Shown here in pieces: positions 1 through 49,104 of a DNA stretch of 49,104 nt. The notes below the pieces were generated by a model that saw only the letters and a list, made by a program, of their open reading frames with translations, did no database searches and was not told the DNA's origin. The position numbers and the translations under genes were made by a program. The stretch lies in IMG/VR virus record IMGVR_UViG_3300048088_000079, positions 1 through 49,104 of that record, one strand, 5' to 3'. This DNA is from a virus. Numbering within the stretch: the first letter of the stretch is position 1; every line of letters begins with the position of its first letter.

Positions 1-127
1 GCCCGCTTCGCCTGGCTGACGGCGATTCAGCAGCAAGAAGCGCAGTTCCCAACAGCCTTATACACCCTGGTTTCGCCTCAGGGCGTCTATGTCGATTACA
101 CCCTGCAGGGCTACAGCTACGAGACGC
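1..127. repeat. Left copy of 127-bp terminal direct repeat
   Basis: Bases 1-127 are identical to 48978-49104, and the Dit-like gene reads in the same frame through both copies. This shows a circular or circularly permuted molecule of 48,977 bp. A length of exactly 127 matches the largest k-mer of common assemblers, so it is more likely an assembly overlap than a biological terminal repeat. Confidence 0.9.
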
Positions 128-327
128 GGCCTGATAAGGGAAGTAATATCCTGTACCTGACGCTGCAGTTCGTGCAGGTGCCGCAGATCACATCGAGCGC
201 GGGCGCATTCTCAAATGTGCTCGAAGCGAAAAGCACGCCCATTTCGCAAATCGGCAACGTCTTCAGCAATGCGGCTTCGTCCGCACAGACGGCGCTTATC
301 AACGCGTCGTCTTTCATCGGGGCTTAA
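1..327 (+). CDS. Dit-like tail/baseplate protein, C-terminal part (continues from 48705)
   Basis: This is the 3' part of a gene that starts at 48705 and crosses the circular joint. Joined (48705-49104 then 128-327), it encodes 199 residues. The pattern of a YPVENGAF segment, then basic and aromatic strands, then YTLQGYSYE recalls Dit-type tail proteins that connect the tail tube to the hub. It ends three bases before the tape measure gene, the usual neighbour of such proteins. The assignment rests on gene order and general pattern, without a catalytic motif. Confidence 0.55.
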   Translation, partial: ARFAWLTAIQQQEAQFPTALYTLVSPQGVYVDYTLQGYSYETRPDKGSNILYLTLQFVQVPQITSSAGAFSNVLEAKSTPISQIGNVFSNAASSAQTALINASSFIGA

Positions 328-330
328 AGC

Positions 331-2106
331 ATGGCCGCTAACGGAAGTGTGATCGATGAACTCGTCGTCAAGCTGACGCTCGACGCCGACGAGTACGAGA
401 AGAAAGAGAAAAATATTACCGTCATTATCAACAAGACGGAGAAACAATTAACGGCGGTAGACAAGAAGCGCAAAGAGCGCGACAACCAGCAAAACAAGCG
501 CTGGAAAGAGTCGACGAAGGCCGTCAAGGAATTCGGCAATTCGCTCGGCAAACTGGCGCTCACTGTCGGCAGTGTGCTAGGCGTGGGCGGCGGCGTGGGC
601 GGACTTATCGCGGCCGTCACGGCGCTCGCGGGCTTCGAAACGAACCTGCGCAAAACGGGCGTCTCTACGGGGCTCAGCAACCGAGAACTGCAAGCATACG
701 GCAGCACGATCAAACGGCTCGGCGGCGACGCCGAGGCGGGCACGCAGGCTATCGCCGCACTCGCGAAAGAGCAGAAGCAATTCGCGCTCACGGGCAACGC
801 GCCGACACTCCAGGCATTCCAGCGTATCGGCGTCAATGCCGGGCCGAATAGCAACATCGTCGACGTGCTCGCCGAGGCGCAGCAACGCTATCGCGCTGCG
901 CCCGAGGGGCAGCGCTCACAGATGGAAAACGTCTTGTCAGCGTCGGGCGTCTCGCCCGATTTGATCGTCGCGATCAAATCCGAGACGGACGTTCGCGATG
1001 CCTACAATCGATCGCTCGCCGAGTCGACGACGGAGAACCGCAAGGCGCTCGATGCGGTAAGCGACGCCATGGAATCCACGAAGAACGCCGCGCTCGACTT
1101 GGCAAATAGCATCGCGAGCATTGCACAGCCGTATGTCAAAGAATTTGGCGATTGGGTACACAAGAGCGCGACGAAGTTATCCGATTTCGCGGATCGCGTT
1201 GCAGAAGCCGGCGGCGGCGTCGATGGTTTCTTCAAGGTGCTCGACAAAGAGAACCCTGAACTTGCTGCAACGTTGCACGGCCTCAACACGGGCTTACGTG
1301 TGTTCGGCGAAGCCGTCGAAGTGATCGTCTTCGGTTTCAAGCAACTCGGCGCGGGCATCGGCGCAATCGGCGACTGGATTAACAAGCTAACCGGTTCGAA
1401 CGTAACCGGCAGCATTAGCGGCGCGATAGGTAAAGCATGGGCCGAACTCGTCGGCGATGCGCGGCGCGAGAGCGGCGGCGGGGGCGTCAAGCTGTCGCCG
1501 CAGGCTGCCGCGCGCATCAACGGCACCGCAGCGCCTACGCCCGCGCCTGCCGGCGGCGCGACGCCTGCAACGCGCGAAGGCATTGTGCAAGGGCTTATCG
1601 CGCGCGGGTATTCGGCGGCGCAGGCTTACGCGGCGGCCGCGAACATTCACGCAGAGTCGGGCTTCGACCCTTCGGCATTCAATCCGGCCGGCGGCGGCCA
1701 GGGCGCGCAAGGGCTTCTGCAATGGCGCGGCGCACGCGTCAACGCGTTTCGTGCGCGTTTCGGCAAAGACCCGCGCAGCGCGAGCGTGGACGAGCAGCTA
1801 GACTTTCTGACACAAGACCCTTACGAGCGCCATTTGACAAACCTGGCCTTCCGCAATGGCGGCACGGCGGAGGAATTAGGCACGAATTTCTCGCGCATCG
1901 TCGAAGCGCACGGCAACGTAAAGCGCGACATCGAGCGCGGGCAACTGGCGCGTCAATACGCGGCAGCCGGCGGCGCACCGGCGGCAGCCGGCCCGACGGT
2001 CAATATCAACGGCCCGGTAAGCGTGCAGGCAAGCAACCCGTCGGAATTTGTGAACGGCGTCCAGCGCGTAAGTGGCATCACGAATTACAACACCGCGACG
2101 CGATAA
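331..2106 (+). CDS. Tail tape measure protein with C-terminal tail-lysozyme domain
   Basis: A 591-residue protein. The N-terminal 70 residues are rich in Lys and Glu and predicted helical. A glycine/alanine-rich hydrophobic stretch follows (about residues 75-100), as in tape measure proteins that enter the membrane. Residues about 415-525 form a phage tail lysozyme-like domain with the motif HAESGFDPSAFNPAGGGQG; Glu442 is the probable catalytic acid. The protein would set tail length and locally cut peptidoglycan during injection. By the usual relation of tape-measure length to tail length this is a fairly short tail, near 90 nm (inference). It lies between the Dit-like gene and the baseplate hub cluster. 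Confidence 0.85.
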   Translation: MAANGSVIDELVVKLTLDADEYEKKEKNITVIINKTEKQLTAVDKKRKERDNQQNKRWKESTKAVKEFGNSLGKLALTVGSVLGVGGGVGGLIAAVTALAGFETNLRKTGVSTGLSNRELQAYGSTIKRLGGDAEAGTQAIAALAKEQKQFALTGNAPTLQAFQRIGVNAGPNSNIVDVLAEAQQRYRAAPEGQRSQMENVLSASGVSPDLIVAIKSETDVRDAYNRSLAESTTENRKALDAVSDAMESTKNAALDLANSIASIAQPYVKEFGDWVHKSATKLSDFADRVAEAGGGVDGFFKVLDKENPELAATLHGLNTGLRVFGEAVEVIVFGFKQLGAGIGAIGDWINKLTGSNVTGSISGAIGKAWAELVGDARRESGGGGVKLSPQAAARINGTAAPTPAPAGGATPATREGIVQGLIARGYSAAQAYAAAANIHAESGFDPSAFNPAGGGQGAQGLLQWRGARVNAFRARFGKDPRSASVDEQLDFLTQDPYERHLTNLAFRNGGTAEELGTNFSRIVEAHGNVKRDIERGQLARQYAAAGGAPAAAGPTVNINGPVSVQASNPSEFVNGVQRVSGITNYNTATR

Positions 2107-2110
2107 AATC

Positions 2111-2139
2111 TTGACATTCCATTTACGCCCGTCTAATAT
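2111..2139 (+). promoter_or_regulatory. Sigma70-type promoter, TTGACA-17-TAATAT
   Basis: TTGACA at 2111-2116, 17-bp spacer, TAATAT at 2134-2139. It starts just after the tape measure stop codon and precedes four small genes (2171-3525) that interrupt the tail cluster. A perfect -35 box with ideal spacing in a 64-bp gap makes this one of the best promoter candidates in the window. Confidence 0.8.
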
Positions 2140-2170
2140 CAGAACAACTCAACGACGGGAGTAAATCCAA

Positions 2171-2317
2171 ATGAGCACAGAAGCAGAGCGCATCGCCGAG
2201 TACCAGCGTGGTTTCAACGACTTCATGTCGGGACGTCCTAGTGCGGACGAAGTTTCACTGTTTTATTTCCTGGGCTGGCTCGACGCCGAACGCGGTCATG
2301 CCGCTCGCCTCAAATAA
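2171..2317 (+). CDS. Small hypothetical protein, 48 aa
   Basis: ATG preceded by GGGAG about 9 bases upstream. The product (starts MSTEAERIAEYQRGFNDFM, ends AARLK) is acidic to neutral with no recognised domain. The pattern EYQRGFNDFMSG recalls short phage proteins of unknown role. It is the first gene after the strong promoter at 2111-2139 and is followed after 10 bases by a secreted protein gene, suggesting an independently transcribed insert. Confidence 0.6.
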   Translation: MSTEAERIAEYQRGFNDFMSGRPSADEVSLFYFLGWLDAERGHAARLK

Positions 2318-2327
2318 GGAGACTGGA

Positions 2328-2876
2328 ATGAGGACCCTTGACACGCTCTATCGCCGCGCGTTCATCCGCGCCGTACTCTCGACCGTCGCCTTTGCGGGCT
2401 GCATGATTGCGCTACTCGTCACGAGCGCGCCGGCTGACGCGCAAACCGTCGCGCAGTGGCAAACACTTAACGAGAAGTGCCGCGGCGCGCAGATCGATCC
2501 CGACGCGAACCCCGCGTGCAAAGAGCGTCAGAGTGTGCAAACTGCGCTTGCGAAGAAAGGCTGGATTCTGGCAAATCACGAAGTCTGGTACACCGCGACG
2601 CAGCGCGCGGAATTCGTGAATTCGATACTGTACGCCGCGCAAAGTCAGAGCATGGGCTACACTTCAGCATCACTTAAAGGCGCGCTGCTTGACGCGTACC
2701 GCCGCGCGGCGAAGACAATGACCGATGCGCAAATGATCGCGATTTGGAATGACACGGCATCGCAAGTCGAGCAACAAGTCCCGGTCGCCGCAGTCTTTGG
2801 CCGTCAGATCGCGCTCACGTTGCAATCTGTGCATGAATCCGAACACGATCCGCGTTACACCGTCGACGAACAATGA
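2328..2876 (+). CDS. Secreted or membrane-anchored hypothetical protein, 182 aa
   Basis: Start ATG at 2328 has an AAGGAG Shine-Dalgarno 6-7 bases upstream; upstream in-frame starts lack one and would overlap the 48-aa gene. Residues about 12-38 form a signal-peptide-like segment (basic N-terminus, hydrophobic core, then SAPADAQ with likely cleavage after ADA). The mature part is mostly helical with two Cys (in EKCRGAQ and NPACKER). It overlaps the next gene by ATGA. Export to the periplasm is inferred. Its job is unknown; superinfection exclusion or an envelope role is possible. Confidence 0.65.
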   Translation: MRTLDTLYRRAFIRAVLSTVAFAGCMIALLVTSAPADAQTVAQWQTLNEKCRGAQIDPDANPACKERQSVQTALAKKGWILANHEVWYTATQRAEFVNSILYAAQSQSMGYTSASLKGALLDAYRRAAKTMTDAQMIAIWNDTASQVEQQVPVAAVFGRQIALTLQSVHESEHDPRYTVDEQ

Positions 2877-3346
2877 AAACGATCATGGATTACTTTCTGA
2901 TGCTGGTTATGGCTATCGCATGCGTCGTAGCGCTCGGCGGGCTCGTCTACATGGTCGGCGATTACGCTCGATGCGCGCCGCCGGCCGCGCCCGCAAAGCC
3001 GCAGACGGTGCGCGTGCTGCCTGTCGTCTCGTGCGCGCCTGATGGTGTTGCGATCACGACCGAAGTCGCGCTGCGTTTCGCCGTGACGCAGCTTGACGTG
3101 ACGCTGATGCGCGGCCGCGACGTGCAGGGCCGCCGCATGACGCCTCTCGACGTCTCGCGCATGGCTGAAGCAATCGCCGCTGAATTCCCTGCGCCCGACG
3201 TCGCGTTAGCGATGCTCGATCGTTGCGAACCTGCCTTGCGCGAGACGCACGCGCACGGTTACGGCTATCTGACATCGGCACTCGTGCGCGCCGCCGTCGC
3301 GAAGCGCAAGACGACCGTGATGCCGCGCAAAATGGGGGTCGCATGA
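2873..3346 (+). CDS. Membrane-anchored hypothetical protein, 157 aa
   Basis: One N-terminal membrane segment (about residues 7-29: YFLMLVMAIACVVALGGLVY region) is followed by a Pro/Ala linker and a soluble domain with several Cys and His (DRCEPALRETHAHGYGYL). No family recognised. ATGA overlaps with genes on both sides indicate translational coupling in the 2171-3525 unit. It could be an envelope-active accessory protein; there is no direct evidence. Confidence 0.6.
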   Translation: MKTIMDYFLMLVMAIACVVALGGLVYMVGDYARCAPPAAPAKPQTVRVLPVVSCAPDGVAITTEVALRFAVTQLDVTLMRGRDVQGRRMTPLDVSRMAEAIAAEFPAPDVALAMLDRCEPALRETHAHGYGYLTSALVRAAVAKRKTTVMPRKMGVA

Positions 3347-3525
3347 AATGCCCCGAGTGCGGCACCGCCATGTATCACGCGGCGTTCGACGACTGGTTCG
3401 TTATCGATGATGGCGAGGGCGGTTATGACGAAGCGCCCTGCATTCGCTGGCAATGGGTCTGCACCGCGCCGCTTTGCATGCATGAAATTGACGATTACGA
3501 CGATGATTACGTGGAGCCGCAATGA
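3343..3525 (+). CDS. Small Cys-rich acidic protein, 60 aa
   Basis: Starts MKCPECGTAMYH, with CPEC and a later CTAPLC, a likely zinc-ribbon with two knuckles. The C-terminus is strongly acidic (DDYDDDYVEP). The start overlaps the previous stop (ATGA) and the stop overlaps the hub gene start. Small zinc-ribbon proteins of this type are common in phages; function unknown. Confidence 0.65.
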   Translation: MKCPECGTAMYHAAFDDWFVIDDGEGGYDEAPCIRWQWVCTAPLCMHEIDDYDDDYVEPQ

Positions 3526-4421
3526 CTTTTCAGCCATTCATCGAGCGTATCGCGCGCGTCGACATCAAAGTCCAGCGCCCGGACAATTCCGGCACGATGC
3601 AAGACTTGTCGTTTAGCTTTCAGCAACACCGCATGCGCATATCCGTGCGCCAGGGCGGCAACCAGTACGGCAATGCGCACGTCGAGATATTCGGCATGCC
3701 GCTTGACGCGATGAATCAAATTGCGCGGCTTTGGCTCGACGCGCTGAAACCGCAGAACACAGACACGCTTGAAATTGCCGTATGGGATGGCACGGCGTTC
3801 GTATCGCTGTTTCAGGGTGTCATCACCTGGAGCGCGGTAGATGCGAGCGGTATGCCGGCTGTCAAACTCGTCGTTGAGGCTAACGCTGCCTTTGCGCTCG
3901 CGAACGCCACAGCGAGCCCATACGCGAACGCCGGGCCTATCACGCTCAAAGACACGCTGACGTCGATTGTCTCACCCGTCGGCTTCACGGTCGACTATTC
4001 GGCCGCGCTGCCCGAGATTCAACTTGTCGACACGCGCGTGCAAGGGTCGCCGCTGACGCAAGTGTCGGCGGTTATGAACGCCTTTCCGAAGCTGCGTTGG
4101 CTCGTCAACCTGCAGCGCCTGATCGTATTTCCGACAGACGCGCCATTCGCGCAAGACCCGGTGCGTGTGGCAGCAGACAATGGCCTCGTCGGCAATCCCG
4201 TATATTCGACATCGGGGCTGCAGTTCGCGACGATCTACAATCCGCAACTTGCGCCAGGCGTCTACGTCGACATCGAGTCGGGGATATTCGATTTGGTCAA
4301 CAAGACGAAATGGGTCGCGGCAGTCATCGCGCACGAGCTAGAACCGAACGTGCCCGGCGGCAAGTGGCACACGAGCGTAGGCGCTAACAATTGGGGCCCG
4401 AAAGGCAACAATCAATCTTAG
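3522..4421 (+). CDS. Baseplate hub protein
   Basis: A 299-residue beta-rich protein with a gpD/gp44-like hub layout. The first half has tube-like strands (SFSFQQHRMRISVRQGGNQYGNAHVEIFGMP). The middle resembles the repeated hub barrels (TSIVSPVGFTVDYSA, then LRWLVNLQRLIVFP), with a C-terminal strand block (WVAAVIAHELEPNVPGGKWH). It lies upstream of the spike gene with only small genes between, as expected. Its role is to form the trimeric hub under the tail tube that holds the spike. Confidence 0.7.
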   Translation: MTFQPFIERIARVDIKVQRPDNSGTMQDLSFSFQQHRMRISVRQGGNQYGNAHVEIFGMPLDAMNQIARLWLDALKPQNTDTLEIAVWDGTAFVSLFQGVITWSAVDASGMPAVKLVVEANAAFALANATASPYANAGPITLKDTLTSIVSPVGFTVDYSAALPEIQLVDTRVQGSPLTQVSAVMNAFPKLRWLVNLQRLIVFPTDAPFAQDPVRVAADNGLVGNPVYSTSGLQFATIYNPQLAPGVYVDIESGIFDLVNKTKWVAAVIAHELEPNVPGGKWHTSVGANNWGPKGNNQS

Positions 4422-4430
4422 GAGACAAGC

Positions 4431-4664
4431 ATGACACCTGAAGAATTCGAACGTGCGCAAGATGCGCGCCTCACGCTCTGGATGCCTGAGCACTTACTGT
4501 GCACGATCGTGCGCGGCGAGCCGATCACGCTCACGCAGCCTATCGTTCCATGGTCCAATGCGCCCGAGGCGTATGCGATCTACACGGCGCGTCGCGCAAT
4601 CATGACTGCATCATGGACGAGCGCGTGCGCAGTCAAGACGGAACGCAATCATGGCCCGCAATGA
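4431..4664 (+). CDS. Hypothetical protein, 77 aa
   Basis: AGGAGA lies 5-6 bases before the ATG. Soluble, mildly acidic at the N-terminus (MTPEEFERAQDARLTLW). No domain recognised. It sits in the hub-to-spike interval with two other small genes and overlaps the next by 14 bases. Confidence 0.6.
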   Translation: MTPEEFERAQDARLTLWMPEHLLCTIVRGEPITLTQPIVPWSNAPEAYAIYTARRAIMTASWTSACAVKTERNHGPQ

Positions 4665-4875
4665 CGTCGAGCGCACGCCCTGGCAGCCGGGCGTCTATTT
4701 CAGCCCCGGCGAGGGTAACGATGCGTGCTACTGGCTGCCGCAGACGCACTTTGCGCGCGCCGTCGCGGCCGCAACTGACGCCGCTATCATCAAGGCCGCG
4801 CAGTCGTCGTCGCTCGCGGCGTATCAGGCGCGCAAACAGGCTGTGCTAACCCGAATCAAGCGGACAGGCAAATGA
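4651..4875 (+). CDS. Hypothetical protein, 74 aa
   Basis: Starts MARNDVERTPWQPGVYFSPG. The second half is an alanine-rich helix ending in a basic tail (TRIKRTGK). Its start lies inside the previous gene and its end overlaps the next start by 4 bases, so it is translated as part of the coupled cluster. No family recognised. Confidence 0.6.
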   Translation: MARNDVERTPWQPGVYFSPGEGNDACYWLPQTHFARAVAAATDAAIIKAAQSSSLAAYQARKQAVLTRIKRTGK

Positions 4876-5024
4876 ACAAGTTTCTGATCCAAATCGCAAA
4901 ACCTGGCATCTTTCACCGCTGGATCGCGGTGAATGCCGACGACGAAGCGGCGGCGCGCGCGGCAGTCGCCGATCGCTATCCCGAGTACGTAATCGTTGAA
5001 CTTCGCGACGCAGGTGCGGCATGA
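4872..5024 (+). CDS. Small hypothetical protein, 50 aa
   Basis: Starts MNKFLIQIAKPGIFHRWIAV and ends ELRDAGAA. One beta strand, one helix and one strand can be guessed (VNADDEAAARAAVADRY helix). It overlaps both neighbours by 4 bases (ATGA at each end), which supports a real coding gene despite its size. Function unknown. Confidence 0.65.
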   Translation: MNKFLIQIAKPGIFHRWIAVNADDEAAARAAVADRYPEYVIVELRDAGAA

Positions 5025-5737
5025 GCAGCGACGGCTTCCTTTATAACTCGAAGTTTGAAGACCAATTCGACGCCGGACGCGCGCAGGAATTCATCATTAA
5101 GTCGCTCATTCGCCAGGTGCACACGTGCGCGCTCGTGAAGGTAACGGCCGTGCGCCCGACGGCCGGCAAGGTCGGTTTCGTCGACGTGCTGCCGCTCGTG
5201 CAGGAGACTGACACGAACGGGCAAGTCATCGAGCAGAGCCCCGTCTATAACGTGCCCTACATGCAGTATCAGGGCGGCGCGAGTGCGGTGATTCTCGCGC
5301 CAGCCGTCGACGACATCGGCCTATGCCTATTCGCCGAAGTCGACATAACGAACGTCAAGCAGACGCAGGCCGGCGGGCCGCCGAACACGATGCGCACGCA
5401 CAGCAGCGCCGACGGCCTGTATATCGGCGGCGTGCTCAATGCTGACCCGACGCAGTACGTGCGCTTCAATGCGAGCGGAATCGACATCGTGAGCCCGTCG
5501 GGCACGATCAACGTGCAGACAGCCGGCAACGTTCATTTCCAGGCGCAGACCGTGATTTTTGATGCCGACGTCGTGTTTAACAAAAACGTCTCGTCGACAA
5601 AGACCGGCTCGGGCGTCAACACGTTCGCCGCGCCGATCGCCGCGCCTGACGCGATTATCAACGGCGTCACGCAGAGCACGCACGTGCACGGCGGCGTCCA
5701 GACCGGCGGCGGCAATTCTAGCGGCCCGCATAATTAA
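5021..5737 (+). CDS. Baseplate spike protein (gp138-N/gpV-like)
   Basis: A 238-residue protein. The N-terminal OB-like domain (about residues 25-125; VKVTAVRPTAGKVGFVDVLPLV, then ILAPAVDDIGLCLF) matches the gp138 N-terminal spike fold. A triple beta-helix-like stalk follows (YVRFNASGIDIVSPSG, INVQTAGNVHFQ). The C-terminus has HVHGG and ends with PHN; paired His near the tip resembles the metal-binding HxH of P2 gpV and phi92 gp138. Its role is the membrane-piercing tip below the hub. Confidence 0.8.
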   Translation: MSSDGFLYNSKFEDQFDAGRAQEFIIKSLIRQVHTCALVKVTAVRPTAGKVGFVDVLPLVQETDTNGQVIEQSPVYNVPYMQYQGGASAVILAPAVDDIGLCLFAEVDITNVKQTQAGGPPNTMRTHSSADGLYIGGVLNADPTQYVRFNASGIDIVSPSGTINVQTAGNVHFQAQTVIFDADVVFNKNVSSTKTGSGVNTFAAPIAAPDAIINGVTQSTHVHGGVQTGGGNSSGPHN

Positions 5738-5739
5738 TC

Positions 5740-5772
5740 TTTACACGGTGCTTATCTTTCGTTAAGATAAGC
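5740..5772 (+). promoter_or_regulatory. Candidate promoter overlapped by a 9-bp inverted repeat
   Basis: TTTACA (5740-5745), 17-bp spacer, TAAGAT (5763-5768). The arms GCTTATCTT (5750-5758) and AAGATAAGC (5764-5772) form a perfect inverted repeat with a 5-base loop that covers the spacer and the -10 box. There is no T-run, so a terminator is less likely than an operator-controlled promoter for the 5802 gene. Confidence 0.55.
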
Positions 5773-5801
5773 GCTCAATCTAACCACTAGGCGAAACAAG
5801 C

Positions 5802-6137
5802 ATGGAACAAAAATCGCGCAACTACCTTTCCCGCGCATCGCTTCTGCTCGGTGCATTCTCGCAACACATTTTCGGCGACGCTATTCAGCGCGCCCGCATG
5901 CTCGCGCCGTCGCGGGGCGCGCCGGCAGCCTGTAATCCGGCAGGCAGCAAGCCGGCCGGCACGCGCGGCATGCACTCGCCTGAAATGCTGCTGAAGTTTC
6001 GCCCGATGGCGCACGGCAAGCTCGGCAAGAAGTCGGGCCAAGGTAAGCGTGATCAGCGCATGCGGCAGCGCGGCTACGCGCAGTTTGTAGCCGACGAGGC
6101 GCGCTTCCGTCAAACTGGCGTCTACTACGCTCGCTGA
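5802..6137 (+). CDS. Basic hypothetical protein, 111 aa
   Basis: Starts MEQKSRNYLSRASLLLGAF. The second half is rich in Arg, Lys and Gln (KKSGQGKRDQRMRQRGY), which suggests nucleic acid or membrane-surface binding, but no domain is recognised. It is a single gene between its own candidate promoter and the gpJ-like gene, so it may be a separately regulated accessory gene. Confidence 0.55.
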   Translation: MEQKSRNYLSRASLLLGAFSQHIFGDAIQRARMLAPSRGAPAACNPAGSKPAGTRGMHSPEMLLKFRPMAHGKLGKKSGQGKRDQRMRQRGYAQFVADEARFRQTGVYYAR

Positions 6138-6163
6138 TAGACGAATGCATTAAAAATGCGTTA

Positions 6164-6191
6164 CGATAGGCGCAATTTATCGCGCCTATCG
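6164..6191 (+). promoter_or_regulatory. 10-bp inverted repeat directly before the gpJ-like start codon
   Basis: CGATAGGCGC (6164-6173) and GCGCCTATCG (6182-6191) flank an 8-base AT-rich loop and end two bases before the ATG at 6194. No Shine-Dalgarno is visible in front of that ATG. The element may act as an RNA hairpin at the ribosome site or as an operator; a weak TACGAT box (6162-6167) overlaps it. Confidence 0.45.
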
Positions 6192-6193
6192 CC

Positions 6194-7468
6194 ATGACGA
6201 CCAATGTCCCCCTCCCGCAATTCACGCCTTCCGGGCTCGTCATCGCGAGCGAACAGGCGATTTTGCAAGGCGTACAGGCCGATTATGTCGCGGCCTTCGC
6301 ACTCTCTGGTAAGACGCTCACCACAGCATTAACGACACCCCAGGGGCAGCTTTCGTCGTCTCAGTCGTACATGGTCGAAGCGTTTCAAGCCGCGCTCGCC
6401 TATCTCATTTCCCAGGTTGACCCGCTCACCGCGCAGGGCATCTTTCAAGACGCGCTCGGGCGCATCTATTTCCTGACGCGCCAGGCCGCGACATTCGCGT
6501 TCGTCAACGCAGTCGTTACCGGCGTGCCCGGTGCCGTGCTGCCGGCCGGTGCGCAAGCTAAATCGAGTGATGGCTCGATTTGGGCGACGTCGACCGATAT
6601 CACATACGGCGCTGGCGGCACGTCGCCGGCAATCTTCACGGCGACCGTCGCAGGCACGGGGCCAATCGCGGGTATTAATGACCTGACGATCTACCAGCAG
6701 TTGACGAACTGGCAAGGCATTTCGAACGCCGCGCCGTCTGTACCTGGCACTGACGTCGAGTCGCGCCAATCGTTCGAACAGCGCCGGTCAGAGTCCGTGC
6801 AGATCGGCGGCGTCGGCACGTTTGAAGCTGTGCGCGCCGCCGTTGCGAACGTGACGGGCGTCACAGACTGTTTCGTCTACAACAACGGCAGCGACGCGGC
6901 AATCAACTACGGCGCGACGAACTATCCAATCCCGGCGCATTCGATCGGCATTTCCGTTTCTGGCGGCGATGACGTCGCGGTTGCGACAGCGATCAATACG
7001 AAACTCGATTGCGGCTGCGGCCTGCCGACGTCCGCCGGGCTCGGCACACTGACGACAGTTAGCATCACGCCCGACACGACGAACTACGCGCCGCCATACC
7101 CGACGTATCAGGTGCGCTTCGTGCGCCCGCAAACGAAGACGCTCTACATGACGGTGAATGTCGCGAACGTGCCGAATCTGCCGGCGACGTATGTGACCCA
7201 GGTGCAGCAAGCCGTCGCCGACGCATTCGCGAACGGCTACCTGTCGCCTGATGGCACGATCAACATTCCGCGCGCGCGAATCGGCGGGCAGATCATCGCG
7301 ACCGAATATTCTGCGCCCGTCATCGCGCTCGGCAACAACATCACGCCCGTGTCGATTTTCATCGGCACAAGCGCCGCGCCGTCGAGCGGCGCAGCCTTCA
7401 CGTGCGGCATCGATCAGCAGCCCGTCTGCCCTTTGCTGAACATCACGGTTAATGCGGTGAGCGTATGA
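6194..7468 (+). CDS. Baseplate wedge protein, gpJ-like
   Basis: A 424-residue protein of the baseplate J family (Mu gp47/P2 gpJ). The family-typical segment GSIWATSTDITYGAGGTSPAIFT followed by VAGTGPIAGINDLTIYQQL, and the block DVESRQSFEQRRSESVQIGGVGT, match the known J-like layout. The C-terminal third is beta-rich with a helical end (VQQAVADAF). It forms the wedge around the hub. It overlaps the DUF2612 gene by four bases. Confidence 0.85.
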   Translation: MTTNVPLPQFTPSGLVIASEQAILQGVQADYVAAFALSGKTLTTALTTPQGQLSSSQSYMVEAFQAALAYLISQVDPLTAQGIFQDALGRIYFLTRQAATFAFVNAVVTGVPGAVLPAGAQAKSSDGSIWATSTDITYGAGGTSPAIFTATVAGTGPIAGINDLTIYQQLTNWQGISNAAPSVPGTDVESRQSFEQRRSESVQIGGVGTFEAVRAAVANVTGVTDCFVYNNGSDAAINYGATNYPIPAHSIGISVSGGDDVAVATAINTKLDCGCGLPTSAGLGTLTTVSITPDTTNYAPPYPTYQVRFVRPQTKTLYMTVNVANVPNLPATYVTQVQQAVADAFANGYLSPDGTINIPRARIGGQIIATEYSAPVIALGNNITPVSIFIGTSAAPSSGAAFTCGIDQQPVCPLLNITVNAVSV

Positions 7469-8157
7469 CGACGGGCTATCTCGGGCCGACGGTTCAGAAA
7501 GAATATTCGAATAGCCCGACGCTGCTCGCGCTGCTCGACGACTTCGATCAATGGTGCGACACGACCGAATTTTCGGCGCAGTTCCTTTCACACGTGTGGG
7601 ATATCACGACGGCGCAAGGGTTCGGGCTTGACATTTGGGGTCGCATTCTTGGGCAGTCGCGTTACCTGCAGGTGCAACAGACTCCCGGTTTCAACTTCGG
7701 CTTCAACATCAACGCCGCGCCCGGTACGCAATGGCAACCCTGGAGTCAAGCGCCGTTCTATAACGGCGCGAGCGGCGCGACTGTCGCCTTTCCGCTGCAG
7801 GATGAGTATTACCGCAAGTTGCTTCTCGTGAAGGCCGCCGCGAACATTGCTTCGTGCGATTGCCCGTCGATCAACTATCTCATGCGCGCCATGTTCGGCG
7901 ATCGTGGCCGGTGTTATGTCGGCTACGACCCGAACAATCCGATGCACATCGGCTATCACTTCGAATTCTTTCCGACAGCGGTCGAGAAGTCGATCATCGA
8001 AAGCGGGCTCTTTCCGCAGCCGGCCGGCACGACCGTCGAATACATTTACATGACGCTGACGTACTCGCCGTTCGGCTTCGCGGGCGCAAATACTGGCGCA
8101 AACCCGCGATTCGTCTCGGGCTGGAACCAAGGCCCGTTCTTTGAGCCTGCCACATAA
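7465..8157 (+). CDS. DUF2612 tail/baseplate protein (gpI-like position)
   Basis: A 230-residue protein. The motif GLDIWGRILGQSRYLQV and later YYRKLLLVKAAANIASCDCPSINYLMRAMFG are diagnostic of DUF2612 baseplate proteins. The central part is rich in aromatic residues (WQPWSQAPFYNGA). It lies between the gpJ-like gene and the fibre gene, the position of P2 gpI, and probably links wedge to fibre. Confidence 0.8.
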   Translation: MTTGYLGPTVQKEYSNSPTLLALLDDFDQWCDTTEFSAQFLSHVWDITTAQGFGLDIWGRILGQSRYLQVQQTPGFNFGFNINAAPGTQWQPWSQAPFYNGASGATVAFPLQDEYYRKLLLVKAAANIASCDCPSINYLMRAMFGDRGRCYVGYDPNNPMHIGYHFEFFPTAVEKSIIESGLFPQPAGTTVEYIYMTLTYSPFGFAGANTGANPRFVSGWNQGPFFEPAT

Positions 8158-8171
8158 CTAGCTGATACAAT
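8141..8171 (+). promoter_or_regulatory. Candidate extended -10 promoter before the tail fibre gene
   Basis: TACAAT (8166-8171) is preceded by TGA (extended -10 form TGnTACAAT). A TTGAGC box lies at 8141-8146 with a 19-bp spacer. The extended -10 could compensate for the long spacer. A very similar TGATAGAAT box precedes the sheath gene on the other strand. Confidence 0.45.
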
Positions 8172-8196
8172 CCGCCTATCAAATTCAGGTGTCGAT

Positions 8197-9603
8197 ATGA
8201 CAACGCAATCGCAAATTCCGCTGAAGTGGTACGTTCCGTTCGCGCAGGGCGACGCCTCGCGCGTCGAGTTGCCCGTGACGACGGCCGATCCTACGCGCGC
8301 GTCGCAGACACTCGGATTTCCTCCCCTCACGATGCAACCGCCGGAATCCGGCGGCGTGCCGCCCCAAGGCGAAGACTTTAACGGCGGCATGAACCAGGTT
8401 GCGCGCGTCGCCTGGTGGACGCTGCTCGGCGGTGGTTGGACGTATGACGCGGCGTTCGCGACAAACGCAAACATCGGCGGCTATCCGAATGGCGCGGTGC
8501 TGCAGTCGGCGGACCTAAAGGGCAACTGGCTGAGCATTGCCGACAACAACCAAAATAACCCCGACACGGGTAGCGGTACGGCCTGGGTGCCGGGCTTCCA
8601 ATACGGCTCTACGTCCCTCACCGGCCTGACTGGCGGCACGGTGACGCTCACGCCCGCGCAGGCCGCTAAGGGCAGCATTTCGCTCGCCGGCACGCTCGGA
8701 AGTGCGCTGACGATCGTCTTGCCGGCCTGGCAGAAAAATTGGTCGATCACGAATAACACGACCGGCGCATTTGTCACGATCGCCAAGACGGCGGCCGGTT
8801 CCGGTGTCACGATCCCGCAAAACGGCGCGCCGACGCGCGTCAGTGGCGACGGGACAAATGTTACGCAAGTTGGCGAAAATATCGCCGCTGCGACGTCGCT
8901 GACGCAAGCGATGCAGCTTGGACAAGCTACCGGGCGTCTGATCAACGTGCAGGTATTCAGCACAGCCGGAACAGCAACTTACACGCCGACGGCAGGCACG
9001 ACACAAATCATCGTCGACGTCGTCGGCGGTGGCGGTGGCGGTGGCGGCACGGCAACGACTGGCGCTTCGCAGGGTGCTATCGGTTCCGGCGGTTCGTCGG
9101 GCTCGCGCGGCGTCGCGCTCATTCCGTCGTCGACATACGGCACGTCGCAGACTGTTACGGTCGGCGCGGCCGGCGCGTTCGGCGGCGTGAGCGGCAACGG
9201 CGGCAACGGCGGCCAATCGTCTTTTGGCGCGTTAGTGGTCGCGCCCGGCGGCGGCGGCGGCGCTGTCGGGCTGGCGTCAACTGCTCCATTTCTGCAGTTG
9301 CCGAGCGCGCCCGGCGGCGTAGCAACGTTCTCAGGTACGCTCACGCAGATTCTGAACTGCGCGGGCAATCCTGGCACTTTGGGCGCATGTAGTTCGCTCG
9401 CAAATGGCGCGATCTCTGGCGGCGGCGGCCACTCACCACAATCCGGCGGCGGCGGCGGCCGCGCTATCCAGGCTAACAGTGTCGGACAATCAGCGACGTC
9501 CGCAGGTGCTGGCGGATCGGGCGCTGCGCTGCTCGCAACGCAGGCAGGTACGACTGGCGGCGCTGGCGGCGCTGGCCGAGTCATCGTCTACGAGTACGCC
9601 TAA
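8197..9603 (+). CDS. Tail fibre / receptor-binding protein with glycine-rich tip
   Basis: A 468-residue protein. Residues about 1-130 form a fibre base (GGVPPQGEDFNGGMNQVARVAWW, then NPDTGSGTAWVPGF). A beta-rich shaft follows. Residues about 270-460 contain repeated glycine runs (VVGGGGGGGGTA, APGGGGGAV, SGGGGHSPQSGGGGG), ending GAGRVIVYEYA. Glycine-run tips alternating with variable loops recall poly-glycine II adhesins such as S16 gp38. It would bind the host receptor; the loops between glycine runs would set specificity (inference). Stops directly before the holin-like gene. Confidence 0.8.
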   Translation: MTTQSQIPLKWYVPFAQGDASRVELPVTTADPTRASQTLGFPPLTMQPPESGGVPPQGEDFNGGMNQVARVAWWTLLGGGWTYDAAFATNANIGGYPNGAVLQSADLKGNWLSIADNNQNNPDTGSGTAWVPGFQYGSTSLTGLTGGTVTLTPAQAAKGSISLAGTLGSALTIVLPAWQKNWSITNNTTGAFVTIAKTAAGSGVTIPQNGAPTRVSGDGTNVTQVGENIAAATSLTQAMQLGQATGRLINVQVFSTAGTATYTPTAGTTQIIVDVVGGGGGGGGTATTGASQGAIGSGGSSGSRGVALIPSSTYGTSQTVTVGAAGAFGGVSGNGGNGGQSSFGALVVAPGGGGGAVGLASTAPFLQLPSAPGGVATFSGTLTQILNCAGNPGTLGACSSLANGAISGGGGHSPQSGGGGGRAIQANSVGQSATSAGAGGSGAALLATQAGTTGGAGGAGRVIVYEYA

Positions 9604-10002
9604 ATGCAAATCGACGGGGAGAAGTGGGTCGAGAGCGCGAGTCAAGTAGGACTCGCGTTTTTTGGCGGCCTGATAGGTGCGCTCATGCGCAAAGAGGCGT
9701 CGAATTGGCAAACGGCCATGCTCGGCGCGATCGGCGCAGGGTTTGTCGGGCTGCTCGTCGCGAAGCTGTGCCACGCGACCGGTATGAGCGACGACTTGAC
9801 ATTCGTGTTTGTCGGCGTGTCGGGCTGGCTTGGTGCTGCGCGCACGATCGACTATCTCGAAAAGCTGATCGAGGGGCGTCTCGGCGTTCGTTTCCCTAGT
9901 GTGACGAAAGACTCTAAATTGTCAGACGTTACACAAAGTAACGCACAAGATGCGCGAGGAAGTGCTACGCTGAAAGATACTCCAGACGTCGACGGGAAGT
10001 AA
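9604..10002 (+). CDS. Holin-like membrane protein
   Basis: A 132-residue protein with three hydrophobic segments (about residues 15-28, 38-56 and 66-80) and a polar, charged C-terminal tail (TKDSKLSDVTQSNAQ). Size, topology and position before a small membrane protein and opposite an endolysin match phage holins with three membrane spans. It would form pores in the inner membrane at lysis time. The assignment comes from topology and context. Confidence 0.65.
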   Translation: MQIDGEKWVESASQVGLAFFGGLIGALMRKEASNWQTAMLGAIGAGFVGLLVAKLCHATGMSDDLTFVFVGVSGWLGAARTIDYLEKLIEGRLGVRFPSVTKDSKLSDVTQSNAQDARGSATLKDTPDVDGK

Positions 10003-10008
10003 CAGACC

Positions 10009-10236
10009 ATGTCACATCACATCGTACGCAATATCGTCGCCTTGCTGCTGATCCTTACGCTCTGCAACCTGGCGGCATCATTCGCGGCGCTGCACGCCGT
10101 TCGTAGTGAGCGCGCAGTTGCGCCACATCTTGAGAAAGTTGACGCGGCAATCGAGCGATTGACCGCGATCACGACGACCCTTTGTCAACAGCACGGCACG
10201 GCCTGCGACGTGCAGGCCGTCAGTGACAAGCATTAA
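10009..10236 (+). CDS. Small membrane protein of the lysis region, 75 aa (possible spanin or holin partner)
   Basis: One N-terminal membrane segment (about residues 8-28) is followed by a charged helix (VAPHLEKVDAAIERLTAITTTL) and two Cys (LCQQHGTACDVQ). This is the layout of a short i-spanin or holin antagonist. No separate lipoprotein o-spanin is visible nearby. Its stop codon shares the TTAA sequence with the stop of the convergent endolysin gene. Confidence 0.55.
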   Translation: MSHHIVRNIVALLLILTLCNLAASFAALHAVRSERAVAPHLEKVDAAIERLTAITTTLCQQHGTACDVQAVSDKH

Positions 10237-10760
10237 CAGAGCGTTTGCTTTGCGCGCACCGTGCGCAACTGCCTATCCTCTAAGCCGTTCGCACCGCCGT
10301 TGATGCGTTTCGTCACGGCGATCACGTCATCGGCATCGGCGAGCGCGTTGAGCCCGTGCGATTGCCAGAACCAGGCAGCAGAGAGCGCCGCATTCGTCGG
10401 CGTTTCGAGCAGCGCAGGCGAATTCACAAAGTCGACATTCAGCGCCTTCGACACGGCGGCATAATTCGCGCGGCCCGTCACCTGAATCAACCCTCGCCCC
10501 ATGAACAGCCTGCCGTCGCCCGGATGCGTGTTGCCTAGGTCGACGCGCCCTTCGTAGCGTGCCTGCGCCGGCGTCGGTCCCCAAATCTCGCGCACGTACA
10601 CAAACCCGCCGGATTCGTGCCCGACTTGCGCGAGAAAGTGCGCTTGGCGCAGCGGCGTGTCGATGCCCCAAAGCTGCATCGCGGCCGATACTGGATCGGC
10701 CCATTTGTCGGCGAGCGCGATGCTGCAGCCGGTCGCGCGCTGGAATATGTCGGGAGTCAT
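10233..10760 (-). CDS. Endolysin, glycoside hydrolase family 19 (chitinase-like)
   Basis: A 175-residue enzyme. HFLAQVGHESGGFVYVREIW carries the catalytic Glu49 of the GH19 fold, and GDGRLFMGRGLIQVTGRANYAAVSKALNVDF is the family signature. It would cleave peptidoglycan sugar bonds in the periplasm after the holin opens the membrane. No signal peptide is seen. It is encoded on the opposite strand from the holin, at the end of the leftward arm, and overlaps the upstream gene by ATGA. Confidence 0.9.
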   Translation of the reverse strand: MTPDIFQRATGCSIALADKWADPVSAAMQLWGIDTPLRQAHFLAQVGHESGGFVYVREIWGPTPAQARYEGRVDLGNTHPGDGRLFMGRGLIQVTGRANYAAVSKALNVDFVNSPALLETPTNAALSAAWFWQSHGLNALADADDVIAVTKRINGGANGLEDRQLRTVRAKQTLC

Positions 10761-11101
10761 GCTGGCGTCCAGAAAGGCAATGCGGTTAGCGTAGGCGTCT
10801 CGCCGAAAGGCTGCTTGCGGTCGCGTTCGGCTTTCGCAGCGGCGCGACCTTCGGATATGCGACGCCCGTGAATGTCGCTCGACAGGTGCTTCGCGCGCGC
10901 CTGGTTTGCGCAGTGTCGGCAGCCCTGCTTCAGATACAGGTGATGCCCGGCGCGCATCCAGAATTTACCGTGCTCGCGACAAATGATTTTCACGTCTTCG
11001 TCGACGAAGCGGAACACGGTTTCGCTGTAGTCATAGCGCTCGCCGTGAATGACCTGCGCCTTCGTCACAAACTGCTCTTGTGTCAATGCTCGACGGCCCA
11101 T
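10757..11101 (-). CDS. DUF723-like zinc-binding protein, copy A
   Basis: A 114-residue protein. FVTKAQVIHGERYDYSETVF, then IICREHGKFWMRAGHHL, then GCRHC fits the repeated module found in phage VSR-like/homing endonucleases (FxxKAxxxHGxxYDYS, CxxHGxF, HL, GCxxC). Here only one module is present, without a visible nuclease domain. The C-terminus ends ALPFWTPA. It is a clear paralogue of the 11407-11721 product. Role unknown; DNA binding by the zinc module is plausible. Confidence 0.65.
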   Translation of the reverse strand: MGRRALTQEQFVTKAQVIHGERYDYSETVFRFVDEDVKIICREHGKFWMRAGHHLYLKQGCRHCANQARAKHLSSDIHGRRISEGRAAAKAERDRKQPFGETPTLTALPFWTPA

Positions 11102-11105
11102 GATG

Positions 11106-11405
11106 TCATTTCCCGTTTAACGCAGCGGCCATGCGCTCAGCGTCTTCTTTGAGATAGTGCGTGCTAACTTTCCGGCCGCCCTTTGTCACTACGCGCCAAT
11201 CGTTGCAGGCGCAAGTTTCAGGATGGCATTGACACGTATTCACTTCGACGGTGTACGTGTCTTTGGCGGGCGCACTGGCTTTCGTCGCTGCGTCGCGGAC
11301 GGCGTGCGCAAACTGTACAATCAACGGCGTGTCGCGGTCTGCGCCGGCGCGCATGAAATTATTGTTTAAGTCTTGCCACAGTTTCATGTATTCGTTATCG
11401 GTCAT
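11106..11405 (-). CDS. Hypothetical protein, 99 aa, with Cys cluster
   Basis: ATG at 11405 was chosen because longer forms run into the upstream gene. Starts MTDNEYMKLWQDLNNNF. The middle carries CQCHPETCACNDW, a dense Cys/His cluster probably binding zinc. The N-terminal pattern M(S/T)D(D/N)E(F/Y)xKLW recurs in the product at 23230. It lies between the two DUF723-like paralogues. Confidence 0.6.
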   Translation of the reverse strand: MTDNEYMKLWQDLNNNFMRAGADRDTPLIVQFAHAVRDAATKASAPAKDTYTVEVNTCQCHPETCACNDWRVVTKGGRKVSTHYLKEDAERMAAALNGK

Positions 11406-11406
11406 T

Positions 11407-11721
11407 TCACTTGCTCCAAAACGGTAAAGCGACCATACCGCCAAAAGAGGCAGTCGTGCGTCGGGGCACGTACTCGCCGCGCTTTTCGCCCTTTTGCTGC
11501 GCACTCATATTTGCCGAACGCTCGGCATTTGCGCATTGCGGGCAGCCGGTGCCCTGCAGGTGGTTTGTTGGTTGAGGGTAGAACTCGCCGTGCTCGCGGC
11601 AGACGATCGTCAGATTGATGTGCCCGCCGGTGTAGATCGCTCGCGAATAGTCGTAACGATCGCCATGCACGGCGCGCGCTTTAGCAATGAATTGCTGTTG
11701 TGTCAGCGCGCGCCGTCCCAT
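11407..11721 (-). CDS. DUF723-like zinc-binding protein, copy B
   Basis: A 104-residue paralogue of the 10757-11101 product. It shares MGRRALTQ at the start, FIAKARAVHGDRYDYS, IVCREHGEFYPQPTNHLQGTGCPQC, and a C-terminal MVALPFWSK. The ATG at 11721 uses the last base of the preceding stop codon. As with copy A, no nuclease domain is attached. The pair probably arose by duplication. Confidence 0.65.
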   Translation of the reverse strand: MGRRALTQQQFIAKARAVHGDRYDYSRAIYTGGHINLTIVCREHGEFYPQPTNHLQGTGCPQCANAERSANMSAQQKGEKRGEYVPRRTTASFGGMVALPFWSK

Positions 11722-12362
11722 CACAGACCGCCGGTCAGTTTGCCGAACGCCGACGTAACAGCAGCCGAAACAGCCTCGCTAGCGGCTTCGGTCGCCTGGG
11801 TGACAGCTTCTGTCACGGCGGGCTGAACAGCGGCGGCAGCGGCCTGTACGACAGGCGCAGCGGCATCGCTGACGCTCGTGCCCGATGCAACCTTGTCGGC
11901 AACGCTTTCGGCGAGCGGTTCGACGATCGCGGCGATTGCGCCGGCAGCGGGTGACACGGCTGCGGCCGCAGCGGCCGCGATTTTCAGACCGGCGTCGACG
12001 GCTTCGCCTGCGGTGACTTTGCCGTCAGCGGTCGCGTCGCTCACAGCTTGCGCCGCGCCTGCGACGACCGGCTGAAACTTCGCCGGCAGGAACGCCGAAG
12101 CAAATTGCATCAGCGCAGCGCTCATGTTGGTCGAGAACGTCGCGACCGCATGATCGGCATAGTTCGGCGCGGCCGTTCCGACGGGTTTGCCGGTCGCGGC
12201 TGCCGCGTTCAGCGCGGACGTCATAAGCACGTCGGCGTGATCGTCGGGCGTGACGTCGTGACCGGCCTGCATGAGCGAGGCGGCGAACTGCGCGTGCACC
12301 GCGTTCGTCGTTGCGTGCAGCACGTCAAGCGCGCGCTGCTTGATTTCATCGAGGAAAGACAT
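11721..12362 (-). CDS. Alanine-rich helical protein, 213 aa
   Basis: Starts MSFLDEIKQRALDVLHATTNAV, with GGAG 9 bases upstream. About a third of residues are alanine. The central stretch LKIAAAAAAAVSPAAGAIAAIV is hydrophobic enough to insert in or lie on a membrane; the C-terminal half is one long low-complexity helix with regular Glu/Thr. No family recognised. It is the first gene after the promoter at 12402-12430. Confidence 0.6.
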   Translation of the reverse strand: MSFLDEIKQRALDVLHATTNAVHAQFAASLMQAGHDVTPDDHADVLMTSALNAAAATGKPVGTAAPNYADHAVATFSTNMSAALMQFASAFLPAKFQPVVAGAAQAVSDATADGKVTAGEAVDAGLKIAAAAAAAVSPAAGAIAAIVEPLAESVADKVASGTSVSDAAAPVVQAAAAAVQPAVTEAVTQATEAASEAVSAAVTSAFGKLTGGL

Positions 12363-12401
12363 TTGATTGACTCCGAGGGTTATTTGCCGAAAGGCAAGCG
12401 A

Positions 12402-12430
12402 AAGTTAACAGAATATAAGCTAAATGTCAA
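12402..12430 (-). promoter_or_regulatory. Sigma70-type promoter, TTGACA-17-TAACTT (leftward)
   Basis: On the minus strand TTGACA occupies 12430-12425, followed by a 17-bp AT-rich spacer and TAACTT at 12407-12402. It precedes the 12362 gene. A small TTGCC-GAAA-GGCAA hairpin (12384-12397) lies in the predicted leader. Confidence 0.7.
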
Positions 12431-12657
12431 TACGCATTCGTCGTGAAGCCGTTCGCAAGCGCGCGAAATTCTTCGCCACAACAAGGGCATTCAGTATTGA
12501 CGCCGCTCAATTCCTCGCCAGGCTCCGCAAGCACGGCGCGGCCGTCGCGCAGTCGCGCCATGACTTCGTTATACGTGTCGCAGATGCCCTGCGTCGTGCT
12601 TTCGCCCGCATGCAGGCGCGCGACCAATTCTTCGTTTGAGAGTGACGCAAGTTTCAT
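12427..12657 (-). CDS. Hypothetical protein, 76 aa, with CPCC motif
   Basis: Start ATG at 12657 gives MKLASLSNEELVARLHAGES. An amphipathic helical N-terminal part is followed by TECPCCGEEF, a single CxxC knuckle. Possibly a regulator or adaptor; no family recognised. Its 3' end overlaps the -35 box of the next promoter. Confidence 0.6.
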   Translation of the reverse strand: MKLASLSNEELVARLHAGESTTQGICDTYNEVMARLRDGRAVLAEPGEELSGVNTECPCCGEEFRALANGFTTNAY

Positions 12658-12659
12658 AG

Positions 12660-12809
12660 TTAACAACCCGGAATGTTAGGGATAGCCTGCGTGCCAGCAG
12701 GATGACAGTGCGACCAGCCCCAATCACCGCGCTCGACCTTAAATTTAGCCAGATCGCGCACGGACATGAGATAGGCTTCGCGGAAAATCACATAGGGCAA
12801 CCAGCACAT
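12660..12809 (-). CDS. Small hypothetical protein, 49 aa
   Basis: Starts MCWLPYVIFREAYLMSVRD and ends GTQAIPNIPGC. It fits exactly between the outer-membrane barrel gene (2-base gap) and the 12657 gene (2-base gap), leaving no unexplained space. Rich in Trp and Cys (GDWGWSHCH). No family recognised. Confidence 0.55.
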   Translation of the reverse strand: MCWLPYVIFREAYLMSVRDLAKFKVERGDWGWSHCHPAGTQAIPNIPGC

Positions 12810-12811
12810 GG

Positions 12812-13492
12812 TCAGAATCTCAGTTTGTATTCGAGAACGTCGGCGTCAGTCCATACCGGCGGCGTGTCGCCATAGTTTGCCATGCGCATGAAGTAGTGAC
12901 GATATGAGAGCGACCAGTTATCACGCCCGATCGACGCGCCGACGACTGGCACGAGCGACAGCTTGCGAGGCGTCGACACATTGAACGTGCGCGGGGCTAC
13001 GCCGCCCACTCGCCAATTCGTGACCGTTTCGTCCCATTTTGGCAAGTAGCCAAAGACGCCCGCTTCAGCGGCGAAGCGCCAGCCGTGCGTGACGTAATAG
13101 GGCTCCAGCGTCAGCGTCACACCTTGCGCGTTGCCTGCGCCGCTGAAGAATGCGTCAGGCACGTCATACGGGCGCGGCGTCACCATGCGATGATGGTCTG
13201 CGTCGTAATTCTCGTCCATCGGCGTGCAGACGCAATCAGCGCTCGCGTGCCCGAGATTGACGTAATCGGCGTGCCACGCGACGCCATAGGTGCCGCTCGT
13301 GTAGATATCGCCGGTGACGCCGAACGAGACGGCAGGTGTGCGCGCCTGCAGTGCGTGCGTCGCGGCGCGCTGATACCAGCGGCCGTCCGTCGTCTCGTAG
13401 AAGTTGATGCCGACGCCTGCTTCAAACTGCCAGGCACGCGCCGCAGGCGCGAACGCCAGGGCGATGACGGCTGCGGCGCAAAGACGTTTCAT
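12812..13492 (-). CDS. Outer-membrane beta-barrel-like protein
   Basis: A 226-residue protein. Residues 1-20 are a signal peptide (MKRLCAAAVIALAFAPAARA, cleavage before W). The mature part shows alternating polar/aromatic strands (FGVTGDIYTSGTYGVAWHADYV, LTLEPYYVTHGWRFAAEAGVFGY, WSLSYRHYFMRMANYG). It ends YKLRF, with the terminal Phe recognised by the BAM machinery. It is thus a phage-encoded outer-membrane protein of porin/Lom-like size. Such proteins can block superinfection or alter host surface behaviour; that role is inference. It has its own promoter. Confidence 0.75.
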   Translation of the reverse strand: MKRLCAAAVIALAFAPAARAWQFEAGVGINFYETTDGRWYQRAATHALQARTPAVSFGVTGDIYTSGTYGVAWHADYVNLGHASADCVCTPMDENYDADHHRMVTPRPYDVPDAFFSGAGNAQGVTLTLEPYYVTHGWRFAAEAGVFGYLPKWDETVTNWRVGGVAPRTFNVSTPRKLSLVPVVGASIGRDNWSLSYRHYFMRMANYGDTPPVWTDADVLEYKLRF

Positions 13493-13506
13493 GACTGACT
13501 CGCGAA

Positions 13507-13554
13507 GTTTGATTAGGTAAAGATAAGACTAATCAAACATTAAGCAATTGTCAA
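13507..13554 (-). promoter_or_regulatory. Leftward promoter TTGACA-17-TAGTCT with 10-bp inverted repeat
   Basis: On the minus strand TTGACA is at 13554-13549 and TAGTCT at 13531-13526, with a 17-bp spacer. GTTTGATTAG (13507-13516) and CTAATCAAAC (13529-13538) form a perfect inverted repeat with a 12-base loop, covering spacer, -10 and start site. It drives the outer-membrane gene. The -35 box lies inside the rusA 3' end. Confidence 0.65.
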
Positions 13555-13929
13555 ATCTTTTGCTTGTTCATGTATCGACAGAAAAACAACGCCGCTCGGG
13601 AAATTCGAGACGTGCTGACCGCGCCGCATTTCGATGCTGTCGACTTGCTCATCATCGAGCCATACGCGGCACTTGGTGAGTGCATCACAAAATATTTTTT
13701 CACGATTGCACAAGTCCCATTTTTTACCAGCGAGCTTCTCGGGCGGGCAGAAGACGATCGAGACGTGCAGTCGCCCTTCGAGCGGTTCGACGTGGCCTGT
13801 CGGCAGCGCATTGGAAACCTGAAGTGCATACTTGCGCCCTTCTTCGGACAGCACGACGCGCCCGGACACGGCCCGATAGATGCGATTGAGTGACGGCGGC
13901 CAGGGCAACGTGAGATTTAGTTTTTTCAT
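13540..13929 (-). CDS. rusA: RusA-family Holliday junction resolvase
   Basis: A 129-residue protein with start ATG at 13929, in ATGA overlap with the methyltransferase stop. LTLPWPPSLNRIYR is the RusA N-terminal signature and CDALTKCRVWLDDEQVDSI the C-terminal acidic block. In E. coli RusA the metal site includes the DLDN motif; here the matching stretch reads WDLCN, so the second Asp is Cys, while the following Lys is kept (NREK). The enzyme would resolve branched DNA before packaging. The substitution may affect metal binding. Confidence 0.85.
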   Translation of the reverse strand: MKKLNLTLPWPPSLNRIYRAVSGRVVLSEEGRKYALQVSNALPTGHVEPLEGRLHVSIVFCPPEKLAGKKWDLCNREKIFCDALTKCRVWLDDEQVDSIEMRRGQHVSNFPSGVVFLSIHEQAKDLTIA

Positions 13930-14834
13930 TTCAGACATTCCATCATTGTTTCGCACCAGACCCGCGCCGCTTCGGCGTTGATCGCGTTACCGTAGGCGCG
14001 CAGACGTCCCACTCGGGAGGTAGCCCCATCAGCCAGCGGGAATGTGCCGGGTTCAACTGCCCGCCACTTTTCGTCCCGGCAGAGCAGCCAGTCAGCATCT
14101 CGCCAGAAGCCGTTAATCGGGCCGACTGGTTCGTGGGCAGCGTCTCCGTAGGGTGCGGGGTTCGGCCCGCCATGAAGGCTGCGCTGCGATGGTTGTGCAG
14201 CGTCGTAGGGGTTGCCCAACTCGCCAGCGTCGGCCAACTCGCCAGCATTGCGAAGTCGTTCAGATTTGACCCGTGCCGCGTCTCGCCCATTGCGCGCTTC
14301 GCCTGTCCGCCGCCCGTCGAGTCTGAAGTCTGCGGCGTGGGCCATGAAGTAGGTTCGGTCGCGGATGTGCGGAGCACCGACGCCCGCAGACGGGAAAGCG
14401 AGCGCCCCGAAGGCATAATCCATTGCTTCCATGTCAGTTTGAACAAGGTCGAGCCAAGGCTCCGCGTCTTTGCTTGCAACTTGCTCGCCAGTGACAACTG
14501 CAGGTCGGCACTCCTCGATGAGGAAGTGGAAAGCGGGCCACAAATGCCGCTCGTCAGCAAACCCATTCCCCGCGCCTGCCGCGCTGAAAGGTTGACAAGG
14601 GCACGAACCCGTCCAGATTTCGCGATCGTCGGGCCATCCGGCGAGACGTAAGGCGTAGGACCAGACGCCGATTCCGGCGAAGAAATGACACTGTGTGTAT
14701 CCAACAAGGTCTGATGCAGGGACATCCTCGATACTCCTTTCGTCAACGTCGCCCGGCGCGATGTAGCCTGCAGCTATGAGATTGCGCAGCCATTGCGCCG
14801 CGAACGGGTCTATCTCGTTGTAATAGGCCGTCAT
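13926..14834 (-). CDS. DNA (cytosine-5) methyltransferase
   Basis: A 302-residue protein; ATG at 14834 was chosen because upstream codons overlap the SSB gene and are arginine-rich. Motif I is [14 protein letters not shown]; motif IV is GSCPCQPFS with catalytic Cys80; the motif VI equivalent is GEQV in place of ENV; motif VIII is [15 protein letters not shown]; motif X is [12 protein letters not shown]. The recognition region between VIII and X is short and low in complexity. It would methylate phage DNA, probably against host restriction. No partner endonuclease is seen nearby, so it is an orphan methylase. Confidence 0.9.
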
Positions 14835-14851
14835 TGTATTTATAGATGAAA

Positions 14852-14872
14852 CAGCCCGCGCGAGGCGGGCTG
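14852..14872 (-). terminator. Stem-loop terminator after the SSB gene
   Basis: CAGCCCGC and GCGGGCTG form an 8-bp stem with a 5-base loop. On the minus strand it is followed by TTTCATC, only a weak T-run. It lies after both SSB stop codons (zero frame at 14922 and -1 frame at 14881). Confidence 0.55.
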
Positions 14873-14878
14873 ATGGGG

Positions 14879-14974
14879 CTAGAACGGTATATCGTCGTCG
14901 TACCAGTCGTCGCCGATAGTTACGCTTGCTGTGCGAACGGATTCGCGTTTGCCGGCGGGCGCTGCGCGAAAGGG
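14879..14974 (-). other. Possible -1 frameshift region giving SSB a DDDIPF tail
   Basis: The slippery heptamer C CCT TTC lies at 14974-14968 in the zero frame of the SSB gene. After a -1 shift the frame is open for 29 codons to a TAG at 14881-14879 and ends IGDDWYDDDIPF, the classical SSB C-terminal tip. Without the shift, translation stops at 14922. TTCGCG and CGCGAA arms just after the site could form a stem. The frameshifted product would have 244 residues. A one-base deletion or assembly error is the alternative. Confidence 0.55.
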
Positions 14975-15612
14975 TCGGCACTCGCCGCAGGTGCGGCCGT
15001 CTGCGTCGCACCGAACGGGTTACCTTGCTGCACCGGTGCGCTGGCTTCTTGCGCATTTGCGCCCGGTTGAATGGCCGGCGCTGCGTTCGGATTCGCGTAT
15101 TTCTGGAAGGCGTTGACCGTCGCGCCGCCGCCGATGTTCAGGCGCTCGCCTGCTTCGCCTGCGTCCATGATGCCGTCGGGGTTGAACGAAATGCCGTGCT
15201 TGCCCTTGAATTCCCACGTGAAAGCATTCAGCGCGGCGCGCACGCGCTTACCGGCGTAGAACGTTTGACGAATCATCGTCTCGCCCATTTGCGAGCCTTG
15301 CGCGAGTTGCGCGCCTGCGGCGTCGGCAAGGTACGGCGGGAATTGCGTCGCGGCGCGGACAATCAGCCAGTCGCCCGGAATGCCTGCGATCGGCTTCGAC
15401 GTGTGCTGATTTTGCTTCACGCTGTGCTCGTACTTCGAGACGTCGCCGCCAGCGGCAACGGACGTCATGAGCGCGAACAGATCAGCGCCAGCGGCCGGCG
15501 GGAAAGCGAGCACGGCGTAGTATTCGAGCTTGCCGCCCTTCATTTTGTTCGGCGTTGCCTGCGCGAGCGAGTGCGAGGCGAGGATTGCGACGTGTTCGGC
15601 GATTTGAGACAT
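14920..15612 (-). CDS. Single-stranded DNA-binding protein (DUF2815-like)
   Basis: A 230-residue zero-frame product. Residues about 1-165 resemble the phage SSB family DUF2815 (FPPAAGADLFALMTSVAA, VRAATQFPPYLADAAG, RQTFYAGKRVRAALNAFTWEF, GISFNPDGIMDAGE). From about 170 the protein is a disordered linker with NPF, DPF and NPF repeats ending NPFAQQA. The acidic tip typical of SSBs is missing in this frame but present in the -1 frame downstream. It would coat single-stranded DNA and recruit replication partners. AAAGG lies 7 bases before the ATG. Confidence 0.75.
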   Translation of the reverse strand: MSQIAEHVAILASHSLAQATPNKMKGGKLEYYAVLAFPPAAGADLFALMTSVAAGGDVSKYEHSVKQNQHTSKPIAGIPGDWLIVRAATQFPPYLADAAGAQLAQGSQMGETMIRQTFYAGKRVRAALNAFTWEFKGKHGISFNPDGIMDAGEAGERLNIGGGATVNAFQKYANPNAAPAIQPGANAQEASAPVQQGNPFGATQTAAPAASADPFAQRPPANANPFAQQA

Positions 15613-15651
15613 TGAGATACCTTTAGAATCAAGAGTTTAGATTAAGAATTC

Positions 15652-15719
15652 CGCAGCACGGGCCTAGGTCCAGACAATATCGGTTGACCGAACTAGGAGA
15701 GTCGTGTTCCGTGCTGCGG
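15652..15719 (-). promoter_or_regulatory. Structured 5' leader of the SSB transcript
   Basis: CCGCAGCACGG (15652-15662) and CCGTGCTGCGG (15709-15719) are perfect 11-bp inverted arms. Inside, CCTAG/CTAGG arms and a UCGG-UCAA-CCGA hairpin can pair. The predicted transcription start (about 15720) falls at the foot of the long stem, so the mRNA would begin with a closed helix. A stabilising 5' stem or a regulatory RNA element are both possible. It does not fit a tRNA fold. Confidence 0.55.
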
Positions 15720-15726
15720 TAACGAA

Positions 15727-15755
15727 ACTTTAAGGATTAGCTAAAACAAAGTCAA
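15727..15755 (-). promoter_or_regulatory. Sigma70-type promoter, TTGACT-17-TAAAGT (leftward)
   Basis: On the minus strand TTGACT is at 15755-15750, spacer 17 bp, TAAAGT at 15732-15727. It overlaps the last codons of the PAPS-reductase-like gene and would give the SSB gene a separate, strong transcript, which suits a protein needed in quantity. Confidence 0.7.
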
Positions 15756-16951
15756 GCACTTTCTTTCTGACCTTTCTTCATTTCGAGATAGCGGCCGTAT
15801 GCTTCGCTTTTAGGCTGCGTCATGCCGAGCCCTTTGCACCAGTGATCGTTGCGCAGCAGCACTTTGCACATACGACGCCAGGACGGAGCCCAATGTTTGT
15901 CCTCTAGCACCTTCGGCGCTTCATCGGGTATGGTGGCATAACCCCGCGTGCGCCAACCCTTCATAAACGACCGGAACCGAGAAATGTAATGCTCGCGCGT
16001 CTTTTCTGGCATCGACTGCAACAACAGATTGCAGAACGATTTCCAGGTGTGCCCGTCGGGCTTGCTGATCTTGTTGTAGCCGGTCATGTTGCCGGTTTCA
16101 TTGATGTACAGCGCGCCCGAATTCGCACCATTGACGCGCGCAATCAGTTTGAACCAGGTGTCGGGCTCGAGAATGTGATAAAGCCACAGTCCACGCCGTT
16201 GATCATCTCCATACGGCTGGCAAAGTCGCTGCTGGTGAATACTGACACCGGCCTTTTGCATCTGATCATAAATTTCATTGTGAGGAAGCTCGGGGAATCG
16301 TGCGTGAAATCGCCAGATGTCTTCGGTGCGCCAATCGTAGATGGGGTAGACATTGTAAAGCTCCTCGTCAATCTTCGTTGTAAAGCGTTTCCCTTGAAAC
16401 GTCTCTTTGGTGAAAACCGCAATCGTGCGGAATCGGTTCAGACTCTCGTCGGCGCGGATGCCAACGAAACCGGCCGTGCGCGCGCCGCCGGCATACCACA
16501 AACCCCAAGCGATCGTTAGTTCTTCGAACTCCATGCCCGGCACGAACCAGGGGTAATCGCGTTCGGTCTTCGCGCACTTCGGCATATCGCGGACCCAAAT
16601 GTCTTTCCTCGCAGGGTCCCAGCACATCCAGCGCGGCTCGAAGTGCGTTACGGCATTGCGCAGCAGCAGCGGCACACAGACCCAATGCAGGTCGATGTTA
16701 TCCGCGTACAACTCCGCCATTTGCTCGACGTGCGCGATCGTCGCCTTGTACTGCGCTTCGAGATCGATCACGAGCACGCCGACAGTGCGCCCGCGCCGCT
16801 TCGCTTCGTCGAGCACCAAGTGCAGCATGACGGAGCTATCCTTGCCGCCGCTGAACGACACGTACACTTTTTCGAAGTTGTCGAAGGTGTACGCGATGCG
16901 TTCGCGCGCGGCCGTCAGTACGTCTGTCTCGTTATATTTCTTCAGTTTCAT
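15752..16951 (-). CDS. PAPS reductase-family protein, IbrA-like
   Basis: A 399-residue protein. SFSGGKDSSVMLHLVL (residues 32-47) is the PP-loop of N-type ATP pyrophosphatases/PAPS reductases. Later blocks (PWFVPGMEFEELTIAWGLWY, GIRADESLNRFR, YPIYDWRTEDIWRF, NEIYDQM) match the IbrA/DUF3440 layout. Cys and Trp residues cluster in RWMCWDPARKDIW. It follows a ParB-like gene by 5 bases, the IbrB-IbrA order. Related PP-loop proteins carry sulfur chemistry (DndC, sulfate reduction), but the reaction of IbrA-type proteins is not established. Confidence 0.8.
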   Translation of the reverse strand: MKLKKYNETDVLTAARERIAYTFDNFEKVYVSFSGGKDSSVMLHLVLDEAKRRGRTVGVLVIDLEAQYKATIAHVEQMAELYADNIDLHWVCVPLLLRNAVTHFEPRWMCWDPARKDIWVRDMPKCAKTERDYPWFVPGMEFEELTIAWGLWYAGGARTAGFVGIRADESLNRFRTIAVFTKETFQGKRFTTKIDEELYNVYPIYDWRTEDIWRFHARFPELPHNEIYDQMQKAGVSIHQQRLCQPYGDDQRRGLWLYHILEPDTWFKLIARVNGANSGALYINETGNMTGYNKISKPDGHTWKSFCNLLLQSMPEKTREHYISRFRSFMKGWRTRGYATIPDEAPKVLEDKHWAPSWRRMCKVLLRNDHWCKGLGMTQPKSEAYGRYLEMKKGQKESA

Positions 16952-16956
16952 AGCAT

Positions 16957-18075
16957 TCAGTAGAGGTTAGCTTCAGTCTTGGATTGGACGTCGCCCATTG
17001 TCAGTTCGCTGCGCCCATTGAGCGCGCGCCAGAAGTTTAAAGCCCGCAACGCCGCTTCGTCCGCTAGTTTTTGTTGATCGGGAGTGAGAAGGTTATAGCC
17101 TCCGCGAAACGTCGACGGGATGCCGTGCGCGACACACAATGCAGCTTGTCCGAGCCACGCGATACGATTCATGCGTTCGTTCGTCAAGTAATGCTCGCAA
17201 CTCTTTTCCCAGGTGAGCACGACTGTTGACAATGCCGCTTCAAATGCAGGAATGTCTGCAAGCAGCTTGCGATATGTCTCTTCGCAATCCTCGCGCGTCA
17301 TACCTTCCGGCGGGTGATCGTTGTAGAAGCCCGCCGGATAGCATTCCCAATGCTCAAACGTGTGCAGAATACGGCCGGGCTCTAGTTCGGGCGTGGCCGT
17401 ACCGTCTTCTTCTGCGAGCGGCACGAATGCCTCTTCGAAGTGTTCCACGTCCCAGGACTTTGAGAACTCCTGATCGGCGAACAGTTCACTCAGGCCGCTG
17501 ATTTGGCAAAGGCGCAAAACTTCGTCGGCATCCATACCGAGATTCTTCGCGATCTTGTTATCCGTCCAGTTCCGGCGCTTCAGTTCGATCACGATGTCCG
17601 ACATTGCCGTGACGGCGTGCTTGCCGCGCGCGCGATTGTGGCGCACGGTTGACGCCATGCGATCGGCCTTGTCCTTGCACTCTTCTTTAATCATCACGCA
17701 CGGCAGGTAGCCTCTGACGCGCTGCTGAATGTCGGGCATCTCCTTGCCGACGCGGTGACGGTGGAAACCGTCGATCACTTCGTGTTGCCCGTCGCCGTCT
17801 GGCATCGCAACGATCGGCTGCGTGTAGCCGTCTGCTTCAATCGACAGGCGCAGCAATTCCATTTCCGGCGGCGCGACGCTGTTCGGATTGTAGTCATTCG
17901 CATAGACCGTCGTGTTTTTGACCCACTTCACGAAGTCGACTGGTTCGGTCTTAAACGGCGAAATTTCGTGCAGCGCGGCGCGCACGGCGTTGAGCGACTC
18001 GACAAGGCTGTCGAGGTCGGAAGTGTCCAGGAGTGCAACTTGCGAAACAATGCTTTGCGTGATCTGTTCGTTCAT
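16957..18075 (-). CDS. ParB-like nuclease-domain protein, IbrB-like
   Basis: A 372-residue protein; ATG at 18075 preferred over an upstream TTG. The ParB/sulfiredoxin core is at about residues 55-150 (VYANDYNPNSVAPPEMELLRLSI, QPIVAMPDG, HEVIDGFHRHRVGKEM). A helix-turn-helix-like part follows (NWTDNKIAKNLGMDADEVLRLCQISG). The C-terminal part is specific to this type (WDVEHFEEAFVPL, FEHWECYPAGFYNDHPPEGM). It is paired with the IbrA-like gene 5 bases downstream. The two probably work together, in DNA modification or gene control; this is inference. Confidence 0.75.
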   Translation of the reverse strand: MNEQITQSIVSQVALLDTSDLDSLVESLNAVRAALHEISPFKTEPVDFVKWVKNTTVYANDYNPNSVAPPEMELLRLSIEADGYTQPIVAMPDGDGQHEVIDGFHRHRVGKEMPDIQQRVRGYLPCVMIKEECKDKADRMASTVRHNRARGKHAVTAMSDIVIELKRRNWTDNKIAKNLGMDADEVLRLCQISGLSELFADQEFSKSWDVEHFEEAFVPLAEEDGTATPELEPGRILHTFEHWECYPAGFYNDHPPEGMTREDCEETYRKLLADIPAFEAALSTVVLTWEKSCEHYLTNERMNRIAWLGQAALCVAHGIPSTFRGGYNLLTPDQQKLADEAALRALNFWRALNGRSELTMGDVQSKTEANLY

Positions 18076-18091
18076 GGTAGCCAAAAGGTTT

Positions 18092-18124
18092 AAACGGGAC
18101 TGAGCGCATATCTTAGTCCCGTTT
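18092..18124 (-). promoter_or_regulatory. 10-bp inverted repeat between DUF2800 and IbrB-like genes
   Basis: AAACGGGACT (18092-18101) and AGTCCCGTTT (18115-18124) flank a 13-base loop. On the minus strand it ends 17 bases before the IbrB-like ATG and has only a TTT tail, so an attenuator, RNA stability element or operator is as likely as a terminator. Confidence 0.5.
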
Positions 18125-18134
18125 CGTCATATCA

Positions 18135-19322
18135 TCAAGCTTTCTTCGCGAACTTGGCGAAAGTTTCAGCAAGTACGTGCGGCTGATCGCCGTCGACGGC
18201 GACGATCGTGCGTGCACCCTTCGAGCGCTTGACGAGCGCGGCGCGCAATTCGGCCGGCAGGTGCGGCAGTGCCTCGCTGATCGCGACCGGCGCGAGCAAG
18301 TCGTGCCGGTTCATCGCGAGCAGGTAGAGCGCGGCATTCCTCGGATCGGCCCACATTTGCCGACCTTCGCTCACCTTCACAGTGAATTTCGGCGAGCCCG
18401 TCGCGACCATCTTTTCAACACGCTCTTCGATGTCTTCCCAAAAAGCCTTAAAAGCGGTCCTAGAAGCCCACAATTGCGCTACTAGGTCGTCAGGTATTGT
18501 CCGAAGGTCAACAAGCCCGCCATGCGCCTGTATTGCCGCGGAAACGGCATTGTGCGTCTGAGGGCACTTCGTCTTCCCTTTGCAATAGCGGCAGTGATCG
18601 CCAGATTTGACGTTTTGCGCGGCGTCCGGCGCGTCAACGGCCGCAGTTTCGTCGCGCAGCTTCAGGCGTTCGCGCTGCAGCCATTCGGCCGGCAGGTCGA
18701 GCGGCTTCGCGGGCTCGCCGGGCAAGCGCGGTTGGTAGACCGCGACGCGCATTGCGAGCGGCGGTTCCGGCAGCTTTTCAGCAGCGGCGACGAGATACGC
18801 GGACAATTGCGGGTTCGTGTCGTTGACGGTGCCGATCGCGACGAAGCCGAAGCCGTACTTGTAATCGATCACGATCAGCAGGCGCAGGCGCGGAATCCAG
18901 ACGACACAATCGGCCGTGCCGAACAGGTTCGGGTGGAGCGACGGAATCGAGACTTTCAGTTCGAGCATGATGAATGCCTCGGCGGGCGTCGCGCCGACTG
19001 CGACGATTTGCTCTGCGATGAAACGCGCGTAGTTCATGCCGTGCGTGCGCAAATCGTCATTCCACTGTTCGAGCGTCTGCCCTTGCGGGTCGAAGCCTTC
19101 CGGGAAGTGCTGCAGCGGGGCAACGCCGGGCTGCGCGCCGTCCAAGTTGAACGCCTGGCGAGCGTAGAACTCGGCGACCGTGTGGGCGCAGGTGCCTTCG
19201 GCGGCAGCCGGCCCGCTGCTGTCGGGCATGCCTTCGGAAAGATGCACGGACGCAGGGCACGCGGCCCACCTTTCGCGCCCGGAAAACGACAATTTCGAGT
19301 GAATCACGACGGGATTCGACAT
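18135..19322 (-). CDS. DUF2800 / Cas4-RecB-like PD-(D/E)XK exonuclease
   Basis: A 395-residue protein. SFSGRERWAACPASVHLSEGMPD and AAAEGTCAHTVAEFYA are the family N-terminal signatures. LFGTADCVVW and LLIVIDYKYGFG supply the nuclease D...DYK residues. HCRYCKGKTKC (about residues 245-255) with an upstream Cys forms the probable iron-sulfur or zinc cluster of Cas4-like enzymes. It is expected to process DNA ends during replication or recombination. First gene of the leftward arm, directly next to the 142-bp module. GAGG lies 8 bases before the ATG. Confidence 0.85.
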   Translation of the reverse strand: MSNPVVIHSKLSFSGRERWAACPASVHLSEGMPDSSGPAAAEGTCAHTVAEFYARQAFNLDGAQPGVAPLQHFPEGFDPQGQTLEQWNDDLRTHGMNYARFIAEQIVAVGATPAEAFIMLELKVSIPSLHPNLFGTADCVVWIPRLRLLIVIDYKYGFGFVAIGTVNDTNPQLSAYLVAAAEKLPEPPLAMRVAVYQPRLPGEPAKPLDLPAEWLQRERLKLRDETAAVDAPDAAQNVKSGDHCRYCKGKTKCPQTHNAVSAAIQAHGGLVDLRTIPDDLVAQLWASRTAFKAFWEDIEERVEKMVATGSPKFTVKVSEGRQMWADPRNAALYLLAMNRHDLLAPVAISEALPHLPAELRAALVKRSKGARTIVAVDGDQPHVLAETFAKFAKKA

Positions 19323-19354
19323 TTCTTAGCCTCATGTTAGGGGTATGTCGCGGC

Positions 19355-19385
19355 ATCTTAGCGCAAGTCTTGCAGAATGTGCAAG
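19355..19385 (-). promoter_or_regulatory. Candidate leftward promoter with TTGCAC palindrome
   Basis: On the minus strand TTGCAC (19384-19379), 18-bp spacer and TAAGAT (19360-19355) form a candidate promoter for the DUF2800 gene. The inverted pair CTTGCA-N5-TGCAAG (19369-19385) covers its -35 end. Similar half-sites lie on the other side of the 142-bp module. Confidence 0.45.
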
Positions 19386-19409
19386 ATTTGGTCAGAAATG
19401 GCGCTGCCG

Positions 19410-19551
19410 GTACTGGGGTACTGAGTACGGAACAGAACTTTGGGTTAGCCCTTATATCGCTGCGTTTATATTAAATACCTCTATTTAATCTCTTTTCATT
19501 CCCAAGTAGCCTCTATATAAAATACTCCAGTCAGTACCTTAGTCCACAGTA
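19410..19551. repeat. 142-bp AT-rich divergent control module, copy 1
   Basis: Identical to 46696-46837 at 140 of 142 positions (differences at 19424 and 19432), without gaps. It sits between the leftward DUF2800 arm and the rightward replication arm. The ends carry GGTACTG (19409-19415 and 19417-19423) facing CAGTACC (19532-19538), plus CAGTAC (19547-19552). The core holds two near-identical boxes, TATATTAAATAC (19467-19478) and TATATAAAATAC (19514-19525), and CCTCTATTTAA/CCTCTATATAA 32 bp apart. No consensus -35 is visible. Candidate functions: bidirectional promoter, factor-binding site, or replication origin. Confidence 0.9.
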
Positions 19552-19565
19552 CGCCGTGACGAAAC

Positions 19566-19594
19566 TTGTGCAACTTGCACAAATTGTGTATCTT
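19566..19594 (+). promoter_or_regulatory. Operator-like palindrome over a candidate rightward promoter
   Basis: TTGTGCAA-C-TTGCACAA (19566-19582) is a perfect 8-bp inverted repeat. TTGTGC (19566-19571), 17-bp spacer and TATCTT (19589-19594) form a candidate promoter for the 19620 gene, so a protein bound to the palindrome would cover the -35 box. A further CTTGCAC half-site lies at 19592-19598. Confidence 0.55.
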
Positions 19595-19619
19595 GCACGC
19601 TTCACTCATGAGGTACCTA

Positions 19620-19988
19620 ATGCCCTACGCCGAGCACTTCGAAATTCACGATCACGCCAAGTTTCGGGATTGTTCCGTTCGCAAAGACGTCAACGACGGC
19701 GATGCCCGATTCATCTACCGCGCTCACTACGAGACTTACGCAAAGACCGGCAACAAAGTCCTGCGGTACGTCGAGCTAGCGACTCCCGTCGCAGACTGCG
19801 GCCTTTCGTGGCGCATGCGCTCAGGCTACGTTCGTAGCGACACGGCAAAGTGGTGGACTTGCTATGACGTAGCCGCCGCGCGCCGTTTTGCGGCCTTCGT
19901 CGCCGATGCGGTGCGCAGTGCGCGTGCCGTGGAACTCAACGAAGCAGACGCGGCGCGCGCAATCGCCGAACCTGGCGCGATAGCTTGA
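19620..19988 (+). CDS. First protein of the replication arm, hypothetical, 122 aa
   Basis: ATG at 19620 is chosen because AGG lies 6 bases upstream; in-frame codons further upstream (ATG at 19608, TTG at 19566) would cover the promoter-operator. Starts MPYAEHFEIHDHAKFRDCS. Aromatic and charged, single domain, no family recognised. First genes of phage early arms are often host-takeover proteins; that would be a guess. It is followed by a 72-bp gap with an 8-bp inverted repeat (20000-20007/20026-20033). Confidence 0.6.
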   Translation: MPYAEHFEIHDHAKFRDCSVRKDVNDGDARFIYRAHYETYAKTGNKVLRYVELATPVADCGLSWRMRSGYVRSDTAKWWTCYDVAAARRFAAFVADAVRSARAVELNEADAARAIAEPGAIA

Positions 19989-20060
19989 CGCTATTGGACA
20001 GTCTTTCCGGTTTCGCGCGATACTTGAAAGACTTACTTTCCGCACACAAAACGGCTAGAA

Positions 20061-22556
20061 ATGACAAAGATTAAATTTACGCAGATCACATCGACTGACT
20101 GCGAACTGACGAAGACATTTTCACGGGACGCGCACGGCAACATCGAAAGCACGGCAATCGCACACATGACGCAGGGCGTCGCGCGCGTCGTCGAGATTGA
20201 TCACGTCGGACAACTTTGTTCTTTGCTGCCGTTGCTGCAGCCGAATCAGGCGATCACCTGCGGCGTACCCTATGCGGGCGATACGCCGCTCACGACGCGC
20301 GCCGGCGCGGAAGTGCGCTCCGATGCAGTCGCACGAACGAACGAGTCTTTTACCTTTCCGAACGGCCCCACGCTCTTTCCGATCGACATCGATGTCGACG
20401 ACAAGCACGCACGCTTTGCGACCGTGCAAGACGCACTCGATGCGCTCGAAGACTGTCATCCATGGATGCGCGCACTGCATCGCGTCGCGCGCCCTTCGTC
20501 GTCGTCGTATGTCGCCGGGCGCGGCCTGCGCGGCGTGCATGTCTATTTCGCCGTGACGGCAGGCAGCGACATCAAAGCGCTTGCCGATCGCGTGCAGATC
20601 GAGCAATGGGCTAAAAACAAAGGCTGGATCAAAATTTCAAAATCTGGCGCGTTGCTTGTGCGTCAGATTAGCGATGCACTCGTATATCAACCCTCGCGCC
20701 TGATGTTCGAATCGAGTCCTGTGCTTAAGGGCGTCGAGCGCGAAATTCCGATCGATCAGCATTTCGTCGAACGTGGCCCCGACGGCGGGCGCGGCCGGCC
20801 GTATAACTACGTTGTTGACGGCGTGCTCGACGCCGGCGCAATGCCGAAAGTGCGTGAGATTGAATCGCGGCGCTTTCATACCGCCGTGCGCGACGCGCGC
20901 AACGCGCAACGCAAGCAGGCAAAAGCGATAGCCTTGAACTATCAGAAAGAGCAGGCCATCGCGAGCGGCTACGATGCAGTCGAAGGCGAACGACGCGGCC
21001 TGATGGCTATTCGCGCGCTCGGCGATGAAAAGCTTCCGACTGATTGGGCGCTGTTCATCAAGGACATCGGCGTTCAGACCGTGCGCCAGGTGATCGACGC
21101 ACTGCCGGCGTCGCTCGGGCATCAATGCGCCGACCCGTTCGATTCATGGCGCGATGACCTGACGCCCGCACACTGCACGAAGGCCGAGATTGTGATGCAG
21201 GGCGACAAGGTCGGCGTGTGGTCGCACAAGCTGCAACGCTTCTTTGAATTCACAGAAGACGCTGCAGCAAACATCGCCTCGCCGCTGGATCAGGCCGCTG
21301 AACGCCTGGCGGGCTGCGTCGAGTATCCTGAGCCCATGAGCAAGCGCGGCCCGACTGAGCGCAATCTGACGATGGCTATGCGCCTTTTGCTCGAAGCGAT
21401 CGATTGCATGCCGCGCACGGACGCGACGACCGGACGGCGCGAAGTGAGTGACGAATTGCCGTCAATGATCGCGCTGCAGGATGCCGCGTCACACATTGGC
21501 TGCATCGGCGTAAGCATCGACGCAATCGAGAAAGTCATGAAAAACATGGCTAAAACGAACACTTTAGACCCGTGGAAGGACAAAATTGCGACTATTCCGA
21601 AATGGGACGGCGTGCCGCGTCTCGACACATTCTTTCAAGACAATATGGGCTCGTTGCCGTGCGACGCGCTCGTGCTGACAGGTCAATTGCTGTTCGCCGG
21701 GGTCATCATGCGCCAGTTGCAGCCGGGCGCGCAGTGTCCCGTCGTGCCGGTGCTGATCGGCGCGGGCAAGCTTGGCAAGACGCGATTCGTGCATCAACTC
21801 GCCGAACTGCTCGACTTCCCGCGCCCGGCCGCCGTGACGTTCGGCGATTCGATCAAAATGTGTCAGGCCGCGTGCGTGTCGCCGATCGCGGAACTCGCCG
21901 AAATGTCGGGCCTGAGCAAGCGCGATAACGAAGACGTCAAGACGTGGATCACAGATACCGAAGACGTCTATCGCGCGCCGTATGGCGAATACGCTGAGCG
22001 CCACTTACGCCGGTTCGTTTGCATTGGCACATCGAACAAATACGAATTGAACCGTGACGCGACTGGCGAGCGCCGCTTGTTTCCCGTGTTCGTGAATCAA
22101 GAAATTCTGCCTGCCTGGCGCGCTGAAGGGCTGCAGGTGTTCGCCGAAGCGCGCGAGCGCTTCTGTCGTGACCTGGACGTTTATCTGAAGCTCGTCGACG
22201 ACTGCGCCGGGGCGGTGAAGGAATACAACGACGCGGCCATGCTGCGCGGCGAGGGTACGCCGGCGTCCGACCTGGATGATTTGATGCCGCCTATCCTGCG
22301 CACGTTGACCGCACAGAGCGGCAAACGCCGCGTGATGTCGGGCGAGGTGCGCAAGGCGCTCGATGCGTCGCCGAGCGGGCGCACCTTCCGTGCGCAGCAA
22401 ATCGCGGCGTGGCTCAAGACGCGCGGCTGGGAAAGGAAGGTCGACGGGCACGGTTACCCGATGTACATTGCGCCGAAAGAATATGTTGACGAAGACGAGA
22501 CAAATGTTTTACCATTCGTCAATAATCCGTTTAACAGCAAAGAGGCGATAGCATGA
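20061..22556 (+). CDS. Primase-polymerase / VapE-type helicase fusion
   Basis: An 831-residue protein. The N-terminal half has archaeo-eukaryotic primase features: DIDVDD (about 109-114) as the metal motif and GRGLRGVHVYF as the downstream block. The C-terminal half is a VirE/VapE-type P-loop ATPase with GAGKLGKTRFVHQL (Walker A near residue 570), AELAEMSGLSKRDNEDVKTW, YRAPYGEYAERHLRRFVCIGTSN and DATGERRLFPV. It would prime and unwind DNA at the fork. Largest gene of the rightward replication arm; overlaps the next gene by 4 bases. No Shine-Dalgarno is obvious. Confidence 0.85.
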   Translation: MTKIKFTQITSTDCELTKTFSRDAHGNIESTAIAHMTQGVARVVEIDHVGQLCSLLPLLQPNQAITCGVPYAGDTPLTTRAGAEVRSDAVARTNESFTFPNGPTLFPIDIDVDDKHARFATVQDALDALEDCHPWMRALHRVARPSSSSYVAGRGLRGVHVYFAVTAGSDIKALADRVQIEQWAKNKGWIKISKSGALLVRQISDALVYQPSRLMFESSPVLKGVEREIPIDQHFVERGPDGGRGRPYNYVVDGVLDAGAMPKVREIESRRFHTAVRDARNAQRKQAKAIALNYQKEQAIASGYDAVEGERRGLMAIRALGDEKLPTDWALFIKDIGVQTVRQVIDALPASLGHQCADPFDSWRDDLTPAHCTKAEIVMQGDKVGVWSHKLQRFFEFTEDAAANIASPLDQAAERLAGCVEYPEPMSKRGPTERNLTMAMRLLLEAIDCMPRTDATTGRREVSDELPSMIALQDAASHIGCIGVSIDAIEKVMKNMAKTNTLDPWKDKIATIPKWDGVPRLDTFFQDNMGSLPCDALVLTGQLLFAGVIMRQLQPGAQCPVVPVLIGAGKLGKTRFVHQLAELLDFPRPAAVTFGDSIKMCQAACVSPIAELAEMSGLSKRDNEDVKTWITDTEDVYRAPYGEYAERHLRRFVCIGTSNKYELNRDATGERRLFPVFVNQEILPAWRAEGLQVFAEARERFCRDLDVYLKLVDDCAGAVKEYNDAAMLRGEGTPASDLDDLMPPILRTLTAQSGKRRVMSGEVRKALDASPSGRTFRAQQIAAWLKTRGWERKVDGHGYPMYIAPKEYVDEDETNVLPFVNNPFNSKEAIA

Positions 22557-22795
22557 CGAAAATCACACAGAAGACGGTCTTCTGTGTCGGCGATTTTACG
22601 TTCGACACAGAAGCAGAAGCGCAGTCGCATATCCGCTACGGCCGCGCGCATGCAGCGCTGCAGGCGAAGTTGCTCGACGACAGTTGCAATATCTATTGGC
22701 GCGATACGAGCGCCGACGAAGTAGCGCAATGGATCATCGAGAATTTCGACAGCATTAAATCACTGATCGAAGGTGAGCATTATGACTTGGGCTGA
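22553..22795 (+). CDS. Hypothetical protein, 80 aa
   Basis: Starts MTKITQKTVFCVGDFTFDTE. The pattern of strand, helix (EAEAQSHIRYGRAHAALQ), then helix (ADEVAQWIIENFDSI) suggests a small alpha/beta fold. No family recognised. ATGA overlap with the primase-helicase gene indicates coupled translation. Confidence 0.6.
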   Translation: MTKITQKTVFCVGDFTFDTEAEAQSHIRYGRAHAALQAKLLDDSCNIYWRDTSADEVAQWIIENFDSIKSLIEGEHYDLG

Positions 22796-22940
22796 ATTTA
22801 AAGCGGCCGTTGAAGCTGCAGGCGTGAAGGACGAAGACGTTATTTTCTGTATCGATGTCGATGGTTGGTATAAGCGCGCTATCGACATCGAGCGCGGTAA
22901 GGACGGTACGGTTTGGATTAAACACAAAGGTGACGCATGA
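22782..22940 (+). CDS. Small hypothetical protein, 52 aa
   Basis: AAGGTG lies before the ATG. Starts MTWAEFKAAVEAAGVKDED and ends WIKHKGDA. One helix and three strands are likely. It overlaps the previous gene by 14 bases and the next by 4, supporting a real coupled gene. No family recognised. Confidence 0.65.
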   Translation: MTWAEFKAAVEAAGVKDEDVIFCIDVDGWYKRAIDIERGKDGTVWIKHKGDA

Positions 22941-23233
22941 GCGCACAAATTGGCCGCGTAGGGCAGACGCCGCAAGGCGCGCCAATCCTGAACGACCCTA
23001 ACTTCACGGTCGAAGAAGCGTCGCGCTGGTTGACGTGCGCGCAGCCCGTCGATTTGAAAATCCTGCAGCAGCTTGGTCGCGACTGCTCAATGCTGAGCAG
23101 GGTGCGCAAAATCGAATGGACGTTGCGCCCGACGCCCGGCAAGGCATGGCCGAACGAACGCGCCTATCCGCCGGCAGTGATTCAGGAAGTATTTGCAGCT
23201 AACCCGAATGTCAAGGATTACATACCAAAATGA
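22937..23233 (+). CDS. Hypothetical protein, 98 aa
   Basis: Starts MSAQIGRVGQTPQGAPILND. Soluble, with two Cys and basic patches (SRVRKIEWTLRPTPGKAW). ATGA overlaps with both neighbours. No family recognised. Confidence 0.6.
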   Translation: MSAQIGRVGQTPQGAPILNDPNFTVEEASRWLTCAQPVDLKILQQLGRDCSMLSRVRKIEWTLRPTPGKAWPNERAYPPAVIQEVFAANPNVKDYIPK

Positions 23234-23727
23234 GCGACGACGAGTTTTACAAGCTGTGGTGCAGCACTCCGACGTGTGGAAATATCGACGAAGACGTCAT
23301 GATGTTCGCCCGCGCACTTCTCGCCACTCCGAGCGACAAGCAAGAGGCGGTTAGTGCTAACGCGGCTGATGTTCAGAGAGACGCAAATCGTATTGCCTAC
23401 GAGAATTGGGAAAAAGAAACCGCTGATGGGGAATTCGAAATAACCGTTGACAGCAGAGACCTGTTCGATGTTTTGCGGGCATGCTGGCGAGACGGGCAGA
23501 GCTACGGGGAATCCTCAGAACAAGCATCTTGGTCGATGGCATCCGACTACGCTAGCAAGGCTCTAAAAGAATGGTGGAACACTGGCGCCGCCCCTCTCGC
23601 CCAGTCCGCAGAGCAAGACAGGATCGGACAACTCGAAGACCAGATTCGCGTGTTGGAAATGAAAGTGTCAGTGCGCGACACCGCTTTGCGCATTTGGATG
23701 GAACGCGCCGAACGAGGTGAAGTGTGA
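23230..23727 (+). CDS. Hypothetical protein, 165 aa, with C-terminal coiled coil
   Basis: Starts MSDDEFYKLWCSTP. The C-terminal 40 residues (QDRIGQLEDQIRVLEMKVSV) form a likely coiled coil. The sequence is less GC-biased than its neighbours in the middle part (23380-23560), a possible sign of separate origin. The N-terminal motif resembles that of the leftward 11405 product. No family recognised. Confidence 0.6.
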   Translation: MSDDEFYKLWCSTPTCGNIDEDVMMFARALLATPSDKQEAVSANAADVQRDANRIAYENWEKETADGEFEITVDSRDLFDVLRACWRDGQSYGESSEQASWSMASDYASKALKEWWNTGAAPLAQSAEQDRIGQLEDQIRVLEMKVSVRDTALRIWMERAERGEV

Positions 23728-23828
23728 CGCTGCTCGAACTCTATCAATTCATCGGCACGGCGGCGCTATACGGCAGCGTCGCCCTAGGGCTGCTCGCGTC
23801 TGCTGACATCATGCGAGGTGCACAATGA
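23724..23828 (+). CDS. Small membrane peptide, 34 aa
   Basis: GTG start with GAGGTGAA directly upstream, overlapping the previous stop by 4 bases. The product (TLLELYQFIGTAALYG, then VALGLLASADIM) is one hydrophobic helix. Short, but coupling and the ribosome site support it. Function unknown. Confidence 0.5.
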   Translation: MTLLELYQFIGTAALYGSVALGLLASADIMRGAQ

Positions 23829-23875
23829 TCGAACTCGTCTTCTGGCTCGTCGTCGCGATCGCGCACGCAGCGTAA
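23825..23875 (+). CDS. Possible 16-aa hydrophobic micro-protein
   Basis: ATG overlaps the previous stop (ATGA) and the product is MIELVFWLVVAIAHAA. It is the last possible gene before a strong terminator. It is too short to judge by coding statistics; it continues the chain of coupled small genes. Confidence 0.3.
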   Translation: MIELVFWLVVAIAHAA

Positions 23876-23890
23876 GCCGCAAACCTTCAC

Positions 23891-23938
23891 AAAGGGTTAG
23901 TTTCGATGTAGAATCGACTAACCCTTTCTTTATTTTTA
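23891..23938 (+). terminator. Rho-independent terminator
   Basis: AAAGGGTTAGT (23891-23901) and ACTAACCCTTT (23917-23927) form a perfect 11-bp stem, extended by inner CGAT/ATCG pairing, followed by CTTTATTTTTA. It separates the primase cluster from the helicase-polymerase cluster. Confidence 0.85.
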
Positions 23939-23952
23939 CTTGACATTCAACT

Positions 23953-25782
23953 ATGCCACGTCTTACCCCGCGTTGGTATCAATCAGAAGCCGTCGACTCG
24001 ATCATGGATGCACTCATGACAGCGGCGAACGTCAACCCGCTCGCCGCGATCGTCACCGGCGGCGGCAAGGCGCTCATGTGTGCCATGATCGCCGAGCGCA
24101 TCGCGCAGCAATGGCCCGGCGCGCGCACGATGGTTCTCGCGCCTTCGATGGAACTCGTCAAGCAAAACGCCGACGAGGCATACGGCTATCTGCCGGCTGC
24201 GCTGGCGTCGCGCGTCGGCATCTATTGCGCCGGGCTCGGCATGAAAGAGCGCTTGCAGCAGATCACGATCGGCACGCCGCAATCGGTCGCGCGTCAGGCG
24301 AAACGCTTTGGAAAGATCGACTTTGTTTTGATTGACGAGGCGCACGTCTTCGACATCGGCATGAAAACGGGCGCGGCGATCGTCAACGAATTGCGCAAGG
24401 CTAACCCGCACGTGCGGTTTATCGGGCTGACTGCGACGCCATTTCGCATGAAAGGGTTGAAAGTCGTGCCCTTGACGGAATGCGGCCTGTTCGATGCGAA
24501 GGTGTACGACCTGACCGCCGGGCGCAACTTTAACCGGCTCGTGCGCGAGGGTTATATCTCGCCAGTCGTTGCGCCGTCGTTGCGCTTTCCGCAGATCGAC
24601 ACGTCAGAAGTAAAAACGAAGGGCGGCGACTTTGATGAGGCGCAACTTGCCGAAGTCGCGATGCGCGTGACGCGCGAATGCGTGACGGTCGCGCTCGAAA
24701 ACGCACCGGATCGAAAACACTTCATGTGGTTCGCGGTCAACATCGATCACGCGCGCATGATCGAAGACGCGCTACGCCAGGCTGGTGAATCCGTCGTGAT
24801 CATTCACGGGCAGCTTGAAAAGAGCGAGCGCGTCGACGGCATCGAAGCGTATCTCAAGAAGCAACATCGACACATCGTGAGCGTCGCCATGCTCACGACG
24901 GGCTTTAACGCAAAGTTTGTCGACTGCATCGTGTCGCTGCGCCCGACGCGCTCACTCGTGCTTTGGCGGCAGATCGTCGGGCGCGGCCTGCGCCCGTACC
25001 CGGACAAAGAAAACATTCTTGTGCTCGATGCCGGCGGCAACTTCGCACGTCACGGCGCGATCAACGAGGAAATCGGCAGCGGCGATTCACGCCTGGGGCT
25101 GTGGGAGTGCACAGACGCCGTGATCGAAACGCCCGTTGCCGCCGGCGGGCGTGATCGTCCGAAGCGTGAAAAGTCGAGCATTCGGTTTCCTGTCAACTCA
25201 CCGGATCAGCCCGAAACGGATATCCGGCTGATTCTGTCGCTTATGGAGCCCGACGCGCCCGCGTGCGGCTTCCTGAACGATGCCGAGCACATGACGTGCC
25301 GCCAGTGCGGCCGGCCGCGCCAGGGCTTTCTAGCGCTGCGCCAGAAGCGTGATTCGGCCAAGCGCGGCATCGGCGATGGCGAAGGATACGAGATTCACGA
25401 CGAAGAGAGCGTCGTGCTCAAAGACGAGGCATGCCGCGAACAGCGCCAACTGCCCGTGAATGAAATGCGTGTGACGCCGAGCGGTAACAGCATTCTCACG
25501 TTCGACTTCGTGACTGACTTCGGCCCGTACACACTGCGCCTGGACTTCGACCGCTCGACGGCAGACAACAAATTCTATGCACAGTCGCGCAAGTTGTGGA
25601 AAGCCGCGACGGGGAACAACCCGCCGAGCGAGGCATATCGCGCGCTGCTGATGCGCGAGATTATTCCGAAGCCGCTTGACATTACACTTACAAAGTTTGA
25701 AGATAACCGTGTATTTATCACGGAAATCCGTTTCGTCCGCCAAGAGCAAATGGCGAGTTTCCGTTACGACCCGAGCTTCTAA
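23953..25782 (+). CDS. DEAH-box superfamily 2 DNA helicase
   Basis: A 609-residue protein. LTPRWYQSEAVDSI is the Q motif region; VTGGGKALM (about residues 34-42) the Walker A, with Ala in place of the usual Thr/Ser after Lys; LIDEAHVFD motif II; GLTATPFRMKGL motif III; AMLTTGFNAKFVD motif V; QIVGRGLRPYPDKENILVLD motif VI. A zinc finger (CGFLNDAEHMTCRQCGRP) follows near residue 440. It would unwind or remodel DNA during replication or recombination. It is first after a terminator; no good promoter is seen in the 14 bases between. Confidence 0.85.
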   Translation: MPRLTPRWYQSEAVDSIMDALMTAANVNPLAAIVTGGGKALMCAMIAERIAQQWPGARTMVLAPSMELVKQNADEAYGYLPAALASRVGIYCAGLGMKERLQQITIGTPQSVARQAKRFGKIDFVLIDEAHVFDIGMKTGAAIVNELRKANPHVRFIGLTATPFRMKGLKVVPLTECGLFDAKVYDLTAGRNFNRLVREGYISPVVAPSLRFPQIDTSEVKTKGGDFDEAQLAEVAMRVTRECVTVALENAPDRKHFMWFAVNIDHARMIEDALRQAGESVVIIHGQLEKSERVDGIEAYLKKQHRHIVSVAMLTTGFNAKFVDCIVSLRPTRSLVLWRQIVGRGLRPYPDKENILVLDAGGNFARHGAINEEIGSGDSRLGLWECTDAVIETPVAAGGRDRPKREKSSIRFPVNSPDQPETDIRLILSLMEPDAPACGFLNDAEHMTCRQCGRPRQGFLALRQKRDSAKRGIGDGEGYEIHDEESVVLKDEACREQRQLPVNEMRVTPSGNSILTFDFVTDFGPYTLRLDFDRSTADNKFYAQSRKLWKAATGNNPPSEAYRALLMREIIPKPLDITLTKFEDNRVFITEIRFVRQEQMASFRYDPSF

Positions 25783-26018
25783 TGACCGCACCTAAACGCC
25801 AACACGGGCACGCCGTCGAGAAAGTCGAGCGTGCTTGCATCAAGAAACTGCGCTATCCGAACCTGGAAACCGCGCGCGCCGCCGGGCTGCATTACATCGG
25901 GCTCGGCGCGCACGATGCGCCCAAAGAACTGTGGTGGTATCGCTGTCCGCACTGTTCGGGAGGCTACCACTTGACAAGCACGAATAACGGACGTAAATTC
26001 AACGTCGCAATTTTCTAA
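25782..26018 (+). CDS. Hypothetical zinc-knuckle protein, 78 aa
   Basis: Starts MTAPKRQHGHAVEKVERACI. RYPNLETARAAGLHYIGLG followed by LWWYRCPHCSGGYHLTS is a pattern known from small phage proteins next to replication genes. One CxxC plus His may bind zinc. The start shares a base with the helicase stop. Role unknown. Confidence 0.65.
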   Translation: MTAPKRQHGHAVEKVERACIKKLRYPNLETARAAGLHYIGLGAHDAPKELWWYRCPHCSGGYHLTSTNNGRKFNVAIF

Positions 26019-26027
26019 AGGAAATGT

Positions 26028-27989
26028 ATGGAAAATCTCTTGTGGCTCGATTACGAAACGCGCAGTAGCACAGACCTACCCGCCGAAGGGCTCGGCAAGT
26101 ATCTCGCCGATCCGACGACTGCGCCTTACTGCTTCACGTTTCGCCTGCCCGGCATGACGAGCGCCGACATTTGGACAGAGTTTCAGCCGGTGCCCGCGCA
26201 AGTCGTGCGGCACATCGAGCGAGGCGGCCTGTTCGTCGCGCACAATGCGCCGTTCGACTTCTGGATTTGGAATATAGCCCATAGGCGGCTTTGTCCGTCG
26301 CTGCCTGAGATTCGCATCGAGCAGGTGCGATGCAGCGCCGCACGCGCCCGCTATAACGGTCTGCCGGGCTCTCTCGAAGGTGCCTGCTCGGCGATGAATC
26401 TCTCGATTCAGAAAGACGTCGAAGGCGGCGCGATCATGAAGCAGGTTATGAATGCGCTCGACAAAAATGAGCGCACGCATCCCGAGCTATTCGCGCGCAT
26501 CTACAAATACGCGCTGACTGACACGGACGCGATGTATGAGCTTTGGCACGCGACGCAGCCGCTCACGCCGCAACTGCAGCGCGAGTTTGAACTCGACATG
26601 CGCGTCAACGCGCGCGGCTTTGGCGTCGACGTCGAAGCGGCGCAGGCAATGGAAGAATTGAAAGAATTAGCAGAGGTGCAGCTTGACTACCAAATCACTG
26701 TCCTATCGCAAGGTGGAATTCTCGCCGTCACCGAAATCGCCAAAATCAAGGAATACGCAAAGAGCTTTGGCGAAGAGATTGACGATGCAGGAAAAGAAGC
26801 GCTCAAAAAGATCACGGCGCGTGAAGACGTGCCGAAAGAAATTCGTGACATTCTCGATTTGCGCCTGGACGCTTCACGTGCGCCGAAGAAAAGCGCCGCT
26901 ATTCTTCGCGCCCATGTCGATGGCCGAATTCATCACAGCACGAAATTTCACGGAGCTTTGTCTGGGCGATCCACAGCCAGCGGTGCCGGCGGCGCTCAAT
27001 TGCTCAACGTTGCTCGCCCTAGGCCCGGACGAAAGCCTGAGGATTGCGAAGCTTATCTCGACGCTGTCAAGCGACGAGATACGGAAATGCTGTCCCGACC
27101 TAACATCGGTCCTATTCTCGCCGCGCTAGCCGATGCGCAGCGCCCGCTGTTCATGGCGAAGGGCGAAGGCATGACGCTCGTCGGCGCAGACCTGAGCGGC
27201 ATCGAGGCGCGCATGGCCCCGTGGCTTGCGAACGACGAAGACAAACTCACGGACTTCGAGAAAGGCATTGACGGCTACAAGAAAGCCGCGACGAATATCT
27301 ATCACGTCGAGTATGAGGAAGTGACGAAAGATCAGCGGCAGGTCGGAAAGGTCGCCGATTTGGCTTTGGGCTTCGGCGGCGGTGACGGCGCATTCGCCAG
27401 CATGGCGGCGAATTACGGCGTGCACCTGCCGCCAGAGGAAGTGAGCGACATCGTTTTCAATTGGCGCGCGGCGCGACCGGCGTTCGAACGTTGGTGGTCT
27501 GTGCTCGAATACGGCGTGCTGATTGCGCTCGATCAGCCCGGCCGCGAAGTGACCGTGCCGATTGGGCGCGGACTGTGCGCTGAAGTCGTGTTCGTGCGCG
27601 ACGATCGCGCGCTGCGCATGCGCATGCCGTCAGGGCGCACGATCAGTTACCACAACGCGCGCTTGCACCTGGAGCCTGGCGCGCACGTGCCGATCGCGAT
27701 CTATGACAAGCCGGAAGGCTACGTCGAGACACTAGACCGAAAGATTCTGTCGAACAATCTGACGCAGGGACTCGCGCGCGACTTGTTTTGGGGAATCATG
27801 TGTGACGTCGATCCGGTCGAGCCGATCGTGCATCACGTGTACGACGAAGTGCTACTAGAAGTGCCGGCCGATCGCGCAGAGTTGCGCCTTGACCAACTGA
27901 TCGCGCGTATGCGCATGGCCCCCTCCTGGGCTCCTGGTTTGCCGCTCGATGCGGCCGGATACGTCAACCCGCGTTGGAGAAAAGACTGA
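26028..27989 (+). CDS. Family A DNA polymerase with 3'-5' exonuclease domain
   Basis: A 653-residue protein. Exonuclease motifs: LDYETRS (Asp8, Glu10), GLFVAHNAPFDFWIW, and YALTDTDAMYELW. Polymerase motif A is GADLSGIEARMAPWL (near residue 390), motif B lies in KDQRQVGKVADLALGFGGG, and motif C is HHVYDEVLLEV (near 605), with Tyr before the Asp-Glu pair where many family members have His. It copies the phage genome. AAAGGA lies before the ATG. It overlaps the Lar-like gene by one base. Confidence 0.9.
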   Translation: MENLLWLDYETRSSTDLPAEGLGKYLADPTTAPYCFTFRLPGMTSADIWTEFQPVPAQVVRHIERGGLFVAHNAPFDFWIWNIAHRRLCPSLPEIRIEQVRCSAARARYNGLPGSLEGACSAMNLSIQKDVEGGAIMKQVMNALDKNERTHPELFARIYKYALTDTDAMYELWHATQPLTPQLQREFELDMRVNARGFGVDVEAAQAMEELKELAEVQLDYQITVLSQGGILAVTEIAKIKEYAKSFGEEIDDAGKEALKKITAREDVPKEIRDILDLRLDASRAPKKSAAILRAHVDGRIHHSTKFHGALSGRSTASGAGGAQLLNVARPRPGRKPEDCEAYLDAVKRRDTEMLSRPNIGPILAALADAQRPLFMAKGEGMTLVGADLSGIEARMAPWLANDEDKLTDFEKGIDGYKKAATNIYHVEYEEVTKDQRQVGKVADLALGFGGGDGAFASMAANYGVHLPPEEVSDIVFNWRAARPAFERWWSVLEYGVLIALDQPGREVTVPIGRGLCAEVVFVRDDRALRMRMPSGRTISYHNARLHLEPGAHVPIAIYDKPEGYVETLDRKILSNNLTQGLARDLFWGIMCDVDPVEPIVHHVYDEVLLEVPADRAELRLDQLIARMRMAPSWAPGLPLDAAGYVNPRWRKD

Positions 27990-28189
27990 TGAGCAGCACA
28001 ACCTACAGCCTGCGCCCGTGCAAACTTTGCGGCAGCTACCCGAGATATGGCTACCGCACGGCAGGCACGCATCGCGGCACGATCATCGAAATTAAGTGCG
28101 ACTGTCACGGCGTGCACGCCGATAGTGAAGCCGTCGCATCGACGACTTGGAACGCGATGAATCTGCCTGATGAGAAACCCCGCGAATAA
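27989..28189 (+). CDS. Lar-like restriction alleviation family protein
   Basis: A 66-residue protein. LRPCKLCGSYPRYGY, then IIEIKCDCHGVHADSEAVASTTWNAM fits the small Lar-like family pattern (CxxCGS ... VxCxxC ... AxxxWN). In lambdoid Rac prophage, Lar modulates type I restriction-modification. Many phage members have not been tested, so an anti-restriction role is inference; a zinc-binding role is safer. Confidence 0.6.
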   Translation: MSSTTYSLRPCKLCGSYPRYGYRTAGTHRGTIIEIKCDCHGVHADSEAVASTTWNAMNLPDEKPRE

Positions 28190-28203
28190 AACTTTACCTT
28201 GTG

Positions 28204-28232
28204 TTGACATAGAACGCGGCTATCGTTACACT
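28204..28232 (+). promoter_or_regulatory. Sigma70-type promoter, TTGACA-17-TACACT
   Basis: TTGACA at 28204-28209, 17-bp spacer, TACACT at 28227-28232, in the only long gap of this part of the arm. It would give the HTH protein at 28269 its own transcript. Confidence 0.75.
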
Positions 28233-28268
28233 CGCCTCACGTACCCATTACCAAATACGAGGAAGGAA

Positions 28269-28562
28269 ATGAAAGCCGCGAAGAAATTGCGTGACATCGA
28301 CTATCAGACGGTCGCGCTCGAAGACTTGACGATCGCCGAATTGACCGATGCACTCGGCGTGACCGAATCCGCCGAACTGCTCAACACGTCGGCGCGCGCG
28401 ATCTATACGATTCGCAACACCAACGTCCTGAGCGCCGCGCGCGTCATGACGCTTATCGAAGCCGTGCGCTCGAAAGAAGTAGCCTGCCGCTACAAACTCG
28501 GCATCATGAAGAAAATGCACGACGCGCGCCAAGCCGCGCGTGCAGAGAAGCAACCCGCGTAA
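28269..28562 (+). CDS. Small helix-turn-helix protein, probable regulator, 97 aa
   Basis: GAGGAAGGAA precedes the ATG. LTIAELTDALGVTESAELLNTSARAIYTIRN is a probable Cro/CI-type helix-turn-helix, followed by VLSAARVMTLIEAVRSKEV and a basic tail. It has a strong promoter of its own. As a DNA-binding candidate it could recognise the TGTGCAAG sites at the 19.4-kb junction and at 38.5 kb; this is inference. Confidence 0.55.
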   Translation: MKAAKKLRDIDYQTVALEDLTIAELTDALGVTESAELLNTSARAIYTIRNTNVLSAARVMTLIEAVRSKEVACRYKLGIMKKMHDARQAARAEKQPA

Positions 28563-28597
28563 CTGACGAACCAACCATTCAACTAGGAGAAACACAA

Positions 28598-29380
28598 ATG
28601 CAGATCATTTTGGACAGCATGCAGGACATTCGTGACTTCCTCGACCTGACGCGCGGCGCGTGGAATGTCCCGCCGATGACGTCGAGCGCGTCGACGATCG
28701 AGCAGCACATCACCGCAATCGAGCAAGTCATCGCAGCAGACGAAGCCGAAACGCCCGAGCAAGCGCTGAAGGACGGACTGACGCACGACGAGTATCAAGC
28801 TGCCGACGCAATCGCCGGACGCGCGCTCGATGCGCGCATCGATGCCGCAGAGCAGCCGCAGAAACGCAAGCGCCGCACGAAGGTCGAAATGCAAGCCGAT
28901 GCAGAGCGCGAAACGGGCCTGCAGCAGCCCGGCACACTGCCGGAAGGGCAAGGCACCGAACCGGGCGCGTCGACGCCTGAAATGGCCGGGAATGCAGCCG
29001 TACAGGCCGCGCTTGCCGGCGATGCTGTCGGCGCTGCCGCAGCGCTCGCGAACGTGCCGCTCGGCGATAGCCCTTTCGCCGTAATTCAGAAAGAGGAAGC
29101 GGCGCAGGTCGGCACATCGGACGGCAAATTGCCCGCTGTCGCGAAGCCGCAAGGACCGGAGGAAACTCGCGCATGGATCGAAATGACGGCCGTCGGCAAG
29201 TTCAATGCGATCACGCCCGTCGATCACATGAACTTGGCTAAGAATTTCATCGCAGCGAAGGGCATGAACGGCTATAACGAATCGTTCGGGCTTGTCGGGC
29301 TGTCGAATAACATCATGGGCTTCACGCAAGAGCAGCGCGCGCTGCACGCGGCAGCCCTTGACTTCCTCGATTGGGCCTAA
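28598..29380 (+). CDS. Hypothetical protein, 260 aa
   Basis: AGGAG precedes the ATG. Acidic N-terminal helical part; a basic patch QKRKRRTKVEMQADAE near residue 90; a Pro/Gly/Ala-rich linker; and a C-terminal domain (AWIEMTAVGKFNAITPVDHMNLAKNF, GYNESFGLVGL). The RRTKxEM patch occurs in phage proteins near replication genes. No firm family. Possibly a replication accessory protein. Confidence 0.55.
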   Translation: MQIILDSMQDIRDFLDLTRGAWNVPPMTSSASTIEQHITAIEQVIAADEAETPEQALKDGLTHDEYQAADAIAGRALDARIDAAEQPQKRKRRTKVEMQADAERETGLQQPGTLPEGQGTEPGASTPEMAGNAAVQAALAGDAVGAAAALANVPLGDSPFAVIQKEEAAQVGTSDGKLPAVAKPQGPEETRAWIEMTAVGKFNAITPVDHMNLAKNFIAAKGMNGYNESFGLVGLSNNIMGFTQEQRALHAAALDFLDWA

Positions 29381-29386
29381 GTCGTC

Positions 29387-29701
29387 ATGGTCATTCTGCT
29401 CGCGGTGCTCGTCTTTCTCGTGTTCGGCGGCGTCGCGCTGCTCGCGATGAATCTCGCGTACCGCGCGCTGAATGAACTGCTCAATGGGCTGGTCGGCGGC
29501 GTGCGGCTGTTCGCGCGCCTCACCTGGTGGATTAGCGGCGCGTCGACGCATCTGGCGCGCATCACCTGGCGCGCATTCATTCGCCTGCAGGTCGCGACTG
29601 CCCAAAGGCTCTACGCCTGGTGGTTCGGTTATTACTGGCGCTGGCAACGGCGCTACATCGCGCGCGCCTTGTGGGCACGGCGCAGAATGAGGAAAACATG
29701 A
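29387..29701 (+). CDS. Membrane protein with basic C-terminus, 104 aa
   Basis: The N-terminal 25 residues form one or two membrane helices (MVILLAVLVFLVFGGVALLA). The rest is very rich in Arg and Trp (YAWWFGYYWRWQRRYIARAL), ending RRRMRKT. An inner-membrane protein with a cationic cytoplasmic tail; a membrane-active or host-takeover role is possible. No family recognised. Confidence 0.55.
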   Translation: MVILLAVLVFLVFGGVALLAMNLAYRALNELLNGLVGGVRLFARLTWWISGASTHLARITWRAFIRLQVATAQRLYAWWFGYYWRWQRRYIARALWARRRMRKT

Positions 29702-29982
29702 AAGACGCAACAGAATTTGATATGGAATTGCGCATCAAAGAGGCGCGAAAATATTTGCGCGAGAAAGAGAAAGAGCTTGACGAATACCGGCGCGCAAACT
29801 GCCGCGTGAAAGTCGGCGATGTGATCGAGACGGCACGAGGCGAGCGGCGCAAGGTGTATGCAGTCGAGCCGCTAGGCCCGAATCTCGTCAAGTTGCGCTG
29901 TTATCGGGCAAAGAAAGACGGCACATTCGGGCGCGCTTTCTGCATGGAATGGCTCGACGACGAAGTGAAGGTGGTTGATTAA
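29698..29982 (+). CDS. Hypothetical protein, 94 aa
   Basis: Overlaps the previous gene by 4 bases; GAGGAAA precedes the ATG. Starts MKDATEFDMELRIKEARKYL with a charged coiled helix (REKEKELDEYRR), then a beta-rich part (VKVGDVIETARGERRKVYAV). Last gene of the rightward arm before the bidirectional terminator. Confidence 0.6.
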   Translation: MKDATEFDMELRIKEARKYLREKEKELDEYRRANCRVKVGDVIETARGERRKVYAVEPLGPNLVKLRCYRAKKDGTFGRAFCMEWLDDEVKVVD

Positions 29983-29985
29983 ACG

Positions 29986-30009
29986 AAAGGCCCGCGCAAG
30001 CGGGCCTTT
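29986..30009. terminator. Bidirectional terminator at a convergent junction
   Basis: AAAGGCCCGC (29986-29995), GCAA tetraloop, GCGGGCCTTT (30000-30009), followed by T on the plus strand; T-rich sequence also follows on the minus strand. It lies between the ends of the replication arm and the late leftward arm. Confidence 0.9.
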
Positions 30010-30013
30010 TGCA

Positions 30014-31093
30014 TTACATGAACTGATGCCCGCGCACGAAGCTTTGCAGGTCCGCGTAGCGCGCTTTCTTCGTCGCTCCGTCGCTGCCGATCATGCCGTA
30101 GGCCATTTCATCGGCGGCCGCGCCGTTCGGCGCTGCATCGAATAACTGATAGGGCATCGCGCCGACGATGTTGTATGTCTTGCGCACTTGCCAGTAACGC
30201 GCCAGGCAGTAGTTGCCAAAGAGTGCTTGGCGAATCTGCGTCTCGTCGTTGCTGTACTTGCTCGCGACCGCGCCGCATTCCGTGATGATGATCGGCTTTC
30301 CCCAGGTCGCCAGGTGCCCGAACAGATTGAAGTTGCCCTGATCGGCCATCAACTCGGGGTTGTCGTTCGGCACGTAATTATTCACGTAGTGATGCCAGGA
30401 TATCTCGTCGACGACAAGCGCTTGATTGCCTGTCGATCCGTCAGGGCCGCGCCCCATGAACAGATTGTCGTAGAAGCCCGTGTGCATCCACGTGCCGCCG
30501 GGCGACATAATCTTCGCAACCGTGTCAATCGAGCGAATGCCCGCCGCCATGCCGCAAATCATGCCGCGCTGAATCGAGAATTTCGTGTTGTCGTAATCCT
30601 GCCACCATGCGCCCTGAGCCGACTTCAGCCCCCACACTTCCAACTCGTTGCCAAGTTCATAGCGCAGCACGCGCCCGCGCAGCGCTGTCGCGGCTTCGAC
30701 GCCTCGATTAAAGCCGAAGGTGTATGCCTTCGCCTCGGTCGTCAGCGAGGGGTGCGAGTAGGTTGCCATGAGCACAGGGTGCACGACGATGCCGGCCGGC
30801 GTTGCGAAGTTGTCAATGAAGTCGATGAAAGTCGCCGCGTCCGAGCCCGTGATTGCGCCCGTCGTCGCGTCTTCTGTCCAGGCGTAGGCGTTGCGGTAGT
30901 GCGTCGCGCCGAGTTCCAGCAGCCGGATAATGGAAAACGCCCAATTCGCCTTATAGTACGGCGCAGCGTTCGTCGACCATGTGATGTGGCCGTTGATGCC
31001 CCACAACCACTTATTGGCGGCGTTCGTGCCCGCCGGCACATTGTTCAGCAGCCCCGCCATGCGCGCGTGCTTCAGGAATTCGGCGAAATTCAT
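30014..31093 (-). CDS. Glycoside hydrolase, clan GH-A-like
   Basis: A 359-residue protein; ATG at 31093 is in ATGA overlap with the upstream gene. A TIM-barrel glycosidase is suggested by YELGNELEVWG with Asn-Glu150 (acid/base, strand 4) and KPIIITECGAV with Glu272 (nucleophile, strand 7), plus a substrate-site-like ISWHHYVNNY. No signal peptide. It lies at the end of the late arm after the tube and sheath genes, so it is probably a virion-bound depolymerase or a late enzyme acting on host surface polysaccharide. The substrate is unknown. Confidence 0.75.
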   Translation of the reverse strand: MNFAEFLKHARMAGLLNNVPAGTNAANKWLWGINGHITWSTNAAPYYKANWAFSIIRLLELGATHYRNAYAWTEDATTGAITGSDAATFIDFIDNFATPAGIVVHPVLMATYSHPSLTTEAKAYTFGFNRGVEAATALRGRVLRYELGNELEVWGLKSAQGAWWQDYDNTKFSIQRGMICGMAAGIRSIDTVAKIMSPGGTWMHTGFYDNLFMGRGPDGSTGNQALVVDEISWHHYVNNYVPNDNPELMADQGNFNLFGHLATWGKPIIITECGAVASKYSNDETQIRQALFGNYCLARYWQVRKTYNIVGAMPYQLFDAAPNGAAADEMAYGMIGSDGATKKARYADLQSFVRGHQFM

Positions 31094-31287
31094 TGTTTGA
31101 TCCACCCCGTCGTCGACTGCACGACTTGCGTCGCGTTGACCGTCGTGTAGGTATAGGTCTGCTTGACCGTCTGACCCTGAAACGACATCGTGTCAGACAG
31201 CAGCGTGCCGTCGGGGTTATAGGCGTAGGTGTGCGGGACAGCTTCTGTCTCGATGTAGCCGACAGACGGGACGTAGACGATAGCCAT
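31090..31287 (-). CDS. Hypothetical protein, 65 aa
   Basis: AGGAGTGGTA precedes the ATG at 31287. Starts MAIVYVPSVGYIETEAVPH and is beta-rich with many Thr and Tyr (QTVKQTYTYTTVNATQVV), typical of small virion surface proteins. Coupled to the glycosidase gene by ATGA, so it may anchor or accompany that enzyme (inference). Confidence 0.6.
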   Translation of the reverse strand: MAIVYVPSVGYIETEAVPHTYAYNPDGTLLSDTMSFQGQTVKQTYTYTTVNATQVVQSTTGWIKQ

Positions 31288-31318
31288 TACCACTCCTAAA
31301 TATTTCGTATGAAGAATA

Positions 31319-31344
31319 GGCCGCATATGGCGGCCGTCTTTTTT
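31319..31344 (+). terminator. Stem-loop with T-run on the plus strand
   Basis: GGCCGC (31319-31324) and GCGGCC (31330-31335) with T6 at 31339-31344. The T-run is on the plus strand although the neighbouring genes read leftward, so it would stop antisense transcription; for the leftward transcript it is only a hairpin. Confidence 0.45.
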
Positions 31345-31531
31345 ACTTCATGCAATCCATCGCGATTTGGTTCAGACAATCGAACGCCATTCTGATTGGA
31401 TCGGCGCTGTCGTGCGCGTGTTTGTCCGCATCGACAAATTCTCGCCCGACTCTCTTTGGAATGCCGAGCGTCGACTTACCGTGCGCGGCCGCTTCCATTG
31501 CGCGATGCTGTGCTTCTGACGTGGAAGGCAT
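31343..31531 (-). CDS. Small basic phage protein of the MPSxSxxQHR type, 62 aa
   Basis: ATG at 31531 preferred (GGAG 9 bases upstream) over an earlier [23 protein letters not shown], then [16 protein letters not shown], is a pattern seen in many phage small proteins of unknown role. The C-terminus ends NQIAMDCMK. Confidence 0.65.
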
Positions 31532-31554
31532 AGCGAATGCTCCAGAAGTCAAAC

Positions 31555-31572
31555 GGCCCGCCGAAGCGGGCC
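31555..31572 (-). terminator. Stem-loop after the tail tube gene
   Basis: GGCCCGC and GCGGGCC form a 7-bp stem with a TTCG tetraloop on the minus strand, followed by GTTTG. A weak terminator or 3'-end stabiliser for the abundant tube/sheath transcript. Confidence 0.6.
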
Positions 31573-31579
31573 TTTGCCA

Positions 31580-32011
31580 TTACAGCGGGGTCATGACGGC
31601 GCGCGCGAACGTGAATTCGACGACGGCCGGCTGCATGATTTTCTTACCCGCCGGCACCTTGTAAGACGTCATGTAGCCGTCTTTGTAGGAGTACCGGCGG
31701 CCCAGGCCCGGAATGCTGATCGTGACTTGCTGAAGCAGCTTCGTCCGGTTCGTCTGCTCGTACTGATAGATGTTTTCGAACAGCAGAAGCGAGGGCGAAT
31801 CGGCCTGCAGGGTCATGGTGAGCCCTGCGGCATTGAAGACGAAGCCCGCTGAGAGCTTGCCATCGATGCCCATGAGGTATTCGCCATTCTCGACCGCTGC
31901 GCCCTCGTAGGCGTCATCGGTCGCGTAGCCCTGGATTCGCTGCGCGCTCGGGTAGAGCGCTTCCGTCGTCATAGCCATCGACGAATTGGCGTTTGTGAGA
32001 GTTGCCGGCAT
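31580..32011 (-). CDS. Tail tube protein (DUF3277-like)
   Basis: A 143-residue beta-rich protein. GEYLMGIDGKLSAGFVFNAAGLTMTLQADSPS followed by NIYQYEQTNRTKLLQQVTISIP and a C-terminal FTFARAVM match tube proteins of the DUF3277 type. It lies directly after the sheath gene, as in contractile-tailed phages. It builds the inner tube. Confidence 0.75.
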   Translation of the reverse strand: MPATLTNANSSMAMTTEALYPSAQRIQGYATDDAYEGAAVENGEYLMGIDGKLSAGFVFNAAGLTMTLQADSPSLLLFENIYQYEQTNRTKLLQQVTISIPGLGRRYSYKDGYMTSYKVPAGKKIMQPAVVEFTFARAVMTPL

Positions 32012-32024
32012 TTTCGTCGACTCC

Positions 32025-33521
32025 TTAGATTACAGCGATGCTGTTGACGTTCAATTGCTGCACGCTGCCGCCGTCCGTGTACCAGAGCGTAGCTTGCGGG
32101 CTCGTGCGCTGTTGGCGCGCCTGCGCGACGTTCGCCGGGTCGCCAATCAGCAGATACCAGCCGTTGCTCTGCACAACGTCTGAGACGCCCTGACGGCCGG
32201 CCTGCGTGTTGATTTGCTGCGCCTGGCTTTGCGAGAGCGTGACGCCTGCACGAATGATGCCCGACGTGAGCGCTGCATTGATCACGTCCTCGCCGGCGCG
32301 GTACAACTCCGTGTAGCCGTCCTGGTTGTACGGGATCGAGTTGTAAGCGAGCATGGCTTCCCAAAACGCGCGCTGAAGTTCGCGGTTCAGGTAAATCTGG
32401 TCGAGATAAGTGTCGACCCAAAGGAACGAGCCCGACGCCGCGCCGTTGTAAAGCACGGTGTAGGTGTTCGCTGCGTTCGCGTATGCGCCCAGGTACGTGT
32501 ACTTGTTCGACAGTAGCGCGTTTGCGGTCGTCAGGTCGCTGACGGTCGCCGGGACGCCTGCATTGAACTGGCGGAAAGCGGCGGTCGTGCGGCCGTTCGC
32601 GACGTTGAAGTTGATCGACGCGGCATACCCCATTGCTGCGCCCGCCAGAAACTGCGTGCCGTAAATCGGCCAGGTGCCCTGATATGGCGTTGCGAACGCG
32701 ATTGCGCCGAACGATGCGGCATTGTTCGCCTGAATCGAAGCGGCTTCGGTATCCCAGGCGACGTACATGAACTGATAATTCAGGCCGCTGTTTGCGGTCG
32801 CGAACGCTTGACGATCGGCGATGATCGCAGCCCAGGCCGTCGTGAAGGTGCCCCAATTCGTGTCGAGTTGGATCGTGCGTTGCAGCGCGGTCGCGGGCGT
32901 GTCGGCGTTCGTGCCGGTTGTTACGATCGTCGCGCCCGACGCTTGCGACAGTCCGACATTCGCCGCGAGCGTGCCGCTCACATCGGTCGACGTCGCGGCG
33001 TTGCCGGTCGCAGTCGAGAGCAGCGTGAAGCGCCCGCGCTGCGCGTCGTAGGCGATCGAGAAATTCGGCGACGTGAAAGCGGCCTGCATGATCGTCGCGG
33101 CGTTCGCGAACGACGTTGCGGCGGACAGGTTGATGCTGCTCGACGTCGCGAGCGTGCCGCCGACGGTGACGATCAGCGTGCCGGTGAATGCCTGAAGCTG
33201 CGCGAGCGTGAGCGCGCCAAGCTGCGCGCCATACGAGCCGGCCGGCGTCGCCGTCAGGGCGTATCCCGAGAACTTCAGCACGTACGGCAATTGGCCGCCG
33301 TTGACGATGCCAGGGAAGTAGCCGTTCGCGATCGTCGTTTCCGGCGCGTTCGGGCCGAACCATTTCGAGACGTCGGCGGCCGTGAAGAAACTTTTCGGCG
33401 TGCCGGGCGGGATGCTGGCGTCTTGCGTGAAGACGAGGCCAGAAAGACGCGAAGGCGCGCCGCCGGCCGCGATCACGCCTGGCAGGATGGATACAACCTG
33501 ACTGATCGGGATAGTGGACAT
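32025..33521 (-). CDS. Tail sheath protein (DUF3383-like)
   Basis: A 498-residue protein. N-terminal PISQVVSILPGVIAAGGAPS and FTAADVSKWFGPNAPET, the middle AAFRQFNAGVPATVSDLTTANAL, and C-terminal blocks (YLDQIYLNRELQRAFWEAML, TELYRAGEDVINAALTSGIIR) match the DUF3383 sheath family. It forms the contractile outer tail and defines the phage as a myovirus type. It is preceded by an extended -10 promoter and a 260-bp gene-free stretch. Confidence 0.85.
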   Translation of the reverse strand: MSTIPISQVVSILPGVIAAGGAPSRLSGLVFTQDASIPPGTPKSFFTAADVSKWFGPNAPETTIANGYFPGIVNGGQLPYVLKFSGYALTATPAGSYGAQLGALTLAQLQAFTGTLIVTVGGTLATSSSINLSAATSFANAATIMQAAFTSPNFSIAYDAQRGRFTLLSTATGNAATSTDVSGTLAANVGLSQASGATIVTTGTNADTPATALQRTIQLDTNWGTFTTAWAAIIADRQAFATANSGLNYQFMYVAWDTEAASIQANNAASFGAIAFATPYQGTWPIYGTQFLAGAAMGYAASINFNVANGRTTAAFRQFNAGVPATVSDLTTANALLSNKYTYLGAYANAANTYTVLYNGAASGSFLWVDTYLDQIYLNRELQRAFWEAMLAYNSIPYNQDGYTELYRAGEDVINAALTSGIIRAGVTLSQSQAQQINTQAGRQGVSDVVQSNGWYLLIGDPANVAQARQQRTSPQATLWYTDGGSVQQLNVNSIAVI

Positions 33522-33578
33522 TCTTTGATGCTCCGTGAGCGGGCGCGCGCCCGATTGATAAAGGCTATTGCTGCGGCG

Positions 33579-33587
33579 ATTCTATCA
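33579..33587 (-). promoter_or_regulatory. Extended -10 promoter before the sheath gene
   Basis: Reading leftward, TGATAGAAT gives an extended -10 (TGn plus TAGAAT). No good -35 at 17 bp, but TTGACG boxes lie farther upstream in two AGCGTCAAG repeats (33615-33623 and 33645-33653 on the plus strand, 30 bp apart). It would give the abundant sheath and tube genes their own transcript. Confidence 0.5.
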
Positions 33588-33849
33588 GCAAAACCATTAA
33601 CGGAAAAGCGAGATAGCGTCAAGCATTAGGCTACAATTCAACCAAGCGTCAAGAAAGAATCCGACGACGCGCGCACGGCGGGCAAAAGCGCAAGCACCGC
33701 GCCGACGTGCAGCGTTAGGAGAACGGGACTGCGTGAGCCCTAGTAACCGTGTCGACCGCAGTCGGGCTTTGAGTGCCCGGAGAGAACGCCGATGCGTGCG
33801 CAAGCTAGGCTGATTCGAAGCGGCCCGCGATTCTGCTAGATGTCAAAAC
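33588..33849. other. Gene-free region with repeats and hairpins
   Basis: About 260 bp between a terminator and the sheath promoter. It holds two direct AGCGTCAAG repeats 30 bp apart and potential RNA stems: GACTGCG/CGCAGTC (33727-33733/33757-33763) and CGGGC/GCCCG (33763-33767/33775-33779). No convincing ORF, tRNA or promoter-terminator pair. It could be an upstream regulatory region or encode an unrecognised RNA. Confidence 0.4.
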
Positions 33850-33871
33850 AAACGGCCCGAAAGGGCCGTTT
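33850..33871 (-). terminator. Rho-independent terminator of the neck gene cluster
   Basis: AAACGGCCC and GGGCCGTTT form a 9-bp stem with a 4-base loop; on the minus strand GTTTTG follows. It begins two bases after the stop codon of the 33873 gene. Confidence 0.85.
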
Positions 33872-33872
33872 C

Positions 33873-34436
33873 TCATTGCAGCGGTAGATCGTCGGCGACG
33901 ATGATGTCCGTCGGCACGGCGTCGACAAAGAAGTCTTGCGGCAGGCTGACGACAGTGTTCGTCTGCAGGTACAGCTTGCACATGAAGCGCTGCTCATACT
34001 GATTTTCGCCGTTGACGAGATTCAATTGATCGGGCTCGTCGGCGTACAGCGGCGTAATGATCGAGCCGTCAAGCTGATCGCACGCCCACATTGAGCGCCA
34101 CGCAATTGTGATGATGTCGGCGTTGTTCGCGCCGTCTTGCCCGTAACAATCCACCTGATAACTGTATGTCGTGCCGCGCGTGACGTTGACGACGCCCGTC
34201 GTCGGGTCGAGCGTCGACGGCACGTAATCGCGCCGCGCCTGGTCCTGGCGCTGCTTGATGCCCGGATTAATCACGATGTACGAGCCGACCCCGGCCGTCG
34301 ACTGGTTCGGTGTCGCGGTCTGGTTCTGATAGCCCTTGAAAATGTTCGCCGCGTAGCTCGGATCGAACAGCGAGGCGATGAAGCCCCAAAGCGCGTCGAA
34401 GGCCTGGTCTTCAGTATTGAGCAGTACGGCCGGCAT
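33873..34436 (-). CDS. Neck/tail terminator-like protein
   Basis: A 187-residue protein. Helical start (TEDQAFDALWGFIASLFD), then YIVINPGIKQRQDQARRDYVPSTL and RGTTYSYQVDCYG, then ADIITIAWRSMWACDQL. This layout resembles gp12-like neck terminator proteins placed just before the sheath gene. It would cap the tail tube and join it to the neck. The assignment is by pattern and position. Confidence 0.55.
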   Translation of the reverse strand: MPAVLLNTEDQAFDALWGFIASLFDPSYAANIFKGYQNQTATPNQSTAGVGSYIVINPGIKQRQDQARRDYVPSTLDPTTGVVNVTRGTTYSYQVDCYGQDGANNADIITIAWRSMWACDQLDGSIITPLYADEPDQLNLVNGENQYEQRFMCKLYLQTNTVVSLPQDFFVDAVPTDIIVADDLPLQ

Positions 34437-34882
34437 TATGGATTCGCTCCGTTCGCGATGTTCTTGACGTAATCGGCGATCGTCGCCGCGTTAAGCTGCT
34501 GTGTCACTTCGAGCGCGCACCAAGACGGTTGATTCTCGCCCCACCACTCCAATACCTGCGTGACGAGATACCAGCCGGCGCGATTCGACGGGCCCGGCAC
34601 GTACACGACTGAACCGCCATTGTTCGACGGCCGATCCAAGTCGGAAAAGTTGCCGTACGCGTAGACGGTCAAATAGCCCGCGTCGCGCATCACGCCTTCC
34701 TCATGCCGTAGCGGATCGTGTTTCTGTGCCTGCATTTGCAGCATAGCCGAGACGGGCGTGAATGTCGGCGTCAAGATACCGCGCACGTTCGTGCGGCCGG
34801 TCGAGACGTAGACCGTGCCGGGCGTGTCTTCGTTTAGCGCAGTGATCGCGCCGCGTACGATGTCATGAAAGTTGAGATTCAT
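34436..34882 (-). CDS. Head-tail connector or neck protein
   Basis: A 148-residue beta-rich protein (NVRGILTPTFTPVSAMLQMQAQ, YLTVYAYGNFSDL, WYLVTQVLEWWG). It overlaps its neighbours by 1 and 4 bases, within the neck cluster between DUF4054 and the tail terminator. The exact role (head closure or stopper) cannot be assigned from sequence alone. Confidence 0.55.
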   Translation of the reverse strand: MNLNFHDIVRGAITALNEDTPGTVYVSTGRTNVRGILTPTFTPVSAMLQMQAQKHDPLRHEEGVMRDAGYLTVYAYGNFSDLDRPSNNGGSVVYVPGPSNRAGWYLVTQVLEWWGENQPSWCALEVTQQLNAATIADYVKNIANGANP

Positions 34883-35064
34883 TGCGCATTCCGGCCGTCG
34901 GCCACGCTCGTTACCGTATAAGGCCAGCCCGGGTCAAACGGCAGCGGGCTAGTGCTCGGCGCGACGACGGGCCCGTACGACGTGCGTGCGGCTTCCAGCA
35001 GCGCAATCCGGTGCTCAAGCATGGCGATGCGATGCAGTATCGCGTTCATTTCTTCTTTATTCAT
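34879..35064 (-). CDS. Small coiled-coil protein, 61 aa
   Basis: MNKEEMNAILHRIAMLEHRI starts a short coiled coil (LEHRIALLEAARTS), followed by a Pro-rich tail (STSPLPFDPGWPY). It overlaps both neighbours by 4 bases. Perhaps a minor structural or assembly factor. No family recognised. Confidence 0.6.
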   Translation of the reverse strand: MNKEEMNAILHRIAMLEHRIALLEAARTSYGPVVAPSTSPLPFDPGWPYTVTSVADGRNAQ

Positions 35065-35558
35065 TTGAACAATCCTAACGGGTCGCCGTTGTCATCTATC
35101 ACTTCGGATTCAATCGACTTCAGCAAGTGCGACGTCCAAATCAACCCCTTGTTAAAGCCCTTGACTTCAGCCCAATCTTCTTTGTTGTCCGCAGGCCAGG
35201 AATTGATCGTGTGCTGAATGTCTTCTTTCATGACCTGGCCGATCGTCATGAACGCCTCGGAGAGTGACATTCCGTTCGTCAGAAGCGTCACCACGCCGTC
35301 GACCCATTCTTGTCTGTGCGCTGCGACGGTCGTCTGCATGAAAGGCCGTGCGGGCGCTTTTGACGTGCCGTATTCAAGTGACGCGGCGATCGTCGCGACG
35401 TGCATGCCGGCGCGCGGATCAGGAAAGTCTTTGCCCGTCTTCGCGTTGCGCACCATCAACGGCGGATAGGTCGCATTTTCGAGTACGCCGGCTTTCACGC
35501 CCATCGATTGATAGTCGAGGCTTTCCGGCAACTTGAGCCCGCGCCGCGTGACAGTCAT
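35061..35558 (-). CDS. Head-tail joining protein candidate (HK97 gp10-like layout)
   Basis: A 165-residue protein; ATG at 35558 is in ATGA overlap with the preceding small gene. LEYGTSKAPARPFMQTTVAAHRQEW is close to the motif of HK97 gp10-like/virion morphogenesis proteins (EFGT...PARPF...). C-terminal KGLIWTSHLLKSIESEVI also fits. It would sit in the neck region. Confidence 0.65.
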   Translation of the reverse strand: MTVTRRGLKLPESLDYQSMGVKAGVLENATYPPLMVRNAKTGKDFPDPRAGMHVATIAASLEYGTSKAPARPFMQTTVAAHRQEWVDGVVTLLTNGMSLSEAFMTIGQVMKEDIQHTINSWPADNKEDWAEVKGFNKGLIWTSHLLKSIESEVIDDNGDPLGLFK

Positions 35559-35692
35559 AGCGACGCTTCCATAGTCCAAGGGTAACGCCAGTAACGCCCG
35601 CAGTCGAAGAATCGAACTACTCCTAGGTGGCGGCCGACAAATACGTGCGCGCTCGCGCACGTTTGCCGGCGGCGGTGTTTGCGCATGCTCAT
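35555..35692 (-). CDS. Small basic hypothetical protein, 45 aa
   Basis: Starts MSMRKHRRRQTCASAHVF and ends YPWTMEASL. Arg- and aromatic-rich. ATGA overlaps at both ends place it in a tight chain with the 28-aa gene and the gp10-like gene. No family recognised. Confidence 0.55.
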   Translation of the reverse strand: MSMRKHRRRQTCASAHVFVGRHLGVVRFFDCGRYWRYPWTMEASL

Positions 35693-35775
35693 TTGCGTGA
35701 CAGCCAGCGCTGAAAGCGGCCGAAAGCCGCGATCAGTGATCCGAGTTTGCGCAGGGCGTCGACGAACTGAAACAT
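35689..35775 (-). CDS. Micro-protein, 28 aa
   Basis: MFQFVDALRKLGSLIAAFG then RFQRWLSRK. It looks like an amphipathic, basic helix. Its start shares a base with the stop of the DUF4054 gene and its stop overlaps the next start by 4 bases; this coupling is the main support. Confidence 0.5.
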   Translation of the reverse strand: MFQFVDALRKLGSLIAAFGRFQRWLSRK

Positions 35776-36242
35776 CAAATACCCCCAGGCACGTTCGGCG
35801 TCGGCACGCCGAACGCCTTGGAGAATCCGACGCCCGAACCGCCGAGGGCGATGTACGTCGCCGAGCGGAAACGCGCCGTGACGGTCCAAAACATCGCGCC
35901 GTACTTCGTCTGCAGGAACCAGGCAGCCATCATTGACCCTTCCGGCACCTTGTACTCTGACGCGAAGCTGACCGTACCTTCGGTCGCGTTGCTGATGCGG
36001 CCCGGCGGTGTGTTGTTCGCCGTCGGTGTGTCGGAAACGCCAAAAATCAACAGCAAGTGCGCAATGAGCATGTAGAAAAGCTGCGTCCGATAGTCGACGT
36101 CCATCACGGGCGATCCGTCCGTGTTGTCGAGAATCGATTGCTCCGCGATCGTGAACATGATCGTACAGCGCGCGTCGCTCACTGCGGCGAATTCGGGATA
36201 GGTCGCTTTGAAGTCAGACGGATCGAATGTGATGACAGCCAT
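35775..36242 (-). CDS. DUF4054 head-tail adaptor
   Basis: A 155-residue protein. FDPSDFKATYPEFAAVSDA, then LFYMLIAHLLLIFG and VSFASEYKVPEGSMMAAWFLQTKYG, then a Gly/Pro C-terminus matches DUF4054, an adaptor family of myoviral connectors. GGAGG lies 8 bases before the ATG. Confidence 0.8.
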   Translation of the reverse strand: MAVITFDPSDFKATYPEFAAVSDARCTIMFTIAEQSILDNTDGSPVMDVDYRTQLFYMLIAHLLLIFGVSDTPTANNTPPGRISNATEGTVSFASEYKVPEGSMMAAWFLQTKYGAMFWTVTARFRSATYIALGGSGVGFSKAFGVPTPNVPGGI

Positions 36243-36268
36243 AGCGGCCTACCTCCGTGATGTTGCGC

Positions 36269-36667
36269 TTAACGCGTCGGGCCCAAATCGGCGGTGCCTT
36301 CCGGCTGAATGATACTTGCGCCGCGCGTCTCGTTCGGATTCTTCGGATCGATTTTGTTGAATCCGGCGTTGACGTCCGCGCGCTCTTCAGCCTTGTCCGC
36401 AACGCTGTCGGCGTCGGGCAACGCGAAGACGTGCTCGTTCTGCAGCCACAGTGCGTCGGCGTGGCACATTTGGATCGCGAGCCAGTCATCGGCCGAAATG
36501 TTCGTCATGCCGTGCTCGGCGACGGCGAAACGCGAATAGCGCCCGTGCAGCTTGATGAAACGCTCGCGATAGTCGCCGACCGGCGGAATTCGAACGGTGA
36601 TGCCCTGGGGCAGTTTGCAGGCGACACGAACCGTGTCGTTGCCGGCGCGCTTCTTTGCGGTAGCCAT
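36269..36667 (-). CDS. Hypothetical protein of the neck region, 132 aa
   Basis: ATG at 36667. Starts MATAKKRAGNDTVRVACKLP; LPQGITVRI and KLHGRYSRFAVAEHGMTNI are typical of small proteins located between capsid and adaptor genes. The C-terminus is polar (NPNETRGASIIQPEGTADLG). Function unknown; probably virion-associated. Confidence 0.6.
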   Translation of the reverse strand: MATAKKRAGNDTVRVACKLPQGITVRIPPVGDYRERFIKLHGRYSRFAVAEHGMTNISADDWLAIQMCHADALWLQNEHVFALPDADSVADKAEERADVNAGFNKIDPKNPNETRGASIIQPEGTADLGPTR

Positions 36668-36690
36668 TATTCGATTCTCCAAAAGTGAAA

Positions 36691-36709
36691 GGGCCGCACG
36701 TAGCGGCCC
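36691..36709 (-). terminator. Stem-loop terminator
   Basis: GGGCCGC and GCGGCCC form a 7-bp stem with a 5-base loop, followed on the minus strand by TTTC. It separates the small-gene cluster at 36.7-38.4 kb from the neck genes. Confidence 0.65.
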
Positions 36710-36727
36710 GGTAAGTTTAGCGTAAAG

Positions 36728-36877
36728 TCAGCCCGGCGTAAAATACTGCATCGCGCGTTTCTCGTTCATGACGCGGCAGAAGTGTGTCGTAACATACCAC
36801 GCCGTCGGCTGAACGAAGGCCGATGGGCGTACCGTCCACACCCACTTCTCGCCATCGAAGAAGATATGCGGCTTCAT
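36728..36877 (-). CDS. Small hypothetical protein, 49 aa
   Basis: Start ATG at 36877 overlaps the previous stop by 4 bases. MKPHIFFDGEKWVWTVRPSA, ending AMQYFTPG; aromatic-rich, one beta sheet likely. Similar short proteins occur in phage accessory regions. No function can be given. Confidence 0.6.
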   Translation of the reverse strand: MKPHIFFDGEKWVWTVRPSAFVQPTAWYVTTHFCRVMNEKRAMQYFTPG

Positions 36878-37182
36878 TGCGGTCGCCCGAGTGATGTGAC
36901 GTCGCAGCCGATGTCGAGATAGCGCATAGCTATCGCACGGTCGCCAGTGATAAACGGGCCGGGCGACGTGCCGTCGACGAGCCAAGCGCACGCCTGATTC
37001 GTCGCGCAGGCGATCAGCGGCGAGAACACAGCGGAATACATGCGGCTGTCCGTCGTGTGTTCCGTGCGTTCTTCGAGCGTCAGGAACGATTGCTCGTGGT
37101 CGCCATTACTCCAATGGATATCGGCCGCGTAGCCCATGATGACGTGCTCGACGCAGACGGCGACTTCAGTTTGCACGGTCAT
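36874..37182 (-). CDS. Hypothetical protein, 102 aa
   Basis: GGAG lies 7 bases before the ATG at 37182. Starts MTVQTEVAVCVEHVIMGYAA. Beta-rich with three Cys (CVEH, IACATNQACAW). It overlaps the downstream 49-aa gene by 4 bases. No family recognised. Confidence 0.6.
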   Translation of the reverse strand: MTVQTEVAVCVEHVIMGYAADIHWSNGDHEQSFLTLEERTEHTTDSRMYSAVFSPLIACATNQACAWLVDGTSPGPFITGDRAIAMRYLDIGCDVTSLGRPQ

Positions 37183-37390
37183 AGTCTGCTCCGTGCTCGG
37201 CAATGAAAGGGATTGCCGAGTATAAGGTAATGTCGCCGTTCGAGCGGTGTTCCGCTGCCAGCGCCTGCCGCACAAATATAGCATCCGTGAACGGGTAGAA
37301 ACGGCCGTACACGATGTACCCTGGACTGCGCGAGTCGCCGCCGCCGATGAGACGGCGCAAGCAGATATGGGGTTTGTCGGAGCGTCTCAT
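37166..37390 (-). CDS. Hypothetical protein, 74 aa
   Basis: Starts MRRSDKPHICLRRLIGGGDS and has YIVYGRFYPFTDAIFVRQAL. It overlaps both neighbours (17 and 4 bases). Possibly a small alpha/beta protein; no family recognised. Confidence 0.6.
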   Translation of the reverse strand: MRRSDKPHICLRRLIGGGDSRSPGYIVYGRFYPFTDAIFVRQALAAEHRSNGDITLYSAIPFIAEHGADYDRAN

Positions 37391-37644
37391 GCTGCGACTT
37401 CCTTTGTCTCGCGCTGAATGGCGTTCGCGTCGGCGATGACACGCTGACAGGTAGCCTTGCGCCCGACAATCTCGGCACGCATGCCGAGCAGTAGCGCGAC
37501 GAGTGCGCCGGCGCGCGGCAGATTTTCGGCCGCCGTTTGATAGGTGGTGACCAGCGATGACAAGTCATCGAGAATTTCAATCTCTTTGAGCGCGTCGCGC
37601 TCCATTGCCTGCATACGCTCTTTGATATATTCCGTCATGCACAT
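37387..37644 (-). CDS. Helical hypothetical protein, 85 aa
   Basis: ATG at 37644 chosen because AAGG lies 4-5 bases upstream. MCMTEYIKERMQAMERDALKE and the following heptads predict two long helices (coiled coil). First gene after the promoter at 37687-37715. The Shine-Dalgarno lies in one arm of a 13-bp inverted repeat. Confidence 0.6.
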   Translation of the reverse strand: MCMTEYIKERMQAMERDALKEIEILDDLSSLVTTYQTAAENLPRAGALVALLLGMRAEIVGRKATCQRVIADANAIQRETKEVAA

Positions 37645-37648
37645 GATG

Positions 37649-37715
37649 CCTTAGCCCCGTAAGTTGTTTGAGTGACTACGGGGCTAAGGTTAGTCTGATG
37701 TTAATACAATGTCAA
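37649..37715 (-). promoter_or_regulatory. Leftward promoter TTGACA-17-TAACCT with 13-bp inverted repeat
   Basis: On the minus strand TTGACA is at 37715-37710 and TAACCT at 37692-37687, spacer 17 bp. CCTTAGCCCCGTA (37649-37661) and TACGGGGCTAAGG (37677-37689) are perfect 13-bp arms. One arm overlaps the -10 box and the other contains the ribosome site of the 37644 gene. Operator action on DNA is favoured because the start site lies inside one arm. Confidence 0.7.
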
Positions 37716-38359
37716 GCAGCAAGTCGCTCTTTCTGTTCGTCTTCGTCTAGTTCCTCGATGTGCCCGTCGCCGCCTACTTTGAAGCCCTGCTCGGCAAGCG
37801 TCTCCGCCATCATTTGCTCGGCCATGCGCATGAGCGAGAGACTCGCCTCGATCAGATCAGCGCGCGTTGCCGTCGGCGGTATCACGATGTCGAGATTCGC
37901 CGTCTTGACGTGGCGCGTGCCTTCCGGTTCTGGCCGCTCGCCGCGTTCGCGCCGCGCCTGCTTTCCAACTTTGCCGCAAATTTCAAGAATCTCGTTCGTC
38001 GACTTGATTTTCAGCGGCTCCAGCTTGGCGACGACTGCATTGATGATTTCCATGCGCGCCTTGCCTTCGACCCATTTTTCGACCGTTTGCGGGTCGTCAT
38101 GATTCAGGAATTCGAACAGCGCGAAGGCCGCCGTGATGCGTCGATTGACGGACTTCCAGTCCAGGTCGCCGGGCTGACTGCTCTTGTATCCGACTTCGGC
38201 GAAGATCTCGCACATCAGGGCACGCGAGACGCGCTTCGCTTGCTTGGCGTCCAGGTGCACCGCAAACGTCACGGCGACTTCGTATTGCAAAGCCGTCTTG
38301 CGGGAGAGAGCGGCGTTCGAAAGGGCGGTCGTGAAAGCCTTCAGGTTTGAGCGGTTCAT
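37712..38359 (-). CDS. Hypothetical protein, 215 aa, possible regulator
   Basis: Starts MNRSNLKAFTTALSNAALSR. Mostly helical: AKQAKRVSRALMCEIFAEVGYKS and LDWKSVNRRITAAFALFEFL could be DNA-binding helices. The C-terminus is acidic (HIEELDEDEQKERLAA). It has a private promoter with TGTGCAAG-type sites, a 150-base leader, and terminators before it. This isolation in the late arm suggests regulation, but no family is recognised. Confidence 0.55.
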   Translation of the reverse strand: MNRSNLKAFTTALSNAALSRKTALQYEVAVTFAVHLDAKQAKRVSRALMCEIFAEVGYKSSQPGDLDWKSVNRRITAAFALFEFLNHDDPQTVEKWVEGKARMEIINAVVAKLEPLKIKSTNEILEICGKVGKQARRERGERPEPEGTRHVKTANLDIVIPPTATRADLIEASLSLMRMAEQMMAETLAEQGFKVGGDGHIEELDEDEQKERLAA

Positions 38360-38461
38360 GATCGTTCGTCCTATTCTGGTTTCAGGTTTCGGGGCTGCCG
38401 GGTGCCTCCCCTCAGAAACAAGTCTAGGTAAACGGTAACGGGAAGTTAAGTTGATTGTCGC

Positions 38462-38476
38462 TATTGCAGCGCAATA
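38462..38476. promoter_or_regulatory. Palindrome TATTGC-AGC-GCAATA in the 37712 gene leader
   Basis: Six-base arms with a 3-base centre, about 30 bases downstream of the -10 box of the leftward promoter at 38507-38535. Operator-like; the sequence also fits a short RNA hairpin. Confidence 0.35.
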
Positions 38477-38506
38477 TCGATAGTCTAAACTAAGGCCATT
38501 ATCACA

Positions 38507-38544
38507 ATACTATCGTACAAAAGTAAAGTGTGCAAGTGCGCAAG
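38507..38544 (-). promoter_or_regulatory. Leftward promoter TTGCAC-17-TAGTAT with tandem TGyGCAAG sites
   Basis: On the minus strand TTGCAC is at 38535-38530 and TAGTAT at 38512-38507, spacer 17 bp. On the plus strand TGTGCAAG (38529-38536) and TGCGCAAG (38537-38544) are adjacent 8-bp direct repeats covering the -35. The same octamer flanks the 142-bp module at 19.4 kb. Confidence 0.5.
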
Positions 38545-38563
38545 CGAAATTCCCGGTAAAAGA

Positions 38564-38585
38564 AAACCCCGCCGAAGCGGGGTTT
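38564..38585 (-). terminator. Rho-independent terminator of the capsid transcript
   Basis: AAACCCCGC and GCGGGGTTT form a 9-bp stem with a TTCG loop on the minus strand, followed by TCTTTTA. It lies between the capsid gene and the promoter of the 37712 gene. Confidence 0.9.
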
Positions 38586-38600
38586 GTAACACTCTGTTTC

Positions 38601-38620
38601 AGCCCTACTTTCGTAGGGCT
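38601..38620 (-). terminator. Stem-loop directly after the major capsid gene
   Basis: AGCCCTAC and GTAGGGCT form an 8-bp stem with a GAAA loop on the minus strand. It precedes the stronger terminator by 15 bases. The tandem hairpins may both stop transcription and protect the capsid mRNA 3' end. Confidence 0.65.
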
Positions 38621-38625
38621 TTCAA

Positions 38626-39633
38626 TCAGACGCCGATCGCGGCAGCCATTGCGAACGGCAAAAATACCACGGCTCCCCAGGTGCCTGCCGACTTCTTTTG
38701 ACGGAAGTACGACGAATAGCGCTCGATGCTGTGTGCGCGCATCTTTTCGGTAAAGGCGCAGGTTGCGACTTCCTGGCCTTCGACCTTCTGCGCCCACAAC
38801 TGCGCGAGGCGGCCCGAGCCCGTGTCGTACTCCGGCACGGTGACGATTTCCAGTTTCGGGAATGCGTCTTTCAGCAGCTTCGCGGCGCTCAGGCCGTAGG
38901 TGTTGACTGCGTTCAGATCGCCGGCGGCCGTCGGCGGGATCGCGAGGCGAAGCTCGTCATCCTGCTCGATGATGCCTTGCGACTGCGATTGCAGCGCCTT
39001 GTACATATCTTTGATGTTGTTGAAAATCGCTTCCGGCGCAGCGGTCGCCCAATTCACGCCATACGCGACCGGCGCGATCAGACGAGGATCGTTCGTCAGG
39101 CCGTAATTCTGCAGGCCCGACACACCGAACAGATACGAGGCGTTCAGGAACTTCGCCAGGCCGAGAGCGCTGGAGTAGTTCAACTGCGCAGCCAGGTCGA
39201 CGCGACCCGCGCCTGCCATTTCCAATTCGCGCTCGCCCCAGCGGGTCCACGTCTGGAAAAAGTACGATTGGCGTTGCGGATAGTTGACGTTCGAATCGCT
39301 CGACCCGTCGGCGCTGTAATCGCCGTAGGTCGCGACCTTGGTCGTCGGCTCCGCCTGGATGAATGCAGCGGTGAGCGTCGTCCAGTCGCCTTTCTTCGAC
39401 TCGCCGACAATCTCGGCAGCCTTCATCGGCGCGACGAGAACTTCGATGACCTTCGGATCGACATAGGTCGTCAGATAGGTCGGGATGCCGGCGTTCGGCG
39501 TCGTGACGAGGTGCGGCGTCAGGTCAGCCGCATCCATCGCGTAGTCGCTGACGGGCGTCGACACGTTGGAAACCGAGCCCGGCAGGATAACGCCCGCACG
39601 AGCCAGCTTTTCGATAAGTTGCGAATCACGCAT
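38626..39633 (-). CDS. Major capsid protein (DUF2184-like)
   Basis: A 335-residue protein. LVTTPNAGIPTYLTTYVDPKVIEVLVAPMKAAEIVGES, then GDYSADGSSDSNVNYPQRQ and a later VPEYDTGSGRLAQLWA match the DUF2184 capsid family with an HK97-type fold. It follows the decoration and protease/scaffold genes and ends in tandem hairpins, as expected for the most expressed gene. GGAG precedes the ATG. Confidence 0.9.
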   Translation of the reverse strand: MRDSQLIEKLARAGVILPGSVSNVSTPVSDYAMDAADLTPHLVTTPNAGIPTYLTTYVDPKVIEVLVAPMKAAEIVGESKKGDWTTLTAAFIQAEPTTKVATYGDYSADGSSDSNVNYPQRQSYFFQTWTRWGERELEMAGAGRVDLAAQLNYSSALGLAKFLNASYLFGVSGLQNYGLTNDPRLIAPVAYGVNWATAAPEAIFNNIKDMYKALQSQSQGIIEQDDELRLAIPPTAAGDLNAVNTYGLSAAKLLKDAFPKLEIVTVPEYDTGSGRLAQLWAQKVEGQEVATCAFTEKMRAHSIERYSSYFRQKKSAGTWGAVVFLPFAMAAAIGV

Positions 39634-39662
39634 TTTCTTTTCTCCGATTCAGGTTTGATTGC

Positions 39663-39680
39663 GGCCGGCTCGCGCCGGCC
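39663..39680 (-). other. Intercistronic hairpin between decoration and capsid genes
   Basis: GGCCGGC and GCCGGCC form a 7-bp stem with a GCGA loop on the minus strand, without a T-run. It lies upstream of the capsid Shine-Dalgarno; it may mark an RNA processing or stability point that raises capsid mRNA. Confidence 0.5.
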
Positions 39681-39691
39681 TGCGTGCTCGC

Positions 39692-40201
39692 TTAGACTCG
39701 GCGGAACGCGTTCGAAATGACGATCGTCGACCCGGCCGTGACCGATTCCGACACCATGATGAAACCCGTATCGACGACGTTGCCGGTGATCGTTGCGCCG
39801 ACGTTGATCAAACCCGTCGTCGTATCCCACGCGATGACCGCGCCGCGAACCGGCGTGCCGGTGATCGCATCGGCCTTGATGTAGAAGTCGCCCGCGCCGA
39901 ACAGCGCGACCGGCTGACCGGCCTGGATCGTGTAGCCCGCTTCGGCAAGGAACGTCGTGATTTGCGCGTTGTCTTCGCGGTGCACGAAGCCGATGCGGAA
40001 CGTCGGCGCGGCCGCTGCGGTGCCCGGGATCGTCGTGACGGTGCCGTCGGCGTTCAGGATGGCGAACTGGCCGACCTTGACGCCGGTTGCGTCGGCAACC
40101 ATCTTGCCGCCGCCCGACAGCTTGTAAATCATCGGGTTCGACGAGGCGAAGTCGCCCGGCAAACCTTCGGCCGGCGTGATGTAGACTTGGTTCTGAAACA
40201 T
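39692..40201 (-). CDS. Head decoration / structural cement protein
   Basis: A 169-residue beta-rich protein. ITPAEGLPGDFASSNPM, then KVGQFAILNADGTV, RIGFVHREDNAQITTFLAEAG, and VRGAVIAWDTTTGLINVGAT fit cement proteins (DUF2190-like type) that stabilise capsids. Its place between scaffold and capsid genes is typical. GGAG precedes the ATG. Confidence 0.75.
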   Translation of the reverse strand: MFQNQVYITPAEGLPGDFASSNPMIYKLSGGGKMVADATGVKVGQFAILNADGTVTTIPGTAAAAPTFRIGFVHREDNAQITTFLAEAGYTIQAGQPVALFGAGDFYIKADAITGTPVRGAVIAWDTTTGLINVGATITGNVVDTGFIMVSESVTAGSTIVISNAFRRV

Positions 40202-40242
40202 GGTGATTTTTCTCCGTTACAGGGAATTGTCCGATTCGGGCC

Positions 40243-41070
40243 TTAGCCCTTCACGGAGATTTTCGCGAGGTGCGTGAGCACGCTCGACTGATTCTGTTTC
40301 ACGGTGTCGCTGTCCAAGGCCATTTCGACCTTGGTACGCGCACCGCGCGCGCCGGCTGCGCCGCTGATATAGCCTTGCCATGCGGCCTTTTCTGCGCCCT
40401 TTGCGACGCCCGTGACGCCCTTTACTTCGAGCGCCGCACGGTACACGTCGCCGGCGCTATCCATGCCGTACACGTCGCCGAGCACGCCCCGCACGTCGCG
40501 GCACGCTTCGTTCAGTGCCGACACGCGCGCACGTTCGCGCTTCAGCGCTGCGTCGACGGCCGATTGCACAGTCTTCACGGTGCGAGCGTCCATCGCGCCA
40601 TAGGGCGTCGCGTTGCCGCGCGCGCCGGTGCCGTCCTGATTCGGCGCGGGCAGGCTCGGATTGTCGCCGCCGCCGGCGTTCATTTCGGGCGCGCCGCCTT
40701 CGCTATCACCTGCGACGGCCGGCTGCAATTCCATGTCCGCAGCTTCGCCGTTTTGCACGATTTCATCGTTCTCGCCGGTTTCGCTGTCCATCGCGCCGGC
40801 AGCCGGTGCCGCCGCAGCGCCGCCGACCTTGCCGTGAATATCCTGCAGAATCGCGGCGATGTGCTTGAGCGCCTGGCCGATAGCGGCCATGTTCATCTGC
40901 TCGTTTTGCTCGCCTGCGGCGTTGCCCGGTGCGGGCGCAGCGCCTGCAGCCGGTGCGGCAGCGGCCGGCGGTGCTGCGCCTTCCGCCGGTGCACCTGCAT
41001 CGGGCGCGCCGCCGGCGTTCGGCTGCTCTTCGCCGCCGGCCGGCTTTTCGTTTTCGTTCGGGAATGCCAT
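40243..41070 (-). CDS. Nested scaffold protein (internal start of the protease gene)
   Basis: Within the 469-residue protease-scaffold gene, an in-frame ATG at 41070 (MAFPNENEKPAGGEEQPN) has GGAG 8 bases upstream. The 275-residue product would contain only the Ala/Pro-rich linker and C-terminal helical scaffold. This matches the lambda C/Nu3 arrangement, where the scaffold starts inside the protease gene. Use of this start is inference from the ribosome site. Confidence 0.5.
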   Translation of the reverse strand: MAFPNENEKPAGGEEQPNAGGAPDAGAPAEGAAPPAAAAPAAGAAPAPGNAAGEQNEQMNMAAIGQALKHIAAILQDIHGKVGGAAAAPAAGAMDSETGENDEIVQNGEAADMELQPAVAGDSEGGAPEMNAGGGDNPSLPAPNQDGTGARGNATPYGAMDARTVKTVQSAVDAALKRERARVSALNEACRDVRGVLGDVYGMDSAGDVYRAALEVKGVTGVAKGAEKAAWQGYISGAAGARGARTKVEMALDSDTVKQNQSSVLTHLAKISVKG

Positions 41071-41652
41071 TTTTGAATCTCCGTTCATGGATTGGTCGGA
41101 CTCACTGCGAAGCGCACTATCGGCGACGTGCGCGCCGCTTGCGCGGCCGTCATCGACGAGGGCGACGTGATTGCCCTGAATCTCAGTCATGACGCCGTCG
41201 TAGTGCTGCCCGCCTGCGTCGCCCGAGCGCATGACAGGCTTATACCGATACCCGCAAGACAAATCGGCGAGTTCGCCGGATTCGATCAATTCAATAGCCA
41301 TGCCGTCAGACACAAGCAGATCGCCGCGCAAGTGCTCGCCGTCGAAGGTGATCGAATGCACCGCGCCGGCCTGGTACTCTTTGCGCGGCGCTTCTGCCGT
41401 CTGTGGAATGTGCTTAATCATGAGCGGCACGCCTTCGAATGTCGAAGCCGCTTTCTTCAATTCATCGGGCGCACGGTACAGGTCATAGACCTTGTTCGGC
41501 TCCAGGCCCAATTCGTCATTCTTTGGTATCTCGCGCCCGCGATACGGATTGATTTCGGCCGTCGACAGAATGCAGTCGCGAACGCGCATGCGGCCGTCCG
41601 CGTCGCGCGAACGCGCGGTCTTCTTGTCAAAGGCGAAAATGATATCGGGCAT
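40243..41652 (-). CDS. Prohead protease-scaffold fusion (DUF2213-like)
   Basis: A 469-residue protein. Residues about 1-170 match DUF2213: RVRDCILSTAEINPYRGREI, FEGVPLMIKHIPQTAE, AGAVHSITFDGEHLRGDLLV, ELADLSCGYRYKPVM, and QGNHVALVDDGRA. Then an Ala/Pro/Gly-rich linker and a charged helical C-terminus (TVQSAVDAALKRERARVSAL) act as scaffold. The protease would cut scaffold and capsid tails during head maturation. Confidence 0.8.
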   Translation of the reverse strand: MPDIIFAFDKKTARSRDADGRMRVRDCILSTAEINPYRGREIPKNDELGLEPNKVYDLYRAPDELKKAASTFEGVPLMIKHIPQTAEAPRKEYQAGAVHSITFDGEHLRGDLLVSDGMAIELIESGELADLSCGYRYKPVMRSGDAGGQHYDGVMTEIQGNHVALVDDGRASGAHVADSALRSESDQSMNGDSKMAFPNENEKPAGGEEQPNAGGAPDAGAPAEGAAPPAAAAPAAGAAPAPGNAAGEQNEQMNMAAIGQALKHIAAILQDIHGKVGGAAAAPAAGAMDSETGENDEIVQNGEAADMELQPAVAGDSEGGAPEMNAGGGDNPSLPAPNQDGTGARGNATPYGAMDARTVKTVQSAVDAALKRERARVSALNEACRDVRGVLGDVYGMDSAGDVYRAALEVKGVTGVAKGAEKAAWQGYISGAAGARGARTKVEMALDSDTVKQNQSSVLTHLAKISVKG

Positions 41653-41661
41653 AGTGCCCGT

Positions 41662-41696
41662 ATAGTATCGCTATGAATCCCGTTACGCAATAGCGA
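41662..41696 (-). promoter_or_regulatory. Candidate leftward promoter with inverted repeat before protease gene
   Basis: On the minus strand TTGCGT (41690-41685), 17-bp spacer, TACTAT (41667-41662). TCGCTAT (41668-41674) and ATAGCGA (41690-41696) are 7-bp inverted arms bracketing the spacer. The -10 box lies about 10 bases before the ATG. Confidence 0.4.
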
Positions 41697-41706
41697 CGGT
41701 TTATCA

Positions 41707-42708
41707 CTACGAATACTTGACCGGTGACCCCTTCGGAGCGCGGGTATCGACGACATCGATGCCCGTTTTAGCGCCTGCGCTTTTGCCTTTCTTCGCGCGG
41801 TAAGCACCGGGGTAACCGGGCACCGGCTCCAAATCGTCCATAGTGGCGATGTCGCCACGCCCCAGTGCAGGGATGATAGAACGGCTTGTGCAGCGGCAGT
41901 TTATTGCTTCGCCGGGTTTTACCGGACCAAAGCCATCCTTGAAGTCAATGCCTTCGCCGACGATATAGACCCATTGTTCGCGGCCCGCGCGCACATGGGC
42001 GGCGCGGGGCTCTTTGCCCGCCGACGAGTGCACCCAGTAACAGAAACGAATCGAAAGTTCCCGTTGCCGGGCGTCGTTCATTTGCGCCGTCGCCTTGTTT
42101 GCCTGGTCGCGCGCAATGAACGCAGCGCGGCGCGTGCTGACGCCGCCGGCATCCTTGATCTTGTCCGTCATCGTCGACAAGTCGCGGCCGGCAATGAACG
42201 AGCGCGAGACGATGCCTTCGATGTTTTTGTGATAGTCCTCGTGGATCGACTTGATCAGTGCAACGTTCTCGCGCACCTTCGTCTTCAGGATTAGCTTCTG
42301 GCTCGGCGTCAGTTGCAGCTTGACGTCGAAGCCCGCGCGCTTCAGCTTGCCACCCCAGGCGTTCGCGTTGTCTTTGTACCAGGCGTCTGTGGCCTGCTCG
42401 GCAAGCTTCTCGGCGTACTTGTTGAAATAGTCCGTCCAGTATTTGCGCAGGCGTGTCAACTCGGCGAACATGTCGCGCGTTGTCTTTCCGGCCCCTTTCT
42501 TCGCGTCTTGCGCCATATCGGGGATACGATCGGCGTCGGCGTTCGCGTCAACGGCATCGCGGTACTTGCCCGCGATCCAGTATTCGTAAGACGCCGACAT
42601 CGCGCGCACCATATTCTGAAGCGCAGCGCTGTAGTTGCGCTCGCGATCCGCATTGACGCGGATCGGCGCGAGCGTCGTATCCTTCTTTCCCGGTGCGCGA
42701 AGCTCCAT
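41707..42708 (-). CDS. Head morphogenesis protein, MuF-like
   Basis: A 333-residue protein. The C-terminal MuF block is RRAAFIARDQANKATAQMNDARQRELSI, then CYWVHSSAGKEPRAAHVRAG and PGEAINCRCTSRSII. The N-terminal part is helical with many charged residues. It follows the portal gene by one base, the standard place for minor head proteins ejected or placed at the portal. Confidence 0.85.
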   Translation of the reverse strand: MELRAPGKKDTTLAPIRVNADRERNYSAALQNMVRAMSASYEYWIAGKYRDAVDANADADRIPDMAQDAKKGAGKTTRDMFAELTRLRKYWTDYFNKYAEKLAEQATDAWYKDNANAWGGKLKRAGFDVKLQLTPSQKLILKTKVRENVALIKSIHEDYHKNIEGIVSRSFIAGRDLSTMTDKIKDAGGVSTRRAAFIARDQANKATAQMNDARQRELSIRFCYWVHSSAGKEPRAAHVRAGREQWVYIVGEGIDFKDGFGPVKPGEAINCRCTSRSIIPALGRGDIATMDDLEPVPGYPGAYRAKKGKSAGAKTGIDVVDTRAPKGSPVKYS

Positions 42709-42709
42709 A

Positions 42710-44590
42710 TCAAGCGCTCATGACTTGCTGAATCGCCGCATGCAGCGCAGTCAATTTGGGCTCGTCGCCGGCGGGCCCGACCATGCCGTCAGCGGTCGCA
42801 TTGAGCGCGTCGATCGACGGATGCGTCACGTTCGTCGCACCGCCCAAAGGCTGCCGCGCGAGCGGCGCATCGGTGCCGGCGGCCTGCACAGGTACGCCCT
42901 GCATGATCGCCTCGCCGATGTCGGCGAGTGCACCAGTCGGCAAGACGCCAGGGTCGGATTGTTCGTCTTCGTCCGTGATCGTCGGATCGCCGCCGGTGAG
43001 CGCAAGCAGGTCGGTCGACGCGCTTTCCTGGCCGTCTGTCAATTGCGAGAACGCGCCGCCGACGGGCGCAGCTTCGAGCCCGCTGTCATCGCCGTCGATC
43101 GGCATCTGCAAAATGTGCTCAGTGATCGTCGCGATGTCGTCATCAGGCGTCGTGTCGAGCGTGTCGCCCGCTTCGAGCAGCCCGGAATAGCCGCTGTCCG
43201 GGTCGTCGTTGAGCCGGCGCATGACCGTCTCAGGCGCAACGACGCCCATTTCGACATACTTCGAATCCGTGTCGGCGTCCTTCGCGCGCTTGTCGGCGGC
43301 TTCGAGCGACGTCAGTTCGTGCAGCGGTTCCCACTTCCACGAGATAGACTCGTCAATCTCGCCGAACAGCGAAAGCTGAATGATGCGCAGAATGTTGAGC
43401 ATGATCGCGTGCAGCACGTTCGACTGATAGCCGCTCACGTAATCGTAGAAGACGCGGATTTCGCCTTCGCTCGATGCGTTCAGCCCTGTCGGCGTGATGC
43501 CGAGCAGCACGACGAGCGGAATGTGACAGACGGCGGACATTTGTTCCTGCGCCTGCGCCTGCAGCGCGTCGAGCCCGCTGATCGGCGTCGCGACCGTGAA
43601 GAATTCCTCCGTCGCCATATCGACGGCGAGCAAGTTGCGATTGTCGCGATAGCGGTTGAGCAGTTCGATACGATTGCGCAGATCGCTCGCGCCGCCGGGC
43701 GAGAGCATTTGCTGCAAATCCATCTTCACGCCCGAGACGGCGTATTGCTTGATCGCGTCGCTTACGCTTTGGCGCGTGCGCAGCCAATTGTCGACATACG
43801 GCGCGGCAAGCTGCGACATCGAGACGCCGCGAAATGAATACGACGGTTTTAGCATGTCGGGCACCGGGCGCGAGACGATCGTCTGCAGGCGCGAGGCGTG
43901 CACTTCCTGGCCGATCATGAACCAAGACGACGGCTTGTAAAAATCGGCTGCGCTCGGGTCTATCGAATTGTAGGCGTTCGGCGTGACCCAATATGGCTCG
44001 ATCACGCGCAGACCCATGAACGCACCTTGCGGCACGCTGATAGGCTTCATGACGAGCGCAATTTCGCGCAGGTCGTCGTCGCCTTTCAACTTGAAATATG
44101 CGTGCGCGCCGCCGAATGCCTGGTCGTGAATGACCATTTGCCGTATTGCCGACTTGATGTCGAGCTTGTCGAGTTCGGCGACGATTTGCGCGACTTTCGT
44201 CGAGTCGCTCTCGCCGCTCGATGTCGGTTTTCCCCACTTGCGAATACACTCGTCGGCGAGACGTTCGTGCATTGAGCGGTATTCGGGCAACTGCGCAAGC
44301 AGCGCGAGCGCCGGAAAGCCAGGAAAGCCTTGACTTTCCGTGAAAGTGAGCGCGTTGGTCGTCGTGCCGTTAAAGTCCATCGCCATTTCGGCGGCGCGCT
44401 TCTCGACGGTCGAGTATCGCGCCTCGTCGACCTTGTACGGCGTCGCAGCAATCATCGACGGCGAGCGGCCGTCATGCGGCGCAGTGTCGAGCGCCAGGTG
44501 CAGCGCGCGACGCGGCTGCTCGGGCCGAATAGGCGTGACGGTAGCGGGCGCGCTCTGCGCGCGATTCTGGCGTTTCGTGCGTCGCGTCAT
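42710..44590 (-). CDS. Portal protein (DUF1073-like)
   Basis: A 626-residue protein; ATG at 44590 is in ATGA overlap with the terminase stop, with AGGAG 9 bases upstream. Portal blocks: IRQMVIHDQAFGGAHAYFKLK, PYWVTPNAYNSIDPSAADFYKPSSW, CHIPLVVLLGITPTGLNASSEGEIRVFYDYVSGYQ. The C-terminal 120 residues are acidic and low in complexity. It forms the dodecameric entry pore and the terminase docking site. Confidence 0.85.
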   Translation of the reverse strand: MTRRTKRQNRAQSAPATVTPIRPEQPRRALHLALDTAPHDGRSPSMIAATPYKVDEARYSTVEKRAAEMAMDFNGTTTNALTFTESQGFPGFPALALLAQLPEYRSMHERLADECIRKWGKPTSSGESDSTKVAQIVAELDKLDIKSAIRQMVIHDQAFGGAHAYFKLKGDDDLREIALVMKPISVPQGAFMGLRVIEPYWVTPNAYNSIDPSAADFYKPSSWFMIGQEVHASRLQTIVSRPVPDMLKPSYSFRGVSMSQLAAPYVDNWLRTRQSVSDAIKQYAVSGVKMDLQQMLSPGGASDLRNRIELLNRYRDNRNLLAVDMATEEFFTVATPISGLDALQAQAQEQMSAVCHIPLVVLLGITPTGLNASSEGEIRVFYDYVSGYQSNVLHAIMLNILRIIQLSLFGEIDESISWKWEPLHELTSLEAADKRAKDADTDSKYVEMGVVAPETVMRRLNDDPDSGYSGLLEAGDTLDTTPDDDIATITEHILQMPIDGDDSGLEAAPVGGAFSQLTDGQESASTDLLALTGGDPTITDEDEQSDPGVLPTGALADIGEAIMQGVPVQAAGTDAPLARQPLGGATNVTHPSIDALNATADGMVGPAGDEPKLTALHAAIQQVMSA

Positions 44591-46134
44591 AATGCCGCGC
44601 TCCTGAGAATTTCGTTTGTGATTAGCGACCCGATAGGCGAGCGCAGACATAGCTGGTGTAAAGCCAATGTCATGCAGTCTACCGTATCGTCGTGCTGTAC
44701 GTCAGGGAAAGACGTGATTTCCGATACCCATTGGGCGATGCCTGGCGCTTCCTCGGGATGCGGCAGCATGACCGCGTTGTTGCTCCACATCCACGAAACG
44801 GCATGAGCCCGCGCCTCTTTCGAACCCATAGGCGGCACACCTTCGAGCCCGGCAAAGTGTTTCTTGAGCATATCGACGAGCGCCGCGCCGTTTGCCGCCT
44901 CTTCGATGTAAATGCGCGAAATGTGCGGGTGCTTGCGGCGCAGATCGGCGATCGCCTGCGCGGTTGCCATGAACGCGAGACGTTCGCGCCGGTAATCGAT
45001 CAACCACACGCGTTCGTCGGGCGCTTGCGACTTTCCCCACACGCCGCACGCAACGAAGTCGGACGCCCCGCCATCTTTAAACGTCGCGTCGACGCTCATG
45101 ATCACGCGCTGAAAGTGCACGGGCAAATCGGCGCGCCGGTAATGCTGCAGGTTTGCGCGCGGGAAAATTGCGCCCAAATCCGCAAGCGGCGATTGCTGGT
45201 ACATCGCGGCCCACCACAGCAGCGCAATATGCCGCTTGATGTCGCGCAGCTTCGTTTCGCTGTGCAGGTGCGGTACGAGTGCGCCTTCCGGCAAGTCGGG
45301 GTTATAGCCTACATCGTTCGGATCGTTAAGCGCGGGGAACGAGAGCAGCGTGAAATTCGCGTCCGTGCCGTACGTCTTTTTGACGTGCGCAAGCAAGTCC
45401 TGCGCCGACCATGGCGTGCCGATGATGACTTGCCCGGAACGCTGTTGCAGACGCGTCAGGAACACGGAGTCATACCAGTCGCGATTGCGCGCCTGCACGA
45501 CTTCGGATAGCGCTTCCTGCGCGTTCTTCACGGCATCGTCGATGATGCCGACGTCGACCGAAAAACCCGTAAGAGAGCCGCCGATGCCGACGCCCTTTAG
45601 CCAACCGTCGCCCGGCACCTGCAGGCCGTCGGACGCGTTATCGATGCCGTTAAAGCCGATCAGCGTCGTCGCGGGGAAGATCGCCCGATAAATCGGCTCG
45701 CGCATGATCGACTGCGCATCGCGTCGATTGCGCTGCGCGAGCGAGTGCGCGTAGCTCGCGCTCGCGATGCGCACCGCCGGCAATTGGCCCGTCAGCCGGC
45801 CGAACAGGTACGGCGGCAAGCAGCGCGCGATCAGCGACGACTTACCATGTTGGGGCGGCGCGGTGAGCACGAGCACGGGGCGTTTGCCTTCGATCACGTC
45901 GTCAACGAACTTGTCGACGGCGCGGCATACGCTCGCGGAAAACGCCGAATGCGAATAACGCGGCCGATGCACGGCGGCAACGAACGCGGCGAAGTTGGTA
46001 CGCGCAGACTGGATCAGAAACTCGACCGGGCCGATTTGCGCGGTCGCTGTCGTGTACGAAGGGTCCGCAGACGTGCGTACAGCCTCACGGTGCCCTTCGT
46101 ACAGGTCATTTGATGCCGACGTAGTCTGATTCAT
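44587..46134 (-). CDS. Terminase large subunit
   Basis: A 515-residue protein. The ATPase has Walker A APPQHGKSSL and Walker B VGIIDDAV; the coupling segment is QVIIGTPWSAQDLLAH. Nuclease acidic residues are in IMSVDATFKDG, IYIEEAANGAALVDML and HDDTVDCMTLALHQL. It packages DNA into proheads. It overlaps both the small subunit and portal genes by four bases. Confidence 0.9.
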   Translation of the reverse strand: MNQTTSASNDLYEGHREAVRTSADPSYTTATAQIGPVEFLIQSARTNFAAFVAAVHRPRYSHSAFSASVCRAVDKFVDDVIEGKRPVLVLTAPPQHGKSSLIARCLPPYLFGRLTGQLPAVRIASASYAHSLAQRNRRDAQSIMREPIYRAIFPATTLIGFNGIDNASDGLQVPGDGWLKGVGIGGSLTGFSVDVGIIDDAVKNAQEALSEVVQARNRDWYDSVFLTRLQQRSGQVIIGTPWSAQDLLAHVKKTYGTDANFTLLSFPALNDPNDVGYNPDLPEGALVPHLHSETKLRDIKRHIALLWWAAMYQQSPLADLGAIFPRANLQHYRRADLPVHFQRVIMSVDATFKDGGASDFVACGVWGKSQAPDERVWLIDYRRERLAFMATAQAIADLRRKHPHISRIYIEEAANGAALVDMLKKHFAGLEGVPPMGSKEARAHAVSWMWSNNAVMLPHPEEAPGIAQWVSEITSFPDVQHDDTVDCMTLALHQLCLRSPIGSLITNEILRSAAL

Positions 46135-46628
46135 TTCGGGCCGTCCAGAAGGCCCATTTGCGCCATTTCCTTCAATTGCTCAACGTAGGCGTCACGTTGC
46201 TCGTTCGACAAGGTTTCGACGATCGACGAAGCATTGGCGATTTCGACAATTGCCTTGTCGAAGCCGAGCAGCTTCACGAGCATCGCGAAGGCTTTGTCTT
46301 TCGAGCGCACCTTCGGGATGATTTGCCCTTGCTTGTACTCGAAACCCTCGATCAGCCGACCGAACCGGTACGTCTTTAATTTCGTCGTGTCGAGCACGAA
46401 GCGCTCGATCGCGCCGACGCCGCCGCACGTCGCGCACGTCTGCAGCGTGCCGTCGTCGATCACTGCGCCCTCTCGCGCCTCGCCGCCCACGACGCCCCGC
46501 CCGTGACAATCCGGGCAAGTCACGCAGGTAACTTGCAACAGGTCCGCCAGGTTGATGTTGATCAACTCGACTAGATCGGCAATGAGGGAAGCCTTGACGG
46601 GCTGGAGGGCATATTCCATGCGCGCCAT
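46131..46628 (-). CDS. Terminase small subunit with DnaJ-type zinc motif
   Basis: A 165-residue protein directly upstream of the large subunit. It has CVTCPDCHGRG and CATCGGVG, two CxxCxGxG knuckles like the DnaJ zinc finger, separated by about 25 residues. A central SKDKAFAMLVKLLGFDKAIVEI and a helical C-terminus follow. No Shine-Dalgarno before the ATG at 46628; an in-frame ATG at 46619 is an alternative. It would recognise the packaging site; assignment rests on position and on zinc-type TerS proteins in other phages. Confidence 0.7.
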   Translation of the reverse strand: MARMEYALQPVKASLIADLVELININLADLLQVTCVTCPDCHGRGVVGGEAREGAVIDDGTLQTCATCGGVGAIERFVLDTTKLKTYRFGRLIEGFEYKQGQIIPKVRSKDKAFAMLVKLLGFDKAIVEIANASSIVETLSNEQRDAYVEQLKEMAQMGLLDGPK

Positions 46629-46665
46629 CTTAACGTAATTGAGCGGTGCTAGTCGATAGCCGCAA

Positions 46666-46695
46666 TTTATCGCAAACCGAAGCTTGCCTAGTCAA
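46666..46695 (-). promoter_or_regulatory. Candidate leftward promoter TTGACT-18-GATAAA
   Basis: On the minus strand TTGACT (46695-46690) directly abuts the 142-bp module; spacer 18 bp; GATAAA at 46671-46666. It would start the late leftward arm with the terminase genes. Confidence 0.5.
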
Positions 46696-46837
46696 GTACT
46701 GGGGTACTGTGTACGGAGCAGAACTTTGGGTTAGCCCTTATATCGCTGCGTTTATATTAAATACCTCTATTTAATCTCTTTTCATTCCCAAGTAGCCTCT
46801 ATATAAAATACTCCAGTCAGTACCTTAGTCCACAGTA
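46696..46837. repeat. 142-bp AT-rich divergent control module, copy 2
   Basis: Matches 19410-19551 at 140 of 142 positions. It lies between the terminase arm (leftward) and the baseplate arm (rightward). Here the flanks lack TTGCAC palindromes; instead GCTTGC (46682-46687) and GCAAGC (46841-46846) bracket it. Its position next to the small terminase gene also allows a packaging-site role. Confidence 0.9.
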
Positions 46838-46864
46838 TAAGCAAGCAGCGTGCCAGAAATGCGT

Positions 46865-46893
46865 TTGCCCGGCGTTCGAACGTCGGCTATCAT
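46865..46893 (+). promoter_or_regulatory. Candidate rightward promoter TTGCCC-17-TATCAT with palindrome
   Basis: TTGCCC at 46865-46870, 17-bp spacer, TATCAT at 46888-46893. The spacer contains the 10-bp palindrome CGTTCGAACG (46872-46881). The -10 box lies only 7 bases before the ATG at 46901, so a transcript from here would be leaderless or nearly so. Confidence 0.5.
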
Positions 46894-46900
46894 TGCGCGC

Positions 46901-47290
46901 ATGGATACCCTCGCCCTTGATTTCTCTACCGGCTCACCTGACCTGACCGTCGACCAATACGGAAATTGGGCGACGTTCGGTGACGCGACGCCCGGTGACT
47001 TGACCGGCCCCGGCATGCGACTGGCTCAAGACGTCGCGACTCGCTGCATGGCCTGGCGCGGCGAGGTGTATTACGACACGACGCAGGGCGTGCGCTACGA
47101 GACAATTCTTGGCTATCCGCCAAATCTCGCGCTCATGAATAACGCTTTCAGCACGGAAGCGCTGAAGGTGCCGCTGTGTCAGACGGCAATCGCTAACTTC
47201 GACTTCACGGCGGGTTCGTCGCGCAAAGTCGGCGGCACGATCACGGTTTCCGACATCAACGGCACGAGCGGCAGCGTGCAGATCACATGA
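46901..47290 (+). CDS. Baseplate wedge protein, gp25/W-like
   Basis: A 129-residue protein. MDTLALDFSTGSPDLTVDQ, then GDLTGPGMRLAQDVATRCMAW and GEVYYDTTQGVRYETILG fit the small gp25/gpW-like wedge proteins of contractile tails. ATG at 46901 is preferred because conserved sequence begins there; GTG 46850 and ATG 46859 are in-frame alternatives. No Shine-Dalgarno. First gene of the rightward structural arm; overlaps the next by 4 bases. Confidence 0.65.
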   Translation: MDTLALDFSTGSPDLTVDQYGNWATFGDATPGDLTGPGMRLAQDVATRCMAWRGEVYYDTTQGVRYETILGYPPNLALMNNAFSTEALKVPLCQTAIANFDFTAGSSRKVGGTITVSDINGTSGSVQIT

Positions 47291-47610
47291 GCTACACGAT
47301 CATTCCCGTGCCGGCGACGCCGAATCCCGTCTTTCAATGCGTACTCGACGGCAAGCAGGCGCAAGTCTCGCTCACGACGACAAATTTCGGCCTGTTCGCC
47401 GATGTGCTGTACGACGGTGCGCCCGTCGCGAACAGCCGCTTGTGCCTCGACCGCACGGATATCAACCCCGCGCGCTATCTCGGGCTACCCCAGGCGCTAT
47501 TCTTCGCCGACTTGCAAGGCACGAGCGACCCCGTCTATACCGGCTTCGGCACGCGCTACGTGCTTGTGTACGGCGACCCGGACGCGAACGGCGGTTCGAC
47601 TATCGGTTGA
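47287..47610 (+). CDS. Baseplate protein, DUF6983/plug-like
   Basis: A 107-residue beta-barrel-like protein. VSLTTTNFGLFADVLYDGAPV, then LCLDRTDINPARYLGLP and a C-terminal TGFGTRYVLVYGDP match the pattern of small myoviral baseplate plug proteins. Its stop codon overlaps the -35 box of a promoter. Confidence 0.6.
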   Translation: MSYTIIPVPATPNPVFQCVLDGKQAQVSLTTTNFGLFADVLYDGAPVANSRLCLDRTDINPARYLGLPQALFFADLQGTSDPVYTGFGTRYVLVYGDPDANGGSTIG

Positions 47611-47635
47611 CTCGCCACGATAGACGGCCTATATT
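47607..47635 (+). promoter_or_regulatory. Sigma70-type promoter, TTGACT-17-TATATT
   Basis: TTGACT at 47607-47612, 17-bp spacer, TATATT at 47630-47635. The predicted start (about 47642) is followed by a terminator at 47680-47708, before the next gene. Confidence 0.7.
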
Positions 47636-47708
47636 CGGACCGTCTCCTAGTGAATGGCCTTCGTCAGCCTTCGCACTTTCGGCCGCCTCGTGCGGCCGTT
47701 CTTTTTTG
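47636..47708 (+). ncRNA. Possible short RNA or attenuator leader
   Basis: The region from the predicted start (about 47642) to the terminator T-run is about 65 bases. It could be a stand-alone small RNA or the leader of the 47717 gene with a default stop. An in-frame ATG at 47654 would let ribosomes run through the terminator into the 47717 frame. Confidence 0.35.
47680..47708 (+). terminator. Rho-independent terminator
   Basis: CGGCCGC (47680-47686) and GCGGCCG (47692-47698) form a 7-bp stem with a CTCGT loop, followed by TTCTTTTTT. It lies between promoter 47607-47635 and the ATG at 47717. Confidence 0.8.
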
Positions 47709-47716
47709 GTCCGGTC

Positions 47717-48292
47717 ATGCTCAAATCCAAAATCATTCGGCTCGGCGGCAAGGACGAAGGGCTCAAGCTGCGCCTGCACGAGTTGCCGGCGCTCGTCGCC
47801 GACCGCCATGCGCGCGCCGCGCTCGACACGCTCGGCGCAGACAAGACGACGGGCATCGTAGCGCTGGCGCTGAAGCACTTCGCCGACGTTCGCAAGCTTG
47901 GCCCCGCCGGCCTCGATTTGCTGATGCCGTTCGTCGAAGGTACGGTCGAGCATGACGGGCGCTCGCATGCCTTCGACGTCGCGCGTGACCTGAAGGATTG
48001 GCGCAACGTCGAGCGCGTGCAGCAATACGCGCTGCACCTGCATGTCGGGTTCCTGTTCGAACGCGAGTCGCTTGATGTGCCCGTTTCATTTCGCGCTGAG
48101 CAGATCATGCGCGACTCGTCCGATATTTCCGTTACATTCTGCTCTGGATTCATCGCGACCGTTATACAATCGAAGCTTGCGACATATCGCGAACTCGAAA
48201 CGGTGCTATCGACCGAAGACGCCTATAACCTGGTCGAGATTCTGAACGTCGATGCAATCCAGACCTGGCAAGCCCATAAGGACGCACAATGA
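47717..48292 (+). CDS. Tail assembly protein candidate (chaperone-like), 191 aa
   Basis: ATG at 47717 (MLKSKIIRLGGKDEGLKLRL) is preferred over the in-frame ATG at 47654, whose extra 21 residues lie over the terminator. The helical protein with ELPALVADRHARAALDTLG and a later DLKDWRNVERVQQYALHLHV resembles tail chaperones encoded before tape measure genes. It overlaps the next gene by 4 bases. Moderately supported by position. Confidence 0.5.
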   Translation: MLKSKIIRLGGKDEGLKLRLHELPALVADRHARAALDTLGADKTTGIVALALKHFADVRKLGPAGLDLLMPFVEGTVEHDGRSHAFDVARDLKDWRNVERVQQYALHLHVGFLFERESLDVPVSFRAEQIMRDSSDISVTFCSGFIATVIQSKLATYRELETVLSTEDAYNLVEILNVDAIQTWQAHKDAQ

Positions 48293-48702
48293 TCACTGAC
48301 GAAGCCAAATCCCTAAGCATCTACGCCGCGCACGGGCGCGACGCCGGCAGGACGTTTATCATCCGCGAAATTGACCCGCTGAGCCTGAGCGGTTACGTGC
48401 TGCGGCTGGTGTCGGCGCTGCGCGTCGAGAGCTACGAGGCAATGATTGACGAGTTCCGCTCGGCGAGCGAGCGCAAAGACGGCGGCGCGCCAATCGACGC
48501 CGTTATGCGCGTGCTGCGCGGTGCAGACCCGAAAGCCGTGCATGAGCTAATCTCGGAACTCGTCGCGGGCTATGTCTCGATCGCGCCTGATCCGAAGCAT
48601 CCGGGCGCGCTGCGCGCGATCATGGTGAGCGAAGACATTCGCGAGATTCGCACGCTTGGCGAGATTTTGACCGGATTCGCTAAACTTCACTTCGCATTCT
48701 GA
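48289..48702 (+). CDS. Tail assembly chaperone-like protein, 137 aa
   Basis: Helical protein (FIIREIDPLSLSGYVLRLVSALRVESYEAM, then VMRVLRGADPKAVHELISEL). Size, composition and place two genes before the tape measure fit tail chaperones. No slippery site linking it to the upstream gene is visible; the link is an ATGA overlap. Confidence 0.55.
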   Translation: MITDEAKSLSIYAAHGRDAGRTFIIREIDPLSLSGYVLRLVSALRVESYEAMIDEFRSASERKDGGAPIDAVMRVLRGADPKAVHELISELVAGYVSIAPDPKHPGALRAIMVSEDIREIRTLGEILTGFAKLHFAF

Positions 48703-48704
48703 CC

Positions 48705-49104
48705 ATGCCTATTTCTTCGACAGTAGCGATTCTCGATACGCTCGCGGCGGCGGCTTCGTTGCTGCCGAAGGTTAATCCGCCAGTGCCGATCTACGCGATC
48801 GTGTCAAGCGACAATTTGCTGCCGCTCACGATCCCTGATTCGTGGGGCGAATTCGCGCCGCGGTACGAGTCACAGGTGAGCGATTACCCGGTCGAGAATG
48901 GCGCGTTCGCCGCGTATAACAAGGTACGCCGGCCGATCGGCGTATCCGTGACGATGGTCAAGACGGGCTCGGACGTCGCCCGCTTCGCCTGGCTGACGGC
49001 GATTCAGCAGCAAGAAGCGCAGTTCCCAACAGCCTTATACACCCTGGTTTCGCCTCAGGGCGTCTATGTCGATTACACCCTGCAGGGCTACAGCTACGAG
49101 ACGC
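48705..49104 (+). CDS. Dit-like tail/baseplate protein, N-terminal part (continues at window start)
   Basis: Starts MPISSTVAILDTLAAAASLL; then DNLLPLTIPDSWGEFAPRYE, YPVENGAFAAYNKVRRPIGV and SVTMVKTGSDVARFAWL. The gene runs off the window end and continues in frame at base 128 (bases 1-127 repeat the end), finishing at 327. The total is 199 residues. The first half fits the Dit-like N-terminal domain pattern of a tube-to-hub ring. Confidence 0.55.
   Translation, partial: MPISSTVAILDTLAAAASLLPKVNPPVPIYAIVSSDNLLPLTIPDSWGEFAPRYESQVSDYPVENGAFAAYNKVRRPIGVSVTMVKTGSDVARFAWLTAIQQQEAQFPTALYTLVSPQGVYVDYTLQGYSYET
48978..49104. repeat. Right copy of 127-bp terminal direct repeat
   Basis: Exact copy of bases 1-127; see the left copy. 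Closing the circle here leaves the Dit-like gene intact. Confidence 0.9.

Follow-up and report, generated by a model that had tools for sequence, protein, structure and literature searches.

A phage SSB gene with a bacterial-type tip in its -1 frame: a probable case of programmed ribosomal frameshifting

The gene for a Gp2.5/Enc34-type single-stranded DNA-binding protein (SSB) in the viral DNA described here (the window, the whole stretch of 49,104 bases that was analysed) very probably yields two proteins that differ at the C-terminus, through programmed -1 ribosomal frameshifting, judging by its sequence and those of its relatives. The majority of ribosomes would pass the heptamer C CCT TTC and stop at the TAA at 14922-14920, giving a 230-residue SSB whose linker ends in NPFAQQA. 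On the heptamer, a minority would shift one base backwards: the tRNA-Pro would re-pair from CCU to CCC and the tRNA-Phe from UUC to UUU, and these ribosomes would add 29 residues finishing in GDDWYDDDIPF. We infer that such slippage would serve to fix what proportion of the SSB subunits can bind host or phage partners and inhibit themselves. It is also fairly likely that the bulk of the SSB is deliberately tip-less, that the shift equips a set fraction of subunits with a replica of the host's SSB tip, and that the tail is an exchangeable, frame-keeping cassette, which was dropped in some lineages.

The acidic C-terminal tail is not in the main reading frame of the window SSB, which closes with NPFAQQA and the TAA; the acidic tip is present only in the -1 frame. 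The heptamer, at 14974-14968, follows the pattern X XXY YYZ when read in the zero frame; behind it the -1 frame continues uninterrupted beyond the zero-frame TAA, with a product conserved in distant relatives, as far as SVTIGDDWYDDDIPF and its stop ending at 14879 (Table 1). The end of this product, GDDWYDDDIPF, is an acidic run ending in I-P-F at the extreme C-terminus, as in bacterial SSBs. An earlier note on this DNA had proposed a DDDIPF tip in this frame and behind this heptamer, and the sequence and its translation confirm both, together with the two proposed sizes: the open reading frame has 230 residues and the fused product 215 + 29 = 244. The openness of the 15-codon overlap in the -1 frame is uninformative, as it has a probability of about 0.77 under synonymous reshuffling; what stands out is the tip itself, the frame it occupies and the fact that it recurs in relatives. 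DIPF followed by a stop (GAYATHCCNTTYTRR) occurs once in the window and in none of 100 shuffles, and a strict D..IPF/W end in the -1 frame arose in 0-5e-5 of trials with Markov-randomised downstream DNA. The -1 stop is followed by a terminator-like GC hairpin, which is also found in most relatives.

Table 1. Features of the SSB gene, its putative shift site and its neighbourhood in the window
Feature	Positions	Strand	Remarks
Zero-frame SSB gene, 230 aa	14920..15612	-	OB-fold core and disordered NPF-rich linker, without acidic tip
Slippery heptamer C CCT TTC	14968..14974	-	X XXY YYZ in the zero frame; from the sequence
-1 extension PFRAAPAGKRESVRTASVTIGDDWYDDDIPF, 29 residues after Pro-Phe	14882..14974	-	stop TAG 14881-14879; from translation
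SSB-type C-terminal tip IGDDWYDDDIPF	14882..14917	-	sole DIPF-stop of the window
Terminator-like hairpin, 8 bp then TTTCATCTAT	14852..14872	-	six bases after the -1 stop
PD-(D/E)XK nuclease	19322-18135	-	SSB neighbourhood
PAPS-reductase-like/DUF3440	16951-15752	-	SSB neighbourhood
C5-cytosine methyltransferase	about 14834-13926	-	between the SSB terminator and RusA
RusA resolvase	13956-13540	-	SSB neighbourhood

The zero-frame product is assigned to its family by profile and structure comparisons. The best profile match is phrog_16841, to which no function is assigned (E=3.9e-54); phrog_112 (Gp2.5-like SSB) matches more weakly but significantly (E=4.2e-5), and the score against Pfam PF10991 (Enc34 SSB) falls under the family cut-off. 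In an AlphaFold model built from 16 relatives, the OB-fold core, about residues 1-150, has a pLDDT mostly above 90, and the last 50 residues form a low-confidence linker. The model has the extended OB fold of the T7/Enc34 type, and Foldseek matches it to the Enc34 SSB crystal structures 5odj, 5odk and 5odl with E-values of 1.4e-8 to 5e-7 (5odl_A at E=1.4e-8, probability 1.00). On this model, the gene product is a Gp2.5/Enc34-type ssDNA-binding protein, with ssDNA binding predicted from the fold.

The Enc34 ORF6/T7 gp2.5 family (5odj/5odk/5odl, phrog_112, PF10991) resembles the window SSB in having an OB core followed by a disordered C-terminal segment. It differs in that the in-frame end of the window SSB is tip-less and the tip, located in the -1 frame, is of the bacterial type. 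The DDDIPF C-terminus matches that of Escherichia coli SSB, and the bacterial tip is a hub for the recruitment of replication and repair proteins; in contrast to the bacterial protein, the window's tip would be appended by frameshift onto an unrelated T7-type core. In E. coli, this SSB-Ct is a nine-residue acidic tip (PMC7145534). The Enc34, T7 and related SSBs carry their acidic tail in frame, and the Enc34 structure paper describes an acidic C-terminus as a hallmark of SSBs from all prokaryotes and phages (PMC5686142). Because removal of the acidic tail alters DNA binding in T7 gp2.5, T4 gp32 and Enc34 SSB (PMC5686142), the two proposed forms of the window SSB may bind DNA with unequal affinity or specificity.

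The recurrence of the tip was followed by reading L001, a 94%-identical IMG/VR relative, and isolated phages in all three frames (relatives are given by L numbers where needed). Apart from the L001 pair, the aligned relatives have 36-59% protein identity to the window SSB, and the tip-bearing IMG/VR contigs about 40-57%. Bcep1 and BcepNY3 read AAC CCT TTC CTG and a stop, and their -1 frames end in FYFDDDDIPF and FLFDDDDIPF, respectively; Bcep43 and Bcep781 end in KDDWDADIPF. The Xanthomonas phages XapPhi1/3 read AAC CCT TTC GCG GCC CGG TGA, with a -1 end of LDDDQIPW. Canonical tips are also found in IMG/VR contigs (DDRDIPF in L018, DDSDIPF in L019), together with the near-tips DHDDIGY (L020) and EGDPF (L021). 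The tail of the tip-bearing relatives ranges from 23 to 72 codons, and its DNA largely differs between them. The comparison of relatives, which the earlier note had suggested as a check, speaks for frameshifting: the -1 tip stands behind CCCTTTC in isolates infecting two host genera and in several phages known from metagenomes, and among all tip-bearing relatives, isolates and IMG/VR contigs alike, no tip lies in the zero or +1 frame.

Other relatives have lost or altered the tip. Non-canonical tails are present in L001 (NIWDTF), L332 (ENMGW) and L345 (CDTY), and L001 retains the heptamer and an open -1 frame; L023, L334 and L339 have the heptamer and no tip. Both are missing from many relatives, chiefly Xanthomonas phages and one IMG/VR clade; in some lineages the tip is therefore dispensable. 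In a tree of 37 proteins, the canonical tips are scattered, with at least four changes required by well-supported branches, and losses to no-tip states occur in several clades.

Several individual ends were observed alongside. In XapPhi5, the -1 frame ends in QIPC instead of the IPW of XapPhi1/3, a one-base change by which the terminal aromatic residue varies naturally (L012, L016, L033). The -1 tail of L340-L343 ends in PDDIP, one residue short of the final Phe, behind C CCT TTT (T CCT TTT in L340); the terminal Phe is normally essential in SSB tips. In L001 (3648-3803), the -1 tail is an unusual, possibly helical extension of 51 codons that contains internal ATG codons and ends in TKFTDAMIEREFRRVVARELRDIQKDMNIWDTF instead of DDDIPF. 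The Xanthomonas-type relatives L005-L007, L010, L011, L013-L015, L031 and L032 have no acidic tip in any frame; tip-less phage SSBs therefore exist.

The heptamer is common to the window and all other relatives with a canonical tip. When the tip-bearing rows were defined without reference to the heptamer, CCCTTTY lay at most 18 codons from the zero-frame stop in 12 of 13 of them, compared with 3 of 21 tipless rows (Fisher p about 1e-5, for rows that are related and not independent); the sole tip row without it is L340, with T CCT TTT. The codon choice is peculiar to the shift site. CCT TTC occurs at 14/14 of these sites, by definition, and at 0/21 of the remaining Pro-Phe pairs close to the ends of these genes, where the Pro codon is almost always CCG. 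In the long open reading frames of the window, CCT accounts for 49 of 363 Pro codons (13%). Wider searches returned no SSB relatives in a protein-profile scan of genome contigs, and none in a plasmid collection. CCCTTTC or AAAAAAG with DIPF-stop in viral contigs, and CCCTTTC in genome contigs, gave many matches; among the matches listed, the only convincing SSB with a -1 tip after inspection of the frames was the Bcep43 copy, and none of these matches showed the arrangement with CCCTTTC or AAAAAAG outside this SSB family.

The site is accompanied by a potential stimulator in part of the family. By DNA folding, a stem starts exactly 6 nt past the heptamer in four lineages (Bcep1, NY3, Bcep43/781 and Xap), and -1 stimulators classically lie at such a 6-nt distance. 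The stem sequences vary between these lineages: Bcep1 has a GCGCG outer stem followed by GGCGCCGG/CCGGCGCC, Bcep43/781 has AGCGTCCCGA/TTGGGACGCT, Xap has CGGTGAGT/ACTCACCG, and NY3 forms a long stem of -27 kcal/mol over 45 nt. Compared with dinucleotide shuffles, the stems of NY3, Bcep43 and Xap reach z-scores of -2.1 to -4.3 over 45 nt. In the window itself, simple stem-loop folding gives no strong hairpin after the heptamer (z about 0), and a comparable simple stem at the 6-nt spacing is absent in the window, L001, L018-L021 and L332. In the lineages without a stem, the heptamer is often located 15-16 codons before the stop, not one to four, with L020 and L021 as exceptions. Shine-Dalgarno-like elements upstream of the heptamer are weak and inconsistently spaced, with no convincing one in the window, and Rfam has no match at the shift site.

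Since the window has no strong downstream hairpin, its frameshift efficiency may be modest. Such a deficit leads to the alternative that survives best, in which frameshifting is real in the Bcep781-like and Xap relatives with hairpins and the window site has decayed to trace efficiency. The window's heptamer has neither a strong stem-loop nor a Shine-Dalgarno-like stimulator near it, and the tail of its closest relative, L001, is non-canonical. However, the perfect tip, the heptamer and the open frame are all retained in the window, and low-efficiency sites without recognised stimulators are used by some tailed phages (PMC5009743); decay is an unlikely explanation, with some weight left to it.

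The divergence of the tails bears on a second alternative, that an ancestral SSB lost its tip by a frameshift mutation and the untranslated remnant persists as a fossil. Over the last eight tail codons, the window and Bcep1 have three identical, four synonymous and one nonsynonymous codon; Bcep1 and NY3 have seven identical and one synonymous; Bcep1 and Bcep43 differ by three synonymous and two nonsynonymous changes. The degenerate tails of L001 (WDTF), L332 (ENMGW) and L345 (CDTY), and their absence from L023, L334 and L339, are what such a fossil would leave. Yet the peptide is retained at synonymous-level divergence across lineages with about 40-57% protein identity, CCT TTC is site-specific, and hairpins begin 6 nt downstream in four lineages, all of which make the fossil improbable. 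The SSB core, the heptamer and the terminator hairpin are common to the window and L001, but the DNA from the zero-frame stop to the terminator is unrelated in the two, so the tail was swapped as one cassette in which the -1 frame stayed open.

A separate micropeptide, with the tip translated by coupling at the SSB stop and not fused to the SSB, finds some footing in the ATG inside the -1 tails of L001 and NY3, but ATG, GTG and TTG are all absent from the tails of Bcep43/781 and L018 as well as from that of the window, where ordinary initiation accordingly cannot make the tip; this explanation is highly improbable. A deletion of one base, or a sequencing error, close to the 3' end, which the earlier note had offered as its alternative and by which a single base would connect NPFAQQ to the tip, is very unlikely to underlie the arrangement: the same displacement in the isolates Bcep1, NY3, Bcep43, Bcep781 and XapPhi1/3 and in several metagenome contigs, whose mostly different tails vary in sequence and length yet keep the heptamer, rules out a deletion peculiar to the window, and these independent genomes already refute it as a general explanation.

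The proposed frameshifting has counterparts in known systems. The dnaX gene gives two products, tau and gamma, by -1 slippage with a downstream stem-loop, and the window SSB would likewise be a replication gene with two products from such slippage. The direction is different: in dnaX the shift leads through a stop to the shorter form, whereas in the SSB gene it would lead to the longer form, which bears an interaction motif. Phage frameshift extensions are known for the tail chaperone G/GT and the T7/T3 capsid (reviewed in PMC5009743), where a -1 shift near the 3' end of the gene similarly places a C-terminal extension on a minority of subunits. Those cases concern structural proteins; the window case concerns a DNA-replication protein and an SSB tip. 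No report of SSB-gene frameshifting was found in the open-access literature searched. The available part of the recoding review (PMC5009743) does not mention SSB or ssDNA, nor does the PRFect paper mention Burkholderia or binding proteins, and the GenBank records of the relatives annotate the zero frame only. Within this searchable literature, frameshifting to an SSB tip appears new; phage frameshifting as such is already known.

If the frameshifting is real, the annotated C-termini of gp22 (Bcep1), gp21 (Bcep43/Bcep781) and gp20 (BcepNY3) are incomplete, and the protein would be a natural SSB that denies the tip to most subunits and supplies it by recoding, so that tip number itself is regulated. 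It would also offer a genetic handle: a silent CCT-to-CCG change would abolish the tip, and an in-frame fusion would tip all subunits, so that the number of tips required by a replicating phage could be worked out.

The Bcep781-like phages are distant relatives of the virus, and the same-strand genes flanking the SSB gene fit a recombination/replication cluster (Table 1). In L001 (3700-3900), RusA directly follows the terminator, without the methyltransferase gene found in the window, which points to a recent insertion or deletion of the methylase. The PAPS-reductase-like/DUF3440 gene is adjoined by a gene at 18084-16957 (-) without a Pfam match, the N-terminal part of which reads like a ParB/sulfiredoxin-type protein, and this pair (18084-16957 and 16951-15752) resembles DNA-modification or defence-associated modules.

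Follow-up and report, generated by a model that had tools for sequence, protein, structure and literature searches.

The two divergent gene junctions of the phage genome analysed here carry copies of one non-coding module of 142 bp, and a repeat pair occupies the same two junctions in every one of the 32 genomes of the family that we compared. Sequence comparisons indicate that the modules evolve in concert, being near identical within a genome and rewritten between phages. On balance we favour the view that these copies represent two matched replication origins of the PICI/iteron type, homogenised by recombination, at which half of the genome seems to have been inverted in the course of evolution.

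The window (the whole stretch of 49,104 nt) is a circular contig whose ends overlap by 127 bp. To judge from its genes, it comes from a soil myophage of the Bcep781-like (Naesvirus-related) group: its DNA polymerase is 67-70% identical to those of Burkholderia phages Bcep1, Bcep781, Bcep43 and BcepNY3, and about 60% identical to those of Xanthomonas phages such as KPhi1, phiXaf18 and XapPhi1. It shares the size of the group (about 46-49 kb), the four clusters on alternate strands and the head, tail and replication homologs, with family-wide homologs of its genes about 30-80% identical. The strands of conserved genes define four arms, separated by two divergent junctions (19322/19620 and 46628/46901) and two points of convergence (around 10.2 kb and 30 kb), as in the published account of the Bcep781 group (PMC2771037). 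At the first divergent junction an exonuclease gene (18135-19322, minus strand; phrog_69) opens the leftward arm, opposite the arm containing the gene for a VapE-type primase-helicase (20061-22556, plus strand). At the second, the head arm begins with a gene upstream of TerL (46131-46628, minus strand; phrog_16968, unknown function), which we infer to be TerS from its position beside TerL, and the tail arm with a baseplate wedge gene (BPW; 46901-47290, plus strand; phrog_120). The protein encoded at the TerS position carries a zinc motif of the DnaJ type (CXXCXGXG) that is conserved across 26 aligned sequences, and its family is annotated as anti-TRAP or TerS in Xanthomonas phages. The leftward arm also contains a C5 cytosine methylase gene (13926-15056, minus strand), present in few of the relatives compared, and a PAPS-reductase/DUF3440 gene next to a weakly ParB_N-like gene (15752-18084, minus strand). 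The latter two, which resemble the IbrA/IbrB (YbdN/YbdM) pair of E. coli, are missing from most relatives compared and are thus probably accessory cargo.

Copy 1 of the module spans positions 19410 to 19551, in the exonuclease/primase junction, and copy 2 positions 46696 to 46837, in the TerS/BPW junction. Direct comparison bore out what an earlier note on this DNA had reported: the two align over 142 bp with no gaps and two mismatches, at 19424 (A/T) and 19432 (A/G), and, as the strands of the conserved genes confirm, they occupy both of the genome's divergent junctions, next to the point where each of the four arms begins. The copies are in direct orientation, identity ends abruptly at both edges, and their GC content is 39%, against 60% genome-wide. 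Apart from the overlap of the contig ends, the window has no other long repeat. The possibility, raised in the earlier note, that one copy was created by assembly can be rejected as unlikely, since both copies are present in an independent contig (G001; 48,773 bp), which stems from a nearly identical phage of a different metagenome, and in all complete relatives. Contig G001 (L072-L074) itself begins and ends within the module, as expected where a repeat breaks assembly; its apparent circular overlap is therefore repeat sequence and no proof of closure. A DNA search of phage records with the module as query gave no match, because modules diverge faster than genes. Repeated intergenic modules are not described in the papers on KPhi1, phiXaf18, the Xap and Xhv phages or in PMC2771037; an earlier mention in the Bcep781 genome paper (J Bacteriol 2006) is possible.

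To characterize the junctions across the family, we mapped the genes for TerS, exonuclease and primase and the first gene of the baseplate in isolates and metagenomic relatives, and then compared the two intergenic regions between divergent genes within each genome. The set consists of the window and 31 near-complete relatives with both junctions. Thirty of the 32 pairs are 89-99% identical over 79-431 bp (100% in XapPhi3, over the short stretch available); the weakest are those of G013 (82%) and G002 (70%). The pair is direct in 24 of the genomes; eight have inverted copies (phiXaf18, KPhi1, BsXeu269p/3, G003, G004, G015, G016 and G018). The primase gene borders a module in all of them, and TerS always adjoins one copy, whichever of two gene orders the genome has. 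This last association would be expected of a packaging (pac) site duplicated by chance and then homogenised, and the relative phiXaf18 is reported to be circularly permuted, with headful packaging (PMC7163016). We nevertheless regard a pac site as highly improbable, since it does not account for a second copy always being kept at the distant, other divergent junction.

Comparison between phages gave a very different picture. While the two modules of one genome are 92-99% alike in most cases, those of different genera are only 43-58% alike, which is near alignment noise. Unrelated sequence at both junctions of relatives was an outcome that, according to the earlier note, would have spoken against the element; literally this is what is seen from phage to phage, yet within each relative these two junctions carry modules that match each other. 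Concerted sites, at which the two copies within each phage agree but the two phages differ, number 42-164 per comparison, against 0-1 sites supporting orthology. Close strains show a mixed signal, the Bcep and Xap phages retaining copy-specific differences and G010, G011 and G012 already having concerted sites. The pattern from strain to genus is the time course expected of recurrent gene conversion. Thus, of the causes of near identity proposed in the earlier note, gene conversion proved right, whereas strong purifying selection on one fixed sequence is rejected by the low similarity between genera.

The internal organization of the module is suggestive of its function. Copy 1 starts with GTACTG at 19410 and again at 19418 (19410-19423, plus strand; 8-bp spacing), faced by CAGTACC at 19532-19538 on the minus strand; a further CAGTAC at 19547 extends beyond the repeat edge. 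In copy 2 the corresponding elements lie at 46696 and 46704 (46696-46709, plus strand) and at 46818-46824 (minus strand). The facing GGTACTG/CAGTACC ends had been noted before, and within the window they are confined to the two modules. So are the twin TATATwAAATAC boxes of the AT-rich core, at 19467 and 19514 in copy 1 (19467-19525) and at 46753 and 46800 in copy 2 (46753-46811), whose presence had been correctly reported; their arrangement needs correction, as both boxes of each copy are in tandem on the plus strand and do not face each other.

Relatives share this design with other words. Their modules are quasi-palindromic, with facing sets of phage-specific iterons of about 8 bp on either side of an AT-rich core that contains TATATA boxes. 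In about a dozen relatives a word of 7-9 bp peculiar to the phage is found in tandem on the left of the module and reversed on its right: ATCCCACC in G002, ACAGACGA in G018, CCTCCGTAC in G010, ACTGACG in L120, and others elsewhere. Where iterons are clear, the words are nearly confined to the modules; the Bcep1 iteron, TGACAGA, occurs seven times in one junction and 14 times genome-wide. The gap between the inner copies of the facing sets varies little, from 93 to 132 bp in the 13 modules where it could be measured, and is 108 bp in the window. A core common to the iteron words of relatives, ACNGANG, ranks first among 1020 patterns of the same shape in the modules (72 observed, 11 expected; shuffle-controlled), a shape that was picked after viewing the words. 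It is missing from the module of the window, whose variant, GTACTG, makes a weaker set: two copies on the left and one clear copy on the right, with AT-rich DNA between them. Clear iterons were not found in the modules of G003, G004 and Xhv2.

Two facing iteron sets flanking an AT-rich region are the layout of PICI replication origins (PMC6092414). The statement that no phage element of this form had been described was therefore too strong, and the "origin pair", one of several functions listed in the earlier note, has become the best supported. The layout is clear in the dozen or so relatives and weaker in the window. As in PICIs and SaPIs (PMC6092414), iterons differ between elements, and a VapE-type helicase/primase is encoded beside one copy. 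There are also differences: the PICI origin is single and lies immediately 3' of the initiator gene, whereas the modules described here are double, one lying 5' of the primase gene and the other at the second junction; furthermore, they are carried by a lytic myophage, not a satellite, and lie between divergent promoters.

PICI initiators are Rep/primase proteins, and the primase-helicase beside copy 1 is a candidate for the cognate one. It has a VapE-like domain (PF05272, E 8e-36), falls among the primases in phrog, and its only PDB sequence match is the VapE protein 7pds_A (E 4e-36), which we take to be a SaPI-type Rep. Near the primase C-terminus, phages with TGAC iterons have in common the deletion of one residue, among other changes. 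Of 14 alignment columns that fully separate TGAC-iteron from ACNGA-iteron phages, five lie in a stretch of 52 of the 844 columns near the C-terminus (p about 1e-3), in a comparison of few, related lineages with classes drawn after viewing the data. This association is suggestive of a cognate initiator; a putative winged helix at the C-terminus was recognised by eye.

Under the origin model, a phage protein, most likely this primase-helicase, would bind both facing iteron sets and melt the AT-rich core that they enclose, in the manner of Rep at PICI/SaPI origins. One initiator would serve both origins, so that both would have to follow any shift in its specificity. During replication, recombination between the copies would convert one into the other, and the phage has genes for an exonuclease, an Enc34-like ssDNA-binding candidate, RusA and a helicase. 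A crossover between inverted copies would invert the segment between the modules, giving two gene orders, and host-type promoters of the four arms would lie in the unique flanks, outside the modules. GC skew has no turning point at the modules, an uninformative result since arms and putative forks would be co-directional.

In the earlier note the module had been thought to launch the four arms itself. Scans for sigma70-like -35/-10 pairs on both strands found none inside it, in agreement with the note's remark that it lacks a sigma70 -35, and simple sigma70 promoters within the module are thus rejected. The clearest match in the window, from the scan around copy 2, lies outside, at 46865-46893 (TTGCCC-17-TATCAT, plus strand), ahead of the baseplate/tail arm; its TATCAT hexamer is 13 nt from the baseplate start codon, so that the transcript is probably leaderless. 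The other candidates, also in the flanks, are a weak -10 for the TerS/head arm (TACGTT, 46632-46637, minus strand), with a spacing to the ATG (-9) poorer than in relatives, and two sites proposed from their match to the consensus: a -10 for the exonuclease arm (TAAGAT, 19355-19360, minus strand) and a promoter with a weak -35 for the primase arm (TTGTGC-17-TATCTT, 19566-19594, plus strand). Family-wide, 18 of 24 TerS and 23 of 26 baseplate upstream regions have a TANNNT hexamer at a distance of 12 or 13 nt from the start codon (95% maximum in shuffles, 3), a position that suggests leaderless transcripts for both arms. Exonuclease genes lack a hexamer there, and some have a candidate near -38. 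In phiXaf18 (L088, 77-562) and other Xanthomonas relatives a TACACT hexamer falls inside the first codons from the TerS start used, so that the true leaderless start is probably slightly downstream.

The position of these hexamers, outside the module and at variable distance from it, makes it probable that the element is not itself the promoter. A promoter could still be envisaged if the twin TATATA boxes were read outward both ways by a phage-modified RNA polymerase or a phage sigma factor: CTATAT is present in 24 of 29 module or junction sequences, no sigma70-like -35 accompanies it inside the module, and gp60 of Xaf18 is annotated with a sigma70 region 4 domain. We consider this unlikely, as the two boxes of the window point the same way, the TerS and baseplate starts have -10-like hexamers of their own, and AT-rich boxes would be equally expected in a melting region.

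Somewhat more credible, though still improbable in our judgement, is that the module is a shared upstream activating sequence, with a phage activator on the iterons recruiting host RNA polymerase to the -10s of all four arms and coupling their timing. The module does lie upstream of all four arm promoters, its phage-specific sites are largely confined to the two copies, and 61-67 nt separate the iterons of the window from the -10 candidates of TerS and BPW. However, across the family the distance from iteron to hexamer varies from 35 to 338 nt, and no helical phasing of iterons to promoters was found, in contrast with the tight spacing between the iteron sets; and Pfam scans of window genes, covering part of the genome, recognised no family-conserved regulator. 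A conserved 230-aa protein (14920-15612) was considered as regulator and rejected, its only, weak Pfam match being a phage ssDNA-binding protein. An enhancer that tolerates distance to its promoters is possible, but tight spacing of the two sets combined with loose promoter spacing fits a self-contained origin better than an activator site.

A pair of origins would have parallels in other phages. Two separated iteron regions, ori and crr, are served by the alpha primase-helicase in phage P4, as proposed here for the modules; unlike the modules, the P4 regions are separated by a few kb and do not occupy divergent junctions. The two origins of SPP1 are not known to be near-identical copies kept alike by conversion; moreover, oriL lies within the initiator's own coding sequence, and the initiator is of another family than the VapE-type primase. 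Under the origin model, SPP1 oriL/oriR are a precedent in that one protein, G38P, binds two distant sites in a phage with recombination-dependent replication (PMC3485210).

The two gene orders correspond to an inversion of the segment between the modules. Order A (TerS/exonuclease and baseplate/primase), which is that of Bcep781, accounts for 23 genomes, with all isolates among them; order B (TerS/baseplate and exonuclease/primase) in nine, the window and eight others, all metagenomic. As a misassembly flip needs inverted copies, the order called in direct-copy genomes cannot be an assembly flip, and such genomes occur in both orders (Bcep, Xap and Xhv phages in A; the window, G010 and G014 in B). 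The published order of the eight inverted-copy genomes may be arbitrary. The primase tree calls for at least two changes of order, a single change being allowed by none of 200 bootstrap trees, whereas a quick TerL tree did not force more than one change; either tree could be misled by recombination among phages. Several modules can be aligned with their own reverse complement for most of their extent, and an in-place flip of one quasi-palindromic module is a plausible route from inverted to direct copies.

In herpesviruses, a duplicated lytic origin is associated with divergent promoters, and recombination of inverted copies flips a genome segment. We tentatively propose, as a less than even prospect, that in the inverted-copy phages (8 of 32) the half genome between the modules flips in replication, which would alter replication of the circle and leave two gene-order isomers side by side in one population, as happens with herpesviruses or the yeast 2-micron plasmid. 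Herpesviruses are unrelated viruses, and for the phages co-existing isomers are only a proposal; if it holds, published linear maps give one form of two.

In conclusion, the modules provide a clear example of concerted evolution in a non-coding viral element, and the pair would offer a way for large inversions to arise in phages that are otherwise syntenic. The origin model would provide a testable origin and initiator for the whole phage family, therapy and biocontrol isolates included.
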